Assembly (NCBI RefSeq): GCF_009908165.1
Contig: NZ_JAAAUC010000003.1
Span: forward strand, 310,001-374,000
From: Frigidibacter albus
Lineage (GTDB): Bacteria; Pseudomonadota; Alphaproteobacteria; Rhodobacterales; Rhodobacteraceae
Reading direction: 5' to 3'
DNA: 64,000 nt
Shown here in pieces: positions 1-64,000 of the stretch; within the stretch, counting starts at the first letter, position 1, and each line of letters begins with the position of its first letter. A program made the translations under genes and the position numbers. The notes below the pieces were generated by a model. It had not been told where the DNA came from. It made no database searches and was given only the letters and a program-made list of their open reading frames with translations.

Positions 1-183
1 GACACCGACATCCTCGCATCGGATGCCAACACGCTGGTCAGCAACGATCTTGGCCTGAACTTCGCCATGACCGATACCCTGTCGACCCGCGTCAGCTACA
101 AGACCGACTACAATGACGAGGCCATCGAAGGCACCAAGAAGACCGACAACCGTCTTGGCGTGTCGCTGGTGATGGGCTTCTGA
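1..183 (+). CDS. DUF481 (YdiY-like) outer-membrane protein, C-terminal end
   Basis: Only the last 60 residues and the TGA stop lie in the window; the start is off the left edge. The visible part alternates polar and hydrophobic residues as beta strands do and ends in Met-Gly-Phe, a C-terminal aromatic as recognised by the BAM machinery. The strand pattern around residues 16-60 of the fragment resembles the DUF481 'salt-induced outer membrane protein' family, predicted to form a small barrel. Function is unknown. A strong terminator follows 27 bases after the stop. Confidence 0.75.
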   Translation, partial: DTDILASDANTLVSNDLGLNFAMTDTLSTRVSYKTDYNDEAIEGTKKTDNRLGVSLVMGF

Positions 184-209
184 TCAGCCGCTTGTGCTGA
201 GAGATTGAC

Positions 210-236
210 GGGGGCGGGGAAACCTGCCCCCTTTTT
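210..236 (+). terminator. Rho-independent terminator after the DUF481 gene
   Basis: GGGGGC at 210-215 pairs perfectly with GCCCCC at 226-231, with two more G-C pairs possible inside the loop, followed by five T at 232-236. It is correctly placed for the upstream plus-strand gene. Confidence 0.85.
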
Positions 237-547
237 CATGCGCGGTGACAGCGCCCGGCGCAGGCCTTCGGTCTGTGGGGAAGGTGTGGCGGGATCCGCG
301 GCAGCCGTGAAGGCTTAATTTCCCGAGAGCCTGGTTTTACCAGGTGGGCGCCAGATACCGAGACCAGGATCCCGGCAGAGCCAGCTCCCTCGGAGATGCT
401 TATCGGCCACTGGAAAAGTGCCTCGCACGAGAGGGGCAGAACCCGCCACATCCCAGACATAGGCCCGCGAGGCCGCCCGCGCAAGGCTTGCGCAAAGATT
501 GGGCGCGCAAGGCTGCGCGAGGATCGGGCGGGCGGGTCTTGCGACAT
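237..547. other. Intergenic stretch with no recognisable gene
   Basis: About 310 bases between the DUF481 terminator and the LexA-like box of mmcB. The open frames here lack good Shine-Dalgarno sequences and resemble no family. An imperfect direct repeat of about 26 bases (around 485-540, GGCT followed by a GC-rich run and GAT-GGGCG) is the only internal structure noticed. Confidence 0.5.
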
Positions 548-562
548 GTTCCCCTTTGGTTC
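548..562 (+). promoter_or_regulatory. LexA (SOS) box
   Basis: GTTC at 548-551 and GTTC at 559-562 are separated by exactly seven bases, the alphaproteobacterial LexA operator GTTC-N7-GTTC. It lies 11 bases before the first plausible ATG of mmcB, a gene known to be SOS-induced in Caulobacter. The box is so close to that start that translation may begin at the downstream ATG at 607. Confidence 0.75.
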
Positions 563-573
563 ATGCTGCGCGG

Positions 574-1047
574 ATGATCGACCTGCTGCCCCCACAATTG
601 CCGCCGATGCCCGGCCAGATCCTCGCCCGCGGGGTCTGTCGCCATCTGCTGTCGCATGGCTTCGTCACGGTGGAGGAGTTGGTTCCGGCGCCGGGCCTGC
701 GCGTCGATGTGATGGCGCTAGGCCCGAAGGGCGAGGTCTGGATCATCGAGTGCAAATCGGGGCGCGCCGATTACATGACCGACCGCAAATGGCAGGGCTA
801 TCTCGACTGGGCCGACCGCTTCTTCTGGGCGGTGGATGCCGATTTCCCGACGGACCTGCTGCCCGAGGGCACCGGCCTGATCCTGGCCGACGGCTATGAT
901 GCGGAAATCCTTCGGATGGCCCCCGAGACCCGGCTGGCGGGGGCGCGGCGCAAGGCGGTGCTGCAGACCTTCGCCCGCCACGCGGCTGCACGGCTGCAGG
1001 CGCTGCGCGATCCGGGGCTGCGGCTTGGCGGGCGCCTGCCGGTCTGA
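574..1047 (+). CDS. mmcB: MmcB family DNA-repair protein
   Basis: A 157-residue protein of the MmcB (formerly DUF1052) family. In Caulobacter its member protects against mitomycin C and belongs to the LexA regulon. The restriction-endonuclease-like core is visible around residues 45-75: an Asp (VDVMALG), then Glu-Cys-Lys (ECKSG), as in PD-(D/E)xK nucleases, followed by a conserved KWQGYLDWAD block. A LexA box immediately upstream fits SOS control. Start is uncertain: ATG 574 gives MIDLLPPQ, while ATG 607 gives MPGQILARGVC, closer to the usual family N-terminus and leaving more room behind the box. Neither has a strong Shine-Dalgarno sequence. A role in crosslink or lesion repair is inferred from the family. 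Confidence 0.85.
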   Translation: MIDLLPPQLPPMPGQILARGVCRHLLSHGFVTVEELVPAPGLRVDVMALGPKGEVWIIECKSGRADYMTDRKWQGYLDWADRFFWAVDADFPTDLLPEGTGLILADGYDAEILRMAPETRLAGARRKAVLQTFARHAAARLQALRDPGLRLGGRLPV

Positions 1048-1060
1048 CTCGCGGTCTGAC

Positions 1061-1279
1061 CTAGCGCCGGCCCTTGCCCTTGGGCGCACTGCCGCCGCCC
1101 ATCTGCCGGGCCGCCTCGGCCGCGGCGCGCAGCTCTTCGGCGATCTCGTCGGCCTCGTCCGGGTCGAAGTCCAGCGGCAGGTCGACACCCTCTCCCTCGA
1201 CATAGATCCGCACCATGCCAAGCGTGGTCGGCCCGATCTGCAGGTTTGCGGCAACTTCGCTTTGTTTGTCGATCCCCAT
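1061..1279 (-). CDS. DUF6324 family small protein
   Basis: A 72-residue acidic protein starting MGIDKQSEV, preceded by a good AGGA Shine-Dalgarno sequence. It carries a conserved-looking core (NLQIGPT near residue 10, a short VRIYVEGEG strand, then a DPDEADEIAEEL helix) and a basic tail (PKGKGRR). It resembles the small Rhodobacterales family DUF6324, of unknown function. It lies 67 bases downstream of the thioredoxin-domain gene on the same strand and may be transcribed with it. A longer upstream extension of the frame has no family resemblance and was rejected. Confidence 0.7.
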   Translation of the reverse strand: MGIDKQSEVAANLQIGPTTLGMVRIYVEGEGVDLPLDFDPDEADEIAEELRAAAEAARQMGGGSAPKGKGRR

Positions 1280-1346
1280 CGGGTCCTCCGTCGGTGCGCG
1301 GCGTTCTGCGGCAGCTAGCGCGTTTGCCCCCCGGATGACAAGGGCT

Positions 1347-2144
1347 TCAGGGCGCCTTGTCCTGGATCTGGCCCATCCGCGACAGCAGCGCCGCACGGGA
1401 AATCTCGCCGACATGCAGGTGATGCAACTGGCCGGCGGCATCGAAGAACAGCGTCGCGGGCAGGCCGGGGATGCCGAACTCTGCCTGCATCGCCTGCCCT
1501 GGGTCCAGCCACATGCCGCGGTCCGGCAACCCGTCGCGGGTCAGGAAGCGGCGGATCACCGCCTCGCCCTCTCCCTGGTTCAGGAACACCATCTGCACGC
1601 CGGTCTCGCTGGCCGCGACCTCGGTCATCATCGGCATCTCGCGCCGACAGGGCGGGCACCAGCTGGCCCAGAGGTTCACCACCACCGGCTGCCCCGGCAC
1701 GAAGCCCGCCGGGGAGCCGTCCAGTGCGGCGAAGGCGCCGGCGGGCAGCTGGCTGGCGGCAGGGTCCGGCGACAGCAGGCGCGCGGTGTTCCATGCGGCC
1801 CCGGCCAGCAGCGCGGCCACCAGCATCGGCGCCGCCTGACCGGGCAGGCGCCGCAGGTCCAGCGCCAGCAGCAGCGCCGCCACCGCCACCCCGGCCAGGG
1901 ACAGATAACCGCCCTGCCAGATATAAAGCACGCTCAGCGGGTCGCTCAGGAACACCGGCAGGTTGGCCAGCACGAAGGCCAGCCGCGCCGCGACCACCCC
2001 CAGCACCACCGCCCGCGTGGCACGCCGGTCGGCCAGCGGGCCGTGGCGGCGGGTCAGCAAGGCCACCGTCATCAGGAACACGAAGATGCCGATCCAGGCC
2101 GAAAACCGCTCGGCCGACAGCACGAAGGGGCCAAGCGCGATCAT
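1347..2144 (-). CDS. TlpA/DsbE-type membrane thioredoxin with N-terminal multi-TM domain
   Basis: A 265-residue protein. Residues 1-125 are a hydrophobic domain of about four membrane segments resembling prolipoprotein diacylglyceryl transferase-like folds. Residues about 130-265 are a periplasmic TlpA-like thioredoxin domain with active site WCPPC (Cys163, Cys166) and a cis-Pro in GLPATLFF. Family knowledge says it reduces disulfides of exported proteins, for example for cytochrome c or copper-site maturation. Its ATG overlaps the dsbD stop by four bases (ATGA), so the two are translationally coupled and DsbD is the obvious electron donor. Confidence 0.85.
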   Translation of the reverse strand: MIALGPFVLSAERFSAWIGIFVFLMTVALLTRRHGPLADRRATRAVVLGVVAARLAFVLANLPVFLSDPLSVLYIWQGGYLSLAGVAVAALLLALDLRRLPGQAAPMLVAALLAGAAWNTARLLSPDPAASQLPAGAFAALDGSPAGFVPGQPVVVNLWASWCPPCRREMPMMTEVAASETGVQMVFLNQGEGEAVIRRFLTRDGLPDRGMWLDPGQAMQAEFGIPGLPATLFFDAAGQLHHLHVGEISRAALLSRMGQIQDKAP

Positions 2145-3916
2145 GGCGCCGCCCCGGCGCTGCGCAGCAGGTCAGCGGCCCTGATATCCCCGATCAGCCG
2201 TGTGCCCGGCGCCTCGGCCCCGCCCTGGTCCAGAAACACCATCGTCGGCGGGCCGACCGACTGCAGGCGGTCCAGCATCGCCTGCGCCCCGGGGTCGAAG
2301 TCGCTGACATCGGCCTTGACCAGCACCCGGCCCTCCAGCGCCGCCTGCACCGCCGGATCGGCCAGCACATCGCGTTCGATCACCCGGCAGGTCACGCACC
2401 AGTCGGCGGTGACATAGACCAGCGCCGGGACGTCTGCCTGTGCAAGTGCGCGGTCGATCCCGGCGCTGTCCGTCGCGCTGGCGAAGGCCAGCGCCTGCGG
2501 CGCAGGTGCGCCCCCGGCCAAGGGCGCCAGCGGCCGCAGCGGATCGCTCCCGCCCGCCGCCGCGCCAAACCCCAGCGCCGTGCCCGCGACGATGGCGGCG
2601 AGGCCGGCGACCTTGGCCAGCCGCTGCCGAAGCCCCGGCCCGGCAGCATCAACACCGCCAAGCGCCACCCCAAGCCCCAGCGCCAGCAGCGCCCAGAGCG
2701 CCAGAACCACCGGCCCCGGCAGGATCCGACCCAGCAACCACACCGCCATGCCCAGGAAGATGAACCCGAAGGCCCGCCGCACCGCCTCCATCCACGCCCC
2801 GGCGCGGGGCAGGGCGCGGGCGCCAAGCGTGCCCGCCACCAGCAAGGGCGCGCCCTGCCCAAGCCCCAGCGCGAACAGCGCCCCCGCACCCAACGCTGCA
2901 TCGCCGGTCTGCGCGATATACAACAGCGCCCCCGCCAGCGGCGCGGTCACGCAAGGCCCGACGATCAGCGCCGAGGTGAAGCCAAGCCCCGCCGCCCCCG
3001 CCAGCGAGCCGCGCCGCCCGGTCCCGGGCCGCGTCAGCGCCGCGGTCAGCCGGGCGGGCAGCGACAGTTCGAACAGGCCAAAGCTCGACAGCGCCAGCAC
3101 CCCGAACAGCGCCGCCACCGCGATCAGCGCCGCGGGTGATTGCAGCACCATCTGCAGGTTCTGCCCCGACAGCGCCGCCGCCACACCAAGCGCGCCAAAG
3201 GCCAGCGCCATCGCCAGCACATAGACGCCCGACAGCACCGCGCCCCGCAGCGGCGTCAGCCGCTCGCCCTGCCGTGACAGCAGGCCCAGCAGGATCGGAA
3301 CCATCGGCAGCACGCAGGGCGTGAAGGCCAGCAGCAGGCCAAATCCGAAAAAGCTGGCGATGACCAGCGCCGCGCCGCCCTTTGCCGCGATGCCGTCCAC
3401 CAGCCCTTGGGACTGGGCCATCTGCAGCCCCGGCGCCGGTTCGGCCGCGGCGCCATCCGCGGCAACCGTCCGGGTGATCGGCGCATAGCAGATGCCGCCG
3501 TCCTGACAGCCCTGCCAGGTCAGCGTCACCGGAAACGCCGCCGCGGGCAGCGCGGCAGAGACGGCATCGTAATAGACCTCCATCGCGCCGAAGCCCGGAT
3601 CGTCCTTCGCGGTGCCGGGCGGCAGGTCCAGGGGCAGCTCGGAGCCATCCGCTGCCGTGGCCCGGAAGAACTCGCGGTAAAGGTAATGCCCCGGCATCAC
3701 CTGCCAGGTCAGCCGGACCCCGTCGCCCTCGGCCGCCACCGTCAGCGGAAACGCCTCCTCGGCGGCCATCGGCTTGCCCGCGCTGGAAAAGCTTGTGAGC
3801 GGCCCGAGGCTTTCTTGCGCGAGGGCCGGGCGCAGACCAAAGGCCAGCGCCAGCATCAGGGTCAGCGCGGCAAGAACCGTCATCAGGGCGGGGCGGGGGG
3901 CGAGGCGTGTCATCAT
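2141..3916 (-). CDS. dsbD: Thiol:disulfide interchange protein DsbD
   Basis: A 591-residue protein that passes electrons from cytosolic thioredoxin across the inner membrane to periplasmic thioredoxin-fold proteins. A signal peptide (about residues 1-33, cleaved after ALA) is followed by the N-terminal periplasmic domain with its Cys pair (CQDGGIC, near residue 130). Next is an eight-helix CcdA-like core with the paired membrane cysteines in TPCVLPMVP and VGPCVTAPLAG, and last a C-terminal thioredoxin domain with CVTC. All six redox cysteines are present and length is normal. It sits 48 bases downstream of metH and overlaps the tlpA-like gene by four bases. Confidence 0.95.
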   Translation of the reverse strand: MMTRLAPRPALMTVLAALTLMLALAFGLRPALAQESLGPLTSFSSAGKPMAAEEAFPLTVAAEGDGVRLTWQVMPGHYLYREFFRATAADGSELPLDLPPGTAKDDPGFGAMEVYYDAVSAALPAAAFPVTLTWQGCQDGGICYAPITRTVAADGAAAEPAPGLQMAQSQGLVDGIAAKGGAALVIASFFGFGLLLAFTPCVLPMVPILLGLLSRQGERLTPLRGAVLSGVYVLAMALAFGALGVAAALSGQNLQMVLQSPAALIAVAALFGVLALSSFGLFELSLPARLTAALTRPGTGRRGSLAGAAGLGFTSALIVGPCVTAPLAGALLYIAQTGDAALGAGALFALGLGQGAPLLVAGTLGARALPRAGAWMEAVRRAFGFIFLGMAVWLLGRILPGPVVLALWALLALGLGVALGGVDAAGPGLRQRLAKVAGLAAIVAGTALGFGAAAGGSDPLRPLAPLAGGAPAPQALAFASATDSAGIDRALAQADVPALVYVTADWCVTCRVIERDVLADPAVQAALEGRVLVKADVSDFDPGAQAMLDRLQSVGPPTMVFLDQGGAEAPGTRLIGDIRAADLLRSAGAAP

Positions 3917-3964
3917 CCCGCCGCTTTCCTCCCCCCTGCTTAAGCGGGCCTTAACGCCGACGCC

Positions 3965-7732
<3,768 letters not shown>

Positions 7733-7814
7733 CTGGGCACGTCTCCTGCGGGCCGGCGCCGAAACCCGGCGCCAGCCAATCCCGCCTTCTAGACGAAAGC
7801 GCAGCATTAGTGAA

Positions 7815-7832
7815 ATTCATGTTGGTCATGTT
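7815..7832. repeat. Short direct repeat in the metH/DMT-transporter intergenic region
   Basis: TCATGTT occurs twice with a two-base gap (period nine) in the divergent intergenic region, flanked by TTCA and TTCATT. It is AT-rich against GC-rich surroundings and lies upstream of metH, so it could be a regulator site. No SAM riboswitch was recognised. Purely suggestive. Confidence 0.3.
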
Positions 7833-7951
7833 CATTATGCAGCACGCTCACATTCGCTGCCCTGCATACGGCCTCGCCCGCTCCGCCAGCCCTTGCAACC
7901 CGCCGCCCCACCCGGCTTTATGCCCCTGACCCGGCGAACAGGAGACACATC

Positions 7952-8875
7952 ATGCAGCCGCTTCGGGGCATCGGCCTCAAGATCTGTGCCGTCATCGTGT
8001 TCATGGCGATGGCCTCGCTGGTGAAACTGGTCTCGGTCGAGATCCCGCCGGGTGAGACGGTGTTCTTCCGCTCTGCCTTCGCGCTGCCGGTGATCCTGGT
8101 CTGGCTGGCGGTCAGCGGCGAGCTTCGCGCCGGCATCGTCACCGCCAACCCGCTGGGGCATTTCTGGCGTGGGCTGATGGGCACCGGCGCCATGGCCTGC
8201 GGCTTTGCCGGGCTTGGCCTGCTGCCGCTGCCCGAGGTCACCGCCATCGGCTATGCCGCGCCGCTGCTGACGGTGATCTTCGCCGCGATGTTTTTGGGCG
8301 AGCAGATCCGCGCCTTCCGCATCATCGCGGTCGGGCTGGGGCTGGTCGGCGTGATGATCGTGCTCTCGCCCCGGCTGACCGCCCTGCGCAGCGGCGATGT
8401 GGTGGCGACAGAGGCGTTCGGCGCGATGGTGGTGCTGATCGGCGCCGTCTTCACCGCGCTGGCGCAGGTCTTCGTGCGCAAGCTGGTCGCCGAGGAGCGC
8501 ACGACCGCCATCGTCTTCTGGTTCTCGGTCAACTCCGCCCTGCTGTCGCTGATCTCGCTGCCCTGGGGCTGGGTGCTGCCCGCGCCCGGCACATTTGCGC
8601 TGCTGGTGCTGATGGGCCTGCTGGGCGGGGTGGGGCAGGTGCTGCTCACCTCCTCCTACCGCTATGCCGATGCCTCGGTGATCGCGCCCTTCGAATATTT
8701 CTCGATGATCCTCGCCCTGCTGGTCGGCTATTTCGCCTTCGGCGAGACCCCGACGCTGGTGGTGCTGTTCGGCGCCGCGCTGGTCGTCTCCGCCGGCATC
8801 CTCATCATCTGGCGCGAGCGGCAACTGGGGCTGGAGCGGGCGCGGCAACGCCGGTCGATGACCCCGCAGGGGTAG
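7952..8875 (+). CDS. EamA/DMT family transporter
   Basis: A 307-residue inner-membrane protein with ten predicted helices arranged as two EamA repeats (about residues 5-140 and 150-285). Typical repeat signatures are visible: the helix-3 region after PPGETVFFRS, and EVTAIGYAAPLLTVIFAAMFLGE at the end of the first repeat (shown by its first part EVTAIGYAAPLLT). The second repeat ends near SVIAPFEYFSMILA and FGETPT. A strong AGGAG precedes the ATG. Drug/metabolite transporters of this type export amino acids or small metabolites; the substrate cannot be read from sequence. It is divergent from metH. Confidence 0.88.
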   Translation: MQPLRGIGLKICAVIVFMAMASLVKLVSVEIPPGETVFFRSAFALPVILVWLAVSGELRAGIVTANPLGHFWRGLMGTGAMACGFAGLGLLPLPEVTAIGYAAPLLTVIFAAMFLGEQIRAFRIIAVGLGLVGVMIVLSPRLTALRSGDVVATEAFGAMVVLIGAVFTALAQVFVRKLVAEERTTAIVFWFSVNSALLSLISLPWGWVLPAPGTFALLVLMGLLGGVGQVLLTSSYRYADASVIAPFEYFSMILALLVGYFAFGETPTLVVLFGAALVVSAGILIIWRERQLGLERARQRRSMTPQG

Positions 8876-8879
8876 GGGG

Positions 8880-9815
8880 TCAGGGCCGGTCCGCCGCCAC
8901 GAACCGGATGATCGCGGGGACAAGCCCCTCATGCAGCGGCAGCGCCGGGTCGGTATAGGTGGCAAAGGGCTGCCCCGGCTGGTCGGGCTTCAGCATATGA
9001 GTCGCGCCCGGAAGCATCGCGGTCGCTGCCTGCGGCAGCGCCGCCGCAAGAAGCCCGGCATGGTCCGCGCCCACCTGCATGTCGGCATCCCCCTGCACGA
9101 TCAGCACCGGCCCGTCCCAGCCCTGCGCCAGCGCGATCGGGTCATACGAGAACAGGTCGATCATGTAGCGCTGCAGCCCGGTCGAAAACAGCGGCTGCAG
9201 CATGGGCGAGACAAGGGCCGGATCGCGGGTCTGGCCGGCCACCAGATCGTTGACGAGGCCTTCAAGTTCCGGCATCAGCGGCCCGTTCATAGGGTTGGCG
9301 GCGAATTGTTCGACCATCAGCCGCCCGACCGGGCGCCCCGGGGTTGCCATCAGGATCAGCCCGCACAGGGTCTCGGGCGGGGTCTGCGCAGCCACCAGGG
9401 CCACCAGCCCGCCCTCGGAATGGCCTGCAATCTACACGCAGGGTGCAAGGCTCGATGCCTCCGCCACCCAATCCCGCACATCCTGGGCATAGTTGGCGAT
9501 GGTCACGTCATTGGCGTCGGCAAGCGCCGCCGCGCTACCGTATAAGCCGCGCTTGTCGATGCGAAGCGAGGCGATGCCCTCTGCCGCAAGGCCGTTCGCC
9601 AGAAGCTTGTAGCTGTCGGACCGCAGGCCCATCGGGCCCGAGTTCCCGTCGCGGTCGGTCGGCCCCGAGCCCGGTATGATGATGACCGCATGGGCGGCGC
9701 CTTCTACGGCAATGCGTTCCGCCTCCAGCGGGCCCTGCGGGCCGGGAATCTGCACCGGCTCTGCCAGCGCAAGGGTCGGCAGCAGCAGTGGCAGCGACGA
9801 CAGGGTGCGCATCAT
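8880..9815 (-). pseudogene. Alpha/beta hydrolase interrupted by an in-frame amber codon
   Basis: One continuous frame of 312 codons encodes a signal-peptide-bearing alpha/beta hydrolase, but a TAG at 9432-9434 cuts it after residue 127. Context (PCV-stop-IAGHSEGG) suggests the lost residue is Trp, TGG to TAG. The nucleophile elbow GHSEGG lies just after the stop and the acid/His region (QGDADMQV, PGATHML) follows, so the truncated product has no catalytic residues. The N-terminus (signal peptide to ALA, then the oxyanion region IIPGSGPTDRDG) is intact. It lies six bases downstream of dtd. It could be a recent pseudogene, a sequencing error, or a suppressed stop. Confidence 0.85.
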
Positions 9816-9821
9816 GTCTCT

Positions 9822-10280
9822 TTATCCCTTTACCACCCTGTCCGCCGTATCCATCCATATCGTCACCGGCCCGTCATTGACCAGCGCCACCTGCATGTCG
9901 GCCCCGAACTCGCCATTGGCGACGGGGAAGCCCAGCTTGCGCAGTTCGTCCGAGAACTGCTCGTAGAGCCGGCGGCCCTCGTCCGGCGGGGCGGCGGTGG
10001 AAAAGCCGGGGCGGTTGCCGCGCGAGGTGTCGGCGGCCAGCGTGAACTGGCTGACGACCAGCGTCGCGCCCCCCGCCTCGGCCAGCGCGAGGTTCATCTT
10101 GCCGGCCGCGTCCTTGAAGATCCGCAGCCTGGCGATGCGGGCGGCCAGCGCGGCGGCCTCGGCCTCGCCGTCGCCTTGCATGGCGCAGACGAGGATCAGC
10201 AGGCCCGGCCCGATCTCGCCGGTCACGCGGCCCTCGACGCTCACCTTCGCCTCGCGGACCCGCTGGATCAGGGCGCGCAT
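9822..10280 (-). CDS. dtd: D-aminoacyl-tRNA deacylase
   Basis: A 152-residue enzyme that hydrolyses D-amino acids from mischarged tRNA in the cytosol. Family signatures are complete: N-terminal MRALIQRV, the SQFTLAAD active-site motif near residue 80, and [10 protein letters not shown] near residue 138 holding the cross-subunit Gly-Pro. Length is the family norm. Its ATG shares one base with the stop of the upstream kinase gene (ATGA-type junction), indicating translational coupling. Confidence 0.96.
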
Positions 10281-11215
10281 CAGCCAGCGGCCCGCGGCAG
10301 CTCATCCGCGAAGGGCGGGTTCGCCCCGGCGCGCGAGACGGTGACCGCGGCGGCGCGGTTGCCAAGGTCGAGCGCGGCGCGGAGCGTGTCAGCCCCAAGC
10401 GCCGCGACCCCGGCCTTGGTCAGCGCCCCCGCCTTGTGCAGCGCCGCCAGAATGCCCGCGTTGAACGTGTCGCCTGCGCCCACGGTATCGGCGACCGTCA
10501 CCTTCAGGCCCGGCGCGAAGACCGCCTGATCCGCGGTAAAGGCATGGGCCCCTGCCGCGCCCTCGGTCACGAACACCGCCTTCGGGCCAGCCGCCAGCAG
10601 CCCCGCCGCCAGCACCGCAATCTCGCCCGGCCCAGCCAGCCAGCGCAGATCCTCATCCGACAGCTTGACGATGTCCGCCGCGGCGATCATCCGGGCAATG
10701 CGGGCGCGGTAGGCGGGTTCATCGGCAATGAACGAGGGGCGGATATTGGGGTCGAGCATCGCCACGCGGGCAGGCGCCTCGCGCAGGAACAGCGCCTCAT
10801 AGGCGGCGCCGCCCGGTTCCACCATCAGGCTGATCCCGCCGCAGAAGATCGCCGCCACCGCACCCGTCAGGGCGGGCATCTCCGCCGCCATCAGCATCCG
10901 CCCCGCGGTATTTTCGTCATAGAAGGCATAGCTCGCCTGGCCATTCACCAGCCGCACGAAGGCCAGCGTCGTCGGCCGGTCGCTGCGGATCGCCAGCGAC
11001 GTGTCCACGTTCGAGGCCGCCAGCGCCGCCTCCAGCATCTGCCCGAAGAGGTCGGTGGACAGGCCCGACAGGAAGCCCGCCGGCGCGCCGAGGCGGCCAA
11101 GGGCGATGGCGGTGTTGAACACCGCGCCGCCCGGATAGGGCGCAAAGGCCGGCTCGCCCGCGGCGCTTGTGCGTGGCAGCATGTCGATCAGCGCCTCGCC
11201 GCAGCTCAGGATCAT
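10280..11215 (-). CDS. PfkB-family carbohydrate kinase (fructokinase-like)
   Basis: A 311-residue ribokinase-fold kinase. The N-terminal GEALIDMLP, the [16 protein letters not shown] substrate region (residue about 28) and the C-terminal anion-hole signature [12 protein letters not shown] with catalytic Asp (residue about 250) are all present. The sequence is closest by eye to the fructokinase/2-keto-sugar kinases ([11 protein letters not shown]), but the sugar is not certain. It is first in a tight run with dtd and the broken hydrolase. Confidence 0.9.
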
Positions 11216-11291
11216 GGTCGCCTCCGTGGGTGTGATAGCGGTAACGCCGCCGTGTCATAGCGCCTTTGCCGGACGTGCGGCAAGCCCGGCC

Positions 11292-12392
11292 TCAACTCTG
11301 CGAGATCAGTGCAATCGCCCCCGCCACCAGCAGCACCAGCAGCACCGCAAAGGCGATCTTCCACGGCGAGTAGGGCCGCTCGCCCTGCACCTTGCCGGTC
11401 TGGCCATTGACGACGAAGCGGAAGCTACGGCCGCGATACTTGTAGGCGGCGGTCCAGACCGGCAGCAGGATGTGCTTGAAGGTCTCATTGTAATGCGTTG
11501 TATTTACCGAAGAAATCCGCTGTTCATCGCCGCCGATATCGCTGCGCACATCTCCCGCGATCACCCCCGCCATGATCTCGCGTGCGACCCCGTGGCCTTC
11601 GGGCAGGGTGACCGTGTAGCCCTCGGCCAGAAAGCCCGACAGGTAATCCTCGCGGTAGGGCACCAGCGCGCCCAGATCCCAGGGCTGCAAGGCATCGGTA
11701 TGGCTGCGCGGCAGGCTTTTCGCGGCCAGCACCAGCAGGTCGTCGAACTTCCGTGCCACGGCGCCCGAGGCGGCACGCCAGCGGGTGTGGCGGACCTGTT
11801 CGGTGCGCTGCTGCGACTTGCCGTTGACGGTGACGGTGCGGGTGCGCGTCTCGTAGTAATAGTCGCCGCGCTGGCCGCTATAGCGGCTGCGGGTATCGGC
11901 GTCGAAGGTCCAGAACGGGGTATAGATCCCCTGAATGCGCCGCCCCTTGCGCGCATAATCCCCCAGGCCCGAGGGCGCGAACCAGCGCGCCTTGAGCCAG
12001 CGGCCAAGCGCGTCCCGCGCCGCCTCTTCCGTCACTGCGAAGGGGATCAGGCCCTGCGGCTTGATGCTGCGGCTGGTGCCGGTATCCACCACCACCGGCG
12101 TTGCGCAGAACGGGCATTCGGCGGCGTGGTGATCCCCCGTGAACTCCACCACCGCGCCGCAATTGGGGCAATGGGTGGTGCGATGCTCGGCCACCGCCTC
12201 GCGCGGCAGGTCGGCCGACAGCCCGTCTTGCAGGTCCAACTCCACCAGCCCGGTGCGGGACAGCTTGTCCTCGGCCTCGGGCACCTCCTGCGCATGGCCG
12301 CAATGGGCGCAGACCATGCGGGTCTGCCCGGGGGCATAGCGTAGATCGGCGCCGCACTGCTCGCACGGATAGTGGTGTTCGCGGACCGGCAA
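11292..12392 (-). CDS. Membrane-anchored zinc-ribbon protein (YdjG-like)
   Basis: A 366-residue protein with two to three zinc ribbons at the N-terminus (CEQCG...CAHCG near residues 10-35, CPNCG...CPFC near 74-96). A middle domain of unknown fold follows, including an aromatic YYYETRTRTV strand, and a single membrane helix closes the C-terminus (about residues 344-362). Such proteins are often mis-annotated as 'primosomal protein N' or helicase; no helicase motif exists here. B. subtilis YdjG, a zinc-ribbon partner in a PspA-type envelope-stress system, has a similar layout. It starts at TTG, four bases after the SPFH gene, and is last in a six-gene operon. Confidence 0.8.
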   Translation of the reverse strand: MPVREHHYPCEQCGADLRYAPGQTRMVCAHCGHAQEVPEAEDKLSRTGLVELDLQDGLSADLPREAVAEHRTTHCPNCGAVVEFTGDHHAAECPFCATPVVVDTGTSRSIKPQGLIPFAVTEEAARDALGRWLKARWFAPSGLGDYARKGRRIQGIYTPFWTFDADTRSRYSGQRGDYYYETRTRTVTVNGKSQQRTEQVRHTRWRAASGAVARKFDDLLVLAAKSLPRSHTDALQPWDLGALVPYREDYLSGFLAEGYTVTLPEGHGVAREIMAGVIAGDVRSDIGGDEQRISSVNTTHYNETFKHILLPVWTAAYKYRGRSFRFVVNGQTGKVQGERPYSPWKIAFAVLLVLLVAGAIALISQS

Positions 12393-12396
12393 GATG

Positions 12397-13521
12397 TCAG
12401 GCCCCCGGCAGGGGCGGCGGCACCTCGGCGAACACCGGCGCCAGCGCGGCGACCTCGCCCGCAGGCTCCCATCCGGCCATGCCCGAGGACCAGACCAGCG
12501 TCGCGCGGGTCAGCGCGCCCGAGGCGGCCATGCCGCGCAGCGCGTCCATCCCGAACGGGCCCTTGCTGGCGCCGTCCTCCACCACATGGAACTGCGCCCC
12601 GCCCGGCACCGGGGGCGGCACCGCGCCTTGCGCGGCCTGCGCGCCCGCACCCTGCGGCGCAGCCCCCCAAGGGCCGGCCGCCGCCATCTGGCTGCCCATC
12701 GCCATGCCAAGCCCGGCGCCGATCCCGGCGCCCATGCCGGAATTCTCCGTCGTGGCCGCCGCCCCCATCGCCTCCGCCGCCGAGAATTGCGCATAGCGGC
12801 TAAGGTCGCCGACGATCCCCATCGAGGTGCGCTTGTCCAGCGCCTGCTCCACCGCCTCGGGCAGCGAGATGTTCTCGACATAGAGCTCGGGGATCGACAG
12901 GCCATAGCCCGCGATCGTCGGCGAAATCGCGGCGGTGACGATGCGCGAGAAGTCGGCGGTGTTGCCGGCCATGTCCAGCACCGGGATGCCGCTGGTGGTA
13001 ACCACGCGGGAAAACTCCTGCACGATCACGTTGCGGATATGCTCGCTGACCTCGTCCGCGGTGAACTCGCCATCGGTGCCGACGATCTCCTTCAGGAACA
13101 GCCCAGGATCGGTGACGCGCATCGAATAGCTGCCAAAGGCCCGCAGCCGCAGCGGCCCGAACTCGGGGTCGCGCGCCATCACCGGGTTCTTGGTGCCCCA
13201 TTTCAGCCCGTTGAAGCGCACGGTCGAGACGAAATAGATCTCGGACTTGAACGGCGACTGGAAGGCATGGTCCCAGTGCTGGAGCGTGGTCATCACCGGC
13301 ATGTTGTTGGTTTCAAGCTGATACAGCCCCGGCCCGAACACATCGGCCAGCTGCCCCTCATGCACGAAGACCGCCGCCTGCCCCTCGCGCACCGTCAGCT
13401 TGGCGCCATACTTGATCGCATGGCCCTCGCGTTCGAACCGCCAGACCATCGTGTCGCGGGTGTCATCCGTCCAGTGGATGACGTCGATGAACTCGCCCAT
13501 CAGAAAATCGAAAATGCTCAT
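12397..13521 (-). CDS. SPFH-domain protein with GYF_2 tail (YdjI / virion-core-like)
   Basis: A 374-residue protein. Residues about 20-245 form an SPFH/prohibitin-like domain of the 'virion core protein' type (IHWTDDTRDTMVWRFERE, LKEIVGTDGEF, EHIRNVIVQEF). A Gly/Ala/Met-rich linker (250-300) and a C-terminal GYF_2 domain follow (FHVVEDGASKGPFGMDALR, GMAGWEPAGEV). The family organises membranes and in Bacillus (YdjI) works with a zinc-ribbon protein and PspA. A GGAGGAA ribosome site precedes the ATG. Neighbours on both sides are in the same operon. Confidence 0.85.
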   Translation of the reverse strand: MSIFDFLMGEFIDVIHWTDDTRDTMVWRFEREGHAIKYGAKLTVREGQAAVFVHEGQLADVFGPGLYQLETNNMPVMTTLQHWDHAFQSPFKSEIYFVSTVRFNGLKWGTKNPVMARDPEFGPLRLRAFGSYSMRVTDPGLFLKEIVGTDGEFTADEVSEHIRNVIVQEFSRVVTTSGIPVLDMAGNTADFSRIVTAAISPTIAGYGLSIPELYVENISLPEAVEQALDKRTSMGIVGDLSRYAQFSAAEAMGAAATTENSGMGAGIGAGLGMAMGSQMAAAGPWGAAPQGAGAQAAQGAVPPPVPGGAQFHVVEDGASKGPFGMDALRGMAASGALTRATLVWSSGMAGWEPAGEVAALAPVFAEVPPPLPGA

Positions 13522-13545
13522 GCCTGTTCCTCCACAAGGACCGGG

Positions 13546-14511
13546 TCAGCTTTCGCCGCCGATCAGTTCATAGGCCATCGTCTCCACGATCGGCCGCGCC
13601 TGTTCGGGGGTCATCCCCGGGCGCAGCCGCTTGTCGTAGAGCATCTTCAGCAGCAATTCGTCATGCCGGGTCAGCAGCGCGAATTCCTCGTCGTCGTTGA
13701 AGATCGACGGCCGCGCGGCGGGGCTGTCATTGGCCAGCCCCAGCCCCTGCGCCACCTCTTCGTGGATGCATGACAGTCGCATCCTGTCGGGATGTTCGGC
13801 CCGGATCACCGCCACCGCGCGGGTATAGGTGCTGCTCTGGCCCTGCGAGAAGGCAAAGACCACGCAGAAGGTCGAGGCCGGCAGATCAAGGATGGTGGCG
13901 ACGGACACCGGGTCGATCCCCGGCACCAGCTGCGCCAGCCGCGCGCCATAGCCGCGGCGTTCATCCTCGTTCAGGATCAGCACATGGTAATTGGCGCTGG
14001 CGCTGTCGGCCATCCGGATCGGGTGGCCGCTGGCGCGCGACAGCTGCGCGGCATAGGCCCGCAAGGATGCGCGGTCGGTGGCGCGCTGCGCTTCGGGCAC
14101 GGCCGCCCCGAATTCCACCGCCATCCGCACCGGCTGGTCCCAGCGGCGCAGCCGGCTGGGGGTGGTCTGCGCGACGAAGGCGCCGTTGCGCAGGACGTAT
14201 TCGTCGTAAAGCGCGATGCGGATGAAGTTCTCGGCCAGCTGCCGGTCGTTGAACGGCGTATCCGGCCCGCCGCCATCGGTGCGCATCAACCCGCGCGACA
14301 GCAGCGTCGCTTCCACCCGCGACAGCCGCGCCCGCATTGCCATACTGGCGGGCGAAGGCGCCACGGCCGCCGGGACCGCCGCGCGTTCATGCCGCGCGGG
14401 CGGCACCGGCGCCGAGACCGGCGCCGCGGTTTCGCAGGCCGTCAGCAGCCCTGCCATCAGCAGGGCCGCTGCCACATGCAGCCTTGGGCGCTGGCGAAAC
14501 CGGCGTGCCAT
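13546..14511 (-). CDS. DUF2927 lipoprotein
   Basis: A 321-residue lipoprotein: the signal peptide ends in a lipobox (LLTAC, Cys at about residue 26), followed by a Pro/Ala-rich linker and then a DUF2927 domain from about residue 80 to the end. A SCIHEEVAQGLGLANDS segment (about residue 230) resembles the HExxH-like helix of zinc-dependent proteases, with HEE-(x)5-7-Gly spacing, so a peptidase-like fold is possible but unproven. It begins three bases after telA and precedes the SPFH gene by 24 bases. Confidence 0.85.
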   Translation of the reverse strand: MARRFRQRPRLHVAAALLMAGLLTACETAAPVSAPVPPARHERAAVPAAVAPSPASMAMRARLSRVEATLLSRGLMRTDGGGPDTPFNDRQLAENFIRIALYDEYVLRNGAFVAQTTPSRLRRWDQPVRMAVEFGAAVPEAQRATDRASLRAYAAQLSRASGHPIRMADSASANYHVLILNEDERRGYGARLAQLVPGIDPVSVATILDLPASTFCVVFAFSQGQSSTYTRAVAVIRAEHPDRMRLSCIHEEVAQGLGLANDSPAARPSIFNDDEEFALLTRHDELLLKMLYDKRLRPGMTPEQARPIVETMAYELIGGES

Positions 14512-14514
14512 CGT

Positions 14515-15699
14515 TCAGACAGAGGTGCCGATATTGGCGCCGGTGCCGGTCTTGCGCGCACTGGCCGAGGCGAGGGTGTCGCGCAGTTCCGCCTCCATCT
14601 TCTGCAGCTCGGTCTCGGCGGTGGCGCGGCGGGCCTTGCCCTCGTCGGCAATGCGCAGGCTGTCCTCGATGGTGGCGATCAGCTCGGCATTGGCGATCTT
14701 CACCGCCTCGATGTCGAACACGCCCCGCTCCATTTCCGTCCGCACGGCGGCATTGGCGGTGCGCAGGTTCTTGGCATTCGCCGTCAGCAGCTCATTGGTC
14801 AGGTCATTGGCCTCGCGCACAGCGGCCGCGGCTTCGGTCGACCGCTGGATCGTCACCGCCTGCGCCAGCTGGGTTTCCCACAGCGGCACGGTGTTGACCA
14901 AGGTGGAGTTGATCTTGGTCACGAGGCTCTTGTCGTTTTCCTGCACCAGCCGGATCGAGGGCAGGGACTGCATCGTCACCTGCCGCGTCAGCTTCAGGTC
15001 ATGCACCCGGCGTTCCAGATCGTCGCGCACCGCGCGCAGGTCGCGCAATTCCTGCGCCGCCATCACCTGCTCGGCCTCGGGCGCGGCGGCGACCTCGGCT
15101 TCCTTGGCCGGGATCAGCGTCCCGTCGATCTCGCGCAGCTTCTCCTCGCCCGCGGCGATGTAGATCGCCAGCTGGTCATAGAAGGCGAGGGTCTTTTCAT
15201 AGAGCATGTCCAGAGACTTGATGTCCTTCAGCAGCTTGTGCTCATGCCCCAGCAGCGTGTCGGTGATCTTGTCGATCTGGCCCTGCACATCCTCGAACCG
15301 GGCCACGAACTTGGCAAAGGGCGCGCCGCGGCCCAGCAGTTTTTCCCACCAGCTGGGTTTGCGGCGCACGTCGAGCTCGGACACCGAGAAACCACGGATG
15401 GTGCTGACGATATCGCGCAGGCTGTCGCCCGCCGGGCCCACATCCTTGTTCTTCACATCGGCGAGCATCGCCTGGCTGATCTGCTGCAGCTCCGCCTGCG
15501 CGGCCGATCCGAAGTTGACGATGGAGCCGCTATCGGACAGGTCGATTTCGCCCATCGCCCTGCGGATATTGCGGGCTATCGGCCGCGGCGCCTCGGCCAG
15601 CGGCACGATGGCGGTGCCCGGCTCGGGCAGGATGGTAGCGGTCAGCGCCTCGACCTCGGCAAGGTCGGCGGCGGCTTGCTGGCGGGTGGTGTCGGTCAT
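14515..15699 (-). CDS. Toxic-anion-resistance (TelA) family protein
   Basis: A 394-residue, largely helical soluble protein of the TelA/KlaA family (PF05816), recognisable by long helices with the conserved regions SGSIVNFGSAAQAELQQIS and NALE-like coiled segments, and VPLWETQLAQAVTIQRS near residue 290. The family was first linked to tellurite resistance in plasmids; its mechanism is unresolved and later work ties it to cell-envelope stress. Start taken at MTDTTRQQ with an AGAGGG upstream. It follows the XpaC gene by 61 bases; the telA-xpaC pair recurs in many bacteria. Confidence 0.88.
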   Translation of the reverse strand: MTDTTRQQAAADLAEVEALTATILPEPGTAIVPLAEAPRPIARNIRRAMGEIDLSDSGSIVNFGSAAQAELQQISQAMLADVKNKDVGPAGDSLRDIVSTIRGFSVSELDVRRKPSWWEKLLGRGAPFAKFVARFEDVQGQIDKITDTLLGHEHKLLKDIKSLDMLYEKTLAFYDQLAIYIAAGEEKLREIDGTLIPAKEAEVAAAPEAEQVMAAQELRDLRAVRDDLERRVHDLKLTRQVTMQSLPSIRLVQENDKSLVTKINSTLVNTVPLWETQLAQAVTIQRSTEAAAAVREANDLTNELLTANAKNLRTANAAVRTEMERGVFDIEAVKIANAELIATIEDSLRIADEGKARRATAETELQKMEAELRDTLASASARKTGTGANIGTSV

Positions 15700-15760
15700 G
15701 CGGATCGTCCCTCTTGCGCAGCGCCGGTCACGGGCGCCCATTCCTCGTCACTAGTCCTCG

Positions 15761-16672
15761 TTACTTGTCGTCGCGCAGCAGCCCCTCGCGGGCCAGCCTC
15801 TCGCGCAGCACGTCGATCTCGACCGTCAGGTCGCTGCGGTCATCCAGCAGCAGCGTCTGGCTGCGGGCGGCGAAATTCGCCTCCAGATCATCCAGGAACG
15901 CCTCATACTGCACGCGTGCGTCAGTATCACGGCTGCGCAGCCACAGATCGGTGAACTTCACCGTCGCATTGCGCGCGCCCTCCAGATAGACGCCCAGCCA
16001 GCGCCGCGCCGCCGTCAGGTCGCGCGGATCGTTCTCGACCCTTGCGAACATCTCGCGCACCGTGGCTTCAAAGCGGGCCACGCGGGAAATCAGTGCCCGC
16101 TCGCCGGTGCGCCCGATCGCCTCGCGCATCGCGGTCAGATGCCGCTCGCCCTCATCCAGCACCCGCGCCACCCGGCCGGACTGGAAGGCATCGACGCCCG
16201 CCGCCAGCTTGTCGCGCAGGGGATCGGCGCCGAAGGCCAGCACATGCAGCGCCGCGGCCACCACGCCAAAGATCGCCGGGGCCAGCACCGCGCCCGCATC
16301 GGCCGGCGCGCCGGGGGCAAGCGTGGCCAGCGCGACGCCGGTGCCGGTCAGGACCGCGCCGAACAGCTTGCGCGGGATTGCCGGCCGCCTTGCGGTGGTG
16401 CGCGCATCGAACGCCGCCTGCGCGCGCACCCCTTCCGAGGTCAGCCAGGCGCCGCCCCACAGCATCGCCAGCGCCGACAGATCGGTCGCAAGCCCCAGCG
16501 CGCCGCCGGAAAACGCCGTGAACAGCAAGGGGACGGGGGCCAGGAACAGCAGGTTGCGCCGCGCCCGCATCGGGTCGGGCCCGCGCGCCCGGCGCAGTTC
16601 GTCCGTGTCCGGCTCGGCCCGCGGCCGGGCATCGCCACCCGGCGAGTAGCGTCCGCCAAAGCGCTGCGCCAT
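15761..16672 (-). CDS. XpaC-like 5-bromo-4-chloroindolyl phosphate hydrolysis family protein
   Basis: A 303-residue protein with a basic, Arg-rich N-terminus, several hydrophobic segments between about residues 35 and 160, and a helical cytosolic C-terminal half (ARFEATVREMF...DLEANFAARSQTLL). This layout matches the XpaC family, a usual partner of TelA whose named phosphatase activity is not established. Its ATG shares one base with the stop of the small membrane protein upstream, so the two are translationally coupled. Confidence 0.8.
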   Translation of the reverse strand: MAQRFGGRYSPGGDARPRAEPDTDELRRARGPDPMRARRNLLFLAPVPLLFTAFSGGALGLATDLSALAMLWGGAWLTSEGVRAQAAFDARTTARRPAIPRKLFGAVLTGTGVALATLAPGAPADAGAVLAPAIFGVVAAALHVLAFGADPLRDKLAAGVDAFQSGRVARVLDEGERHLTAMREAIGRTGERALISRVARFEATVREMFARVENDPRDLTAARRWLGVYLEGARNATVKFTDLWLRSRDTDARVQYEAFLDDLEANFAARSQTLLLDDRSDLTVEIDVLRERLAREGLLRDDK

Positions 16673-16887
16673 CAGAGCCCCTCCAGCCAACCCGCCGAGG
16701 TGCCGGCAATCAGCACGAACAGCCCCGCATAGGCCAGCTTCGGCACCGTGCCGCTGCCCTGCACCGCTCCGGGCGCCGCGGGCTCACGGCTCCGCGCCAG
16801 CCCGGCCGCGAAACGCCCGACCCAAAGCACTGCCGCCACCAGCACGGCAGCAAGCACGACGATAAGCACAAGTCTCTGCATCGGCAC
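16672..16887 (-). CDS. Small two-helix membrane protein heading the TelA/XpaC operon
   Basis: A 71-residue protein with one hydrophobic helix at residues 4-28 (QRLVLIVVLAAVLVAAVLW) and another at the C-terminus (YAGLFVLIAG). It resembles no named family. Its stop overlaps the XpaC start (TGATG), which is strong evidence that it is a real gene. Start is either Met1 or Met3. Presumably a membrane partner of the XpaC/TelA/SPFH set. Confidence 0.7.
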   Translation of the reverse strand: MPMQRLVLIVVLAAVLVAAVLWVGRFAAGLARSREPAAPGAVQGSGTVPKLAYAGLFVLIAGTSAGWLEGL

Positions 16888-17038
16888 CCCGATCCGGCCA
16901 GCATTTCCTGGCGCTTTCGCTCACGCGGCGAAGGCTTCCGCGCGCATCATATGAGATGCCCGGCGCGGGGGCCAGCACCAAGGCAAACGGCCGGAGCGTT
17001 CCCGCCCGGCCGTTGCTGCAGTGCCTGTGAGGGTTGGT

Positions 17039-18913
17039 TCACCGAGGCCCGCGCGGCCCCTTCGGCGCGCCGCCCTGGCCGCCAGCCCGAGGCTTGCCGC
17101 CGAACCCGCCGGGCTTCCCGCCCGGCTTGCCACCGAACCCACCCGGCTTGCCCGCAAAGCTGCGCGGCTTGTCGCCATACGCCCGCGGCTTGTCGCCGTC
17201 CGCGCGGGGCTTGCCAGCATAGGCCGGCTTGTCGCCGTAGGTCCGTGGCTTGTCGCCATCGGCACGAGGCTTGCCTGCATAGGCCGGCTTATCGCCATAG
17301 GTCCGCGGCTTGTCACCATCGGCGCGGGGCTTGCCAGCATAGGCAGGCTTGTCGCCGTAGGCCCGCGGCTTGTCACCATCGGCGCGGGGCTTGCCAGCAT
17401 AGGCAGGCTTGTCGCCGTAGGCCCGCGGCTTGTCGCCATCGGCGCGGGGCTTGCCAGCATAGGCAGGCTTGTCGCCATAGGTCCGCGGCTTGTCGCCGTC
17501 AGCGCGCGGCTTGCCCGCGTAGGCAGGCTTGTCGCCATAGGTGCGACGCTCACCGCCCGCACCTTCAGAACGGGGCTTGCCAGCGTAAGCCGGCTTGTCA
17601 CCGTCGGTGCGAGGCTTCCCGCCATAGGCAGGCTTATCGCCATACGTGCGCGGCTTGTCACCCTCGGCCCGCGGTTTGCCCGCATAGGCCGGTTTGTCGC
17701 CATAGCTCCGGCGCTCACCACCGGCACCCTCGGCCCGCGGTTTCGCGCCATAGGCAGGCTTGTCACCGTATGTCCGCGGCTTGTCGCCATAGGCCGGCTT
17801 GTCGCCATAGCTCCGCGGCTTGTCGCCCTCAGCCCGTGGCTTGGCGCCATAAGCAGGCTTGGCGCCATAAGCAGGCTTGTCGCCGAAGCTGCGGCGCTCG
17901 CCGCCGGCCTCGGCCCGCGGCTTCGCCCCATAGGCCGGCTTTGCGCCATAGGCCGGTTTGTCGCCAAAGCTCCGGCGCTCGCCGCCCTCGGCCCCGTCAC
18001 GCGCCCCGTCACGCGCCCCGGCAAAGCGCGGCTTGTCGCCATAGCGCCGCTCGCCGCCACCCTCGCGGCTGACGCGGGCCGGGCGGGCGCCGCCGCCGGT
18101 GCGCGCACCCCCACGGGCCTCGTTGCGGGCGGCCTGTTTGGCCTCCTCGCGCTCCTCCGCGCCGGGCAGCAGCGGGCCCAGCTGGTCGCGCATCACCTTG
18201 GCCTTCACCTCGGTCACGTCGCCGGGGTTCATGTCGTTCAGCCGGAACGGGCCATAGCTGACGCGGATCAGCCGGTTCACCGTCAGCCCCACCACCGTCA
18301 TCGCCCGCCGGATCTCGCGGTTCTTGCCCTCGCGGATGCCGACGGTCAGCCAGGCATTGGCGCCCTGCTGGCGGTCCAGCTCCACTTCCATCGGCAGGAA
18401 TTCGTCGCCCTCGATGGTCAGCCCCCGGCGCAGCGGATCGAAGGTGGCGTTGTTCGGCTGGCCATTCACCCGCACGCGGTACTTGCGCAGCCAGCCGGTC
18501 TCCGGCAGCTCCAGCGCGCGTTTCAGGTCGCCGTCGTTGGTCAGCAGCAGCAGCCCCTCGGAATTGAGGTCGAGCCGCCCGACGCTCATCACCCGCGGCA
18601 TCCCCTCGGGCATGGTGTCGAACACGGTCTGGCGGCCCTTCTCGTCCTTCTCGGTCGTCACGAGGCCGAGCGGCTTGTAATAGAGCCACAGCCGCGTCGG
18701 CTGCTTCTCGTCGATGGGCTTGTTGTCCAGCGTGACCCGGTCATTCGGGCCGACATCCAGCGCCGGGCTGTCGATGATCTTGCCGTTCACCGCCACGCGG
18801 CCGGCGACGATCATCTTCTCCGCATCACGGCGCGAGGCGATGCCGACGCGCGCCATCAGCTTGGCGATGCGCTCGCCATTCGAGCCTTCGGGTTTTCCGG
18901 TGTCGGACGTCAT
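17039..18913 (-). CDS. rluB: 23S rRNA pseudouridine synthase (RluB/RsuA family) with long repeat tail
   Basis: A 624-residue protein. Residues 10-70 are an S4 RNA-binding domain (ERIAKLMARVGIASRRDAE); residues 70-255 are the RsuA/RluB/E/F catalytic domain with the active Asp in SVGRLDLNSEGLLLLTNDG and the EGKNREIRR motif. From about residue 265 the rest is a low-complexity, Lys/Gly/Pro-rich, probably disordered tail made of GDKPxxYGDKPAYAGKPRAD-type repeats, ending Gly/Arg-rich. The family modifies one uridine of 23S rRNA near position 2605 (E. coli numbering). Start chosen at MTSDTGK with an AGGAG. Bacterial homologues usually have 250-350 residues, so the tail roughly doubles the protein. 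Confidence 0.92.
   Translation of the reverse strand: MTSDTGKPEGSNGERIAKLMARVGIASRRDAEKMIVAGRVAVNGKIIDSPALDVGPNDRVTLDNKPIDEKQPTRLWLYYKPLGLVTTEKDEKGRQTVFDTMPEGMPRVMSVGRLDLNSEGLLLLTNDGDLKRALELPETGWLRKYRVRVNGQPNNATFDPLRRGLTIEGDEFLPMEVELDRQQGANAWLTVGIREGKNREIRRAMTVVGLTVNRLIRVSYGPFRLNDMNPGDVTEVKAKVMRDQLGPLLPGAEEREEAKQAARNEARGGARTGGGARPARVSREGGGERRYGDKPRFAGARDGARDGAEGGERRSFGDKPAYGAKPAYGAKPRAEAGGERRSFGDKPAYGAKPAYGAKPRAEGDKPRSYGDKPAYGDKPRTYGDKPAYGAKPRAEGAGGERRSYGDKPAYAGKPRAEGDKPRTYGDKPAYGGKPRTDGDKPAYAGKPRSEGAGGERRTYGDKPAYAGKPRADGDKPRTYGDKPAYAGKPRADGDKPRAYGDKPAYAGKPRADGDKPRAYGDKPAYAGKPRADGDKPRTYGDKPAYAGKPRADGDKPRTYGDKPAYAGKPRADGDKPRAYGDKPRSFAGKPGGFGGKPGGKPGGFGGKPRAGGQGGAPKGPRGPR
17161..17520. repeat. 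60-bp tandem repeat inside the pseudouridine synthase gene
   Basis: Six consecutive 60-base units, each coding for 20 residues of the tail. Units 17341-17400 and 17401-17460 differ at a single base. Degenerate units continue to about 18000. The repeat explains the very long open frames seen on the opposite strand here. Confidence 0.95.
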
Positions 18914-19039
18914 GGGTCTCTCCTTGAGAATGCGGCGACATCGCGTCGCTGAAGCAAAGTGCAAGCGGCCCCTCTACAGCAACTGCGGCGTCAAGAAAAG
19001 CATCTTGCGCGGGGGAAGGGGCCGGGGCATCAAGCAAGG

Positions 19040-19513
19040 ATGACCCCGTTCCGCAGCCATATGGACGCCGCCCTAGCCGAGGCCCGGGCCGCGGGCCAAC
19101 GCGGCGAGGTGCCCGTGGGCGCAGTCGTGGTCTCGCCCGAGGGCCGCATCGTCGCCGCCGCCGGCAACCGCACCCGCGAAACCTCGGATCCCACCGCCCA
19201 TGCCGAGATCCTCGCCCTGCGCGCCGCCTGCGCCGCCGCCGGATCGGAACGACTGCCGGGCCATGACCTTTACGTTACGCTGGAGCCCTGCCCGATGTGC
19301 GCCGCCGCCATCGGCTTCGCCCGCATCGCACGCCTCTATTACGGCGCCGCCGATCCCAAGTCCGGCGGCGTGGCGCAGGGCGCGCGCGTCTTCGCTCACC
19401 CGCAATGCCACCACGCGCCCGAGGTCTATGACAGTATCGGCGCGGCCGAGGCGGAACGGCTGCTGAAGGCGTTCTTCGCCGGCCGCAGGGGAGGGGGCGC
19501 TGCCCCCTCTTGA
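19040..19513 (+). CDS. tadA: tRNA-specific adenosine deaminase TadA
   Basis: A 157-residue enzyme that converts A34 of tRNA-Arg(ACG) to inosine. The zinc-deaminase signature is complete: HAE (residues about 54-56, catalytic Glu) and PCPMC (about 84-88). Start at MTPFRSHM with AAGGA just upstream; an earlier in-frame start has no family similarity. It is divergent from the pseudouridine synthase gene, making a small RNA-modification pair. Confidence 0.93.
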   Translation: MTPFRSHMDAALAEARAAGQRGEVPVGAVVVSPEGRIVAAAGNRTRETSDPTAHAEILALRAACAAAGSERLPGHDLYVTLEPCPMCAAAIGFARIARLYYGAADPKSGGVAQGARVFAHPQCHHAPEVYDSIGAAEAERLLKAFFAGRRGGGAAPS

Positions 19514-19528
19514 GCCTGCGGCTCAATT

Positions 19529-19604
19529 CACCCCCGGGATATTTCGGTCAGCAAGAAGATGCGGGCGTTTCATGCTTCTTGCTGGCCAAAGTATCCCGGG
19601 GGTG
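19529..19604. repeat. Long inverted repeat, Rhodobacterales-type intergenic hairpin
   Basis: Arms 19529-19558 and 19575-19604 match in 27 of 30 positions (the three differences still allow G-U pairs), with a 16-base loop. The right arm reads as a gapped CCAAAGTATCCCGGGGGTG element. It sits between the convergent tadA and UPF0173 genes, so it probably serves as a bidirectional terminator. A related half-element occurs at 36882-36921. Confidence 0.85.
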
Positions 19605-19621
19605 CGGGGGCTGGCCCCCGC
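19604..19621. terminator. GC hairpin adjoining the long inverted repeat
   Basis: GCGGGGGC at 19604-19611 faces GCCCCCGC at 19614-19621 with a minimal loop. It directly abuts the long repeat; the same pairing of elements occurs at 36901-36921. No clear T-run follows. Confidence 0.5.
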
Positions 19622-19653
19622 TGGCCCCCGCTTTTGCCCGGGTCAGCCGCGGC

Positions 19654-20352
19654 TTACAGCGTGATCGCCACCAGCACCTCGGGCTCGATCACATCGACCC
19701 CGGGCAGTGCCGCCGCCAGCGGCGCGGCCGATTGCGCCAGCAGCGGGAAGGTGCGGTAGTGGCAGGGGATCACCGTCTTGAAGTCGAAGAACGTCTTCGC
19801 CGCATAGGCCGCCCGGTGCATGTCCATCGTGTAATGCCCCCCGCAGGCCAGGATGCCGATATCGGGCGCGTGCAGGTCGTTGAACACCCCCATGTCGGCC
19901 ATGACGTCGGTATCGCCCGAGACATAGATCACATGGCCATCCCCCGCGATCATGTAGCCCGCCTCGGTGCCCGCATAGACCGGGCCCGCATCCGAGGACA
20001 CCGACGAGGAATGCGTGGCATGGACCATCGTCACCTTGGCCCCGGCCAGATCGACGGTGCCGCCCTTGTTGAAGTCGATGCCCTTGATCCCCTTCTGCGC
20101 CTTCAGCAGGCCCACGAGCTCGGGGATGCCGGCCACCGGAATGTCCAGCTCTGCCGCGATGGCGGCGGCATCCGCCGTGTGGTCGCCATGGCCATGCGTC
20201 AGCAGCACATGCGTCGCGCCGGCCACCGCCTCGGCGCGGCGTCCCTCGGGGAACATCGGGTTGCCGGTGAACCAGGGGTCCAGCAGCAGCACCGCCCCCT
20301 CGATCTGGATGCGAAAGCCGGAATGGCCGAGCCAGGTGATCTGCATTTGCAC
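19654..20352 (-). CDS. UPF0173 metal-dependent hydrolase
   Basis: A 232-residue metallo-beta-lactamase-fold protein of the UPF0173 (YtkL-like) family. Metal ligands are visible: THGHGDH near residue 52, a His in MVHATHSSS near residue 115, SGDTD near residue 146, and a His in IPCHY near residue 200. Substrate unknown. GGAG lies eight bases before the first ATG (MQMQI). Convergent with tadA across the hairpin repeat. Confidence 0.9.
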   Translation of the reverse strand: MQMQITWLGHSGFRIQIEGAVLLLDPWFTGNPMFPEGRRAEAVAGATHVLLTHGHGDHTADAAAIAAELDIPVAGIPELVGLLKAQKGIKGIDFNKGGTVDLAGAKVTMVHATHSSSVSSDAGPVYAGTEAGYMIAGDGHVIYVSGDTDVMADMGVFNDLHAPDIGILACGGHYTMDMHRAAYAAKTFFDFKTVIPCHYRTFPLLAQSAAPLAAALPGVDVIEPEVLVAITL

Positions 20353-20406
20353 TGCTCCGTGTTGCGCCTATCTGTGCCAAGGTAGGGGCGGGGCGGCAAA
20401 AGGGAA

Positions 20407-21090
20407 ATGGCAGGCATGGACTGGAACGAGGCGATCGACGCCTATTGCGAGCGGACGGGCCCCGAATACTGGTCCGAGCCGGTGAACGCTCTGACCAACC
20501 TCGCCTTCATCCTCGCGGCGGCGGTGATGTGGCGGCGCTGCCAGGGCCCCGGCATGGCGATGGGCCGGGCGATGTGCGCGGTGCTGGCGGTGATCGGCAT
20601 TGGCTCGTGGCTGTTCCACACCCATGCCACCGCCTGGGCCAGCACTGCCGATGTGCTGCCGATCCTGGCCTTCATCCTGCTCTATGTCTTTGCCGCCAGC
20701 CGCGATTTCCTCGGTCTCAAGCCCTGGCAGGCGGGCGTGGCAACGCTTGCCTTCATCCCTTACGCCGCCCTGACCGTCCCGCTGTGGCAACGTATCCCGG
20801 GCCTCGGCTCCTCGGCCGGCTATGCGCCGGTCCCGGTGCTGATCCTGCTCTTCGCCCTCCTCATGCGCCACCGCGATCCCGCCACCGCCCGCGGCCTTGC
20901 CCTCGGCGCTTGCATCCTCATCGTGTCGCTGACCTTCCGCACCATCGACGAGCCCCTCTGCGCCGCGATCCCGCTTGGCACGCATTTCCTGTGGCACATC
21001 CTCAACGGCCTCATGCTGGGCTGGATGATCGAGGTCTGGCGCCGCCACCGGCTACGTCGGATGCTTGCAGCGGGGGCCGCGCCCGCGTAA
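20407..21090 (+). CDS. Ceramidase-domain membrane protein
   Basis: A 227-residue protein with about seven membrane helices. The ceramidase/CREST signatures are present: an acidic N-terminal DAYCER...[18 protein letters not shown] with its His in helix 3, a D in ADVLPI, and the late HFLWHILNG histidines. This superfamily uses a zinc site for lipid amide hydrolysis or sensing; in bacteria the substrate is unknown, and sphingolipids need not be present. Start may be the fourth codon (20416). Confidence 0.82.
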
Positions 21091-21131
21091 ACCCTGCGCG
21101 GTACAGCATCCGGCGCAAGGGAGACACCCCC

Positions 21132-21419
21132 ATGTCCATCGACATCGACACCGCAAGGCGGGTGGCGCATCTCGCGCGCATCGCCGTGAAGGAACAGGAC
21201 CTGCCCGCGCTGGCGGGCGAGCTTTCGGGCATCCTTTCCTTCATGGAACAGCTGAACGAGGTCGATGTGACCGGGATCGAACCGATGACCTCGGTCACCC
21301 CGATGCGGCTGAAACGCCGCGAAGACGTGGTGACCGATGGCGGCCAGCCCGAGAAGGTCCTGTCCAACGCCCCCGATGCCCGCGAGGGCTTCTTTGCCGT
21401 GCCGAAGGTGATGGAATGA
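21132..21419 (+). CDS. gatC: Glutamyl-tRNA(Gln)/aspartyl-tRNA(Asn) amidotransferase subunit C
   Basis: A 95-residue subunit that clamps GatA and GatB in the tRNA-dependent amidotransferase. It shows the usual [13 protein letters not shown]-terminal helix, an [21 protein letters not shown] core and a [13 protein letters not shown]-terminus. GGGAG precedes the ATG. The stop overlaps the gatA start by four bases. gatB is not in the window. Confidence 0.95.
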
Positions 21420-22903
21420 CCGCGCTGAACCAGCTGACCATCGCAGAGGCGCGCGACGCGCTGCGCAAGGGCGACACAACCTCGCTGGCCCTGACCGAGG
21501 CCTGCCTTGCCGCCATCGAGGGCGCCGGCGCGCTGAACGCCTTTGTCCACCACACGCCCGAGATTGCCCGCGAGCAGGCCAAGGCCGCCGATGCACGGCT
21601 GGCCGCTGGCGATGCGCCCGCCATGTGCGGCATTCCGCTGGGGATCAAGGACCTGTTCTGCACCAAGGGCGTGCCCTCGCAGGCGGCCTCCAACATCCTC
21701 AAGGGCTTCCGCCCCGAATACGAATCCACCGTCACGTCCCAGCTGTTCGGCGCGGGCGCGGTGATGCTGGGCAAGCTGAACATGGACGAGTTTGCCATGG
21801 GCAGCTCCAACGAATCCTCCTGCTACGGCAATGCCGTGAACCCCTGGCGCCGCGGCAATGACACGGCAGAACTGACCCCCGGCGGCTCGTCGGGTGGCTC
21901 CGCCGCCGCCGTCGCCGCCGACCTCTGCCTTGCCGCCACCGGCACCGATACCGGCGGGTCGATCCGCCAGCCCGCCGCCTTCACCGGCATCGTCGGCATC
22001 AAGCCGACCTATGGCCGCGTCAGCCGCTGGGGCATCGTCGCCTTCGCCTCCAGCCTCGACCAGGCCGGCCCGATGACCAAGACCGTGCGCGATGCTGCGA
22101 TCATGCTGGGCGCGATGGCGGGGCCGGATGCCAAGGACAGCACCTGCTCCGACCTGCCGGTGCCGGATTTCGAGGCGGCGCTGACCGGCGACATCCGCGG
22201 CAAGAAGATCGGCATCCCGCGCGAATACCGCATGGACGGGATGCCGGCCGAGATCGAAAAGCTTTGGTCCGATGGCGCCGCGATGCTGAAGGATGCGGGC
22301 GCCGAGATCGTCGACATCAGCCTGCCGCACACCAAATACGCGCTGCCCGCCTATTACGTGGTCGCCCCCGCCGAAGCCTCCAGCAACCTCGCGCGCTATG
22401 ACGGCGTGCGCTATGGCCACCGCGCCAAGCTGGGGCAGGGCGATGGCATCACCGAGATGTATGAGAAGACCCGCGCCGAGGGCTTTGGCAAAGAGGTGCA
22501 GCGCCGGGTAATGGTCGGCACCTATGTGCTGTCGGCGGGCTTCTATGACGCCTATTACAACCGCGCCCGCAAGGTCCGCGCCCTGATCAAGCGCGATTTC
22601 GAACTGGCCTTCGAGGCCGGGATCGACTCGATCCTGACGCCCGCCACGCCCTCCAGCGCCTTTGGGCTGGGCGAGATGGCCGATGCCGATCCGGTGGCGA
22701 TGTATCTCAACGACGTGTTCACCGTCACCGTCAACCTCGCCGGCCTGCCGGGCATCGCGGTGCCGACGGGCCTTGATGGCCGCGGCCTGCCGCTGGGGCT
22801 GCAGCTGATCGGCCGGCCGTGGGAGGAGGGTGACCTCCTCAATCACGCCTATGTGCTGGAGCGTGCGACCGGCTTCGTTTCCAAACCGGCGAAATGGTGG
22901 TAA
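21416..22903 (+). CDS. gatA: Glutamyl-tRNA(Gln)/aspartyl-tRNA(Asn) amidotransferase subunit A
   Basis: A 495-residue amidase-signature enzyme that frees ammonia from glutamine for transamidation of Glu-tRNA(Gln) or Asp-tRNA(Asn). The Ser-cisSer-Lys triad is visible: Lys in [10 protein letters not shown] (residue about 79), the Gly/Ser-rich [15 protein letters not shown] (about 155) and [14 protein letters not shown] (about 175, nucleophile Ser). The C-terminal [14 protein letters not shown]-like region is normal, as is length. Translationally coupled to gatC (ATGA). Confidence 0.96.
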
Positions 22904-22947
22904 GCGGCGCGATTGCCAGAACACGATTGCCAACTCGGGGGCCAAGC

Positions 22948-23775
22948 ATGACCAAGGGCTGTTCACTGCGGATCGTCTCACCGGCAGCGCTTTTGCTGGC
23001 CCTTGCCGCCTGCGCGCCGACCATGCCCGACAGCGGCGCCGGCGTCGGGTTCGAGGACTACGGCACCTACATGCGCAACAACTCGGGCCAGGCGGCGTCG
23101 CAGGGCAGCTACGGCGCCGCCACCGCGCCCGCCTCGGCGATCACCGGCGGGCCGATCAGCTCGGCCCCGCTTGGCTCCACCGCGCTTAGCTCCACTGCGC
23201 CCACGGGCGATGCCGCCATTGGCTCTGCCGCCCTTGCCGCGCTGAACGCCACGTCGGCCACCGGCAGCACCGCCGCGCCCTTCCAGCCGCTGCCAACCGC
23301 CCCGGTGCCCTATCAGCCCGTCCCGACAACCGCCTATCAGCCGCTGCCCTCAACTGCCGCGCCGGTTGCTGCCGCCCCGGTCGGTGGCGGTCCCCGCATC
23401 TCGGACGAGAATGATTTCTCGGCCGTCGCCTCGCGGGAGACCATCGAATCCGACCGCGCCCGCATCGAGGCCAATGCCGCGCAATATCAGCAGGTGCAGC
23501 CCACCGCCCTGCCGCCCCGCACCGAGACCGGGCCGAACATCGTCGAATACGCGCTGAACGCCAGCAACCCGCCGGGGCAGAAGGTCTACACCCGTCTCGG
23601 CCTGCACCTGTCGAACTATGAGAAGAACTGCGCGCAGTTCCCCTCGCAGGATCTGGCGCAGATGGAGTTCCTGCGCCGCGGCGGCCCGCAGCGCGACCCG
23701 GGCAACCTCGACCCCGATGGCGACGGCTATGCCTGCCGCTGGGACCCGACCCCGTTCCAGAAGGCGCGCGGCTGA
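22948..23775 (+). CDS. Lipoprotein with excalibur-like C-terminus
   Basis: A 275-residue lipoprotein: the signal peptide ends in a lipobox LAAC (Cys at about residue 24). A long Ala/Pro/Thr/Ser-rich region with repeated YQPVPT/YQPLPS-like units follows (about residues 45-150). The C-terminus (about 200-275) has YTRLGLHLSNYEKNCAQF and DPDGDGYACRWDP, matching the excalibur-type DxDxDGxxC calcium-site pattern with paired cysteines. It is probably anchored in the outer membrane or periplasm. Function unknown. It starts 45 bases after gatA. Confidence 0.8.
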   Translation: MTKGCSLRIVSPAALLLALAACAPTMPDSGAGVGFEDYGTYMRNNSGQAASQGSYGAATAPASAITGGPISSAPLGSTALSSTAPTGDAAIGSAALAALNATSATGSTAAPFQPLPTAPVPYQPVPTTAYQPLPSTAAPVAAAPVGGGPRISDENDFSAVASRETIESDRARIEANAAQYQQVQPTALPPRTETGPNIVEYALNASNPPGQKVYTRLGLHLSNYEKNCAQFPSQDLAQMEFLRRGGPQRDPGNLDPDGDGYACRWDPTPFQKARG

Positions 23776-23779
23776 TCTG

Positions 23780-24457
23780 ATGACCGACGCGGCGCCGGCC
23801 TTCCCCTCGCCGAACTTCGGCGACCGGCGCGGCGGGCAGACGCCCCGCCTGATCGTGCTCCACTACACCGCCATGGCCACCTGCGCCGCGGCGCGCGAGC
23901 GGCTCTGTGACCCCGCCGCCGAAGTCTCCGCCCATTGGCTGATCGCCGAGGATGGTACCGCCGAGGCGCTGGTGCCCGAACCCGCTCGCGCCTGGCACGC
24001 CGGCGCCGGAAGCTGGGGGACGTGCCACGACGTCAACTCCGCCTCCATCGGCATCGAGCTGGCCAATCCCGGCGACCGGCCGTTCCCCGAGCCGCAGATG
24101 GCCGCCCTCGAACGCCTGCTGGCCGGGGTGATGGCCCGCTGGACGATTGCCCCCTCCGGCATCATCGCCCATTCCGACATGGCCCCGGGGCGCAAATCCG
24201 ACCCCGGCCCCCGCTTCGACTGGCGCCGTCTGGCGCTGGCCGGGCTGTCGGTCTGGCCCGAGGCAGGCGCCGCAGACGCCGATGAGGCCGCCTTCCACGC
24301 GGGCCTCACCCGCTTCGGCTACCCCGCCGACGCCTCCCCCCCAGCGCTGCTGCAGGCCTTCCGCCTGCGCTTCCGCCCTTGGGCAAGCGGACCGCTGGCC
24401 GCTGCCGACTGCGCCCTCGCGGCCGATCTGGCGCGGCGCTGGCCGGCGGCGGGGTAG
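23780..24457 (+). CDS. N-acetylmuramoyl-L-alanine amidase (Amidase_2, AmiD-like)
   Basis: A 225-residue zinc amidase cleaving the bond between MurNAc and L-Ala of peptidoglycan fragments. Zinc-ligand and catalytic positions are visible: HYTAM (residue about 28), WHAG (about 73), and HSDMAPGRKSDPG (about 132, His, Asp and Lys). No signal peptide is evident, so it may act on recycled cytosolic muropeptides. Starts two bases after the lipoprotein stop. Confidence 0.9.
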   Translation: MTDAAPAFPSPNFGDRRGGQTPRLIVLHYTAMATCAAARERLCDPAAEVSAHWLIAEDGTAEALVPEPARAWHAGAGSWGTCHDVNSASIGIELANPGDRPFPEPQMAALERLLAGVMARWTIAPSGIIAHSDMAPGRKSDPGPRFDWRRLALAGLSVWPEAGAADADEAAFHAGLTRFGYPADASPPALLQAFRLRFRPWASGPLAAADCALAADLARRWPAAG

Positions 24458-24578
24458 ACCCCCACCCGCACCTCGCCGGTCCCGCAGCGCATCCAGCAAC
24501 AGATGCAAGCCCGCCCGGGTCTAGCCCTGCCCCGGACGGGTACCGCTGCCGGCTGGCGTCCGGCTTGTGCCCCTGTCC

Positions 24579-24604
24579 GTGGCGAAGGCCATCGCCTTCG
24601 CCAC
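24579..24604. repeat. Perfect 11-bp hairpin in the amidase-arsR gap
   Basis: GTGGCGAAGGC and GCCTTCGCCAC (24579-24589 and 24594-24604) with a four-base loop. No T-run on either strand, so not a classic terminator. Confidence 0.6.
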
Positions 24605-24647
24605 GCATCGCCCTCTCATCCCCTCCGGACGGGCCCCCAAAGGGCCC

Positions 24648-24683
24648 GGCCCGCGCCCGCCAGAGCCGGGGCGGGCGCGGGCC
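24648..24683 (+). terminator. Very GC-rich 14-bp hairpin in the amidase-arsR gap
   Basis: GGCCCGCGCCCGCC at 24648-24661 pairs perfectly with 24670-24683 across an eight-base loop. The sequence after it (TCCTTCGGCTTT) is only moderately T-rich. It probably ends transcription from the amidase side. The rest of 24458-24869 holds no recognisable gene. Confidence 0.5.
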
Positions 24684-24841
24684 TCCTTCGGCTTTGCTTT
24701 GCCAGCGGCTCTGGGTGCAGTGGTCCTGCCCGAACACAGCGGTCCAAAGCCTGCAAAGGCCCTGGCGCCGTCCTTCTCCTCCCGCCGCCTTCGGCCCTGC
24801 GATGTCCCATCACAAACAGCCCCCACGCGAATCCTTTACAA

Positions 24842-24860
24842 AACCGGAATAGTGGTTCTG
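24842..24860 (+). promoter_or_regulatory. Candidate ArsR operator/promoter
   Basis: AACC-N8-GGTT forms a short dyad in an AT-richer island (TTTACAAAACCGGAATAGTG spans 24835-24854) immediately before the arsR-like gene. This is where an autoregulatory ArsR would bind. Confidence 0.35.
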
Positions 24861-24869
24861 TCTCGCCCC

Positions 24870-25187
24870 ATGACCGTTACCAGCCCCCAGTCCCGCGCGC
24901 TCGCCGCCTTGGGCCATGATGCCCGCCTGTCGATCTTTCGCCTGCTGGTGCGGGCGGGGGAAGACGGCCTGCGCGTCAGCGATATCGGCGGGCATCTCGG
25001 CCTCGCCCCTTCCACGCTGGCGCATCACCTCTCGGCGCTGGTCGATGCCGGGCTTGTCCTGCAGGACAGGCAGGGGCGCGAAGTGTTCAACCGGGTGGAC
25101 TTTCCGGCGATGGACCGGCTGCTGGCCTTCCTGACATCGGAATGCTGCTCGGGCGTGTCGGTGCCGCCTGCGGAGGATCCGAGATGA
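24870..25187 (+). CDS. ArsR/SmtB-family winged-helix regulator
   Basis: A 105-residue metal/metalloid-type repressor. The winged helix-turn-helix covers residues 8-75 (ALAALGHDARLSIFRLLV, then LAPSTLAHHLSALVDAGLV). A vicinal Cys pair (Cys92-Cys93 in SECCSG) near the C-terminus fits the ArsR subclass that senses trivalent arsenic with C-terminal cysteines. It starts right after an AT-rich promoter-like island and is followed by an MFS gene in the same orientation, which it probably controls. It differs from the fused ArsR of the arsenic operon near 46.7 kb. Confidence 0.88.
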   Translation: MTVTSPQSRALAALGHDARLSIFRLLVRAGEDGLRVSDIGGHLGLAPSTLAHHLSALVDAGLVLQDRQGREVFNRVDFPAMDRLLAFLTSECCSGVSVPPAEDPR

Positions 25188-25218
25188 TCCTGCCCGTCCC
25201 GACCAAGGCCGCGACCCC

Positions 25219-26466
25219 ATGCGCCTGACCCTGCCGCTCGTCGCCGCGCTCGGGGCCACGCAGGTCATCGGCTATGGCTCCATCTACTATGCCTTCCCGA
25301 TCCTCGCCCCCGCGGTCGCGCAGGAGTTCGATGTCGGCGAGCCCTTGCTGTTCGGCCTCCTTTCCGCCGGCCTGCTGCTGGGCGGGCTCGCCGCGCCCAG
25401 CCTTGGCGGGCTGATCGACCGCATCGGCGCCGGGCGGGTGATGACCGCGGGCAGCGTGGTCATGGCCCTGCTGCTGGCTCTGCTGGCCGCCGCGCCCAAC
25501 ATCTATGTCTTCGGCGGGTTGACGCTGCTGATCGAGCTGTTCAGCTTCGCTGTGCTCTATGACGCGGCCTTCGCCATGCTGGCGCAGAAGCGCCCCGGCG
25601 ACACCCGCAAGGCCATCACCCGGCTGACGCTGATCGCCGGCTTCGCCTCCACGATCTTCTGGCCGCTCAGCGGGTTTCTGGTCGAGGCGGTGGGCTGGCG
25701 CGGCACCCAAGGGATCTTCGCCGCCTCGCATCTGCTCTGTGCGGCCCTGCATTGGGGGCTGGGCGCGCTGCCCGTGATCGAGTCCCGGATGCCTGCTCCC
25801 GGGGCCGGGGCGGATCCGCAACCCGCCCTCCCGGTCATGACTGTCTCTGTCGCCCGCCGCGCCTTCTGGCTGCTGGCGCTCGGCTTCGCGCTGACCGGCA
25901 TGGCGATTTCGGCGATCACCGTGCATCTGGTCGAGATCCTGCGCTCGCTGGCCCTTGGCGAGATGGCCTATGTTGCCGCGATGGTGATGGGGCCATCGCA
26001 GGTGGCGGTGCGGGTGATGGATGCGACGGTCTGGCGCAACCGGCACCCGTTGTTCGTGGCGCTCCTCTCGGCCGGGGCCATTGCCACCGCCATCGCGCTC
26101 CTGCTGCTGCCAGGCCTCGTCCCGGCGCTGGCGCAGCCGCTGGCCTTCGCCTTCGCCGCCATTCTCGGGGCGGGGGCGGGCCTGTCCAGCATCGTGCGCG
26201 GCGCGGTGCCGGTTGCCCTCTTCGGCGCCTCCGGCCTCGGGCTGCGGCTGGGGCGGCTGGCCGCGATCCGCAACCTTCTGGGGGCGTCCGCGCCCTTTCT
26301 CTTTGCCTTCGCCGCGGCCCATTCCATGTCCCTCGCCGTCAGCGCGGCGCTGGCCCTGTCGCTGGCTGGGCTGGCGGCTTTGCTGCTGCTGCACCGCACG
26401 CTCCGGCGGATCGGGATCGTGCCGCCGATCCGGCCCGGAAGGGCGCGGCTGGCTGGTGCGGGGTGA
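25219..26466 (+). CDS. MFS transporter next to arsR
   Basis: A 415-residue major facilitator with 12 predicted helices; the loop 2-3 motif (GGLIDRIGAGRV, residues about 70-81) is present. It opens with TQVIGYGSIYYAFPIL. Position directly behind an arsenic-type ArsR suggests metalloid or organoarsenical efflux, as for ArsK-type MFS pumps, but the substrate cannot be assigned from sequence. The gene begins 31 bases after the arsR stop. Confidence 0.85.
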   Translation: MRLTLPLVAALGATQVIGYGSIYYAFPILAPAVAQEFDVGEPLLFGLLSAGLLLGGLAAPSLGGLIDRIGAGRVMTAGSVVMALLLALLAAAPNIYVFGGLTLLIELFSFAVLYDAAFAMLAQKRPGDTRKAITRLTLIAGFASTIFWPLSGFLVEAVGWRGTQGIFAASHLLCAALHWGLGALPVIESRMPAPGAGADPQPALPVMTVSVARRAFWLLALGFALTGMAISAITVHLVEILRSLALGEMAYVAAMVMGPSQVAVRVMDATVWRNRHPLFVALLSAGAIATAIALLLLPGLVPALAQPLAFAFAAILGAGAGLSSIVRGAVPVALFGASGLGLRLGRLAAIRNLLGASAPFLFAFAAAHSMSLAVSAALALSLAGLAALLLLHRTLRRIGIVPPIRPGRARLAGAG

Positions 26467-26512
26467 ACTGCGGGGGATGGGGGAAGCGCCCCAAAATCGT
26501 ATGTATACCTCC

Positions 26513-26556
26513 CATATGGTTTCTGCATGGTTTCCATATGCCTTCCACATGCCCCC
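26513..26556 (+). repeat. Four 11-bp phased repeats upstream of rnpB
   Basis: Consecutive units at 26513, 26524, 26535 and 26546 read CATATGGTTTC, TGCATGGTTTC, CATATGCCTTC and CACATGCCCCC. The 11-base period is close to one DNA turn. The array ends 15 bases before the -35 element of the rnpB promoter and is AT-rich relative to surroundings. Confidence 0.7.
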
Positions 26557-26571
26557 TCATGCTGCCGCCCA

Positions 26572-26600
26572 TTGACGGCGGGGCAGGGGGCGCATAGCTG
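26572..26600 (+). promoter_or_regulatory. Sigma-70-type promoter of rnpB
   Basis: TTGACG (26572-26577), a 17-base spacer and TAGCTG (26595-26600) lie seven bases before the 5' end inferred for RNase P RNA, the expected distance. Confidence 0.7.
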
Positions 26601-26607
26601 TCTCCCC

Positions 26608-27039
26608 GCGCGGATGGCCGGATGACCGCGTGCGCAACAGGGTCCGCAAGGAAACCGGGGCGTGCGAGGAAAGTCCGGACTCCATGAAGTAATGGTGCCG
26701 GGTAACGCCCGGCCGGGGTAACCCGAGGGAAAGCGCCACAGAGAAGAAACCGCCTGCGGACAAGGGGTTACACCCACGCCTCGCAGGTAAGGGTGAAACG
26801 GTGGGGTAAGAGCCCACCGCGGACCTGGCAACAGGGACGGCACGGCAAGCCCCACCAGGAGCAATGCCGAATAGGGGCCTCGCGCGGGGCAGGCCGGGCA
26901 ACCGGCCGCCGCAGGGACGCTTCAGCCCGAGAGGCCCGGGTTGGCAGCTAGATCCCCGTCGCAAGACGGGGGCCAGAGGAATGGTCATCGGACGGGGCGA
27001 AAGCCCCCGCACAGAATCCGGCTTACAGGCCATCCGCGC
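26608..27039 (+). ncRNA. rnpB: RNase P RNA, bacterial type A
   Basis: The ribozyme component of RNase P, which matures tRNA 5' ends. Ends are set by the P1 helix: 26608-26619 (GCGCGGATGGCC) pairs perfectly with 27028-27039. Hallmark conserved blocks are present: GAGGAAAGTCCGGACTCC at about 26668, ACAGAGAAGAAACCGC (about 26739), the GGTAAGGGTGAAACGGTG segment (about 26786), AGAGGAATGGTCATCG (about 26973) and ACAGAATCCGGCTTACAGG near the 3' end. Length (432) is normal. Open frames across it on both strands are not genes. Confidence 0.97.
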
Positions 27040-27111
27040 AAAGACCTCCAGCCCTTGTGTTTTGCTGTTTCGCGTGGTTTTCCTCGGGAAACCAAACTCC
27101 AGGGGCAGGTG

Positions 27112-28068
27112 ATGAAACCAGGCAAGGTCATCGTCGCATGCATGCGCAACGAGGCGCTTTACGTCGTCGAGTGGGTCGCGCACCACCTGACCATCGGCTT
27201 CGACCGGATCATCGTCTACACCAATGACTGTGATGACGGGACCGACCGGCTGCTGGCCCTGCTGGGGCAGGACTCCCCCGTCGAGCACCATCCCAATCCC
27301 GGCCCCTATGACATGGGGTCGATCCAGAAACAGGCCCTGCACATGGCCTATCAGCTGGACCATGTCGCCCAGGCCGACTGGGCGATCCATATCGACGCCG
27401 ACGAATACGTCAACGTCACCGCCGGGCAGCGCAGGATCGACGACCTCGTCGCCCTCTATCCCGAAGCGGACGCGATCGCGGTGATGTGGCGGCATTTCGG
27501 CTCGGCGGGCAAGGCGGTCTGGGGGGGCGGCAGCGTCATCGAGAGCTTCACGCGCTGTGAAGATCCGCTGCCAGATCTGGCGGCCGGGGGGCTTGTCGGC
27601 TTCAAGACCCTGTTCCGGCCCCGCAATTTCGGCATGATGGGGGTGCATTCGCCGAAGCTGCCCAAGGCGGGCGTGCCAAAGGTGGTGAACGCCGCGGGGG
27701 TGGCGATGCCGGTCGAAAAATTGCTCAGCCTGCGCGGGTCCGACTATGAGGTCGCGGCGCATCACCTGACCTGGGACAATGCCTGCCTCCACCACCATCA
27801 TGTGAAATCCGATGACCTGCATCGGCTGAAACGTGCCCGTGGCGATGCGAACGGGCGCAGGAACGGCAAGCGCAAGATCGGCAGTGCCTTCTACGCCGCC
27901 GCCAATCGCAACGATGCCCTGTCGCTGTCGCTGGTGGAGCTGCGCCCGCAGGTGCGGGCTTGGGAGAGCCGGCTTCGGGCGATCCCCGGTGTGGCCGAGG
28001 TGGAAGCCTCGGCATGGGACTGGTTCCGGGCGCAATATCAGCCGGGTGAGGCTGCCGACGGATCCTGA
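27112..28068 (+). CDS. Glycosyltransferase family 2-like protein
   Basis: A 318-residue protein. It opens with the GT-A pattern KVIVACMRNEALYVVEWVAHH and DRIIVYTNDCDDGTD, and carries a DxD motif in HIDADEYVNV (about residue 100). Histidine-rich HHLTWDNACLHHHHVKS lies near residue 225. Such proteins add sugars to envelope polysaccharides or proteins; donor and acceptor are unknown. Start chosen at MKPGKVIV behind GCAGG; upstream frame runs into rnpB. Confidence 0.85.
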   Translation: MKPGKVIVACMRNEALYVVEWVAHHLTIGFDRIIVYTNDCDDGTDRLLALLGQDSPVEHHPNPGPYDMGSIQKQALHMAYQLDHVAQADWAIHIDADEYVNVTAGQRRIDDLVALYPEADAIAVMWRHFGSAGKAVWGGGSVIESFTRCEDPLPDLAAGGLVGFKTLFRPRNFGMMGVHSPKLPKAGVPKVVNAAGVAMPVEKLLSLRGSDYEVAAHHLTWDNACLHHHHVKSDDLHRLKRARGDANGRRNGKRKIGSAFYAAANRNDALSLSLVELRPQVRAWESRLRAIPGVAEVEASAWDWFRAQYQPGEAADGS

Positions 28069-28071
28069 CGG

Positions 28072-28129
28072 GCCACGTCGGCAAATGCAGCGCAACGCGG
28101 TTGCTTTGCGGTTGACTCCGCGACGTGGC
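28072..28129. repeat. Nested inverted repeat upstream of rpmG
   Basis: Outer arms GCCACGTCG (28072-28080) and CGACGTGGC (28121-28129) enclose further pairing (GCAAA with TTTGC, CAAC with GTTG). It could end the glycosyltransferase transcript or form a leader hairpin for rpmG; no long T-run follows. A possible -35 (TTGACT) lies at 28112-28117 in the right half. Confidence 0.5.
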
Positions 28130-28207
28130 TAGGTAAAAGGCGGGCTTCAAGGAATTCACGGGGCGCGGGCGAGACTGCACTTCCGCCCGGCTGCAGGAGA
28201 CACGACT

Positions 28208-28375
28208 ATGGCGAAGCCGACGACGATCAAGATCCGTCTGAACTCGACGGCGGGCACCGGGCACTTCTATGTGACCAAGAAGAATGCCCGCACCATGACC
28301 GAAAAGATGGTCGTGCGCAAATATGACCCCGTCAAGCGGGAGCATGTCGAATACAAGGAAGGCAAGATCAAGTAA
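28208..28375 (+). CDS. rpmG: 50S ribosomal protein L33
   Basis: A 55-residue large-subunit protein, [20 protein letters not shown] at the start and YKEGKIK at the end. This is the Cys-free alphaproteobacterial form (no zinc CxxC pairs), so it is the zinc-independent type. CAGGAG precedes the ATG by seven bases. It stands alone between its own terminator and the upstream hairpin. Confidence 0.97.
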
Positions 28376-28399
28376 GATCTGCCTGGCCCGTTTCGGATC

Positions 28400-28427
28400 A
28401 AGGCCGTGCCCCAGGGCGCGGCCTTTT
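28400..28427 (+). terminator. Terminator of rpmG
   Basis: AAGGCCG (28400-28406) pairs with CGGCCTT (28419-28425), followed by TTTT overlapping the stem end. The classic place, 25 bases after the rpmG stop. Confidence 0.75.
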
Positions 28428-28457
28428 GCTTTGCGCCCAGTTTTGCTTTGCGCCCAG
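28424..28457. repeat. Perfect 17-bp tandem duplication
   Basis: TTTTGCTTTGCGCCCAG occurs twice head to tail (28424-28440, 28441-28457). It begins inside the T-run of the rpmG terminator and ends 21 bases before the next gene. A decayed third copy (TTTGCACCC) follows. Confidence 0.95.
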
Positions 28458-28478
28458 TTTGCACCCGGGAGAGACGCC

Positions 28479-28997
28479 ATGCAGCGGATCATGATCATCG
28501 GCCAGCCCGGCTCCGGCAAGTCCACCCTCGCGCGCGACATGGGCCGGAAGACCGGCTTGCCGGTCTTGCATATCGACCACATCCACTGGCAGCCCGGCTG
28601 GGTGGAGCGCGCCCGCGACGACAAGACCCGCCTCTGCCACGAGGCCGAGGCGCGCGAGGAATGGATCTTCGAGGGCGGCCATTCGGCGACCTGGCGCACC
28701 CGGCTGGCGCGCGCCGACATGCTGATCTGGCTCGACCTGCCGCTGCCCCTGCGCCTGTGGCGCGTGGTGAAGCGCACCGTCATCTGGCAGGGGCGCAACC
28801 GACCCGACCTGCCCGAGGGCTGCCCTGAGGGCTTCCACCGCGAGACGCTGCCTTTCTGGCGCTTCATCTGGCGGACCCGCCACAGCGCGCGGGCGAATAT
28901 CCAGCGCCTGTGGGACAGCGCGCCCGAGGGCAAGGCCAAGGTCCGGCTCTCCTCGCCAGCGCAGGTGCGGGGCTTCGTGGCCGGGTTCCGACCGTGA
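28479..28997 (+). CDS. P-loop nucleoside-kinase-like protein (FlaR/topology-modulation type)
   Basis: A 172-residue P-loop protein. Walker A is GQPGSGKST (residues 8-16) and an LID-like Arg-rich helix is near residues 100-115. The conserved core (LPVLHIDHIHWQPGW, EEWIFEGGH) is typical of the adenylate-kinase-like family annotated as 'DNA topology modulation protein FlaR'. That name comes from an indirect phenotype; the real substrate is unknown. Start at MQRIMIIG, the usual family N-terminus. Confidence 0.85.
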   Translation: MQRIMIIGQPGSGKSTLARDMGRKTGLPVLHIDHIHWQPGWVERARDDKTRLCHEAEAREEWIFEGGHSATWRTRLARADMLIWLDLPLPLRLWRVVKRTVIWQGRNRPDLPEGCPEGFHRETLPFWRFIWRTRHSARANIQRLWDSAPEGKAKVRLSSPAQVRGFVAGFRP

Positions 28998-29099
28998 AGC
29001 GCCAAGCCGCAGGATCCGGGTCGCCCATGCGCAGGTATCGGGTCGAGAGGGTCGGGGCCGCCGACTAGTCCTGAGGCATCGTCAGCGAAAGGAAACGCG

Positions 29100-29861
29100 A
29101 TGCTTCTTGAAGACAAGGTCCATATCATCACCGGTGCCTCCAGCGGGATCGGTGCCGCCGCCGCCCGGCTCTTTGCCCGCGAAGGCGCCCTCCTGGTGCT
29201 GGGGGCACGGCGGCAGCACGAACTCGGAGCGGTGACGGACGAGATCAACCAGGCTGGCGGGCGAGCCGTCGCGCTGGCCGGCGACGTGACGGATGCAGGC
29301 TTCGCCGCCGATCTGGTCGCCCTCGCCCGGTCGGAATTCGGCGGGCTGGACGGCGCGTTCAACAATGCCGGCCGCATGGGAAGCGGCAGCAGGCTTGCCG
29401 AGACCGAGCCTGGGGAATGGGCAGCGGTGCTGGCGACCAACCTGACTGCGGCCTACCTCGCCGCCCGCGCGCAGATCCCGGCGCTGGAGGAGCGGGGCGG
29501 CGGGTCGCTGGTCTTCACCGGCTCGTTCGTCGGCTACACGGCGACCCTGCCGGGCATGGGCCCCTATGCGGCCTCGAAGGCCGGGCTGATCGGTCTCGTC
29601 CAGTCGATTGCCGTCGAGTATGGCCCTGCCGGGATCCGGGCGAACGCGCTGCTGCCCGGCGGCACGATGACGGAGATGGCGATGGATGCGGCGACGAATC
29701 CGGAGACCGCCGCGTTCATCTCCGGCCTCCACGCGCTCAAGCGGATGGCCCGCCCGGAAGAGATCGCCTCTGCGGCGCTGTTCCTGGCATCGGGGCTGGC
29801 GAGCTTCGTGACCGGATCGGCCCTGCTCGCGGATGGCGGCAATTCGATCTGCAAGGTCTGA
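29100..29861 (+). CDS. Short-chain dehydrogenase/reductase
   Basis: A 253-residue classical SDR. The cofactor loop is TGASSGIG (residues 11-18), NNAG is at about 88, catalytic Ser in FTGSFVG (about 139) and YAASK (about 155). Arg rather than Asp after strand 2 (LGARRQHE) suggests NADP(H) preference. It keeps SDR length and the C-terminal GSALLADGG signature. Substrate unknown. AAAGGAAA precedes the ATG. Confidence 0.88.
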   Translation: MLLEDKVHIITGASSGIGAAAARLFAREGALLVLGARRQHELGAVTDEINQAGGRAVALAGDVTDAGFAADLVALARSEFGGLDGAFNNAGRMGSGSRLAETEPGEWAAVLATNLTAAYLAARAQIPALEERGGGSLVFTGSFVGYTATLPGMGPYAASKAGLIGLVQSIAVEYGPAGIRANALLPGGTMTEMAMDAATNPETAAFISGLHALKRMARPEEIASAALFLASGLASFVTGSALLADGGNSICKV

Positions 29862-29878
29862 GCACTGCTGTGTCCATG

Positions 29879-29910
29879 CAAAAGGGGCCGGTGGTTTCCC
29901 ACCGGCCCCT
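29879..29910 (-). terminator. Terminator of the Bax-inhibitor gene
   Basis: Perfect 12-bp stem (29883-29894 with 29899-29910) and four-base loop. On the minus strand it is followed by TTTT, as expected for the BI-1 gene; it may also stop the convergent SDR transcript. Confidence 0.85.
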
Positions 29911-29931
29911 GATTGTCGTCTGCGTCTGTCG

Positions 29932-30654
29932 TTACTCGCGGTTGCCGAGGAACTGCAGCAGGAACATGAACAGGTTGAGGAAGTCGAGATACAGGGTCAG
30001 CGCGCCCAGGATCGCCGATTTCGCCAGCCAGTCGGCATCGCCCATCTGGGCGTGCTGGATGTAGTCGTTCTTGATCCGCTGCGTATCGAAGGCGGTCAGG
30101 CCCGCGAAGATCAGCACGCCGATCACCGAGATCGCGAAGGCCATCGCCGAGGAGGCGAGGAAGATGTTCACGATCGAGGCGACGATCAGGCCGATCAGGC
30201 CCATCACCAGGAAGGCGCCCATTGCCGACAGGTCGCGCTTGGTGGTGTAGCCGTAGAGCGACAGGCCCGCGAAGGCGATCGCGGTGATCAGGAAGGTCTG
30301 TGCGATCGACACGCCGGTATAGACGGCGAAGATGTAGCTGATCGACAAGCCCATCAGCGCGGCGAAGCCGTAGAATACCAGCTGGGCGGTCGCGGCAGAC
30401 ATCTTGCCGATCATCGCGCTGAAGCCGAAGACCACGGCCAGCGGCGCGAACATCACCACCCATTTCAGCGGGGTGCCGAAGATCGAGGCCAGCAGCGCGT
30501 CATTGCTGCCGACGAAATAGGCGACAAGACCGGTCACGGCGAGGCCGACGGACATCAGCCCGTAGACCTTGTTCATATGGGCCTTGAGCCCGGCGTCGAT
30601 GTGAACCGCACCGGCGCCCACCCGGCCGGCGCGGATCGTGTTGTAGTCAGCCAT
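29932..30654 (-). CDS. Bax inhibitor-1/YccA family membrane protein
   Basis: A 240-residue protein with seven predicted helices of the TMBIM/BI-1 family. The signature late region (FAGLTAFDTQRIKNDYI, residues about 180-197) and the ending GALTLYLDFLNLFMFLLQFL are characteristic. E. coli YccA modulates the FtsH protease; other members conduct calcium. Start chosen at MADYNTIR, the usual alphaproteobacterial N-terminus. A perfect hairpin terminator follows. Confidence 0.92.
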   Translation of the reverse strand: MADYNTIRAGRVGAGAVHIDAGLKAHMNKVYGLMSVGLAVTGLVAYFVGSNDALLASIFGTPLKWVVMFAPLAVVFGFSAMIGKMSAATAQLVFYGFAALMGLSISYIFAVYTGVSIAQTFLITAIAFAGLSLYGYTTKRDLSAMGAFLVMGLIGLIVASIVNIFLASSAMAFAISVIGVLIFAGLTAFDTQRIKNDYIQHAQMGDADWLAKSAILGALTLYLDFLNLFMFLLQFLGNRE

Positions 30655-30783
30655 TGAAGCCTCCGTTACGTTTCCCTCTTGCAGGCCTTCCCGAGGAAAG
30701 ACCCACCTGCAGCCAATATCGGGCACAAGCGGCTTTCGTTCAAGGGCCAAGCCCCCGAAAGGCTTCACGATCTGTCCAGCGGA

Positions 30784-30996
30784 TCACAGCCGCCAATGGG
30801 TGGGCACATCCCAGATAGGGCGGGCGGCCTCGGCGCGGGCGGACAGGGGATCCTGGCCGATGTCGCGCAGCAGGGCGTCATCGAGCCGCAGCAGCGCGCG
30901 GCGCTGGCGGCGGGTGGCGGACATGCGGCGCAGCAGGCGAAATAACGATCCGGGCTGCGGAAGGGTCAGGCGGGAGCGGAACAGGGCGAACATCAT
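30784..30996 (-). CDS. DUF1127 domain protein
   Basis: A 70-residue, Arg-rich small protein with the DUF1127 core: R-rich helix (RLLRRMSATRRQRRALLRL) then DDALLRDIGQ at residues about 39-48. Small DUF1127 proteins in alphaproteobacteria affect RNA turnover, phosphate or stress responses, through still unclear RNA or protein contacts. It is divergent from a LysR regulator that may control it. Confidence 0.85.
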   Translation of the reverse strand: MMFALFRSRLTLPQPGSLFRLLRRMSATRRQRRALLRLDDALLRDIGQDPLSARAEAARPIWDVPTHWRL

Positions 30997-31039
30997 AGCC
31001 TCCGTGTGATGTAAGGGCGCTGATGGATCAGCGGACTTG

Positions 31040-31108
31040 ATCAGGATCGCAGTCTATGCTTGATATTGAAAATGAATGATTGACGGCTTGTACATCACGG
31101 ATCCTGAT
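31040..31108. promoter_or_regulatory. Widely spaced inverted repeat between DUF1127 and lysR
   Basis: ATCAGGATC (31040-31048) and GATCCTGAT (31100-31108) are exact reverse complements. The right arm abuts the lysR start codon. The 51 bases between are AT-rich and probably hold both promoters. Confidence 0.4.
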
Positions 31109-31966
31109 ATGCCCCGCAACCTCGACCTCACCTCGCTGCGCTCCTTTGTCGCTATCGTCGATGCGGGGGGCGTCACCCGCGCCGCCGGGCTGATGAACCT
31201 CACGCAATCGGCGGTCTCGATGCAGATCAAGCGGCTGGAGGAGGGGTTGGGGCTTGGCCTGTTCTCCCGCACCGCCCGCAAGCTGGCGCTGACACCCGAG
31301 GGCGAGCAGCTGCTGGGATATGCGCGCAAGATGCTGGTGCTGAATGACGAGGCGCTGGCCCGGCTGACGGCGGATGATTTCACCGGCGAGATCCGGCTGG
31401 GCGTGCCCCATGACATCGTGTTCCCGTCGATTCCGGGCATTCTCAAGCGGCTGGCCTCGGATTACCCGCGGGTGCGGGTCACGCTTGATTCGGGCTTCAC
31501 CCGGCGGCTGAAGGAGGGCTTTGCCCGCGGCGAGGCCGACCTGATCGTCACCACCGAGGACCAGCCGGGTGAGGGCGCCGAGCGGCTGGCGGAACGTGAC
31601 CTGGTCTGGATCGGCGCGCCCGATGGCACTGCCTGGCAGCGCCGCCCACTGCGATTGGCGTTCGAGGAGGCCTGCATCTTCCGCCCCCGCGCCATTGCCG
31701 CGCTCGATGCGGCGGGCATTCCGTGGGAGATGGGCTTTTCGGGCCAGTCCGAGCATGTGATGGAAACCACCACCGCCGCCGATCTGGCCATCACGGTGCG
31801 GATGCGCGGCGGGGTGCCACCCGGCTGCGAGGTGATCGAGGCGGGGAACGCGCTGCCCGGGCTCGGGGCGACGCAGCTGTTCCTCTATGATGCCGGCATC
31901 CAGAAGGGCGCTGTGACGGAGCGGCTGAAGGACGAACTGCGCATGGCCTATGGCTGCTGCGACTGA
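31109..31966 (+). CDS. LysR-family transcriptional regulator
   Basis: A 285-residue regulator. The N-terminal winged HTH (LDLTSLRSFVAIVDAGGVTRAA, then LTQSAVSMQIKRLEEGLGL) is clear and residues 90-285 form the effector-binding periplasmic-protein-like fold (EIRLGVPHDIVFPSIPGIL). Start at MPRNLD; an earlier start at 31076 has no family support. It faces away from the DUF1127 gene, the usual arrangement for a LysR regulator and its target. Confidence 0.9.
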   Translation: MPRNLDLTSLRSFVAIVDAGGVTRAAGLMNLTQSAVSMQIKRLEEGLGLGLFSRTARKLALTPEGEQLLGYARKMLVLNDEALARLTADDFTGEIRLGVPHDIVFPSIPGILKRLASDYPRVRVTLDSGFTRRLKEGFARGEADLIVTTEDQPGEGAERLAERDLVWIGAPDGTAWQRRPLRLAFEEACIFRPRAIAALDAAGIPWEMGFSGQSEHVMETTTAADLAITVRMRGGVPPGCEVIEAGNALPGLGATQLFLYDAGIQKGAVTERLKDELRMAYGCCD

Positions 31967-31985
31967 CCCGCCTTACTCCCCCGCC

Positions 31986-32948
31986 TTACTCCATCGTCAC
32001 CACGACCTTGCCGGTGGACTTGCGCCCCGACAGCAGCGCCAGCGCCGCCTCCGCCTGCGCCAGCGGCAGCACATGGCTGACATGCGGCTTGATCCTGCCC
32101 TCGGCATGCCACCGCATCACCTCTGCAAGGCTGTCCTTCAGCGCCGCCGGCGCAAAGCCCAGATAGGCGCCCCAGTAGAAGCCCATGACCGACACGTTCT
32201 TGACCAGCAGGTGATTGGCCGGGATCTGCGGCACCGTCCCGCTGGCGAAGCCGATGGCGAGGATGCGCCCCTCGGGCCGCATGGCGCGGAAGAGGGCGGT
32301 GAAGGCATCGCCGCCCACCGCATCATAAAGCACATCCGCCCCGCCAAGCGCCTTCACCTCGGCCCGCAGGTCGGCGCTGTCGCTGTCCAGGCACACCGCA
32401 GCCCCCGCCGCCGCCGCCGCCGCCAGCTTGTCCGCGCCGCGCGCCACCGCGATCACCCGCGCGCGCATCAGCGCGCCAATCTCCACCGCCGTCAGCCCGA
32501 CGCCGCCGGCGGCGCCGGTGACCACCAGCGTTTCGCCGGGTTGCAGCCGCGCGCGGCGGGTCAGCGCCAGATGGCTGGTGCCATAGGCAACCTGCAAGGC
32601 GGCGGCATCGACGAAGCTCATCGCTTCGGACAGCGGCAGGCAGCGGGCCGCCGGGAAACAGCCATACTCGGCCAGCCCGCCATGCCCGGCGAAAACGGCG
32701 ACGCGGGTGCCGATGGCGGGCGAGGTCACGCCCATTCCAAGGGCCTCCACCGTCCCCGCCAGTTCCATGCCAAGCGTGGCGGGCAGGGGCGGCGCTTCCT
32801 GATAGGCGCCCTTGATCATCAGCGTGTCGGCGAAGTTGAGTCCGCAGGCGGCGATCCGCACCAGCACCTCGCCCTCGGCAGGGTAGGGGGCTTCGATCTG
32901 CATCAGGCGCGGCGGGGTGCCGATGGCTTCAAGACGGTAGGCGCGCAT
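31986..32948 (-). CDS. Zinc-less quinone oxidoreductase (NADPH:quinone reductase family)
   Basis: A 320-residue MDR-family enzyme. The GroES-like domain (about 1-115, GLNFADTLMIKGAYQ) and the Rossmann domain with GAAGGVGLTAVEIG (about 143) are both complete. The catalytic-zinc Cys/His residues of alcohol dehydrogenases are missing, as in quinone reductases (QorA type). Start chosen at MRAYRLEAIG with AGAGGA; a longer frame extends into the intergenic region without similarity. Confidence 0.9.
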   Translation of the reverse strand: MRAYRLEAIGTPPRLMQIEAPYPAEGEVLVRIAACGLNFADTLMIKGAYQEAPPLPATLGMELAGTVEALGMGVTSPAIGTRVAVFAGHGGLAEYGCFPAARCLPLSEAMSFVDAAALQVAYGTSHLALTRRARLQPGETLVVTGAAGGVGLTAVEIGALMRARVIAVARGADKLAAAAAAGAAVCLDSDSADLRAEVKALGGADVLYDAVGGDAFTALFRAMRPEGRILAIGFASGTVPQIPANHLLVKNVSVMGFYWGAYLGFAPAALKDSLAEVMRWHAEGRIKPHVSHVLPLAQAEAALALLSGRKSTGKVVVTME

Positions 32949-33043
32949 GGAATCCTCTGGCAGCGGGGCTGCCGGAAAGCTAGCTGTGCGAGAGCCGCCG
33001 CGCCACCCCCGGCGCACAGGCAGATTGCCACAACTGACTGAAA

Positions 33044-33071
33044 GCAATTTGCAAAATGCAATGCAAATTGC
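33044..33071. promoter_or_regulatory. Perfect inverted repeat upstream of the XRE gene
   Basis: GCAATTTGC (33044-33052) and GCAAATTGC (33063-33071) are exact reverse complements with a ten-base spacer. It lies about 190 bases before the sigma-54 -24 element, a normal distance for an enhancer-binding protein site, and about 100 bases before the divergent oxidoreductase. Confidence 0.65.
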
Positions 33072-33102
33072 GAATCCAGCGGTGGTATACCGGCCAATCT
33101 GA

Positions 33103-33117
33103 CCATTTGCGCAATGG
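33103..33117. promoter_or_regulatory. Second dyad in the same intergenic region
   Basis: CCATTTGCGCAATGG has CCATT/AATGG arms around TGCGC and shares the TTTGC/GCAA core with the larger repeat 32 bases upstream. Confidence 0.4.
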
Positions 33118-33240
33118 GCCCGGGCCCGAGGCAACGATCTGACGGCAATCCGCGACCATTTGGGCAGCTGGGCCCACAACTTCCCCGTGTGCGATCCCTC
33201 TGCCTTTGCGTGTGCAGAAAACTTTTCGGGAAATCCCTGA

Positions 33241-33257
33241 TTGGCACGAAAATTGCT
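33241..33257 (+). promoter_or_regulatory. Sigma-54 (RpoN) promoter
   Basis: TTGGCACGAAAATTGCT matches the -24/-12 consensus YTGGCACGN4TTGCW essentially completely: GG at 33243-33244 and GC at 33255-33256, with ten bases between. It lies about 32 bases before the XRE start, putting transcription near 33268. An alternative extended -10 (TGCTTATAT) overlaps it, so dual use is possible. Confidence 0.75.
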
Positions 33258-33288
33258 TATATATCTGCAACAGAGAAGGAGAACATCC

Positions 33289-33651
33289 ATGACCCATCCC
33301 GTGGACGTCCATGTCGGCAAGCGCATCCGTCACCGCCGCTGGATGATCGGCATCACCCAGCAGCAACTGGCCGAGAAGGTCGGCATCAAGTTCCAGCAGA
33401 TCCAGAAGTATGAGACCGGGATGAACCGGGTTTCCGCCTCGCGGCTCTGGGACATTTCGGAAGTGCTGGGGGTGCCGGTGGCGTTCTTCTTCGAGGGGCT
33501 GGACGGCAAGTCCGCGGCTGCGGACGAGATCGAGGGCGACATCCTTGCCGACAAGGAGGCTCTGCAGCTGGTCCGCTCCTACTATGCCATCCCGGAAGCG
33601 CAGCGCCGCCGGCTGTTCGATCTGGCCCGCGTGCTGTCCGACGCCGCCTGA
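33289..33651 (+). CDS. XRE-family (Cro/CI) transcriptional regulator
   Basis: A 120-residue DNA-binding protein. The HTH_3 fold occupies residues 8-65 (GKRIRHRRWMIGITQQQLAE, then VGIKFQQIQKYETGMNRVSA). After it comes an acidic linker and a C-terminal helix (DKEALQLVRSYYAIPEAQRRR). This is a common alphaproteobacterial type. AGAAGGAGAA precedes the ATG. A strong sigma-54 promoter match upstream and two dyads nearby are unusual for this class. Confidence 0.9.
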   Translation: MTHPVDVHVGKRIRHRRWMIGITQQQLAEKVGIKFQQIQKYETGMNRVSASRLWDISEVLGVPVAFFFEGLDGKSAAADEIEGDILADKEALQLVRSYYAIPEAQRRRLFDLARVLSDAA

Positions 33652-33719
33652 GGGCCGCCGCGCCTTGACGCCGCCCCCGCGCCCCGGCTACCGCTGGACC
33701 GGGCAGCAGGGGGCGCGCG

Positions 33720-34526
33720 ATGACCGACAGGACCATGGACGAGGCAGAACGCCAGTCGCTGATCGCGGCGCTGCATGCAGCTTCCGATGCCGCGCGGGTG
33801 GAGACGCTCGCGCATTTCCGCACCGAGGGGTTGGCGGCGGACACCAAGGAAACCGAACGCTTCGATCCGGTGACGGTCGCCGACCGCGCCGCCGAGCGCG
33901 CGATGACCGAGGTGCTGGCCCGAATGCGGCCCCACGACGCCATCTTGGGCGAGGAATACGGCGCAACCCCCGGCACCAGCGGCCTGACCTGGGTGCTGGA
34001 CCCGATCGACGGCACCCGCGGCTACCTGTCGGGCACCCCGACCTGGGGCGTGCTGGTCGGCGTGTCGGATGCCGTGGGCCCGATCCTCGGCGCCATCGAC
34101 CAGCCCTATATCGGCGAGCGCTTCGTGGGTGGCCTTGGTCTCTCCGAAATGACCGGCCCGCATGGCCCGCGCGCCCTGCGCTGCCGCAAGGCGCGGCCCT
34201 TGGCCGAGGCTATCGTCTTCACCACCTTCCCCGAAGTCGGCACCGAAGCCGATGCCGCCGCCTTCCGCAGGGTCGCCAGCCGCGCCCGGCTGACCCGCTA
34301 TGGCATGGATTGCTACGCCTACGCGCTGATCGCCTCGGGCCAGATCGACTTGGTGATCGAGGCGGGGCTGCAACCCTATGACGTGCAGGCCCCGATTGCG
34401 GTGGTCACGGCAGCGGGGGGCGTGGTGACCGACTGGCAGGGCGGGGTGGCGCATCACGGCGGGCGGATCGTGGCGGCGGCGAATGCAGAGATCCATGCCG
34501 AGGCGCTGGCGCTGCTGAACGGGTGA
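33720..34526 (+). CDS. hisN: Inositol-monophosphatase-family histidinol phosphatase
   Basis: A 268-residue Mg-dependent phosphatase. Metal-binding motifs are complete: GEEYG (residue about 77), WVLDPIDGTRGY (about 92-103) and the late LQPYDVQAPIAVVTAAGG (about 220). The TRGYLSGTPTWG segment is typical of the HisN-type enzymes that dephosphorylate L-histidinol phosphate in histidine synthesis; a generic inositol-phosphatase role is the alternative. Starts 68 bases after the XRE gene. Confidence 0.85.
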   Translation: MTDRTMDEAERQSLIAALHAASDAARVETLAHFRTEGLAADTKETERFDPVTVADRAAERAMTEVLARMRPHDAILGEEYGATPGTSGLTWVLDPIDGTRGYLSGTPTWGVLVGVSDAVGPILGAIDQPYIGERFVGGLGLSEMTGPHGPRALRCRKARPLAEAIVFTTFPEVGTEADAAAFRRVASRARLTRYGMDCYAYALIASGQIDLVIEAGLQPYDVQAPIAVVTAAGGVVTDWQGGVAHHGGRIVAAANAEIHAEALALLNG

Positions 34527-34640
34527 GGGCTTAGCGCTGTTCTCGATGGAATGTCCGTTCATCGGACGGAGTTGCCGTTCGCCAAAGACTTGTCAGTTGC
34601 CGCTTCTTGGAAGTAAGCAACTCGGGCAGCTTCAGAGCAG

Positions 34641-35231
34641 TTAATTCTTGGCGCAAGACTCGGTGGCTTGCTCGCCGGTACCCGCAGAGAAGAAGGTGCC
34701 GTCTGGCGAGAACGCAATCATCGTCGTGACGCTGCAACCGCTCGGATTTCTTTCGGAAAGCAGAAAGGCGGAATTCACTAAGGGCGGAATGCTGGATAGC
34801 TCTTCGTCAACCTTGTGAGTTCCTAGCCCAATCAGTTTGTCTCGAGTGACACGAAAGCGCTCTAACAGCAGGCTTTGCTCCGTCTTGCTGAGGACGCGCT
34901 TTTCATCATAAAAATATACGTTGCAAAGGCGTCTGGTTTGTCCATCGCGCGATGTCCAATCAGTTAATACAACGTACATTTCCGACTGTGCATCCATCCA
35001 GCCTGCGTATTTGGGTGCTGAACCCCAATCACGCAGATGCCGCTCTGCGACGCTACGCGACTGCAAGCCATAGCTGTCGAACTCCGCGCTCATCTCGATG
35101 GACGTTCGGCAACGGTCCAAAAGGTTTGAGAAGTCCTGCTCAAGATCTTGAGCAAACAATTGTCCACCACTGGCACAAGCAGCAAGAACAAATGCGGAGA
35201 GATAAAATCTTCTCGCAAATTTAACGTCCAA
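34641..35231 (-). CDS. Orphan lipoprotein/secreted protein, AT-richer than neighbours
   Basis: A 196-residue protein with no recognised family. The N-terminus is a signal peptide (KFARR then a hydrophobic stretch YLSAFVLAACASGG with a possible lipobox LAAC). The mature part contains four cysteines and a CNVYFYDEKRVLSKTEQ segment. A TTG start at 35229-35231 is chosen because GGAG lies exactly six bases upstream; no ATG fits. Base composition and codon use are clearly more AT-rich than adjacent genes, suggesting acquisition by transfer. No mobility genes were seen. Confidence 0.65.
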   Translation of the reverse strand: MDVKFARRFYLSAFVLAACASGGQLFAQDLEQDFSNLLDRCRTSIEMSAEFDSYGLQSRSVAERHLRDWGSAPKYAGWMDAQSEMYVVLTDWTSRDGQTRRLCNVYFYDEKRVLSKTEQSLLLERFRVTRDKLIGLGTHKVDEELSSIPPLVNSAFLLSERNPSGCSVTTMIAFSPDGTFFSAGTGEQATESCAKN

Positions 35232-35442
35232 ATTTGTCTCCGCCCCTCGCTTCAAGCTGACATTCGTGTATCTTGCGGCATTGGTCAATATGGGCTCGAG
35301 GCTGCCGCCCAGCCTCACCCGCCACCCGCAAGAATCCCCTAGCCCCCACACCCCCCGCTTTGCTATCATTCCCTAGCAGCGCGAGTCCTTCCCCCTTCTG
35401 TCGCGTGGCCGGCGTTTCACCGAAGGGATGCGAGGAAACGCC

Positions 35443-36777
35443 ATGCCCGAGATCCTGATCCGCCACGCGGATGCCATCCTGACCATGAACGACACCCGTG
35501 CCGAGCTTGCCGGGGCCGATGTGCTGATCCGCGGCGGGGTGATCGCGGCCGTGGGGCAGGGCCTCTCCACCACCGGCGAGGTGGTCATGGCCCAAGGCTG
35601 CGTCGTCACCCCGGGCCTCGTGAACACCCATCACCACCTCTACCAGACCCTCACCCGCGCCGTGCCGGGCGGGCAGGATGCGCTGCTGTTCGGCTGGCTC
35701 AAGACGCTCTACCCGATCTGGGCGCGCTTCGGGCCCGAGGAGGTGTTCGCCTCCGCTCAGGTCGGGCTGGCGGAACTGGCGCTGTCGGGATGCACGCTGA
35801 CCTCGGACCACCTCTACCTCTACCCCAACGGCGCCCGGCTGGACGATACCATCGCCGCCGCGGCCGAGGTTGGCCTGCGCTTCCACCCCACCCGCGGCGC
35901 GATGAGCATCGGGGAGAGCGCCGGCGGCCTGCCGCCCGACAGCCTGGTGGAGCGCGAGGAGGCGATCCTCGAGGACTGCATCCGCGTCATCGACGCCTTC
36001 CACGATGCCTCTGAGGGCTCGATGTGCCGCGTCGGCGTCGCGCCCTGCTCGCCCTTCTCGGTCAGCCGCGATCTGATGCGGGACGCGGCACTGCTGGCCC
36101 GCGACAAGGGGGTGATGCTGCACACCCACCTTGCCGAGAACGCCGAGGACGTCGCCTATTCGCTGGCCACCTTCGGCTGCCTGCCCGGGCAATATGCCGA
36201 GGATCTGGGTTGGACCGGCCCCGATGTCTGGCACGCGCATTGCGTGAAGCTCGGCCCGCAAGAGATTGACCTCTTTGCCAGAACCCGCACCGGCGTCGCG
36301 CATTGCCCCTGTTCCAACTGCCGCCTCGGATCGGGTATCGCGCCGGTCAGGGCGATGCGCGATGCGGGGGTGCGGGTCGGGCTGGGGGTGGACGGCTCTG
36401 CCTCCAACGACGCCGGAAATCTGGTGGCCGAGGCGCGGCTGGCGATGCTGCTGCAGCGCGTGGAGAATGGCGCGGGTGCGATGAGCGCGCGCGAGGCGCT
36501 GGAGATTGCCACGCTTGGCGGGGCTGAGGTGCTGGGGCGCAGCGACGTGGGCGCGCTGGTGCCGGGCATGCGCGCTGACATCGCGGTCTGGGACGTGTCG
36601 GGCGTGGAAAGCGCCGGCAGCTGGGATCCGGCGGCGCTGCTGCTGGCCGGGCCGACGCGGGTGCGGCACCTGTTCGTCGAGGGGAGGCAGGTGGTGCGCG
36701 ACGGGCAGATGCAGACCATCGACCTGCCCGCAGTGATCGCCCGGCAGAACCGGCTGGCGGCACGGCTGCGCGGCTGA
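35443..36777 (+). CDS. 8-oxoguanine deaminase (amidohydrolase)
   Basis: A 444-residue amidohydrolase-superfamily enzyme. Metal and catalytic residues are visible: NTHHHLYQT (residue about 62), HTHLAENAED (about 227), HAHC (about 262) and GVDGSASND (about 316). The NTHHHLYQTLTRA signature is typical of the group that deaminates 8-oxoguanine to uric acid, part of oxidised purine salvage or catabolism; many are mislabelled hydroxydechloroatrazine hydrolase. GAGGAA lies six bases before ATG 35443. Confidence 0.88.
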   Translation: MPEILIRHADAILTMNDTRAELAGADVLIRGGVIAAVGQGLSTTGEVVMAQGCVVTPGLVNTHHHLYQTLTRAVPGGQDALLFGWLKTLYPIWARFGPEEVFASAQVGLAELALSGCTLTSDHLYLYPNGARLDDTIAAAAEVGLRFHPTRGAMSIGESAGGLPPDSLVEREEAILEDCIRVIDAFHDASEGSMCRVGVAPCSPFSVSRDLMRDAALLARDKGVMLHTHLAENAEDVAYSLATFGCLPGQYAEDLGWTGPDVWHAHCVKLGPQEIDLFARTRTGVAHCPCSNCRLGSGIAPVRAMRDAGVRVGLGVDGSASNDAGNLVAEARLAMLLQRVENGAGAMSAREALEIATLGGAEVLGRSDVGALVPGMRADIAVWDVSGVESAGSWDPAALLLAGPTRVRHLFVEGRQVVRDGQMQTIDLPAVIARQNRLAARLRG

Positions 36778-36807
36778 CGCGCTCGGCGCGCGAATATCCG
36801 CCTTGCC

Positions 36808-36833
36808 GGAAACATCCGGGCGCCGCGCGCGTT
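36808..36833 (+). promoter_or_regulatory. Possible EcfG-type (general stress) promoter
   Basis: GGAAA (36808-36812), 17 bases, CGTT (36830-36833): four of five bases of the -35 GGAAC plus a full -10. It precedes a stress-type SDR gene by about 120 bases. Confidence 0.35.
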
Positions 36834-36881
36834 GTCAGGTCTCCCCCCCCGCGGGACCGCGCCGGCATCGCCTTTGCCTTT

Positions 36882-36921
36882 CGGAAATATCCTCGGGGGT
36901 GCGGGGGCAGAAGGCCCCCGC
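36882..36921. repeat. Rhodobacterales-type intergenic element (half copy)
   Basis: GGAAATATCCTCGGGGGTGCG resembles the right arm of the 19529-19604 repeat and is likewise followed by a GCGGGGGC-AGAAG-GCCCCCGC hairpin (36901-36921). The left arm is missing or decayed. Confidence 0.6.
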
Positions 36922-36956
36922 TTCGCCGCAAGCCGACCAAGCCGAAAGGACCTGTC

Positions 36957-37886
36957 ATGAACGACACTCCGAAGAACGCCCCCAAGAATGCCCCGAACAC
37001 CCAGTATGAGATGCGTGACCCCCGCAGCCTCTATCCCAAGCCGCCCTTTGACACGCCGATGCAGCCCGAACCCGGCCTGACCAGCGAAATGACCCCGCGC
37101 CCCGACCATGGCGAGACCTCGTACAAGGGCCTCGGCCGGATGCAGGGCCGCCGCGCGCTGATCACCGGCGGCGACAGCGGCATCGGCCGCGCCGTGGCCA
37201 TCGCCTATGCCCGCGAGGGGGCGCATGTTGTCATCAACTACCTGCCGGCCGAACAGGCCGATGCCGACAGCCTGCTGAAAGACCTGCGCGCCGAGGGGCT
37301 GAAGATCGACGCGATCCCCGGAGACCTGATGGACGAGGGCTTCTGCAAGACGCTGATCGACGAGGCGGCAGGCGTGATGGGCGGGATCGACGTGCTGGTG
37401 AACAATGCCGGCAAGCAGGTGACGCAGGCCAGCATCCAGGACCTGACGACCGAGCAGTTCGATGCCACCTACAAGACCAATGTCTATGCGATGTTCTGGC
37501 TGTCCAAGGCGGCGCTGCCGCGGATGAAGCCGGGGGCGACGATCATCAACGTGACCTCGATCCAGGGCTACGATCCCTCGCCGAACCTCCTCGACTACGC
37601 CTCGACCAAATTCGCCATCCTCGGCTTCACCAAGGCGCTGGCGGGGCAGGTGGCCAGGGACGGCATCCGCGTCAACGCCGTCGCGCCGGGCCCGTTCTGG
37701 ACGCCGCTGCAACCCTCGCAGGGCCAGCCGGCCGAGAAGCTGGCGAAGTTCGGCGAACAGACGCCGCTCGGCCGCCCTGGCCAACCGGCCGAGATTGCAG
37801 CCAGCTTCGTGTTCCTTGCCACGCAGGAATCCGGCTACATGACCGGCGAGACCATCGGGGTGACCGGCGGCAATCCGATCCACTGA
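36957..37886 (+). CDS. SDR oxidoreductase, YghA/general-stress-protein-39 type
   Basis: A 309-residue classical SDR with the extra N-terminal segment typical of this group (YPKPPFDTPMQPEPGLTSEM, residues about 24-43). The cofactor loop is TGGDSGIGRA (about 70), NNAGK (about 148), Ser in NVTSIQG (about 199) and YASTK (about 215). Relatives (B. subtilis GspB/YdaD, E. coli YghA) are induced by stress or act on glyoxal-type carbonyls. A stress-type promoter-like element lies upstream. Confidence 0.9.
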   Translation: MNDTPKNAPKNAPNTQYEMRDPRSLYPKPPFDTPMQPEPGLTSEMTPRPDHGETSYKGLGRMQGRRALITGGDSGIGRAVAIAYAREGAHVVINYLPAEQADADSLLKDLRAEGLKIDAIPGDLMDEGFCKTLIDEAAGVMGGIDVLVNNAGKQVTQASIQDLTTEQFDATYKTNVYAMFWLSKAALPRMKPGATIINVTSIQGYDPSPNLLDYASTKFAILGFTKALAGQVARDGIRVNAVAPGPFWTPLQPSQGQPAEKLAKFGEQTPLGRPGQPAEIAASFVFLATQESGYMTGETIGVTGGNPIH

Positions 37887-37909
37887 CGCCAAATCATTGA
37901 CGGGGCGGC

Positions 37910-37934
37910 GGAACCTTGCCGGGTGCCGGGCGTT
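37910..37934 (+). promoter_or_regulatory. EcfG-type (general stress) promoter
   Basis: GGAAC (37910-37914), 16-base spacer, CGTT (37931-37934) matches the alphaproteobacterial EcfG consensus. It lies about 78 bases before the glycine-zipper lipoprotein start. Confidence 0.55.
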
Positions 37935-38011
37935 GGTCACCGAATTGTGCAGTCTCGCGGCGTTCCATCCGCGGTATGTGCGATCAATACAAAGTTCCGG
38001 GAGATGAACGA

Positions 38012-38284
38012 ATGACCAAGAAACTCATGATGCTGCTCTGTGCAGGCACGCTGTCCCTGTCGGCTTGCACCGGCTACACCCCCAACCAGAACGCCGCCAT
38101 CGGCGGTCTGACCGGCGCAGCTGCCGGCCTCGCAGCGGCTGACCTTGCAGACGGCAGCGACACCGTGAAGGTTGCCGCGGCCCTCGGCGGCGGCGCAGCG
38201 GGCGCGGCTATCGGCTCCAACGTCGGCGCGCGCAAGTGTACCTACACCGACGGTACCCCGGCGCCCTGTCCGAACCGCTACTGA
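38012..38284 (+). CDS. Glycine-zipper outer-membrane lipoprotein
   Basis: A 90-residue lipoprotein with a lipobox LSAC (Cys19). It contains a glycine-zipper membrane segment (NAAIGGLTGAAAGLAAADLA and GGGAAGAAIGSNVG), as in the SlyB/OsmB-like 2TM glycine-zipper families. A Cys pair near the end (KCTYTDGTPAPCP) may form a disulfide. GGGAG precedes the ATG. The upstream EcfG-like promoter and downstream terminator make it a stand-alone, probably stress-induced unit. Confidence 0.85.
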   Translation: MTKKLMMLLCAGTLSLSACTGYTPNQNAAIGGLTGAAAGLAAADLADGSDTVKVAAALGGGAAGAAIGSNVGARKCTYTDGTPAPCPNRY

Positions 38285-38330
38285 TTAGGGCAAGCGGGGC
38301 AGCTGCCGCCCTCGCATCCTGTCTGCCAAG

Positions 38331-38359
38331 GCCGGCCTCCCCACGGAGGCCGGTTTTTT
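38331..38359 (+). terminator. Terminator of the glycine-zipper gene
   Basis: CCGGCCTCC (38332-38340) pairs with GGAGGCCGG (38345-38353) across a four-base loop, followed by six T. Confidence 0.92.
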
Positions 38360-38404
38360 CATGCGCCCTTGTTCGACTTGTCCTGGCGCCCTCTGCGGGC
38401 GAGG

Positions 38405-38418
38405 TTGTGCCAGCGCAA
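38405..38418 (+). promoter_or_regulatory. Crp/Fnr-type palindrome (copy 1) before DUF1858
   Basis: TTGTGCCAGCGCAA differs at one position from the perfect palindrome. Centre is about 70 bases before the DUF1858 start, so a class II site would give a leader of about 28 bases. Confidence 0.6.
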
Positions 38419-38480
38419 CGACGCAGGGGCCGTGCGCGGCGAGGCTGCGGCACGGCCCAGCCGGCCGAGGCGGAGGCACC

Positions 38481-38708
38481 ATGCGCGGCCCGAGGTTAGA
38501 CGATCCAGACCTGCCGCTGCGGTTGCTGTTCGACCGCTGGCCCGAGGTGGCGGCGGTATTCCGGGCGCAGCGGATGCTGTGCTTCGGCTGCCCGATCGCG
38601 CCGTTTCACACGGTGATCGACGCCTGCGCCGAATACGCGCTGGACGAGGCCGCCTTCCGAGCCGCGCTGGCGGCCGCGGTGGCGCAGGGCGGGCGCCTTC
38701 TTGCCTGA
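38481..38708 (+). CDS. DUF1858 domain small protein
   Basis: A 75-residue protein of the DUF1858 type (ScdA_N-like fold): DLPLRLLFDRWPEVAAVF at the start, then CFGCPIAPFHTVIDACAEY with two clustered cysteines (about residues 33-36). DUF1858 domains often accompany hybrid-cluster, nitrite/NO or [Fe-S] repair proteins; the exact role is unknown. Placement in a nitrogen-oxide cluster behind an Fnr-type box suggests a part in NO/nitrite metabolism. Its 3' end overlaps antisense the tail of the frameshifted regulator. Confidence 0.8.
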   Translation: MRGPRLDDPDLPLRLLFDRWPEVAAVFRAQRMLCFGCPIAPFHTVIDACAEYALDEAAFRAALAAAVAQGGRLLA

Positions 38709-39425
38709 ACCATCGGATCGCCGGCGTCCGGGCCGGGTCCTGCCCGGCTCATCACCACAAGGCGGTGCGGGTCCGTGACGACCACGAGGCAGCGGGTGCT
38801 TCTTACCACGCCGCCCCGTTCCCAAAGGCTCAGCACCCGGCTGACGGTGTGCAATGTGGTGCCGGTCATGTCGGCGACGTTCTGGCGGCTGATCGGAAAG
38901 CCGATCTCGATGCCATCCACGACCTTTCGCCCCGACTGGGTGATCATCCGAAGCAGGGCACAGGCGATGCGCTGCTCCACCTGCTTGGTCGACAGCTCGA
39001 CGATGGTTGCTCATCTCATCGGCCCGGGCGCCGAAGGCCCGGAAGATTTCAGCGGCAAACCCGTCATAGGCATTGCAGAACCCCGGCCAGAGGGCATTGG
39101 GCCAGGAGAGGACACGGCAGCCACCGGCGGCAATCGCCGATGCGTGATGCCTGTCCTGCCCAAGCGCGGCCGCGATGCCGAACACCTGACCGGCCTGGAT
39201 GTGCAGCACGATGATCTGGTCACCTTCGGCCGTCAACCTGACGAGACGGATGTTGCCCGACATCAGCAGATGGAAGCGCCGGGCAGGCTCCCCCTCGTCA
39301 AAGACCGCGGCGCCGCCAGCCAGGTGCCGCGATCCGGACAGGGCAAGGATCTCGCTCAATTGTCGCGGATCGAGGCGGCGGAACGGGGGCATTGCGCCAA
39401 GCTGGTTGATGTCGGGCCTGATCAT
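38606..39425 (-). pseudogene. Crp/Fnr-family regulator disrupted by a frameshift
   Basis: The N-terminal cyclic-nucleotide-type sensor domain reads in one frame from 39425 (FRRLDPRQLSEILALSGSRH...RADEMSN). The dimer helix and HTH read in another (IVELSTKQVEQRIACALLR...DMTGTTLHTVSRVLSLWERGG). Comparison with the intact paralogue at 41.1-41.8 kb puts the break near 39005: two bases lost, or one gained, between SN and IVEL. After the HTH the frame runs on past the usual end, into sequence antisense to the DUF1858 gene. As written it cannot make a DNA-binding protein. Confidence 0.85.
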
Positions 39426-39439
39426 GGACTGTCCAGAGG

Positions 39440-39453
39440 TTGAGCCAGCACAA
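39440..39453. promoter_or_regulatory. Crp/Fnr-type palindrome (copy 2) before nnrS
   Basis: TTGAGCCAGCACAA, with CCTAGG 17 bases downstream on the plus strand. It is too close to the disrupted regulator's start (14 bases) to activate that gene, so nnrS is the likelier target. Confidence 0.6.
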
Positions 39454-39588
39454 CGACGCTGACGCTCATCCTAGGCGACCGTCCGGCCAAGGTGCTGACG
39501 CAGATCAGGGGCCGGGACGTTTCCAGTCCCGCTCATGCCCCGGACAGCGTGCGCCGCCTCCACCGCGACACAGGACAGGTTCAGCACC

Positions 39589-40764
39589 ATGCACACCCCC
39601 ACCCGACCCACCTATGCCGGCCCCGCCTTGTTCAGCTATGGGTTTCGGCCGCTGTTTCTGGCCGCGGGTCTCTTCGCGGCCCTGATCGTGCCACTGTGGA
39701 TGATGGTGTGGTCGGGGCAGGTGGCACTGTCCGGTCCGTTCAGTCCGCTGGACTGGCATATCCATGAGATGCTGTTCGGCTACACCTCTGCCGTGATCGC
39801 GGGATTCCTGTTCACCGCGATCCCGAACTGGACCGGGCGGATGCCGACACGGGGGCAGCCGCTGATCGCGCTGGCGGTGCTGTGGATCGCCGGGCGGCTG
39901 GCGGTGGCCTTCGCGCCCTGGCCGCTGCTGGTGATGGCCGTCGATTGCGCCTTCCTTCTGGCCATCGGCGTCATGGTGGTGACGGAAATCGTGGCGGGGC
40001 GGAACTGGCGCAACCTGATGGTGGTGCTGCCGGTGCTGGCGTATCTGGCCGCCAACATCGCCTTCCATCTGGAGGCGATGGGGCAGGGCAGCGCCGAGAT
40101 CGGCCGCCGCCTGGGCTTTGCGATGGTGACGCTGCTGATCGCGCTGATCGGCGGGCGGATCATCCCCAGTTTCACCCGCAACTGGCTGGCCAAGCGGGGG
40201 CCGGGCCCGATGCCGGTGCCGTTCGGGCGCTTCGATGCGCTGTGCCTTGCGGGCACGCTGGCGGCGCTGCTGACTTGGGTGGCGGCGCCGGACACGGCGT
40301 TGGCCGGGGCGGGTCTGCTCGCGGCCGGCGCTTTGCAGGCGGGGCGGCTGGCACGGTGGCGGGGCATTCGGGTCTGGCGCTCGCCGCTGCTGGCGATGCT
40401 ACATCTGGCCTTTGCCTTCATCCCCGCGGGGCTGGCCGCGCTGGGGCTGGCGGCACTGGGGGTCTGGCCGGCGGTGACGGGGCTGCACCTTCTGGGCATT
40501 GGCGGCATTGGCGGGATGACGCTGGCGGTGATGATCCGCGCCTCGCTGGGCCACACTGCGCGCGAGCTGGTGGCGGGGCGGGCGCTGACGCTGGGGTTTG
40601 CCTGCGTGGCACTGGCGGCGCTGGTCCGGGTCGCGGTGCCCTCGGGCGCGGGGCTGTGGGGGGCGGCAGGGCTGTGGGTGGTGGGGTTTGGCCTGTTCCT
40701 GTGGCGGTTCGCGCCGATCCTGACGCAGCCCAACCCGGCGCGGCGGGTGCCGGGCGGGCGTTAG
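39589..40764 (+). CDS. nnrS: NnrS family heme/copper membrane protein
   Basis: A 391-residue protein with about 12 membrane helices. The family features are clear: N-terminal LFSYGFRPLFLAAGLFA, the histidines of DWHIHEMLFGYTSAVIAGF (about residues 48-66) and IGGRIIPSFTRNWLA (about 183). NnrS proteins protect against nitrosative stress, preventing NO-derived dinitrosyl iron complexes, and are co-regulated with nitrite and NO reductases. Start at MHTPTRP. An Fnr-type box lies 136 bases upstream. Confidence 0.93.
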   Translation: MHTPTRPTYAGPALFSYGFRPLFLAAGLFAALIVPLWMMVWSGQVALSGPFSPLDWHIHEMLFGYTSAVIAGFLFTAIPNWTGRMPTRGQPLIALAVLWIAGRLAVAFAPWPLLVMAVDCAFLLAIGVMVVTEIVAGRNWRNLMVVLPVLAYLAANIAFHLEAMGQGSAEIGRRLGFAMVTLLIALIGGRIIPSFTRNWLAKRGPGPMPVPFGRFDALCLAGTLAALLTWVAAPDTALAGAGLLAAGALQAGRLARWRGIRVWRSPLLAMLHLAFAFIPAGLAALGLAALGVWPAVTGLHLLGIGGIGGMTLAVMIRASLGHTARELVAGRALTLGFACVALAALVRVAVPSGAGLWGAAGLWVVGFGLFLWRFAPILTQPNPARRVPGGR

Positions 40765-40820
40765 GGCGTTGCACCCGCGCACGGCGCCCCTAGAGTGAGG
40801 ACAGGAAAGTGAGGCAGGGC

Positions 40821-41087
40821 ATGGGCGCGATCAGCTTTGAGGACGGCCGGATCGAGGTCGATGCGGCGCTCGTCGCCAAGGCCCTGCAGATGGAGCCCGA
40901 GGCGCTGCGCGCCGCCCTGCGCAGCGGCGCGGTCACCAGCCAATGCGAGACGGGCATGGACGAGGACGCCGGGCGCTTCCGGCTGACCTTCTTTTCCGCC
41001 ACCCGCCGGCTGAGGCTGACCGTGGGGGCCAACGGCGAGGTGCTGCAGACCTCCAGCGCCGATTACCGCCGCAAGCCCGGAGGGTGA
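40821..41087 (+). CDS. DUF6522 family protein
   Basis: An 88-residue cytosolic protein: ISFEDGRIEVDAALVAKALQ at the start, a central CETGMDEDAGRFRLTFF strand pair and a C-terminal basic end. It matches a small family (DUF6522) commonly found next to denitrification regulators or NnrS. Function unknown. It ends exactly where the convergent Crp/Fnr gene stops. Confidence 0.7.
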   Translation: MGAISFEDGRIEVDAALVAKALQMEPEALRAALRSGAVTSQCETGMDEDAGRFRLTFFSATRRLRLTVGANGEVLQTSSADYRRKPGG

Positions 41088-41783
41088 TCAGCCCTCGGCG
41101 CCGCTGAGCAGCACCAGCCGGTGCGGCGCGGTCACGGTGATCTTGCGGCGCTCGGACACCACGATCCCGTCCCGCTCCCACGCGCTCAGCAGCCGGCTGA
41201 CGGTGTGCAGCGTGGTACCGGTCATGTCGGAAATGTTCTGCCGGGTGATCGGGATGCCGATCTCGATCCCGCCCTCGACCTTGCGGCCCATCTGGGTGAC
41301 GAGACGCAGGATGGCATTGGCGATGCGCTGTTCCACCTGTTGCGTCGCCAGTTCCACGATCCGGTTGTTCATCTCGCCGACGCGGGCGCCTACCACCTTG
41401 TAGGTTTCGGTGGCAAAGCCGTCATGCCGCGCGGTGAACTCGGCCCACAGGCGGTTGGGCCAGGCCAGCACCACACACTCATCGGCCGTCATCGCGGTCG
41501 CCGGATAGGCGGTATGGCCAAGCGCCGCGCCGATGCCGAACAGCTGCCCCGGCGCGATATGCAGGGCGATGATCTGGTCCCCGGCCGCCGTGGTGCGGAT
41601 CACCCGGATATGCCCGTCGAGCAGCAGGAAAAACCGCTCCACCGGCATTCCTTCCGCAAAGACCGGCACCCCGGCATCGAAGCGCAGCGCCTGCGCGGCA
41701 TCCAGGATCTCGCGGATCTGCGGGCGGGCCAGCTTGCGGAACGGCGGCAGGCCGGTCAGCAGGCTTTCGTCGAGTTTGTGCAA
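41088..41783 (-). CDS. Crp/Fnr-family regulator (Dnr/NnrR-like), intact
   Basis: A 232-residue regulator. It has a double-stranded beta-helix sensor (about 10-115), dimer helix and C-terminal HTH (ITRQNISDMTGTTLHTVSRL). The N-terminal Fnr cysteines that bind [4Fe-4S] are absent, so it is a Dnr/NnrR-type NO or nitrite sensor rather than an oxygen-labile Fnr. The recognition helix reads HTVSR instead of the Fnr ETVSR/ETISR, which fits the non-standard palindromes nearby. A TTG start at 41781-41783 is chosen because GGAGG lies six bases upstream; ATG 41810 would place the palindrome inside the gene. Confidence 0.9.
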   Translation of the reverse strand: MHKLDESLLTGLPPFRKLARPQIREILDAAQALRFDAGVPVFAEGMPVERFFLLLDGHIRVIRTTAAGDQIIALHIAPGQLFGIGAALGHTAYPATAMTADECVVLAWPNRLWAEFTARHDGFATETYKVVGARVGEMNNRIVELATQQVEQRIANAILRLVTQMGRKVEGGIEIGIPITRQNISDMTGTTLHTVSRLLSAWERDGIVVSERRKITVTAPHRLVLLSGAEG

Positions 41784-41798
41784 ACGCAGCCTCCGAGG

Positions 41799-41812
41799 TT
41801 GTGGCAGCACAA
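41799..41812. promoter_or_regulatory. Crp/Fnr-type palindrome (copy 3), pseudoazurin/regulator
   Basis: TTGTGGCAGCACAA. On the plus strand CCTAGA follows 21 bases later (-10-like TAGAAC at 41835-41840), the class II spacing for the pseudoazurin gene. On the other strand it lies just upstream of the regulator's ribosome site, so binding would also repress the regulator. Confidence 0.7.
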
Positions 41813-41880
41813 CGAGCCGCGCGCGACCTTAGCCTAGAACCGGGGCAACACCAATCTGCCATCCCCGGAAAGGACGCACC

Positions 41881-42327
41881 ATGTTCCCGAACCTGATCCC
41901 CGCCACGCTCGCCGCCAGCCTTGCCGCGCTGCTGTTGGCCCCGGTTGCCCATGCCGCCAATGTCGATGTGCTGATGCTGAACAAGGGCACCGAGGGCGCT
42001 ATGGTGTTCGAGCCGGCCTTCGTGAAGGTCGATGTGGGCGATACCGTCACCTTCATCTCGACCGACAAGGGCCACAATGTCGAGAACATCAAGGACATGC
42101 TGCCCGAGGGGGTGGAGGCGTTCAAGAGCAAGGTCGGGGCGGATTACGTGCTGACCGTGACGGCCGAGGGCCTCTATGGCGTGAAATGCACCCCGCACTA
42201 CACAATGGGCATGGTCGCGCTGATCCAGGCTGGCGCGCCGGTCAACCTGGAAGCGGCCGCCGCCGTGTCCCAGAAGGGCAAGGCCAAGACCCGGTTCGAG
42301 CCGCTGTTCGCGCAGGTTGCCGAGTAA
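41881..42327 (+). CDS. Pseudoazurin (type 1 copper protein)
   Basis: A 148-residue periplasmic blue-copper electron carrier, the usual donor to copper nitrite reductase. The signal peptide is cleaved after VAHA (residue about 25). The four copper ligands are present: His65 (DKGHNVEN), Cys103 and His106 ([11 protein letters not shown]) and Met111, with the C78-H81-M86-like spacing of the family. An Fnr-type box upstream and a terminator downstream make it a single-gene unit tied to the nirK regulon. Confidence 0.94.
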
Positions 42328-42339
42328 CACCGGCTCAGG

Positions 42340-42364
42340 GCGCCCCCTTGTCAGGGGGCGCTTC
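42340..42364 (+). terminator. Terminator after pseudoazurin
   Basis: GCGCCCCC (42340-42347) pairs with GGGGGCGC (42354-42361) with a six-base loop; only a weak T-rich tail follows. Convergent with the glyoxalase gene, so possibly bidirectional. Confidence 0.65.
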
Positions 42365-42381
42365 CGCTTGCGGTAGGCGCG

Positions 42382-42909
42382 TCAGTCCTGCTGGCAAAAG
42401 CGGATGCGGTTGCCGAACGGGTCATACACCTGCATCTGCAGCCCCCAGGGCAAGGGCTCCAATCCCGGGCGGCCATAGGGATACTGCTTCTCGGCCAGTT
42501 CCTTGTGGAAGGCCCGGATATTGGCGGTCTGCACGAAGATATTGGACCCCGGGCTGGCATCGCCGTGATGTTCCGACAGATGCAGCGACAGGCCCGCGCG
42601 CTCAATGCCGAGATAGAGCGGCAGCTGCGGCTCGAACCGATGCTCGAAGGTGACGGTGAAGCCAAGGAAACCGCAGTAGAACTCCCGCGCCTTGGCCTCG
42701 TCGAAGATCCGCAGGATCGGGCTGGTCCGGGTAAAGCGGGGGCCTTCGGCGCCTTGCCCCAGAGCGGAGACTGCGGTGTTCCAGTCGGCATAGCCAAGCG
42801 ACTTGGACACCAGCTCCAGCGCCTTGGAATGCGTCACCTCGGTGCCCTCGAGCGCAAGGGCGGCGCGCAGTTGGCGCGCCATGGATTTGGCGGTGTCGGG
42901 ATCGGTCAT
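42382..42909 (-). CDS. Glyoxalase-superfamily (VOC) protein, bleomycin-resistance-like
   Basis: A 175-residue protein. A helical N-terminal segment (AKSMARQLRAALALEGTEVTHS, shown in part by ALALEGTEV) is followed by a VOC beta-alpha-beta domain from about residue 55 (SPILRIFDEAKAREFYCGFLG ... DPFGNRIRFCQ). This N-terminal extension defines a glyoxalase-related subgroup of unknown substrate. Start at MTDPDTAKS behind GAGGAT; the earlier in-frame start has no support. Confidence 0.85.
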   Translation of the reverse strand: MTDPDTAKSMARQLRAALALEGTEVTHSKALELVSKSLGYADWNTAVSALGQGAEGPRFTRTSPILRIFDEAKAREFYCGFLGFTVTFEHRFEPQLPLYLGIERAGLSLHLSEHHGDASPGSNIFVQTANIRAFHKELAEKQYPYGRPGLEPLPWGLQMQVYDPFGNRIRFCQQD

Positions 42910-43087
42910 CACATCCTCCTGCCAGCGCACGGGATCGGGGCTCGCATTGCCGACGAAGCACTGGACGGGAAGGGTGCATCGGATCGTCCAAGGTGCTTTC
43001 ACCAGACCCCAAGGGGCGCGAGCGGCTGGCAGCACAGGCCGTGGGTATCTGGGACATGATCCGGGCGACAGTCAAGCCAGCGCGCAG

Positions 43088-43708
43088 CTAGCGTTCGTTT
43101 GCGCCCTTGCCTGCCATGATCTTGGGCCTTGCGCGCGCGATCCGCGCAACCCGCGTGGCGGAGGTCCTGGCCGAGGCGAGGTGGATCACATAGCTGGTCT
43201 GCCGCCCGGGGGTGAGGGCGTGGAAGGCCTCGGCCAGATCGGGGTCGGCGTCCATGGCCAGGGTCAGCTCCTCCGGCAACTCGCGGGCGGTGTCGTCCTT
43301 CGGCGGCTTCACCCCCGCCTCGGCATAGCCCATCGCCTCGGTCAGGTAGGCGGCGATCACGCGCGCCTTGTCGGCCACCTGCTCATTCTCCGTGAAGCGG
43401 ATCATGTCGGCGTGGCGGGTGTTCGGTCCCTGCCGTTCCAGCACCCCCTCCGGGTCCTTCATCAGCGCCGCATTGAAGAAGCTCAGGCGGAAATCCCCCC
43501 GAAAAGCACCAATGATGGCGATGTTGCGCGCCGAATGGGTGTAGCAGGGGTGGCCCCATTTCACCGTCTCGGTCAGTCCGGCGGCAAGGCACAGCGTGCG
43601 CAGCTCCGTCAGACCGCGCTGCCATGCACGGACCGAGCAGTCGGCCGTGGCGAAGCGGTCGCAGCGGCCGCAGCCCTTGGTGAAGAAATCCTCGATCTCG
43701 GTGATCAT
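43088..43708 (-). CDS. YdeI/OmpD-associated family protein
   Basis: A 206-residue protein with a DUF1801/YdeI-like fold: LRTLCLAAGLTETVKWGHPCY and AFRGDFRLSFFNAALMKDP in the first half, then a C-terminal YdeI helix bundle (FHALTPGRQTSYVIHLASAR). Function is not established; E. coli relatives are stress-linked. Two Cys pairs at the N-terminus (CGRCDRFATADC) are unusual. Start at ATG 43708; a GTG at 43732 is possible. Confidence 0.8.
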   Translation of the reverse strand: MITEIEDFFTKGCGRCDRFATADCSVRAWQRGLTELRTLCLAAGLTETVKWGHPCYTHSARNIAIIGAFRGDFRLSFFNAALMKDPEGVLERQGPNTRHADMIRFTENEQVADKARVIAAYLTEAMGYAEAGVKPPKDDTARELPEELTLAMDADPDLAEAFHALTPGRQTSYVIHLASARTSATRVARIARARPKIMAGKGANER

Positions 43709-43768
43709 CGGCCTCGGTCTCGCAGGGGACACCCTCTATCCTACCGCGGGGCGGCCCATCCGCCAACC

Positions 43769-44572
43769 TCAGCCCGCGTCCCGCACCAGCCGGAAGCCAA
43801 GATAGTCCGGCGGCACGCCCGCGGCGCAGCCGCCGACGCGGGCGTCGCGGATGAAGTCGATCACGAAGGCCCGGTGCTTGCCCTGCACCGACCGCACGCC
43901 GCAATAGTCGGCGCGGGTGGCGATGGCGGTGCCGTCCGGCGTCAGGGTGCCGTTCTGGAAGCAGGTCTCGGTCCATTCCCAGACATTGCCGGCGATGTCG
44001 GCGACGCCGCGGTCATTGACCCCGAAATGCCCCTGTGGGTGCAGGGCAAGGTCTGCCTCGCCGCGCAGCTCCACCTCGCGCAGGTAATTGGCGATCCAGC
44101 GGCGCGAGGGGTCGGCGCCGTTGGCATCCTCGGCGAAGCCGTCGTCGAAACCCCGTTCGCCCGCCGCGCGCAGCCATTCGGCATCGGTCGGCAGCCGCCA
44201 GGTCGCGCCGGTCCGGGCCGAGAGCCAGGCAGCATAGGCGGTGGCATCGGCATGGTTGATATTGGTTTGCGGCATCCCGGGCCGGCCGGTGACCGGCAGC
44301 GGCGGGCAGCCACGGTCCGCCACGCAGCGGGCATACTCCGCCTCGCTCACATGGAATTTCATCACCTCCAGTGCCGGGGCCTCCACCCGCTCCATCGGCG
44401 CATCGACCATCCTTGTGCCTTGCCGGAACTCGCCCGCCGGGCGGTAATCCTGCGGGCCGGCGGCGATGTGGACGGTTTCGGGCGCCTCCACCCCGGGCGC
44501 AAGGCGCAAGGCTGTCACCCCGGCAATCACGGCGAGGGCGAGCAGCAGGGCAAGCGCGGCGGGGGTTGTCAT
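43769..44572 (-). CDS. nirV: NirV-like formylglycine-generating-enzyme (SUMF1) family protein
   Basis: A 267-residue protein with an N-terminal membrane anchor/signal (about residues 2-24) and an FGE-sulfatase fold: NINHADATAYAAWLSARTG, WRLPTDAEWLRAA, DIAGNVWEWTETCF and a final LGFRLVRDAG. It sits 63 bases downstream of nirK on the same strand, the classic nirK-nirV arrangement of denitrifiers such as Rhodobacter sphaeroides 2.4.3. The biochemical role of NirV is unresolved; copper-site maturation has been suggested. Confidence 0.9.
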   Translation of the reverse strand: MTTPAALALLLALAVIAGVTALRLAPGVEAPETVHIAAGPQDYRPAGEFRQGTRMVDAPMERVEAPALEVMKFHVSEAEYARCVADRGCPPLPVTGRPGMPQTNINHADATAYAAWLSARTGATWRLPTDAEWLRAAGERGFDDGFAEDANGADPSRRWIANYLREVELRGEADLALHPQGHFGVNDRGVADIAGNVWEWTETCFQNGTLTPDGTAIATRADYCGVRSVQGKHRAFVIDFIRDARVGGCAAGVPPDYLGFRLVRDAG

Positions 44573-44635
44573 GGTGGGCTCCTGAAAACGGCAAGGGCGG
44601 CCCCGGGGTTCCGGTGCCGCCCAATCCACGCGAGG

Positions 44636-45784
44636 TCACGGTAGCGCGGTGCGCCCTTCGTGCAGCACGTCATATTCGACCGGGGCCACCACCTGTTCCA
44701 TCAGGTCGTTGTTCCAGTCGCCGCCGACGATCACATGCGCCGTTGCGCCAAGGTTCACCGCCTCGATCAGGTTGTGGTTGACGTAGGCATAGACGCCCGG
44801 CTGCAGGAAGGTGTAGAGCGCCGCCCCGGCAGAGCCGCCGCGGATGAACCAGGTTTCCAGATCGCGTTCCGGCAGGTTGTTGAACTTGCCGCTTTCCCAG
44901 ACCAGATCGCCATGCCCGCCGATCAGGTGCGGGCGGCTGTCGCGGTTGGCCTGGCTGTGGACGAACAGCACCGTCTCGCCCTGCTCGGCGACCAGCGCGC
45001 CGGTGCCGGTCAGCGCGCCGACGCGGCCATTGAACACCACATGCGAGGGGATCAGCCTGTTCATCACCTCCAGCATGTCGGAATAGCCCTCGCCGGCATC
45101 GGCGAAGCGCATGTAGTCGCCATCAGGGCCGCGCGGGAGGTAGAAGTCGTTCTCGCCGATATGGTAGATCCGGTCATAGGAGACCGGCTTGCCCAGATGG
45201 TCCTTCAGCCCGTCCCGCGGCAGCACCATGATGGCGCCCGACATGCCCGACACGACGTGCCACGGGATCATCGGCCCCCCCGGCGCGCAGTGATAGACGA
45301 ACACGCCCGGCCGCGTGGCCTTGAAGCGCAGCACCGCCTTTTCGCCGGGGTTCACCAGCGTCAGCGACCCGCCGCCAAGCGCGCCGGTGGCGGCGTGGAA
45401 GTCGATATTGTGCTGCATCATGTTTTCGGGCGGGTTGAACAGCGTCAGTTCGACATAGTCGCCCTCATGCACCACCATCATCGGGCCGGGGACGGAGCCG
45501 TTGAAGGTCATCGCCTGGATCCAGGCGTCTTCATCGACCTGCATCTCCTTCTCGATGATCTTCATCTCGAACTCGATGATCGCGGGGCCGGTCGTTGCCA
45601 CCTGTTCATGTTCATGCACGAAGGGCGGGGCCAGCAGCTTGACCTTGCGGCGGGGAAGCGAGGACAGATCGACCGGCGCTGCGCCGGAGGTGTCCATCAC
45701 CTCCTCGGCACTGGCGGACGTGATCAGGTAGGGCGAGGCGGCAACAAGGGCAGCCCCCATGAGTGCGGCGCGTCGGGTGAACAT
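44636..45784 (-). CDS. nirK: Copper-containing nitrite reductase
   Basis: A 382-residue periplasmic enzyme reducing nitrite to NO with electrons from pseudoazurin. The Tat-like signal peptide (TRRAALMG, cleaved after ASA near residue 26) is followed by two cupredoxin domains. Type 1 copper ligands His125, Cys166, His176 and Met181, type 2 ligands His130 and His165, catalytic Asp128 and the distal LIGGHGD histidine are all present (precursor numbering). An Fnr-type palindrome lies 66 bases upstream. It is followed by nirV. No norCB is in the window, so NO removal must be encoded elsewhere. Confidence 0.96.
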
Positions 45785-45850
45785 CGGGTTTCTCCTTCGG
45801 GAACCTGTCGGTTTCAGCCATCGGTCTAGGCTGGCGCGAAGGAGGGCTCG

Positions 45851-45864
45851 TTGTGCTGGCACAA
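45851..45864 (-). promoter_or_regulatory. Crp/Fnr-type palindrome (copy 4), nirK promoter
   Basis: On the minus strand this reads TTGTGCCAGCACAA, a perfect palindrome. CCTAGACC follows 21 bases later (a -10-like TAGACC), the same spacing as for pseudoazurin. Confidence 0.8.
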
Positions 45865-45886
45865 TATCCGAAGGGAAAGGGCGGGC

Positions 45887-46576
45887 TTAGCCGCCGGGCG
45901 GGGTATCCTGATTGCGCGCGCCGCCCAAGCCCATGCCCATCCCGCCGCCACCGCCTCCCATGCCGCCACCACCACCACCGCCACCGCCCGCGCCGCCGCC
46001 GGCCCTGTCCCGGCCACCGCGGGCGCCGCCGGATTGCGGGCGGGTGGGGCCCTGCAGGGGGATGGGGGTCGCTTCGGGGATCGGTTCAAGGTCCAGCGCG
46101 CGGCGGATATAGGCGCGCAGCGAGATCACCAGTTCGGCGGTATGGATCGGCCGCCCCGCCGCCATGTCGCTGGCGGCCTGCGCGGCAAGGCGCACATGGT
46201 CCTCGGTTCCCAGCAGCAGGATATCGGACAGCGCGGCCTCCACGGCATCCCGAATGCGGCGGGGGCGGTCGCTGGGGGGCACGTTGGGAGTGGCGGCATC
46301 GGGTTCAGGCTCTGCGCCCTCCTGGGCCGGTTGGCGCAATTCGCGCAGATGGGCGGGGTTGACCGTCAGTTGCCCGGTGAAGGACCCGCCAAGCGTGCGA
46401 TAGGCGGCGATCAGCGTCTTCAGCCTCTCGTTGATCTGCCGGTTCATCCGCTGCTGGCGCTGCTGGATCGTCAGCATCATCAGCACCCGGATGCCGACGC
46501 CGATCAGCGCGAAGACCGCCAGACCCAGAAGCGAGGTCAGAACGCCCTGCCACGAGCTCAGATCCAATAGGCGCAT
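45887..46576 (-). CDS. Membrane-anchored protein with Gly-rich tail
   Basis: A 229-residue protein not recognised as a named family. A single membrane helix lies at residues about 12-34 (LLGLAVFALIGVGIRVLMML), then a basic coiled region (QQRQQRMNRQINERLKTLI), a helical cytosolic core, and a tail rich in Gly, Met and Arg with long Gly runs. GGAGGA precedes the ATG MRLLDL by seven bases. It lies upstream of nirK on the same strand but is separated by the nirK promoter. Confidence 0.65.
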   Translation of the reverse strand: MRLLDLSSWQGVLTSLLGLAVFALIGVGIRVLMMLTIQQRQQRMNRQINERLKTLIAAYRTLGGSFTGQLTVNPAHLRELRQPAQEGAEPEPDAATPNVPPSDRPRRIRDAVEAALSDILLLGTEDHVRLAAQAASDMAAGRPIHTAELVISLRAYIRRALDLEPIPEATPIPLQGPTRPQSGGARGGRDRAGGGAGGGGGGGGGMGGGGGGMGMGLGGARNQDTPPGG

Positions 46577-46720
46577 GTCGATCCTCCGGAGTTGTTGCCC
46601 GCCAGTGTTGCCGCCAGTGTTGCCCGCTGGCGGCGGCGAAGGAAAGGCGGCGGCGACGGCACGGCCCCCCGCGGCTGTCATCAAAAATTCACAGGCGTTT
46701 GCCGAATTTCACATGCGTTT

Positions 46721-46746
46721 CGGATATAGTTCCGTTATTCGCGAAT
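46721..46746 (+). promoter_or_regulatory. ArsR operator and -10 of the arsenic operon
   Basis: CGGATATAGTTCCG (46721-46734) has CGGA/TCCG arms enclosing a -10-like TATAGT (46725-46730). A perfect palindrome ATTCGCGAAT (46737-46746) abuts the start codon. A direct repeat TTCACA-N-GCGTTT lies just upstream (46689 and 46708). All are plausible sites for the ArsR domain. Confidence 0.55.
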
Positions 46747-46747
46747 T

Positions 46748-47584
46748 ATGGAAATAAAGACCGCCTCCGAATCGCTCGCTGTCCTTGGCCACGAAGGCCG
46801 CCTGTCGGTGCTGCGCCTGCTGATGCGGCGAATGCCGCAGGGCGCGCGGCCCACAGAGATCGCCGAGGCGCTTGGGATGAAGCCCAACACGCTGTCGGCC
46901 TACCTGTCGGCGCTGGAGGGAGCTGGCCTGATCGCCGCCGAACGGCAGGGGCGGGCGATCACCTACACCGCCAACCTGCCGGGCATCGGCGGGCTGATCG
47001 ACTACCTTTACGCCGACTGCTGCCGCGGCCGGCCCGATATCTGCACTCCCGCCGCCTTCCGCGCCGGGGTTTCGTTGGAGGAACGAATGGAAGACCGGGT
47101 TTACAACGCACTCTTCATCTGCTCGGGCAATTCCGCCCGCTCGATCTTTGCCGAGGCGCTGCTGCGCGATGTGGGGAAGGGGCGCTTCAATGCGTTTTCC
47201 GCCGGCACCAAGCCGCATTCCGAGCTGAACCCCTATGCGCTCGAAGTGCTGGAGCGGGCAGGGCATGACGTGTCCACCATGCGCTCCAAGCATCTGAGCG
47301 AGTTTCAGTCGGCGGACGCGCCGGCGATGGATTTCGTCTTCACGGTCTGTGACGCCGCCGCGAACGAGGAATGCCCGCCCTGGCCGGGCCAGCCGATCAC
47401 TGCGCATTGGGGCGTGGCCGACCCGGTGAAGGCGACGGGCACCGACGCCGAAAAGGGGCTGGCCTTCTCGCGCGCCTATGCCGAACTGCGCCGCCGGATC
47501 ATCGCCTTCGCGGCGCTGCAGGTCGGTGAGCTGGAAAAGGTCGCGCTGCAGCGCAAGCTGGACGATATCGGCCGGGGCGCATGA
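46748..47584 (+). CDS. ArsR-ArsC fusion: repressor plus arsenate reductase
   Basis: A 278-residue fusion. Residues 1-100 are an ArsR winged helix ([36 protein letters not shown]) with As(III)-type cysteines Cys91, Cys92 and Cys99. Residues about 115-278 are a low-molecular-weight-phosphatase-type arsenate reductase with the CSGNSARS loop (Cys125 to Arg131) and a downstream [14 protein letters not shown]. It would sense arsenite and reduce arsenate. It is first in a four-gene operon with 4-bp overlaps, behind a dyad-containing promoter. Confidence 0.92.
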
Positions 47585-48657
47585 GCATAAGCGAAGCAAC
47601 CCGTCCCGCCGCGGCCGGCCTTGGCACTTTCGAGCGGCTGTTGTCGCTCTGGGTCGCCCTGGCCATCGTGGCGGGTATCGGCCTTGGCCTGTCGGTGCCC
47701 GGCCTCTTTGCCGCGCTTGCGGCGGCCGAGATCGCCCATGTCAACCTGCCGGTGGCGGTGCTGATCTGGGCGATGGTGTTCCCGATGATGGTCGGCGTCG
47801 ATTTCGGCGCGGTCTCCAAGATCGGGCAGGAGCCGCGGGGCCTCTTGATCACGCTGGTGGTGAACTGGCTGATCAAGCCCTTCACCATGGCGGCGCTTGG
47901 GGTGCTGTTCTTCCGCTACATCTTCGCGGGGCTGATCCCGCCCGACGCGGCCGACAGCTACATCGCCGGGCTGATCCTGCTGGGGGCCGCGCCCTGCACC
48001 GCGATGGTCTTCGTCTGGTCGAACCTGGTGCGGGGGGATGCCACCTACACGCTGGTGCAGGTCGGCGTGAACGACCTGATCATGATCGTGGCCTTCGCGC
48101 CTATCGTGGCGCTGCTGCTGGGGATCACCGATATCGTGGTGCCGTGGTCGACATTGCTGCTGTCGGTCGCGCTCTATGTCGTGCTGCCGCTGCTGGCGGG
48201 CCTCTGGGTGCGCAGCGCGCGGATGCGGGCGGGCGGGCTGCCGGCGGTGGAGGCGTTCCGCGACCGGATGCGTCCGGCCTCGGTGATCGGCCTGCTGGCG
48301 ACGGTGGTGCTGCTGTTCGGGTTTCAGGCGCAGCAGATCCTTGCCGATCCGCTGGTGATCGGGCTGATCGCGGTGCCGCTGCTGATCCAGTCCTACGGCA
48401 TCTTCATGATCGCCTATTTCGCGGCCCGCGCGCTGCGGGTGCGCTTCGATGTCGCCGCGCCCTGCGCACTGATCGGCACCTCGAATTTCTTCGAACTGGC
48501 CGTCGCCGTCGCCATCAGCCTGTTCGGGCTTGGCTCTGGCGCGGCCCTCGCCACGGTGGTGGGCGTGCTGGTCGAAGTGCCGGTGATGCTGACGCTGGTG
48601 GCCTTTGCCAACAGGACGCGCGGCTGGTTCGCGCCGGATGAGGGACTACACCGATGA
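47581..48657 (+). CDS. acr3: ACR3-family arsenite efflux permease
   Basis: A 358-residue membrane protein with ten helices. The conserved helix-4 Cys is in [13 protein letters not shown] (residue about 140) and a helix-9 Glu in [16 protein letters not shown]3 exports arsenite driven by proton motive force. Starts inside the arsR-arsC stop (ATGA). Confidence 0.94.
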
Positions 48658-49661
48658 CGAAGATCGCAATCAACGGCCTTGGCCGGATCGGCAAGCTGGT
48701 GCTGCGCCGGCTGGTGGACATGGGCCATGCGGGCAAGATCGTGCTGTTGAACGATCCGGTGGGCACCCCCGCCGACCACGCGCTGCTGCTGGAATTCGAC
48801 AGCATCCACCGCCGCTGGCCGGTGCCGATCAGCCATGACGACGCGGGCCTGATCGTGGATGGCCAGCCGATGCGGCTGACGGGCGTGAAGCGGATCGAGG
48901 ATCTGCCGCTGGCGGAGCTAGGCGTCGATCTGGTCATCGACTGCACCGGCATCTTCAAGACCGGCGAGAAGGTGGCGCCCTATTATGCGGCGGGGGTGAA
49001 GAAGGTCGTCGTCTCGGCCCCGGTCAAGGATGGCGGCGCGCTGAACATCGTCTACGGGGTGAACCATGACCTCTACGATCTGGCGCAGCACCATCTGGTA
49101 ACGGCCGCAAGCTGCACCACCAACTGCCTCGCGCCCGTAGTGAAGGTGATCCATGAGGCGATCGGGATCCAGCACGGCTCCATCACCACGATCCATGACG
49201 TGACCAACACCCAGACCATCGTCGACCGCCCGGCCAAGGACCTGCGCCGCGCAAGGTCGGCGCTGGCGAACCTGATCCCCACCACCACCGGATCGGCCAC
49301 CGCGATCACGCTGATCTATCCCGACCTTGCGGGCCGGCTGAACGGCCATGCGGTGCGGGTGCCGCTGTTGAACGCCTCGCTGACCGATTGCGTGTTCGAG
49401 ATGAAGCGGGCGGTGACGGTGGAGGAGGTGAACGGCCTCTTCAAGGCCGCCGCCGAGGGGCCGCTGGCGGGCATTCTGGGCTATGAGGAGCGGCCGCTGG
49501 TGTCGACCGATTATACCGACGATCCGCGGTCCGCGATCATCGACGCGCTGTCGACGATGGTTATCAACGGCACCCAGCTGAAGGTCTATGCCTGGTATGA
49601 CAATGAATGGGGCTATAGCTGCCGGCTCGCCGATGTGGCGCTGATGGTGGCGGGGGAATGA
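48654..49661 (+). CDS. ArsJ-associated glyceraldehyde-3-phosphate dehydrogenase
   Basis: A 335-residue GAPDH with NAD fold ([13 protein letters not shown]) and catalytic Cys in [10 protein letters not shown] (residue about 154). In arsenic operons this dedicated copy makes 1-arseno-3-phosphoglycerate from arsenate, which ArsJ then exports. Immediate 4-bp coupling to acr3 and arsJ supports that role rather than glycolysis. Confidence 0.93.
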
Positions 49662-50935
49662 CCATGCCCACCGCCGCCCCACGCCCCGAGGGGCTGGCCG
49701 CCTACGCCGCCGTCACCGCGGCCTATTGGGCGTTCATGCTGTCCGATGGTGCGCTGCGGATGCTGGTGCTGCTGCATTTCAACGCGCTCGGCTTCTCGCC
49801 GATCCAGCTTGCCTACCTGTTCCTGCTGTATGAGCTGGCGGGGATCGTCACCAACATGTCGGCGGGCTGGATCGCGGCGCGGTTCGGGCTGACCTCGACG
49901 CTTTATGCCGGGCTTGGGCTCCAGATCCTCGCGCTGGCGGCACTGGCGCAGTTGGACCCTTCGTGGACCGTGGGCGCCTCGGTCGCCTTCGTGATGGCGG
50001 TGCAGGGGGCTTCGGGCGTCGCCAAGGATCTGGCGAAGATGTCGTCGAAAAGCGCGGTCAAGGTGCTGGCGCCCGAGGGGGACGGCACGCTGTTCCGCTG
50101 GGTGGCGGTGCTGACCGGGTCGAAGAACGCGGTCAAGGGCGCGGGGTTCTTCCTGGGCGCGGTGCTGCTGGCGCTGGCGGGGTTCCAGACCGCCGTCTGG
50201 GCGATGGCGGGCGTGCTGGCGGTGATCCTGGCCGCGGTGGCGCTGTTCATGCCCTCGGGCCTGCCCAAGGGCAAGAAGGGCACCAAGCTGCGGCAGATCT
50301 TTTCGGGAGATCGGCGCATCAACCTGCTGTCGGGGGCGCGGATGTTCCTGTTCGGGGCGCGCGACGTGTGGTTTGTCGTCGGCATCCCGGTCTATTTCCA
50401 GTCGGTGCTGTCGGATGGCACGCCTGCCGGCGCGCGGGCGGCGTTCTTCGTGATCGGCGGTTTCATGGCGGCCTGGATCATCTGCTACGGCGCGGTGCAG
50501 GCCGCGGCGCCGAAGATCGTGAAGGCGCACGGCCGCCCGGCGGGCGAAATCACCCGCATCGCCGCCCGCTGGGTCGCGGCGCTGACGGTGATCCCCTTCG
50601 CGCTGGCGGGCGCGGCCTTGCTGGCGGGCGGACCCAGCACGGCGCTGACCGTCACGCTGATCGTCGGGCTGCTGGCCTTCGGGTTTGTCTTTGCGATCAA
50701 CTCCTCGGTCCATTCCTACCTGATCCTCGCCTTCACCAGCGCCGAGCGGGTGACGATGGATGTGGGCTTCTACTACATGGCCAATGCGGCGGGGCGGCTC
50801 ACCGGCACGCTGCTGTCGGGCGTCAGCTATCAGCTGGGCGGGCTGCCGCTCTGCCTGGCGACCGCCGGGGTGATGGCCGGGGCAAGCTGGCTGGTGGTGC
50901 GGCGGATCGAGCCCAAGGGGCAGGTCGCCGCCTGA
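49658..50935 (+). CDS. arsJ: ArsJ organoarsenical (arseno-phosphoglycerate) exporter
   Basis: A 425-residue MFS permease with 12 predicted helices. The N-terminal [20 protein letters not shown] and a [10 protein letters not shown] loop fit the ArsJ group. With the preceding GAPDH it forms the second, arsenate-specific detoxification route. Translation is coupled to GAPDH by a 4-bp overlap. Last gene of the operon. Confidence 0.93.
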
Positions 50936-51132
50936 CCGGCGGTGCGTTTTCGGGCGCAAGCCGCCACATCTCTCCACAACTGCCCGTTTCTTGGGCGCCC
51001 TGCCATGGTCCCGGCCCGCGCGGCTGGCAGAGACGCTGCACAAACAGGGGCTTGGGCGACAGGTCACAAAGTCGCTGGAAGCCCGGCCCGCTTCCGTGCA
51101 ACCCTGCCCGGGAAACAGCGTTGCGGGATCTC

Positions 51133-54100
51133 ATGTCGATCAAGGCCAGCATCTACCACCTGACCCATTACAAATATGACCGCCCGGTGATCCTCGGCCC
51201 GCAGGTGATCCGCCTGCGGCCCGCGCCGCACAGCCGCACGCGGGTGATCTCGCATTCGCTGCGCGTCGGCCCGCAGCCGCATTTCGTGAACCACCAGCAA
51301 GACCCCTATGGCAACTGGCTGTCGCGCTTCGTGTTTCCCGAGCCGGTGACCGAGTTCAAGATCGAGGTCGATCTGGTGGCCGACATGTCGGTCTACAACC
51401 CGTTCGACTTCTTCGTCGAGGAAGCGGCCGAGACCTGGCCCTTCGACTATCCCGAAGACCTGCGCGAGGATCTGTCGATCTACCGCAAGACCGACGCTGC
51501 CGGCCCGCTGCTGCAATCCTTCCTCGACTCGGTGCCGCGGGACCGGGTTCGCACGGTGGATTTCATCGTCGGCCTCAACGCCAAGGTCGCGCGCGAGATC
51601 GGCTATGTGATCCGCATGGAGCCGGGGGTGCAGACGCCCGAGGAAACGCTGCAAAAGGCGCTGGCCTCGTGCCGCGATTCCAGCTGGCTGCTGGTGCACG
51701 CGCTGCGGCATCTGGGGCTCGCCGCCCGGTTCGTGTCGGGCTACCTGATCCAGCTGGCGCCGGACCTCAAGGCGCTGGACGGGCCGTCTGGCACCGAGGT
51801 CGATTTCACCGACCTGCACGCCTGGGTCGAATGCTACCTGCCGGGCGCGGGCTGGATCGGGCTCGACCCGACCTCGGGGCTGCTGACCGGCGAGAGCCAC
51901 ATCCCGCTGGCCGCGACCCCGCATTACAGCAATGCCGCGCCGATCTCGGGCCTTGCCAGCTTTGCCGAGGTGGAGTTCGGCTTCGACATGAAGGTGACGC
52001 GGGTGGCGGAACATCCGCGCATCACCAAGCCGTTCTCGGATGAGAGCTGGGACGCGCTGAACGCCCTTGGCCGCAAGGTCGATGAGCATCTGGCGGCGGG
52101 CGATGTGCGCCTGACCATGGGCGGCGAGCCGACCTTCGTGTCGATCGACGATTTCGAGGCGGACGAGTGGAACACCGCCGCCGTCGGCCCGACCAAGCGC
52201 ATGTTCGCCGACCGGCTGATCCGGCGCCTGCGCAACCGCTTCGCGCCGGGCGGCTTCCTGCATTACGGGCAGGGCAAGTGGTATCCCGGGGAGAGCCTGC
52301 CGCGCTGGACCTTCTCGCTCTACTGGCGGGCCGATGGCCAGCCGGTCTGGGAGGACCCGGAGCTGATCGCCGATGAGGGCGCGCAGGCGGGGGCGACTCC
52401 GTTGCAGGCCCAGGAGTTCCTGCGCGAGATCGCGGCAGAGCTGGAGGTGGAGGAGGATTGCATCCTGCCCGCCTATGAAGACCCCGCGACCTGGCTGGTG
52501 AAGGAGGCGAACCTGCCGCCGAACGTCACGCCTGACAACAGCAAGCTGAAGGACGCCGAGGAGCGCCACCGCATCGCCGCGGTGTTCGACCGCGGGCTGA
52601 CCGAACCTTCGGGCTTCATCCTGCCGATCCAGAGCTGGCAGGGCAGGGCGTCTGGCCGCCGCTGGCGCACCGAAAAATGGCGCCTGCGCCGCGGCCATAT
52701 GTTCCTGGTTCCCGGCGACAGCCCGGTCGGCTATCGCCTGCCGCTCGACTCGCTGCCTTGGGTTCCGGCCTCGCAATACCCCTACATCAACCCGGTGGAC
52801 CCGACGGTGGAACGCGGCCCGCTGCTGCCTGTGACGCCCGTCGATCCCACCCGCCGCTCGCAGCCGATGTCGAGCTTCATTCCCAGCGGCCCGGGCTGGC
52901 AAGGCTCGCAAGGCAGCCCGGTGGCGGAGGTGGACGGCTTCATCCGCACCGCGCTGTCGGTGGAACCCCGCGACGGGCGGCTGTGCGTGTTCATGCCGCC
53001 GGTGGTGTCGATCGAGGATTACCTCGACCTGTTGCGCGCGGCCGAGGCGGCGGCGAAACGGCTGGGCCTGAAGGTGCATATCGAAGGCTATGCCCCGCCG
53101 CAGGATCCGCGCCTGAACGTGATCCGCGTTGCACCAGATCCGGGCGTGATCGAGGTGAACATCCACCCCGCCCACAACTGGGGCGATTGCGTCGCCACCA
53201 CCGAGGCGGTGTATGAGGAAGCCCGGCAAAGCCGGCTTGGCGCCGACAAGTTCATGATCGACGGCAAGCATACCGGCACGGGCGGCGGCAACCATGTGGT
53301 CGTGGGAGGCAATACCCCGAACGACTCGCCGTTCCTGCGCCGGCCGGACCTCTTGCGCAGCCTCATCCTGCACTGGAACCGGCACCCCTCGCTGTCCTAC
53401 CTCTTCTCTGGCCTGTTTATCGGCCCGACCAGCCAGGCCCCGCGGATCGACGAAGCGCGGCATGATGCGCTTTATGAGCTGGAGATCGCCCTCGCGCAGA
53501 TCCCCGCGCCGTGGCAGGGGCAACCGCCGCTGCCGTGGTTGACGGACCGGCTGCTGCGCAACATCCTGACCGATGTCACCGGCAACACCCACCGGGCCGA
53601 GATCTGCATCGACAAGATGTTCTCGCCCGATGGCCCCACCGGGCGGCTGGGTCTGGTCGAGTTCCGCGGCTTCGAGATGCCGCCGAACGCCAAGATGAGC
53701 CTTGCGCAGCAACTGCTGATCCGCGCGCTGATCGCCCGGTTCTGGGAGGCGCCGGCCTCTGGCACGCTGACCCGCTGGGGCACGCAGCTGGCCGACCGTT
53801 TCATGCTGCCGCATTTCCTGTGGGTCGATTTCCTCGATGTGCTGGCCGATCTGCGGCGGCATGGCTTCGATCTGGACCCGGCATGGTTCAAGGCGCAGGC
53901 CGAATTCCGCTTCCCGTTCTGCGGCGAGGCGGAGTATGAGGGCGTCCATCTGGAGCTGCGGCAGGCGTTGGAGCCCTGGCATGTGCTGGGGGAGACCGGC
54001 GCCATCGGCGGCACCGTGCGCTATACCGACAGTTCGGTCGAACGGATGCAGGTCAAGCTGACTGCGGCAGACCCCGGGCGCTATACCGTCACCTGCAACC

Positions 54101-54459
54101 GGCGCAAGATGCCGCTGCGGCCCACCGAAACGGCGGGCGTGTCGGTGGCGGGCGTGCGCTTCAAGGCCTGGCAACCGGCGGCGGCGATGCATCCGGTGGT
54201 GCCGGTTCATGCCCCGCTGACCTTCGACGTGTTCGACACCTGGTCGGGCCATGCGCTTGGCGGCTGCGTCTATCATGTCGCGCATCCGGGCGGGCGCAGC
54301 TACGACACCTTCCCCGTCAACGGCAACGAGGCCGAGGCGCGGCGTCTGGCGCGGTTCGAGCCGAACGGGCACACCCCGTCCGGCTACTGGCCTGCCGAGG
54401 AGGTGCCGCATCCCGAGTTCCCGATGACGCTGGACCTGCGCCGGTTGGCCGGGCTCTAG
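51133..54459 (+). CDS. DUF2126 transglutaminase-like large protein
   Basis: A 1108-residue protein. Residues 1-285 are a bacterial transglutaminase-like cysteine-protease domain (beta-rich [30 protein letters not shown] with Cys, [15 protein letters not shown] with His, LDPTSGL with Asp). Residues about 295-1108 are DUF2126 ([32 protein letters not shown]), which includes a predicted amidoligase/glutamine-synthetase-like fold. The family belongs to poorly characterised peptide-tagging or amide-bond systems with ATP-grasp partners. It ends two bases before the next gene. Confidence 0.92.
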
Positions 54460-54461
54460 CC

Positions 54462-56864
54462 ATGACAGGCCGCGTTGCCACGCCGCCGTCTGACCCCGTG
54501 GCCGCGCTTCTGCGCGGCTACGAGCGTTATGCGGGCGTCGCGGACGAACTGGTCGATGCCAAGGGCGAGATGCGCCCGGTCTGGCGGCCCTTCGTGCAGC
54601 ATCTGGGGCGGCTGCCCCGTGACACGGTGGCGGCGCGCTTTGCCCGGGGAGACCAGTATCTGCGCGATGCGGGGGTGTTCTACCGGCTCTATGCCGAGAG
54701 CGGGTCGGATGAGCGGTCCTGGCCGCTGAGCCACGTTCCGGTGATCGTGCATGAGGCGGAATGGGACGAGATTTCCGCCGGCCTGATCCAGCGCGCCGAA
54801 CTGCTGGAGAAGGTGGCGGCCGACCTCTACGGCCCCAACAAGCTGGTGGCGGGCGGGCATCTTCCGGCGCAGCTGGTGGCGCAGAACCCCGAATGGCTGC
54901 GCCCGTTGGTGGGCGTGGTGCCGAAGGGCGGGCATTTCCTGCATTTCCTGGCCTTCGAGATCGGCCGCAGCCCCGACGGGTCGTGGTTCGTGCTGGGGGA
55001 CCGGACGCAGGCCCCCTCGGGCGCCGGGTTCGCGCTGGAAAACCGGGTGGCGACCAGCCGGGTGTTCACCGACTTCTTTGCGAATGCCAATGTCCACCGC
55101 CTCGCCGCCTTCTTCCGCGGCTTCCGCGATGCAATGAACGGCCTGCGGCAGAATGAGAGCACCCGCGTCGGCATCCTCAGCCCCGGGCCGATGAACGACA
55201 CCTATTTCGAGCATACCTATATCGCCCGCTACCTTGGCTTCATGCTGCTGGAGGGCGAGGATCTGGTGGTGCAGGACGGCGCGGTGATGGTCCGAACCGT
55301 CGCGGGCCTGCGGCCTGTCGATGTGCTCTGGCGGCGGCTCGATGCGCGCTTTGCCGATCCGCTGGAGCTGGACCCTTCGTCGCGCATCGGCACGCCCGGC
55401 ATGGTCGGCGCGCTGCGCGCCGGGCAGGTGGCGATGGTCAATGCGCTTGGATCGGGCCTGCTGGAAACCCGCGCCTTCCTCGCCTTCCTGCCGCGGATCT
55501 GCGAGGTGCTGATGGGCGAGCGGCTGAAGCTGCCGAACATCGCCACCTGGTGGTGCGGGCAGTCGGCGGAACGCGCCTATGTGCTGGCCAATGCGGACCG
55601 GATGCTGATCGGCCCCGCCCTTTCGAACCGCCTGCCGTTCGAGGCGGATGGCGCCACCGTGCAGGGCCGCGCCTTCCGCCCCGGCGCCCATGCCGCCGTC
55701 AGCGACTGGATCAAGGCCGAGGGGCCCTCGCTGGTGGGGCAAGAGGCGGTCACGCTGTCGACGACGCCGGCCTATGTGGAAGGCCGTCTGCGCCCGCTGC
55801 CGATGAGCCTGCGCGCCTTCGTGGTGCGCACGCCCGAGGGCTGGCAGGTGATGCCCGGCGGCTATGCCCGCATCGGGCGCACCAGGGATGCCAGCGCCAT
55901 CGCCATGCAGCGCGGCGGGTCGGTCGCCGATGTCTGGATCGTGTCCGACAAGCCGGTGGAGCCCGATACCAACGTCGCCGCGCCGGAGACCTTCCGGCGG
56001 TCAGAGCTTGGGGTGCTGCCAAGCCGGGCGGCGGACAACCTCTACTGGCTTGGCCGCTATGTCGAACGGGTGGAAACGGCGGTGCGGCTGCTGCGCGCCT
56101 GGCATCTGCGGCTGGCGGAAAGCGGAACCGCCGACCGGCCGCTGCTGAAAAGCCTGGGCAAATACCTCGCGGCGCATGGCTTCGATCCGGTGCAGCCGAT
56201 CGCCGAGGCGCTGGCCGAACGGGTGGACGATGCCCGCAGCTGCGCCGGCAAGGTCCGCGACCGCTTTTCCACCGATGGCTGGATGGCGCTGTCGGATCTC
56301 GCCGCCGCCGCCTCTGCCATGCCGGGGCCGGACCAGGCGGGGGATGACACCGCCCGCGCCCTTGGCCAGTTCCTGCGCCAGATCGCCGGCTTCTCGGGGC
56401 TGGTGCATGAGAACATGTACCGCTTCACCGGCTGGCGGTTCCTGACCCTTGGCCGCGCGCTGGAGCGGGCGAACTCCATGTGCTGGACGCTGGCGACCTT
56501 TGCCGATGCCAAGGCGCCCGAGGGCGCGCTGGATCTGGCGGTCGAGGTCGGCGACAGCCTGATGACCCATCGCCGCCGCTACACCGTCGCCACCAACCGC
56601 GCCACGGTGATCGACCTGCTGGCGCTGGATGACCGCAACCCCCGCGCGGTGTTCTTCCAGCTGGGCGAGATCCGCAACCAGATCGCCAAGCTGCCGGGCA
56701 GCGACGCCGCCGGCCCGATGCCGCAACTTCCGCGCCGGGTGCTGGAGCTGCATACCGGGCTCGCGGTGCTGTCGCCAGATGAGCTGACCACCGACGGGCT
56801 GCTGAAACTGCGCGGTGCCACGGCCGGACTTTCGGGGCTGATCGCCGACACATTTTTCGGCTAA
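54462..56864 (+). CDS. Circularly permuted ATP-grasp / alpha-E domain fusion
   Basis: An 800-residue fusion. Residues about 20-460 are a circularly permuted type 2 ATP-grasp domain (GVFYRLYAESGSDERSW start; RPVDVLWRRLDARFADPLELD; PGGYARIGRTRDAS). Residues about 485-800 are the alpha-E helical domain (LPSRAADNLYWLGRYVERVE, VHENMYRFTGWRFLTLGRALE). In many genomes the two are separate genes. The proposed role is ATP-dependent amide-bond formation on a peptide substrate. Transcribed with both transglutaminase genes. Confidence 0.92.
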   Translation: MTGRVATPPSDPVAALLRGYERYAGVADELVDAKGEMRPVWRPFVQHLGRLPRDTVAARFARGDQYLRDAGVFYRLYAESGSDERSWPLSHVPVIVHEAEWDEISAGLIQRAELLEKVAADLYGPNKLVAGGHLPAQLVAQNPEWLRPLVGVVPKGGHFLHFLAFEIGRSPDGSWFVLGDRTQAPSGAGFALENRVATSRVFTDFFANANVHRLAAFFRGFRDAMNGLRQNESTRVGILSPGPMNDTYFEHTYIARYLGFMLLEGEDLVVQDGAVMVRTVAGLRPVDVLWRRLDARFADPLELDPSSRIGTPGMVGALRAGQVAMVNALGSGLLETRAFLAFLPRICEVLMGERLKLPNIATWWCGQSAERAYVLANADRMLIGPALSNRLPFEADGATVQGRAFRPGAHAAVSDWIKAEGPSLVGQEAVTLSTTPAYVEGRLRPLPMSLRAFVVRTPEGWQVMPGGYARIGRTRDASAIAMQRGGSVADVWIVSDKPVEPDTNVAAPETFRRSELGVLPSRAADNLYWLGRYVERVETAVRLLRAWHLRLAESGTADRPLLKSLGKYLAAHGFDPVQPIAEALAERVDDARSCAGKVRDRFSTDGWMALSDLAAAASAMPGPDQAGDDTARALGQFLRQIAGFSGLVHENMYRFTGWRFLTLGRALERANSMCWTLATFADAKAPEGALDLAVEVGDSLMTHRRRYTVATNRATVIDLLALDDRNPRAVFFQLGEIRNQIAKLPGSDAAGPMPQLPRRVLELHTGLAVLSPDELTTDGLLKLRGATAGLSGLIADTFFG

Positions 56865-56906
56865 GAAGGCGCGCGGACCTCTCCGCGAGGATTCAAGGCG
56901 GCCCCC

Positions 56907-57785
56907 ATGCTCTACGATATCACCGCCAGCATCGACTATGCCTATAACCAGCCCTCGGGCCTTGGCCGCACCCTGTTGCGGCTGCTGCCGGTCACCGTGC
57001 CGGGCGCGCAGAAGCTGATCGCGGGGGCGCTGACCACCGCGCCTGCCGCGGCGGAACGCATCGACCGGCTGGATTTCTTCGGCAATCCGGTGACGGAGGT
57101 GGCCTTCCGCGAGGCGACCCGCAGCGCCAGCTTCCGCATTCAGGCACGGGTGGAGCGCATCGCGCAGGCGCCCTCGCTGGACCTGTCGCCGCCGCTGAAG
57201 CGGCTGGCCCAAGAGCTGTATGATTTCGACGATCTCGGCCCCACCGCGCCGCATCACTTCCTGGGCCCGTCCGAGCGGGTGCGCCCCTCTGCGGCGATGA
57301 CCGCCTATGCCCGCGATCATCTGGCCAAGGGTGAAACCACGCTGGCCGTGGTGCAGGCGCTTGGCGGCGCGCTCTACCGCGACATGCGCTTCGACGCCAA
57401 GGCCACCACTGTCGATACCGACCCGTCCGAGGCCTTCGCCGCGCGCCACGGCGTGTGCCAGGATTTCAGCCATATCATGATCGCCTGCCTGCGCGGCATC
57501 GGCATCCCCGCCGGCTATGTCAGCGGCTACCTGCGCACCAGCCCGCCCAAGGGCGAGGAGCGGCTGGCGGGCGCCGACGCCATGCACGCCTGGGTGCGCG
57601 CCTGGTGCGGGGTCGAGGGCGGCTGGGTGGAGTTCGACCCGACCAATGACCTGATGGTGGGCAGCGACCATATCGTGGTGGCCGTGGGCCGCGACTATGA
57701 CGACGTGGCCCCGGTCAAGGGCGTGCTGCGCACCGCCGGCCGCAGCGCCAGCGGCCACAGCGTCGATGTCATCCCGCTTGGGTGA
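56907..57785 (+). CDS. Transglutaminase-like cysteine peptidase family protein
   Basis: A 292-residue protein: N-terminal beta domain (LYDITASIDYAYNQPSGLGR) and a transglutaminase-core with the full Cys-His-Asp triad (RHGVCQDFSHIMIACLRGIG, AMHAWVRAWC, FDPTNDL). It starts 42 bases after the ATP-grasp fusion. The same trio, often with an Anbu/HslV-like peptidase, recurs in proteobacteria; the peptidase is absent here. Its last 17 bases overlap the convergent amidotransferase gene. Confidence 0.92.
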   Translation: MLYDITASIDYAYNQPSGLGRTLLRLLPVTVPGAQKLIAGALTTAPAAAERIDRLDFFGNPVTEVAFREATRSASFRIQARVERIAQAPSLDLSPPLKRLAQELYDFDDLGPTAPHHFLGPSERVRPSAAMTAYARDHLAKGETTLAVVQALGGALYRDMRFDAKATTVDTDPSEAFAARHGVCQDFSHIMIACLRGIGIPAGYVSGYLRTSPPKGEERLAGADAMHAWVRAWCGVEGGWVEFDPTNDLMVGSDHIVVAVGRDYDDVAPVKGVLRTAGRSASGHSVDVIPLG

Positions 57786-58518
57786 GAGGGGCCGCTTGTC
57801 TGAACCGGGCTCGTGCTTGGCTGCGGTAGAACCGTGCGAATCCCGCGGCGATGCGGGGGCCGTCGAGCGCGCCCGGGAGTGAGGCGCGCGCCTCGGCGGC
57901 AATGGCGGGCGGCACCATGCTGCCATCGGGGCCGTCGAAGGTATCCGTGACATGCGCCGGCAGGAACTCCGGGTGGAACTGCACCGACAGTGCCGGGAAC
58001 GGGTAGGCCAGCCCGCCATAGGGGGACAGCGCGTTGGCCGCCAACACCTCTGCCCCCGGCGGCGGCGCCACCACCTGATCCTGATGGAACGAGATGCTGG
58101 CGAAGGGCTCCGCCCCCCACAGCGCCGCGCCAGCCGGGGTGGGGCGGTGATCGTGCCGGCCGATCACCCAGCCCGCAGCCGATTTTTCCACTTGCCCGCC
58201 ATAGGCCGCCGCCATGATCTGATGGCCGAAGCAGACGCCCGTCACCGGCACCTGCCGGTCGCGCAGGTCGTGCAGCAAGGCCACCAGCGGCCCCATCCAG
58301 GCCAGCCGGTCATAGACCCCGGCCCGCGATCCGGTCACCAGGAAGCCGTCATGCCCGGCGGGATCGGGGAGGGGGCCCGGCGCCGTCACGTCATGCACGG
58401 TGAACACCGCCTCGGGCATCGCCGGGGCCAGCCAATCGCGGAACATGTCTGCATAAGTCCCGTGCTGCGCCGCAAACCCGGCATCCGGCCGGTCGGTTTC
58501 CAATATGCAGATCCGCAT
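57769..58518 (-). CDS. Class I glutamine amidotransferase
   Basis: A 249-residue GATase1 protein (gamma-glutamyl-hydrolase/PuuD-GuaA-like type). The nucleophile elbow GVCFGHQIMA (Cys about 95) and SVQFHPEF (His and Glu, about 181) are complete. No synthetase domain is attached, so ammonia acceptor is unknown. Convergent with, and slightly overlapping, the transglutaminase gene. Confidence 0.88.
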   Translation of the reverse strand: MRICILETDRPDAGFAAQHGTYADMFRDWLAPAMPEAVFTVHDVTAPGPLPDPAGHDGFLVTGSRAGVYDRLAWMGPLVALLHDLRDRQVPVTGVCFGHQIMAAAYGGQVEKSAAGWVIGRHDHRPTPAGAALWGAEPFASISFHQDQVVAPPPGAEVLAANALSPYGGLAYPFPALSVQFHPEFLPAHVTDTFDGPDGSMVPPAIAAEARASLPGALDGPRIAAGFARFYRSQARARFRQAAPLTQAG

Positions 58519-58689
58519 CGGTCCCTCACCCTTGATCCGCCGATTGGCCCCGCCGCGGCACGCGCTGTCAAGCCGCCCCCCCGAGTCTGCCGAAATGCGC
58601 TATAGCATGGTCCCGAATGTGCAATTTCAAACCGCAGCACCGGCCCCCATTGTTATCCTCGAAGCAATTGATGATTTGGGAGAGCCGAG

Positions 58690-59514
58690 ATGGCCACCAG
58701 TGATGCCCCCCTCGAGATCGGCCATGTCGCGCTGACCGTGCGCGATCTGGACGCCGTGGCCGCGTTCTATCAACGCGCCCTCGGGCTCGACCCCCTCTCG
58801 CAGGACGGCGAGATTGTCCGGCTAGGCACCGGCGACCGAACCCTGCTGGAACTCCGCCGCGACCCCGCCGCCCGCGTTTCCTCGCCGCGTGAGGCCGGGC
58901 TGTTCCACACCGCCTTCCTGCTGCCCGCACGCGCCGATCTGGGCCGCTGGCTCGCCCATGCCGCCGAAAGCGGCCTGCGGCTGCAGGGCGCCTCGGACCA
59001 TCTGGTCAGCGAGGCGGTCTATCTGGCCGACCCCGAGGGCAACGGCATCGAGGTCTATGTCGACCGCCCCCGCGCCGAGTGGCCGATGTCGGCGGGCGGC
59101 CTGCAGATGGCCAGCGATCCGATGGATCATGCGGGGGTGCTGGCGGCGGCCGGGGGCAGCCGGTGGGCCGGCATCCCGGAGGGCTCGGTGGTCGGCCACG
59201 TTCACCTGCAGGTCGGCGCGCTGGACGCGGCCGAGGGGTTCTATGGCGAGACTCTGGGGATGGCCCTGACGGTCCGCTACCGGGGCGCGAACTTCTTCGG
59301 GGCGGGCGGCTATCACCACCATGTCGGTACCAATATCTGGAACAGCCGCGGGGCAGGGCGCCGCGCGCCGGGCACGGCAGGGCTTGCCGAGGTGGTGTTG
59401 CGGGCCGATCCGGCAGAGCTGGCGGCGATTGCCGTGCGGGCAGGGGTGGTCCCGGACGGGCCTGTGGCACTGCAAGACCCCTGGGGCACCGCGATCACCG
59501 TCGAGGCGAAGTAG
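58690..59514 (+). CDS. VOC-family extradiol-dioxygenase-like protein
   Basis: A 274-residue protein of two VOC modules (about 6-125 and 155-270): IGHVALTVRDLDAVAAFYQ and VVGHVHLQVGALDAAEGFY, with HHHVGTNIWNSRG near residue 212. His and Glu metal positions fit the CatE-like catechol 2,3-dioxygenase/glyoxalase group. Next to a MarR regulator and a molybdenum hydroxylase, a ring-cleavage or related catabolic step is plausible but not proven. Confidence 0.85.
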   Translation: MATSDAPLEIGHVALTVRDLDAVAAFYQRALGLDPLSQDGEIVRLGTGDRTLLELRRDPAARVSSPREAGLFHTAFLLPARADLGRWLAHAAESGLRLQGASDHLVSEAVYLADPEGNGIEVYVDRPRAEWPMSAGGLQMASDPMDHAGVLAAAGGSRWAGIPEGSVVGHVHLQVGALDAAEGFYGETLGMALTVRYRGANFFGAGGYHHHVGTNIWNSRGAGRRAPGTAGLAEVVLRADPAELAAIAVRAGVVPDGPVALQDPWGTAITVEAK

Positions 59515-59517
59515 CGC

Positions 59518-59940
59518 TCAGGCCAGCTTGCTCAGCAGGTCCATGAACCGCGCCTGTTCCGCCGGGGTCAGCGGCGCCAGCGTGCGGCGCGACACCTCCA
59601 GCGCCGTGTCGCGGGTGGCGGCAAAGGCGGCGGCACCGGCCTCTGTCAGGCTCACGGTCAGGCGGCGGCGGTCGCCCGGGTCGGGGGCTGTGGCGACCAG
59701 ACCCTGCCGCGCCAGCCGGTCCACCACGCCCTTGATGGTGGCGCCGTCCATCGCCGTGACCCGGCCGAGGTGGTTCTGCGACAGCGGCCCCAGCTCGTGC
59801 AGGCGCACCAGCACGGTAAATTGCGTCGTGGTCAGCCCCGGGATCGCCTCGGCAAAGATCGCAAGGTGCCGCTGGTTCGCGCGGCGCAGCACGAATCCCA
59901 CCTGATCTTCCAGCACATAGGTTTTTTCCGGGCTTTCCAC
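59518..59940 (-). CDS. MarR-family transcriptional regulator
   Basis: A roughly 140-residue winged-helix regulator: YVLEDQVGFVLRRANQRHLAIF (dimer helix), LSQNHLGRVTAMDGATIKGVV (HTH) and DPGDRRRLTVSLTEAG (wing). It points away from the molybdenum-hydroxylase operon, the usual placement for a catabolic repressor. Start is uncertain: GTG 59938-59940 gives a normal N-terminus (ESPEKTYV); a TTG at 59976 would add 12 residues. Confidence 0.88.
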   Translation of the reverse strand: MESPEKTYVLEDQVGFVLRRANQRHLAIFAEAIPGLTTTQFTVLVRLHELGPLSQNHLGRVTAMDGATIKGVVDRLARQGLVATAPDPGDRRRLTVSLTEAGAAAFAATRDTALEVSRRTLAPLTPAEQARFMDLLSKLA

Positions 59941-59981
59941 GGGCTCGGGGATACAGGCCACGCCCGCGCCACGCAAGGTTG

Positions 59982-60028
59982 TTGACAGGGGCCGAAGCGC
60001 GCCGCAATCTTGTTTCTATACATACGAA
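59982..60028 (+). promoter_or_regulatory. Promoter/operator region of the molybdenum-hydroxylase operon
   Basis: A consensus -35 TTGACA at 59982-59987 has a weak -10 (CAATCT) 17 bases on. An AT-rich TTCTATACATACGAA patch (60014-60028) follows, where a MarR dimer could bind. Confidence 0.4.
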
Positions 60029-60075
60029 TTGCCCCCTGCGCAGCACGCCTTCCACCCAAAGGGACCGGGCCGGCC

Positions 60076-60936
60076 ATGACGGAAGCGACCAGCGACTACG
60101 CCCGCCCCACCGCGCTGCCCGAGGCGCTGGCGCTGCTGGCTGCCGGCCCCCGCACCGTGCTGGCGGGCGGCACCGACCTTTACCCCGCGACTCAGGCGCA
60201 ACGGCTGGCGGGGCCGCTGCTGGACATCACTGCGCTGGACGGGTTGGCGGGGATCACGGCGGGGCCGGACGGTCTGCGCATCGGCGCCGGCACGACATGG
60301 ACGGCGCTGGCCGAGGCGGACCTGCCACCGGCGCTGGTGGCGCTGCAACAGGCGGCGCGTCTGGTCGGCGGGCGGCAGATCCAGAATGCCGGGACCCTCG
60401 GCGGCAACCTCTGTAATGCCTCGCCTGCCGCCGACGGAGTGCCGCCGCTGCTTGTGCTGGGGGCGGAGGTGGAGCTGGCCTCGGTGCGCGGGGTCCGGCG
60501 CCTGCCGCTGGAGCGGTTCGTGCTGGGGGTGCGGAAGACGGCGCTTGCCGCGGATGAGCTGCTGACAGCGGTGCATATCCCCGCGGCGGCGCTGGCGGGC
60601 AGGTCGGCGTTCGTCAAGCTCGGGGCGCGGGCCTATCTGGTGATCTCGATTGCCATGGTCGCCGTGCGGATCGTGGCCGAGCGGGGGCAGGTGGTCGAAG
60701 CCGCCTTGGCCGTGGGCGCCTGCAGCGCCGTCGCCCGCCGCCTGCCAGCGGTGGAGGCGGCGCTGGTCGGTGCGCCGCTGTCCGAGGTGGCCGCGCGGAT
60801 CACTGAAGCGGAGGTCGCCGCCGCCCTCTCGCCCATCGCCGACATCCGCGGCACCGCGGACTACCGCCTCGAGGCCGCCTGCGTGCTGCTCCGCCGGGCA
60901 GTCACGCAAGCGCTGCCGGTGGAGGAACCCGCATGA
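60076..60936 (+). CDS. FAD-binding subunit of a xanthine-dehydrogenase-family hydroxylase
   Basis: A 286-residue subunit M (CoxM-like). The FAD loops LAGGTDLYPATQ (about residue 32) and QIQNAGTLGGNLCNASPAAD (about 103) are clear. It carries electrons from the FeS/Mo subunit to FAD. Starts at MTEATSDY; ends with a 4-bp overlap to the next gene. Confidence 0.92.
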   Translation: MTEATSDYARPTALPEALALLAAGPRTVLAGGTDLYPATQAQRLAGPLLDITALDGLAGITAGPDGLRIGAGTTWTALAEADLPPALVALQQAARLVGGRQIQNAGTLGGNLCNASPAADGVPPLLVLGAEVELASVRGVRRLPLERFVLGVRKTALAADELLTAVHIPAAALAGRSAFVKLGARAYLVISIAMVAVRIVAERGQVVEAALAVGACSAVARRLPAVEAALVGAPLSEVAARITEAEVAAALSPIADIRGTADYRLEAACVLLRRAVTQALPVEEPA

Positions 60937-63680
60937 ACCAGCCCGGCCGCTTCGCCACCCTCACCGTCAACGGCCGGGCGATTGCCGCTACCGGCGATCC
61001 CGCGCGCCGGCTGTCGGATTTCCTGCGCGAGGAGGCGGGGCTGCGCGGCACCAAATCCGGCTGCGATGCGGGCGATTGCGGGGCTTGCACGGTGATCGCC
61101 GATGGCGCGGCGGTCTGTGCCTGCCTGATGCCGGTGGGGCGGCTGGCGGGCGCCCGGGTGACCACGGTCGAGGGGCTGGCCGATGCGCCGGGCGAGGCGG
61201 GGACGCTCTCGCGCCTGCAATCGGCCTTCCTGCGCCACGGCGCGGCGCAATGCGGGATCTGCACGCCCGGAATGCTGACCGCCGCCGCCGCACTGCTGGC
61301 CAAAAAGCCCCGCCCGACCGAGGCGGAGGCAGAGGTGGCGCTTGGCGGGGTGCTCTGCCGCTGCACCGGTTACCGCAAGATCCTCGCCGCCGTCTGCGAT
61401 GCCTGGCGCGAGGATGTGCCGGAGGCCCCGCTTGCGCCCGGCGCTGCCGTGGGCGCCCGGGTTCGGCGGCTGGACGGGGTCCCGAAGGTGACGGGTGCGG
61501 ACCGTTTCGGGGCCGACGAATGGCCCGAGGGCGCGCTGCTGCTGAAGGCGGTCCGCTCGCCGCACTTTCACGCCGGCTTTCACTTTGGCGATATTTCGGC
61601 GTGGAAGGCTGCCCGCCCGGGTGTGGCCGCGATCTTCACCGCCGCCGACATTCCCGGCCGCAACCGCTTTGGCGTGATCCCGGCCTTTGCCGACCAGCCG
61701 GCGCTGGCCGAGGGCACGGCGAGGCTGCGCGGCGAGGCGGTGGCGCTGGTTGCGTTCGAGCCGGGGGCGGAGCCGGATCTGACCGATTTCCCCGTGACTT
61801 GGCAGCCGCTGCCGTATCTGCTGGACCCGGCCGAGGCCGAGGCGGAGGGCGCGCAACTGGTCCACCAAGGCCGCCCCGGCAACCACCTTATCACCGGGCG
61901 TGTGCGCCGCGGGGATGCCGCCGCGGCCCTCGCCGCCTCCACGCATGTGGTGCAGGGCAGCATGGAAACCGCCTTCGTCGAACACGCCTATATCGAACCT
62001 GAAGCGGGTTCCGCCTGGATGGAGGGCGAGGTGCTGTGCATCCGCGCCTGCACCCAGGCCCCGGTGATGGACCGTGATGAGACCGCCGCCATCCTCGGCC
62101 TGCCGCCGGAGCGGGTGCGGGTCTTGCCCACGGCGGTGGGCGGCGGCTTCGGATCGAAGCTCGATGTCTCGCTGCAGCCCCTCCTTGGGCTGGCGGTGCT
62201 GAAGACAGGGCGGCCGGCGCGGATGGTCTATACCCGCGCCGAAAGCATGACCTCCACCACCAAGCGCCACCCGGCCAGGATCACCGCGCAGATCGGCTGC
62301 GATGCGGACGGCCATGTCACCGCCCTGAGCTTCGATGGCCTGTTCGATACCGGCGCCTATGCCAGCTGGGGGCCGACTGTGGCGAACCGGGTGCCGGTCC
62401 ATGCCACCGGCCCCTACCGCACCCCGGCCGTGTTGGCCCGCGCCCGCGCCATCCACACCCACGGCCCCAGCGGCGGCGCCTTCCGCGGCTTTGGCGTGCC
62501 GCAGGCGGCGCTGGCGCAAGAGACGCTCTATGACCAGCTGGCGGACTTGGCGGGGATCGACCGGCTGGAGTTCCGCCTGCGCAATGCCTTCGTGGAGGGC
62601 GATGCGACCGCCACGGGGCAGGTGCTGCATGGCACCGGCATCCATGACTGCCTGACCGCGCTGGCCCCGCACTGGACCCGCGCCTTGGCCGAGGCGGCTG
62701 CCGCCAATGCCGCGCCGGGCCATCTGCGCCGGGGGGTGGGTGTCGCCTCGTGCTGGTATGGCTGCGGCAATACCTCGCTGCCCAACCCCTCCACCATCCG
62801 GCTGGGACTGACGCCCGAGGGGACGCTGGTGCTGCATCAGGGAGCCATGGATATCGGGCAGGGCGCCAATACCGTCATCACCCAGATCTGCGCCGATGCG
62901 CTCGGTCTGCCGGTGGAGGCCTTCACGCTGGTCGGCCCCGATACCTTCCTGACGCCCGATGCCGGCAAGACCTCTGCCTCGCGCCAGACCTATGTGTCGG
63001 GCCGGGCGGCGCAAGCGGCGGGGGCGGCCCTGCGGGCGCAGATCCTGCGGCTGGCCGGGCTGAACGGCGCGGCCAGCCTGCGGCTGGAGGCGGCGGCGGT
63101 GGTGGTGGAGGGCGAAACCTCGCACCGCGTCGACCTTGCCGCTTTGCCCCCCAATCCCCACGGCTATGCGCTGATGGCCGAGGAGACCTATGACCCGCCC
63201 ACCGCGCCGCTGGATGCTGACGGGCAGGGCACGCCCTATGCCGTCTATGGCTATGGCGCGCAGATGGTGGAGCTGGAGGTGGACACCGAGCTTGGCACCG
63301 TGCGCCTGCTGAAGATCACCGCCGCGCATGACCTGGGCCGCGTCATCAACCCCACCCTCGCCGAGGGCCAGACCGAGGGCGGCATCGCGCAGGGCATCGG
63401 CCTTGCGCTGATGGAGGAGTATATCCCCGGCCGCACCGAGAACCTGCATGACTACCTGATCCCCACCATCGGCGACGTGCCCCCAATCGAAAGCCTGCTG
63501 ATCGAGCGGGCGGACCCGGAGGGGCCCTTCGGCGCCAAGGGGCTTGGCGAGCATGTGCTGATCCCGACCGCACCGGCGATCCTGAACGCGGTGCGCCATG
63601 CGACGGGGGTCACCATCACCCGCGTGCCGCTGCTGCCGCACCGCCTGCGCGCCGCGATCCTTGCGAAGGGCGCCCCGTGA
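60933..63680 (+). CDS. Fused [2Fe-2S]/molybdopterin subunit of a xanthine-dehydrogenase-family hydroxylase
   Basis: A 915-residue protein. Residues 1-155 hold both [2Fe-2S] clusters (CDAGDCGAC with Cys44/49/52 and Cys64; HGAAQCGICTPG and CRCTGYR). Residues about 170-915 are the molybdopterin domain (GGGFGSKLDVS, GPSGGAFRGFGVPQ, MDIGQGANTV, and the active Glu in GAKGLGEH). It hydroxylates an N-heterocycle or aldehyde. FeS-then-Mo fusion with a separate FAD subunit is less common than three separate subunits. Followed at once by a 6-hydroxynicotinate-reductase-like gene. Confidence 0.93.
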   Translation: MNQPGRFATLTVNGRAIAATGDPARRLSDFLREEAGLRGTKSGCDAGDCGACTVIADGAAVCACLMPVGRLAGARVTTVEGLADAPGEAGTLSRLQSAFLRHGAAQCGICTPGMLTAAAALLAKKPRPTEAEAEVALGGVLCRCTGYRKILAAVCDAWREDVPEAPLAPGAAVGARVRRLDGVPKVTGADRFGADEWPEGALLLKAVRSPHFHAGFHFGDISAWKAARPGVAAIFTAADIPGRNRFGVIPAFADQPALAEGTARLRGEAVALVAFEPGAEPDLTDFPVTWQPLPYLLDPAEAEAEGAQLVHQGRPGNHLITGRVRRGDAAAALAASTHVVQGSMETAFVEHAYIEPEAGSAWMEGEVLCIRACTQAPVMDRDETAAILGLPPERVRVLPTAVGGGFGSKLDVSLQPLLGLAVLKTGRPARMVYTRAESMTSTTKRHPARITAQIGCDADGHVTALSFDGLFDTGAYASWGPTVANRVPVHATGPYRTPAVLARARAIHTHGPSGGAFRGFGVPQAALAQETLYDQLADLAGIDRLEFRLRNAFVEGDATATGQVLHGTGIHDCLTALAPHWTRALAEAAAANAAPGHLRRGVGVASCWYGCGNTSLPNPSTIRLGLTPEGTLVLHQGAMDIGQGANTVITQICADALGLPVEAFTLVGPDTFLTPDAGKTSASRQTYVSGRAAQAAGAALRAQILRLAGLNGAASLRLEAAAVVVEGETSHRVDLAALPPNPHGYALMAEETYDPPTAPLDADGQGTPYAVYGYGAQMVELEVDTELGTVRLLKITAAHDLGRVINPTLAEGQTEGGIAQGIGLALMEEYIPGRTENLHDYLIPTIGDVPPIESLLIERADPEGPFGAKGLGEHVLIPTAPAILNAVRHATGVTITRVPLLPHRLRAAILAKGAP

Positions 63681-64000
63681 CCGAGGCCTCCGCCAAGATC
63701 CGCTGCGATGCCTGCCCGGTGATGTGCTACATCGCCCCCGGCCAGACCGGCGCCTGCGACCGTTACGGCAATGTCGGGGGCCGCATCCTGCGCACCGATC
63801 CGGTCACGCTGCTGTCGCGCAGCGTGGCGGCGGGCGGGGCGGTGGTGCCCTTCGCGGGCTCGGAGTGGCAGGACGGGATGCTGCCCGGGGATGCCTTCGT
63901 CACCGGCATCGGCTCGGGCACCACCTATCCCGACTACAAGCCCGCGCCCTTCATCGTCTCCTCGCGGATCGACGGCGCCGACATGGTGACGGTGGTGACC
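63677..64000 (+). CDS. 6-hydroxynicotinate reductase-like iron-sulfur protein (5' part)
   Basis: The first 108 residues only; the gene runs off the right edge. A GTG start overlaps the previous stop by four bases. Visible: RCDACPVMCYIAPGQTGACDR with four closely spaced cysteines (iron-sulfur type), then GGRILRTDPVTLLSR and TGIGSGTTYPDYKPAPF. This matches the 6-hydroxynicotinate reductase family known from Eubacterium barkeri nicotinate fermentation. With the upstream hydroxylase it suggests 6-hydroxylation of nicotinate or a related ring, then reduction; in an alphaproteobacterium the substrate may differ. Confidence 0.82.
   Translation, partial: MTEASAKIRCDACPVMCYIAPGQTGACDRYGNVGGRILRTDPVTLLSRSVAAGGAVVPFAGSEWQDGMLPGDAFVTGIGSGTTYPDYKPAPFIVSSRIDGADMVTVVT

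Follow-up and report, generated by a model that had tools for sequence, protein, structure and literature searches.

The 64,000-nucleotide stretch of Frigidibacter albus DNA analysed here ('the window') contains a gene cluster that is, with high confidence, an NnrR regulon belonging to a Frigidibacter-like organism of the Rhodobacterales; its NnrR is the Crp/Fnr-type regulator encoded at 41088-41783. The four palindromic boxes of the cluster are real and of a known kind, namely predicted NnrR sites, the cluster being a further instance of a regulon already described and not a new system.

Genes and boxes of the cluster

On the plus strand, a gene at 38481..38708 encodes a DUF1858 protein with a hybrid-cluster-protein-associated redox disulfide domain (TIGR03980, 56.8 bits against a cut-off of 44.95; start codon set by comparison with relatives). 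Next come nnrS (39589..40764, plus strand; Pfam NnrS, 370 bits; ATG 39589 being the chosen start) and, on the same strand, a gene for a DUF6522 protein (40809..41087). The intact regulator gene, nnrR (41088..41783), lies on the minus strand and is followed by a plus-strand pseudoazurin gene (41881..42327; TIGR02375, 170.5 bits). Farther on, the minus strand carries nirK, encoding a copper nitrite reductase (44636..45784; TIGR02376, 514 bits; ATG 45784 being the chosen start), and after it a gene identified by profile search as encoding an FGE-sulfatase domain protein (43769..44629), which we presume to be nirV-like.

A motif search of the window recovered all four 14-bp palindromes of the initial annotation, which had called them near-identical and the nirK one perfect; that box is indeed exact, and the other three carry one mismatch each. 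The predicted NnrR box TTGTGCCAGCGCAA (38405..38418, plus strand; weight-matrix score 25.6) precedes the DUF1858 gene, with its centre 69.5 bp 5' of the ATG at 38481. The box TTGAGCCAGCACAA (39440..39453, plus strand; score 21.5) lies between nnrS and a second NnrR-like gene copy, nnrR2, whereas TTGTGGCAGCACAA (41799..41812, plus strand; score 23.8) precedes the pseudoazurin gene and TTGTGCTGGCACAA (45851..45864, minus strand, where it reads TTGTGCCAGCACAA; score 24.3) precedes nirK. A weaker box-like match at 41776 (score 14.9) overlaps the nnrR start codon.

Conservation in relatives

Scanning with the regulator found 93 related loci, mostly from Rhodobacterales and with a Frigidibacter record as the nearest (98%), and the best 80 were used. 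Among these 80, the DUF1858 gene is present in 75; in 65 it immediately follows a regulator copy and is convergent with it. Pseudoazurin occurs in 74 loci, in 69 of which it is oriented divergently to a regulator copy, and nnrS, nirV-like and nirK genes are found in 61, 59 and 45, respectively.

The boxes recur in front of these genes. Weight-matrix sites (score at least 12) occur upstream of the DUF1858 gene in 71 of 74 relatives (shuffles 1/370), of pseudoazurin in 47 of 72 (1/360), of nirK in 21 of 39 (0/195), of nnrS in only 10 of 61 (0/305) and of the nirV-like gene in none of 43 (0/215); these counts are descriptive, the matrix having been trained on the same loci and the relatives being non-independent, and, like the other upstream counts, they omit stretches running off the locus and partial regulator matches. 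The exact pattern TTGNG-N4-CNCAA was found upstream of DUF1858 in 50/74 (0.7 in shuffles), pseudoazurin in 25/72 (0.35), nirK in 9/39 (0.25), nnrS in 7/61 (0.15) and the regulator gene itself in 25/83 (0.8); it was absent upstream of the nirV-like (0/43) and DUF6522 (0/10) genes. The earlier proposal of a single nitrogen-oxide regulon under the control of the local Crp/Fnr protein is supported by the comparisons, with the nnrS site as the weakest of the four cases given its low count in relatives and the lack of a -10 element at the expected spacing (see below). The proposal that the regulon takes in proteins of unknown function is supported for the DUF1858 protein by the frequency of its site.

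Three of the loci deserve separate mention. L107, labelled Enemella evansiae (Actinomycetota), has a Rhodobacterales-type nnrR-pseudoazurin-nnrS cluster, and its assembly is probably contaminated or mislabelled. Salipiger mucosus (L059, L060) carries the regulator twice, as identical copies on separate scaffolds. In Marivita lacus (L035, Roseobacteraceae), both regulator copies group with Tabrizicola-type regulators in the tree, which suggests transfer of the whole cluster.

The second regulator copy

The copy nnrR2 (38741-39413, minus strand), like the norC site described below, had been missed in the initial annotation. Its frame is broken, with 39003-39413 and 38741-39007 lying in different frames, and the recognition helix LHTVSR is still readable; the break is either biological or an assembly error. 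In a regulator tree built without the NnrR proteins of R. sphaeroides and B. diazoefficiens, nnrR2 groups with the second copies of loci L029, L030, L031 and L035 with support of 100/100. Second copies are open in L029, L030, L035, G001 and G004 (G004 and L029 possibly coming from one organism), and the copy in L031 has one internal stop.

The position of nnrR2 between nnrS and DUF1858, its membership of a supported group of its own (five rows) and the intact copies in relatives favour a reading in which nnrR2 once regulated nnrS and DUF1858, the two copies splitting the regulon. We consider this improbable: the helix is identical in both copies, nnrR2 has a disrupted frame here and an internal stop in L031, and most of the 80 loci retain the DUF1858 site with only one regulator copy.

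Regulator identity and binding specificity

The 41088-41783 protein matches Pfam PF00027 (cNMP-binding) and PF13545 (HTH_Crp), both over cut-off, and falls below the cut-off of every NCBIfam model that it matched, none of the NCBIfam models being named NnrR. It has one cysteine, at position 103, and no FNR-type cysteine cluster. Its helix reads LHTVSR, confirming the HTVSR reported earlier where Fnr has ETVSR/ETISR, and regulator copies in the related loci share it almost throughout (LHTVSR in 82/84, VHTVSR in 1 and LHTASR in 1). A homologue on a Phaeobacter inhibens plasmid, in the same neighbourhood, is 62.5% identical, and homologues on Sinorhizobium meliloti plasmids are 42.8% identical. 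An assignment of this protein to FNR or FnrL was rejected on the grounds of its helix, its lack of the cysteine cluster and the lack of TTGAT-N4-ATCAA boxes in the cluster; by these sequence characters, it fits NnrR.

The half-site had been described as TTGTGC rather than TTGAT. It does differ from that of FNR; more precisely, TTGTGC is the variant of TTGYGC with T at position 4. At position 4 of the half-site, the 14 nearest loci have 38 T to 8 C, versus 44 T to 88 C in the other loci. The predicted matching change of helix and specificity therefore holds between NnrR and FNR and does not hold between TTGTGC and TTGCGC, since T or C varies by clade while LHTVSR stays constant; for the same reason, the helix was rejected as the cause of T versus C at this position.

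A reading in which the local regulator is a bystander and a different Crp/Fnr protein binds the boxes, such as FnrL or the FtrB-like one encoded near nos, is very unlikely. The genome does hold further Crp/Fnr genes, and TTG...CAA is common to FNR-type and NnrR boxes. However, FnrL of the same genome, a separate gene over the NCBIfam cut-off, has the helix LETVSR, with boxes of the TTGAT type in its vicinity, and two TTGAT-N4-ATCAA boxes (L129:11010-11490, G000:C22) lie near nosZ, just before the FtrB-like Crp/Fnr gene, whereas the FNR-type pattern TTGAY-N4-RTCAA occurs in none of 382 upstream stretches of the cluster (those of divergent genes overlapping). Across the full length of the 80 loci, there are 36 occurrences of TTGYGC-N2-GCRCAA, none of its reversed control and one of TTGAT-N4-ATCAA. 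Site number also tracks regulator presence in the genus, albeit in five genomes only: 7, 6 and 8 sites were counted in the three that have the regulator (reversed controls 8, 5 and 5), and 2 and 2 in the two that lack it (controls 6 and 4). A DNR-like identity for the Crp/Fnr gene near nos, suggested by its helix, was rejected because it scores over the FtrB cut-off in NCBIfam. No NnrR box was found within 18 kb around nosZ, and nos seems to lie outside the NnrR regulon.

Number and position of sites

Random frequency of the motif in the genome had been named as one result that would refute the proposal. At up to one mismatch, the whole genome (4.19 Mb, 40 contigs) has 7 sites, which is not frequent, yet the motif is not over-represented either, the reversed control pattern having 8; at up to two mismatches, the counts are 60 sites versus 109 for the control, and the relaxed pattern TTGNGN4CNCAA gives 31 versus 22. 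Site counting as sole evidence was rejected on these figures. With two mismatches allowed, the window itself holds 4 matches where 2.21 are expected, and at least 4 were reached in 19 of 100 shuffles, so that the count by itself is no proof.

Position, rather than number, carries the evidence for the four sites. The 7 genome sites are the 4 in the window, 1 before norCBQD and 2 inside open reading frames, one unnamed (C3:38588) and one for the arsenite oxidase small subunit (C37:15682). The fifth site lies 61 bases before the cytochrome c gene norC, which heads norCBQD on a contig other than that of the window; norC, norB, norQ and norD are 78, 85, 82 and 57% identical, respectively, to those of Phaeobacter inhibens. 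Hits had been expected to collect at nor, nos, nir and cytochrome genes. For nor and nir they do, 5 of the 7 preceding nitrogen-oxide genes, and for nos, with its boxes of the other type, they do not. In the part of the genome that was scored with the weight matrix, the five known sites rank at the top (27.0 to 21.5), and the next match, inside gyrB, scores 19.4. The control rate predicts about 0.0015 sites for the four 200-bp promoter stretches, where 4 were found; furthermore, the pattern is kept in relatives for DUF1858 and pseudoazurin, where loss would have favoured chance. Despite the shuffle and control counts, chance palindromes in a GC-rich genome are thus an extremely improbable explanation.

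Promoter layout and proposed mechanism

The element CCTAGA, reported 21 bases after the site in two promoters, does start at base 21 at pseudoazurin and nirK. A better reading of the conserved -10 hexamer begins at base 23, giving TAGAAC in the pseudoazurin promoter (41835..41840, plus strand) and TAGACC in the nirK promoter (45823..45828, minus strand), each 22 bases downstream of its box. Across 85 distinct sites, in which bases 23-28 after the box form the hexamer, A stands at base 24 in 72 (versus a mean frequency of 0.24 and a maximum of 0.59 for A at other offsets), and T stands at base 28 in 50, mostly DUF1858 ones. A gap of 22 bases between box and -10 element places the box centre near -41.5, the position of a class II activator. 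The norC promoter has TAGACC at this spacing, the DUF1858 promoter of the window has the poor -10 element GAGGCT, and in the nnrS promoter of the window the spacing holds CGACCG, which is no -10 element. Judged by these elements, a class II Crp/Fnr layout is apparent at pseudoazurin, nirK and norC, weak at the DUF1858 gene of the window and absent at nnrS.

From the observed sites, spacing, conservation, helix and neighbourhood, we infer binding, activation and an NO signal as follows. An NnrR dimer would bind TTGYGC-N2-GCRCAA via the helix LHTVSR, in which His replaces the Glu of FNR, and, from boxes 22 bases before the -10 element, would act by class II activation at pseudoazurin, nirK and norC and perhaps more weakly at DUF1858. 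The likely signal is NO made by NirK; the initial annotation had left the choice between NO and nitrite open, and NO is the signal known for the NnrR family. An NO signal would then lead to a joint rise of nitrite reductase, its electron donor, NO reductase, NnrS and the DUF1858 protein.

The box at 41799-41812 is 15 bp away from the start codon of nnrR, and that at 39440-39453 is 14 bp away from the start codon of nnrR2, each regulator gene being divergent from the target. These distances are too short for class II activation of nnrR and nnrR2, and the layout suggests self-repression of the regulator genes rather than self-activation. Tentatively, one bound dimer may activate its target while repressing its own gene, making the NO response self-limiting, and the clade may have duplicated this unit along with nnrS and now be losing the second copy; we regard this as a possibility on the doubtful side.

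Comparison with known systems

The closest published counterpart is the alphaproteobacterial NnrR regulon, including that of Rhodobacter sphaeroides and Bradyrhizobium, which, in the relevant passages of Rodionov 2005 (PMC1274295), shares the box, the targets and a Crp/Fnr regulator without the FNR cysteines. Those passages give the NnrR box as ctTTGcgnnnncgCAAag, list nir, nor and nnrS as targets and report that helix residues 180/181 correlate with box bases. Unlike the regulon described there, the clade of the window has mostly the T form TTGTGC, and the window has an extra, broken regulator copy. Dufour 2010 likewise describes an NnrR helix and motif unlike those of FNR, FixK and DNR, with cross-talk avoided.

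In Bradyrhizobium diazoefficiens, as in the window, a DUF1858 gene lies beside nnrR (adjacent locus tags); it is listed with the motif TTGCGCTCCAACAA and changes -29.2-fold in an nnrR mutant, and FixK2 directly activates nnrR and nnrS, a feature of that system (PMC6710368). Since the box, the link between helix residues and bases, and the membership of DUF1858 in an NnrR regulon are all published, the regulon itself is not new.

The plasmid cluster of Phaeobacter inhibens (strain M635 record) resembles that of the window in having nirK, an LHTVSR regulator, DUF1858, nnrS and two NnrR-like boxes. It also holds norCB (cytochrome c and oxidase-like), norQ- and VWA- (norD) genes, whereas in the genome of the window nor is on another contig. 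An nnrR is named in Phaeobacter inhibens DSM17395 in part of a further report (PMC10356946).

Significance

The cluster offers a clean, genome-supported example of a predicted NnrR regulon, and its promoter layout is usable for annotation. Being present in 75 of 80 related loci and preceded by a site in 71 of 74, the DUF1858 gene is supported as a conserved member of this regulon in Rhodobacterales.
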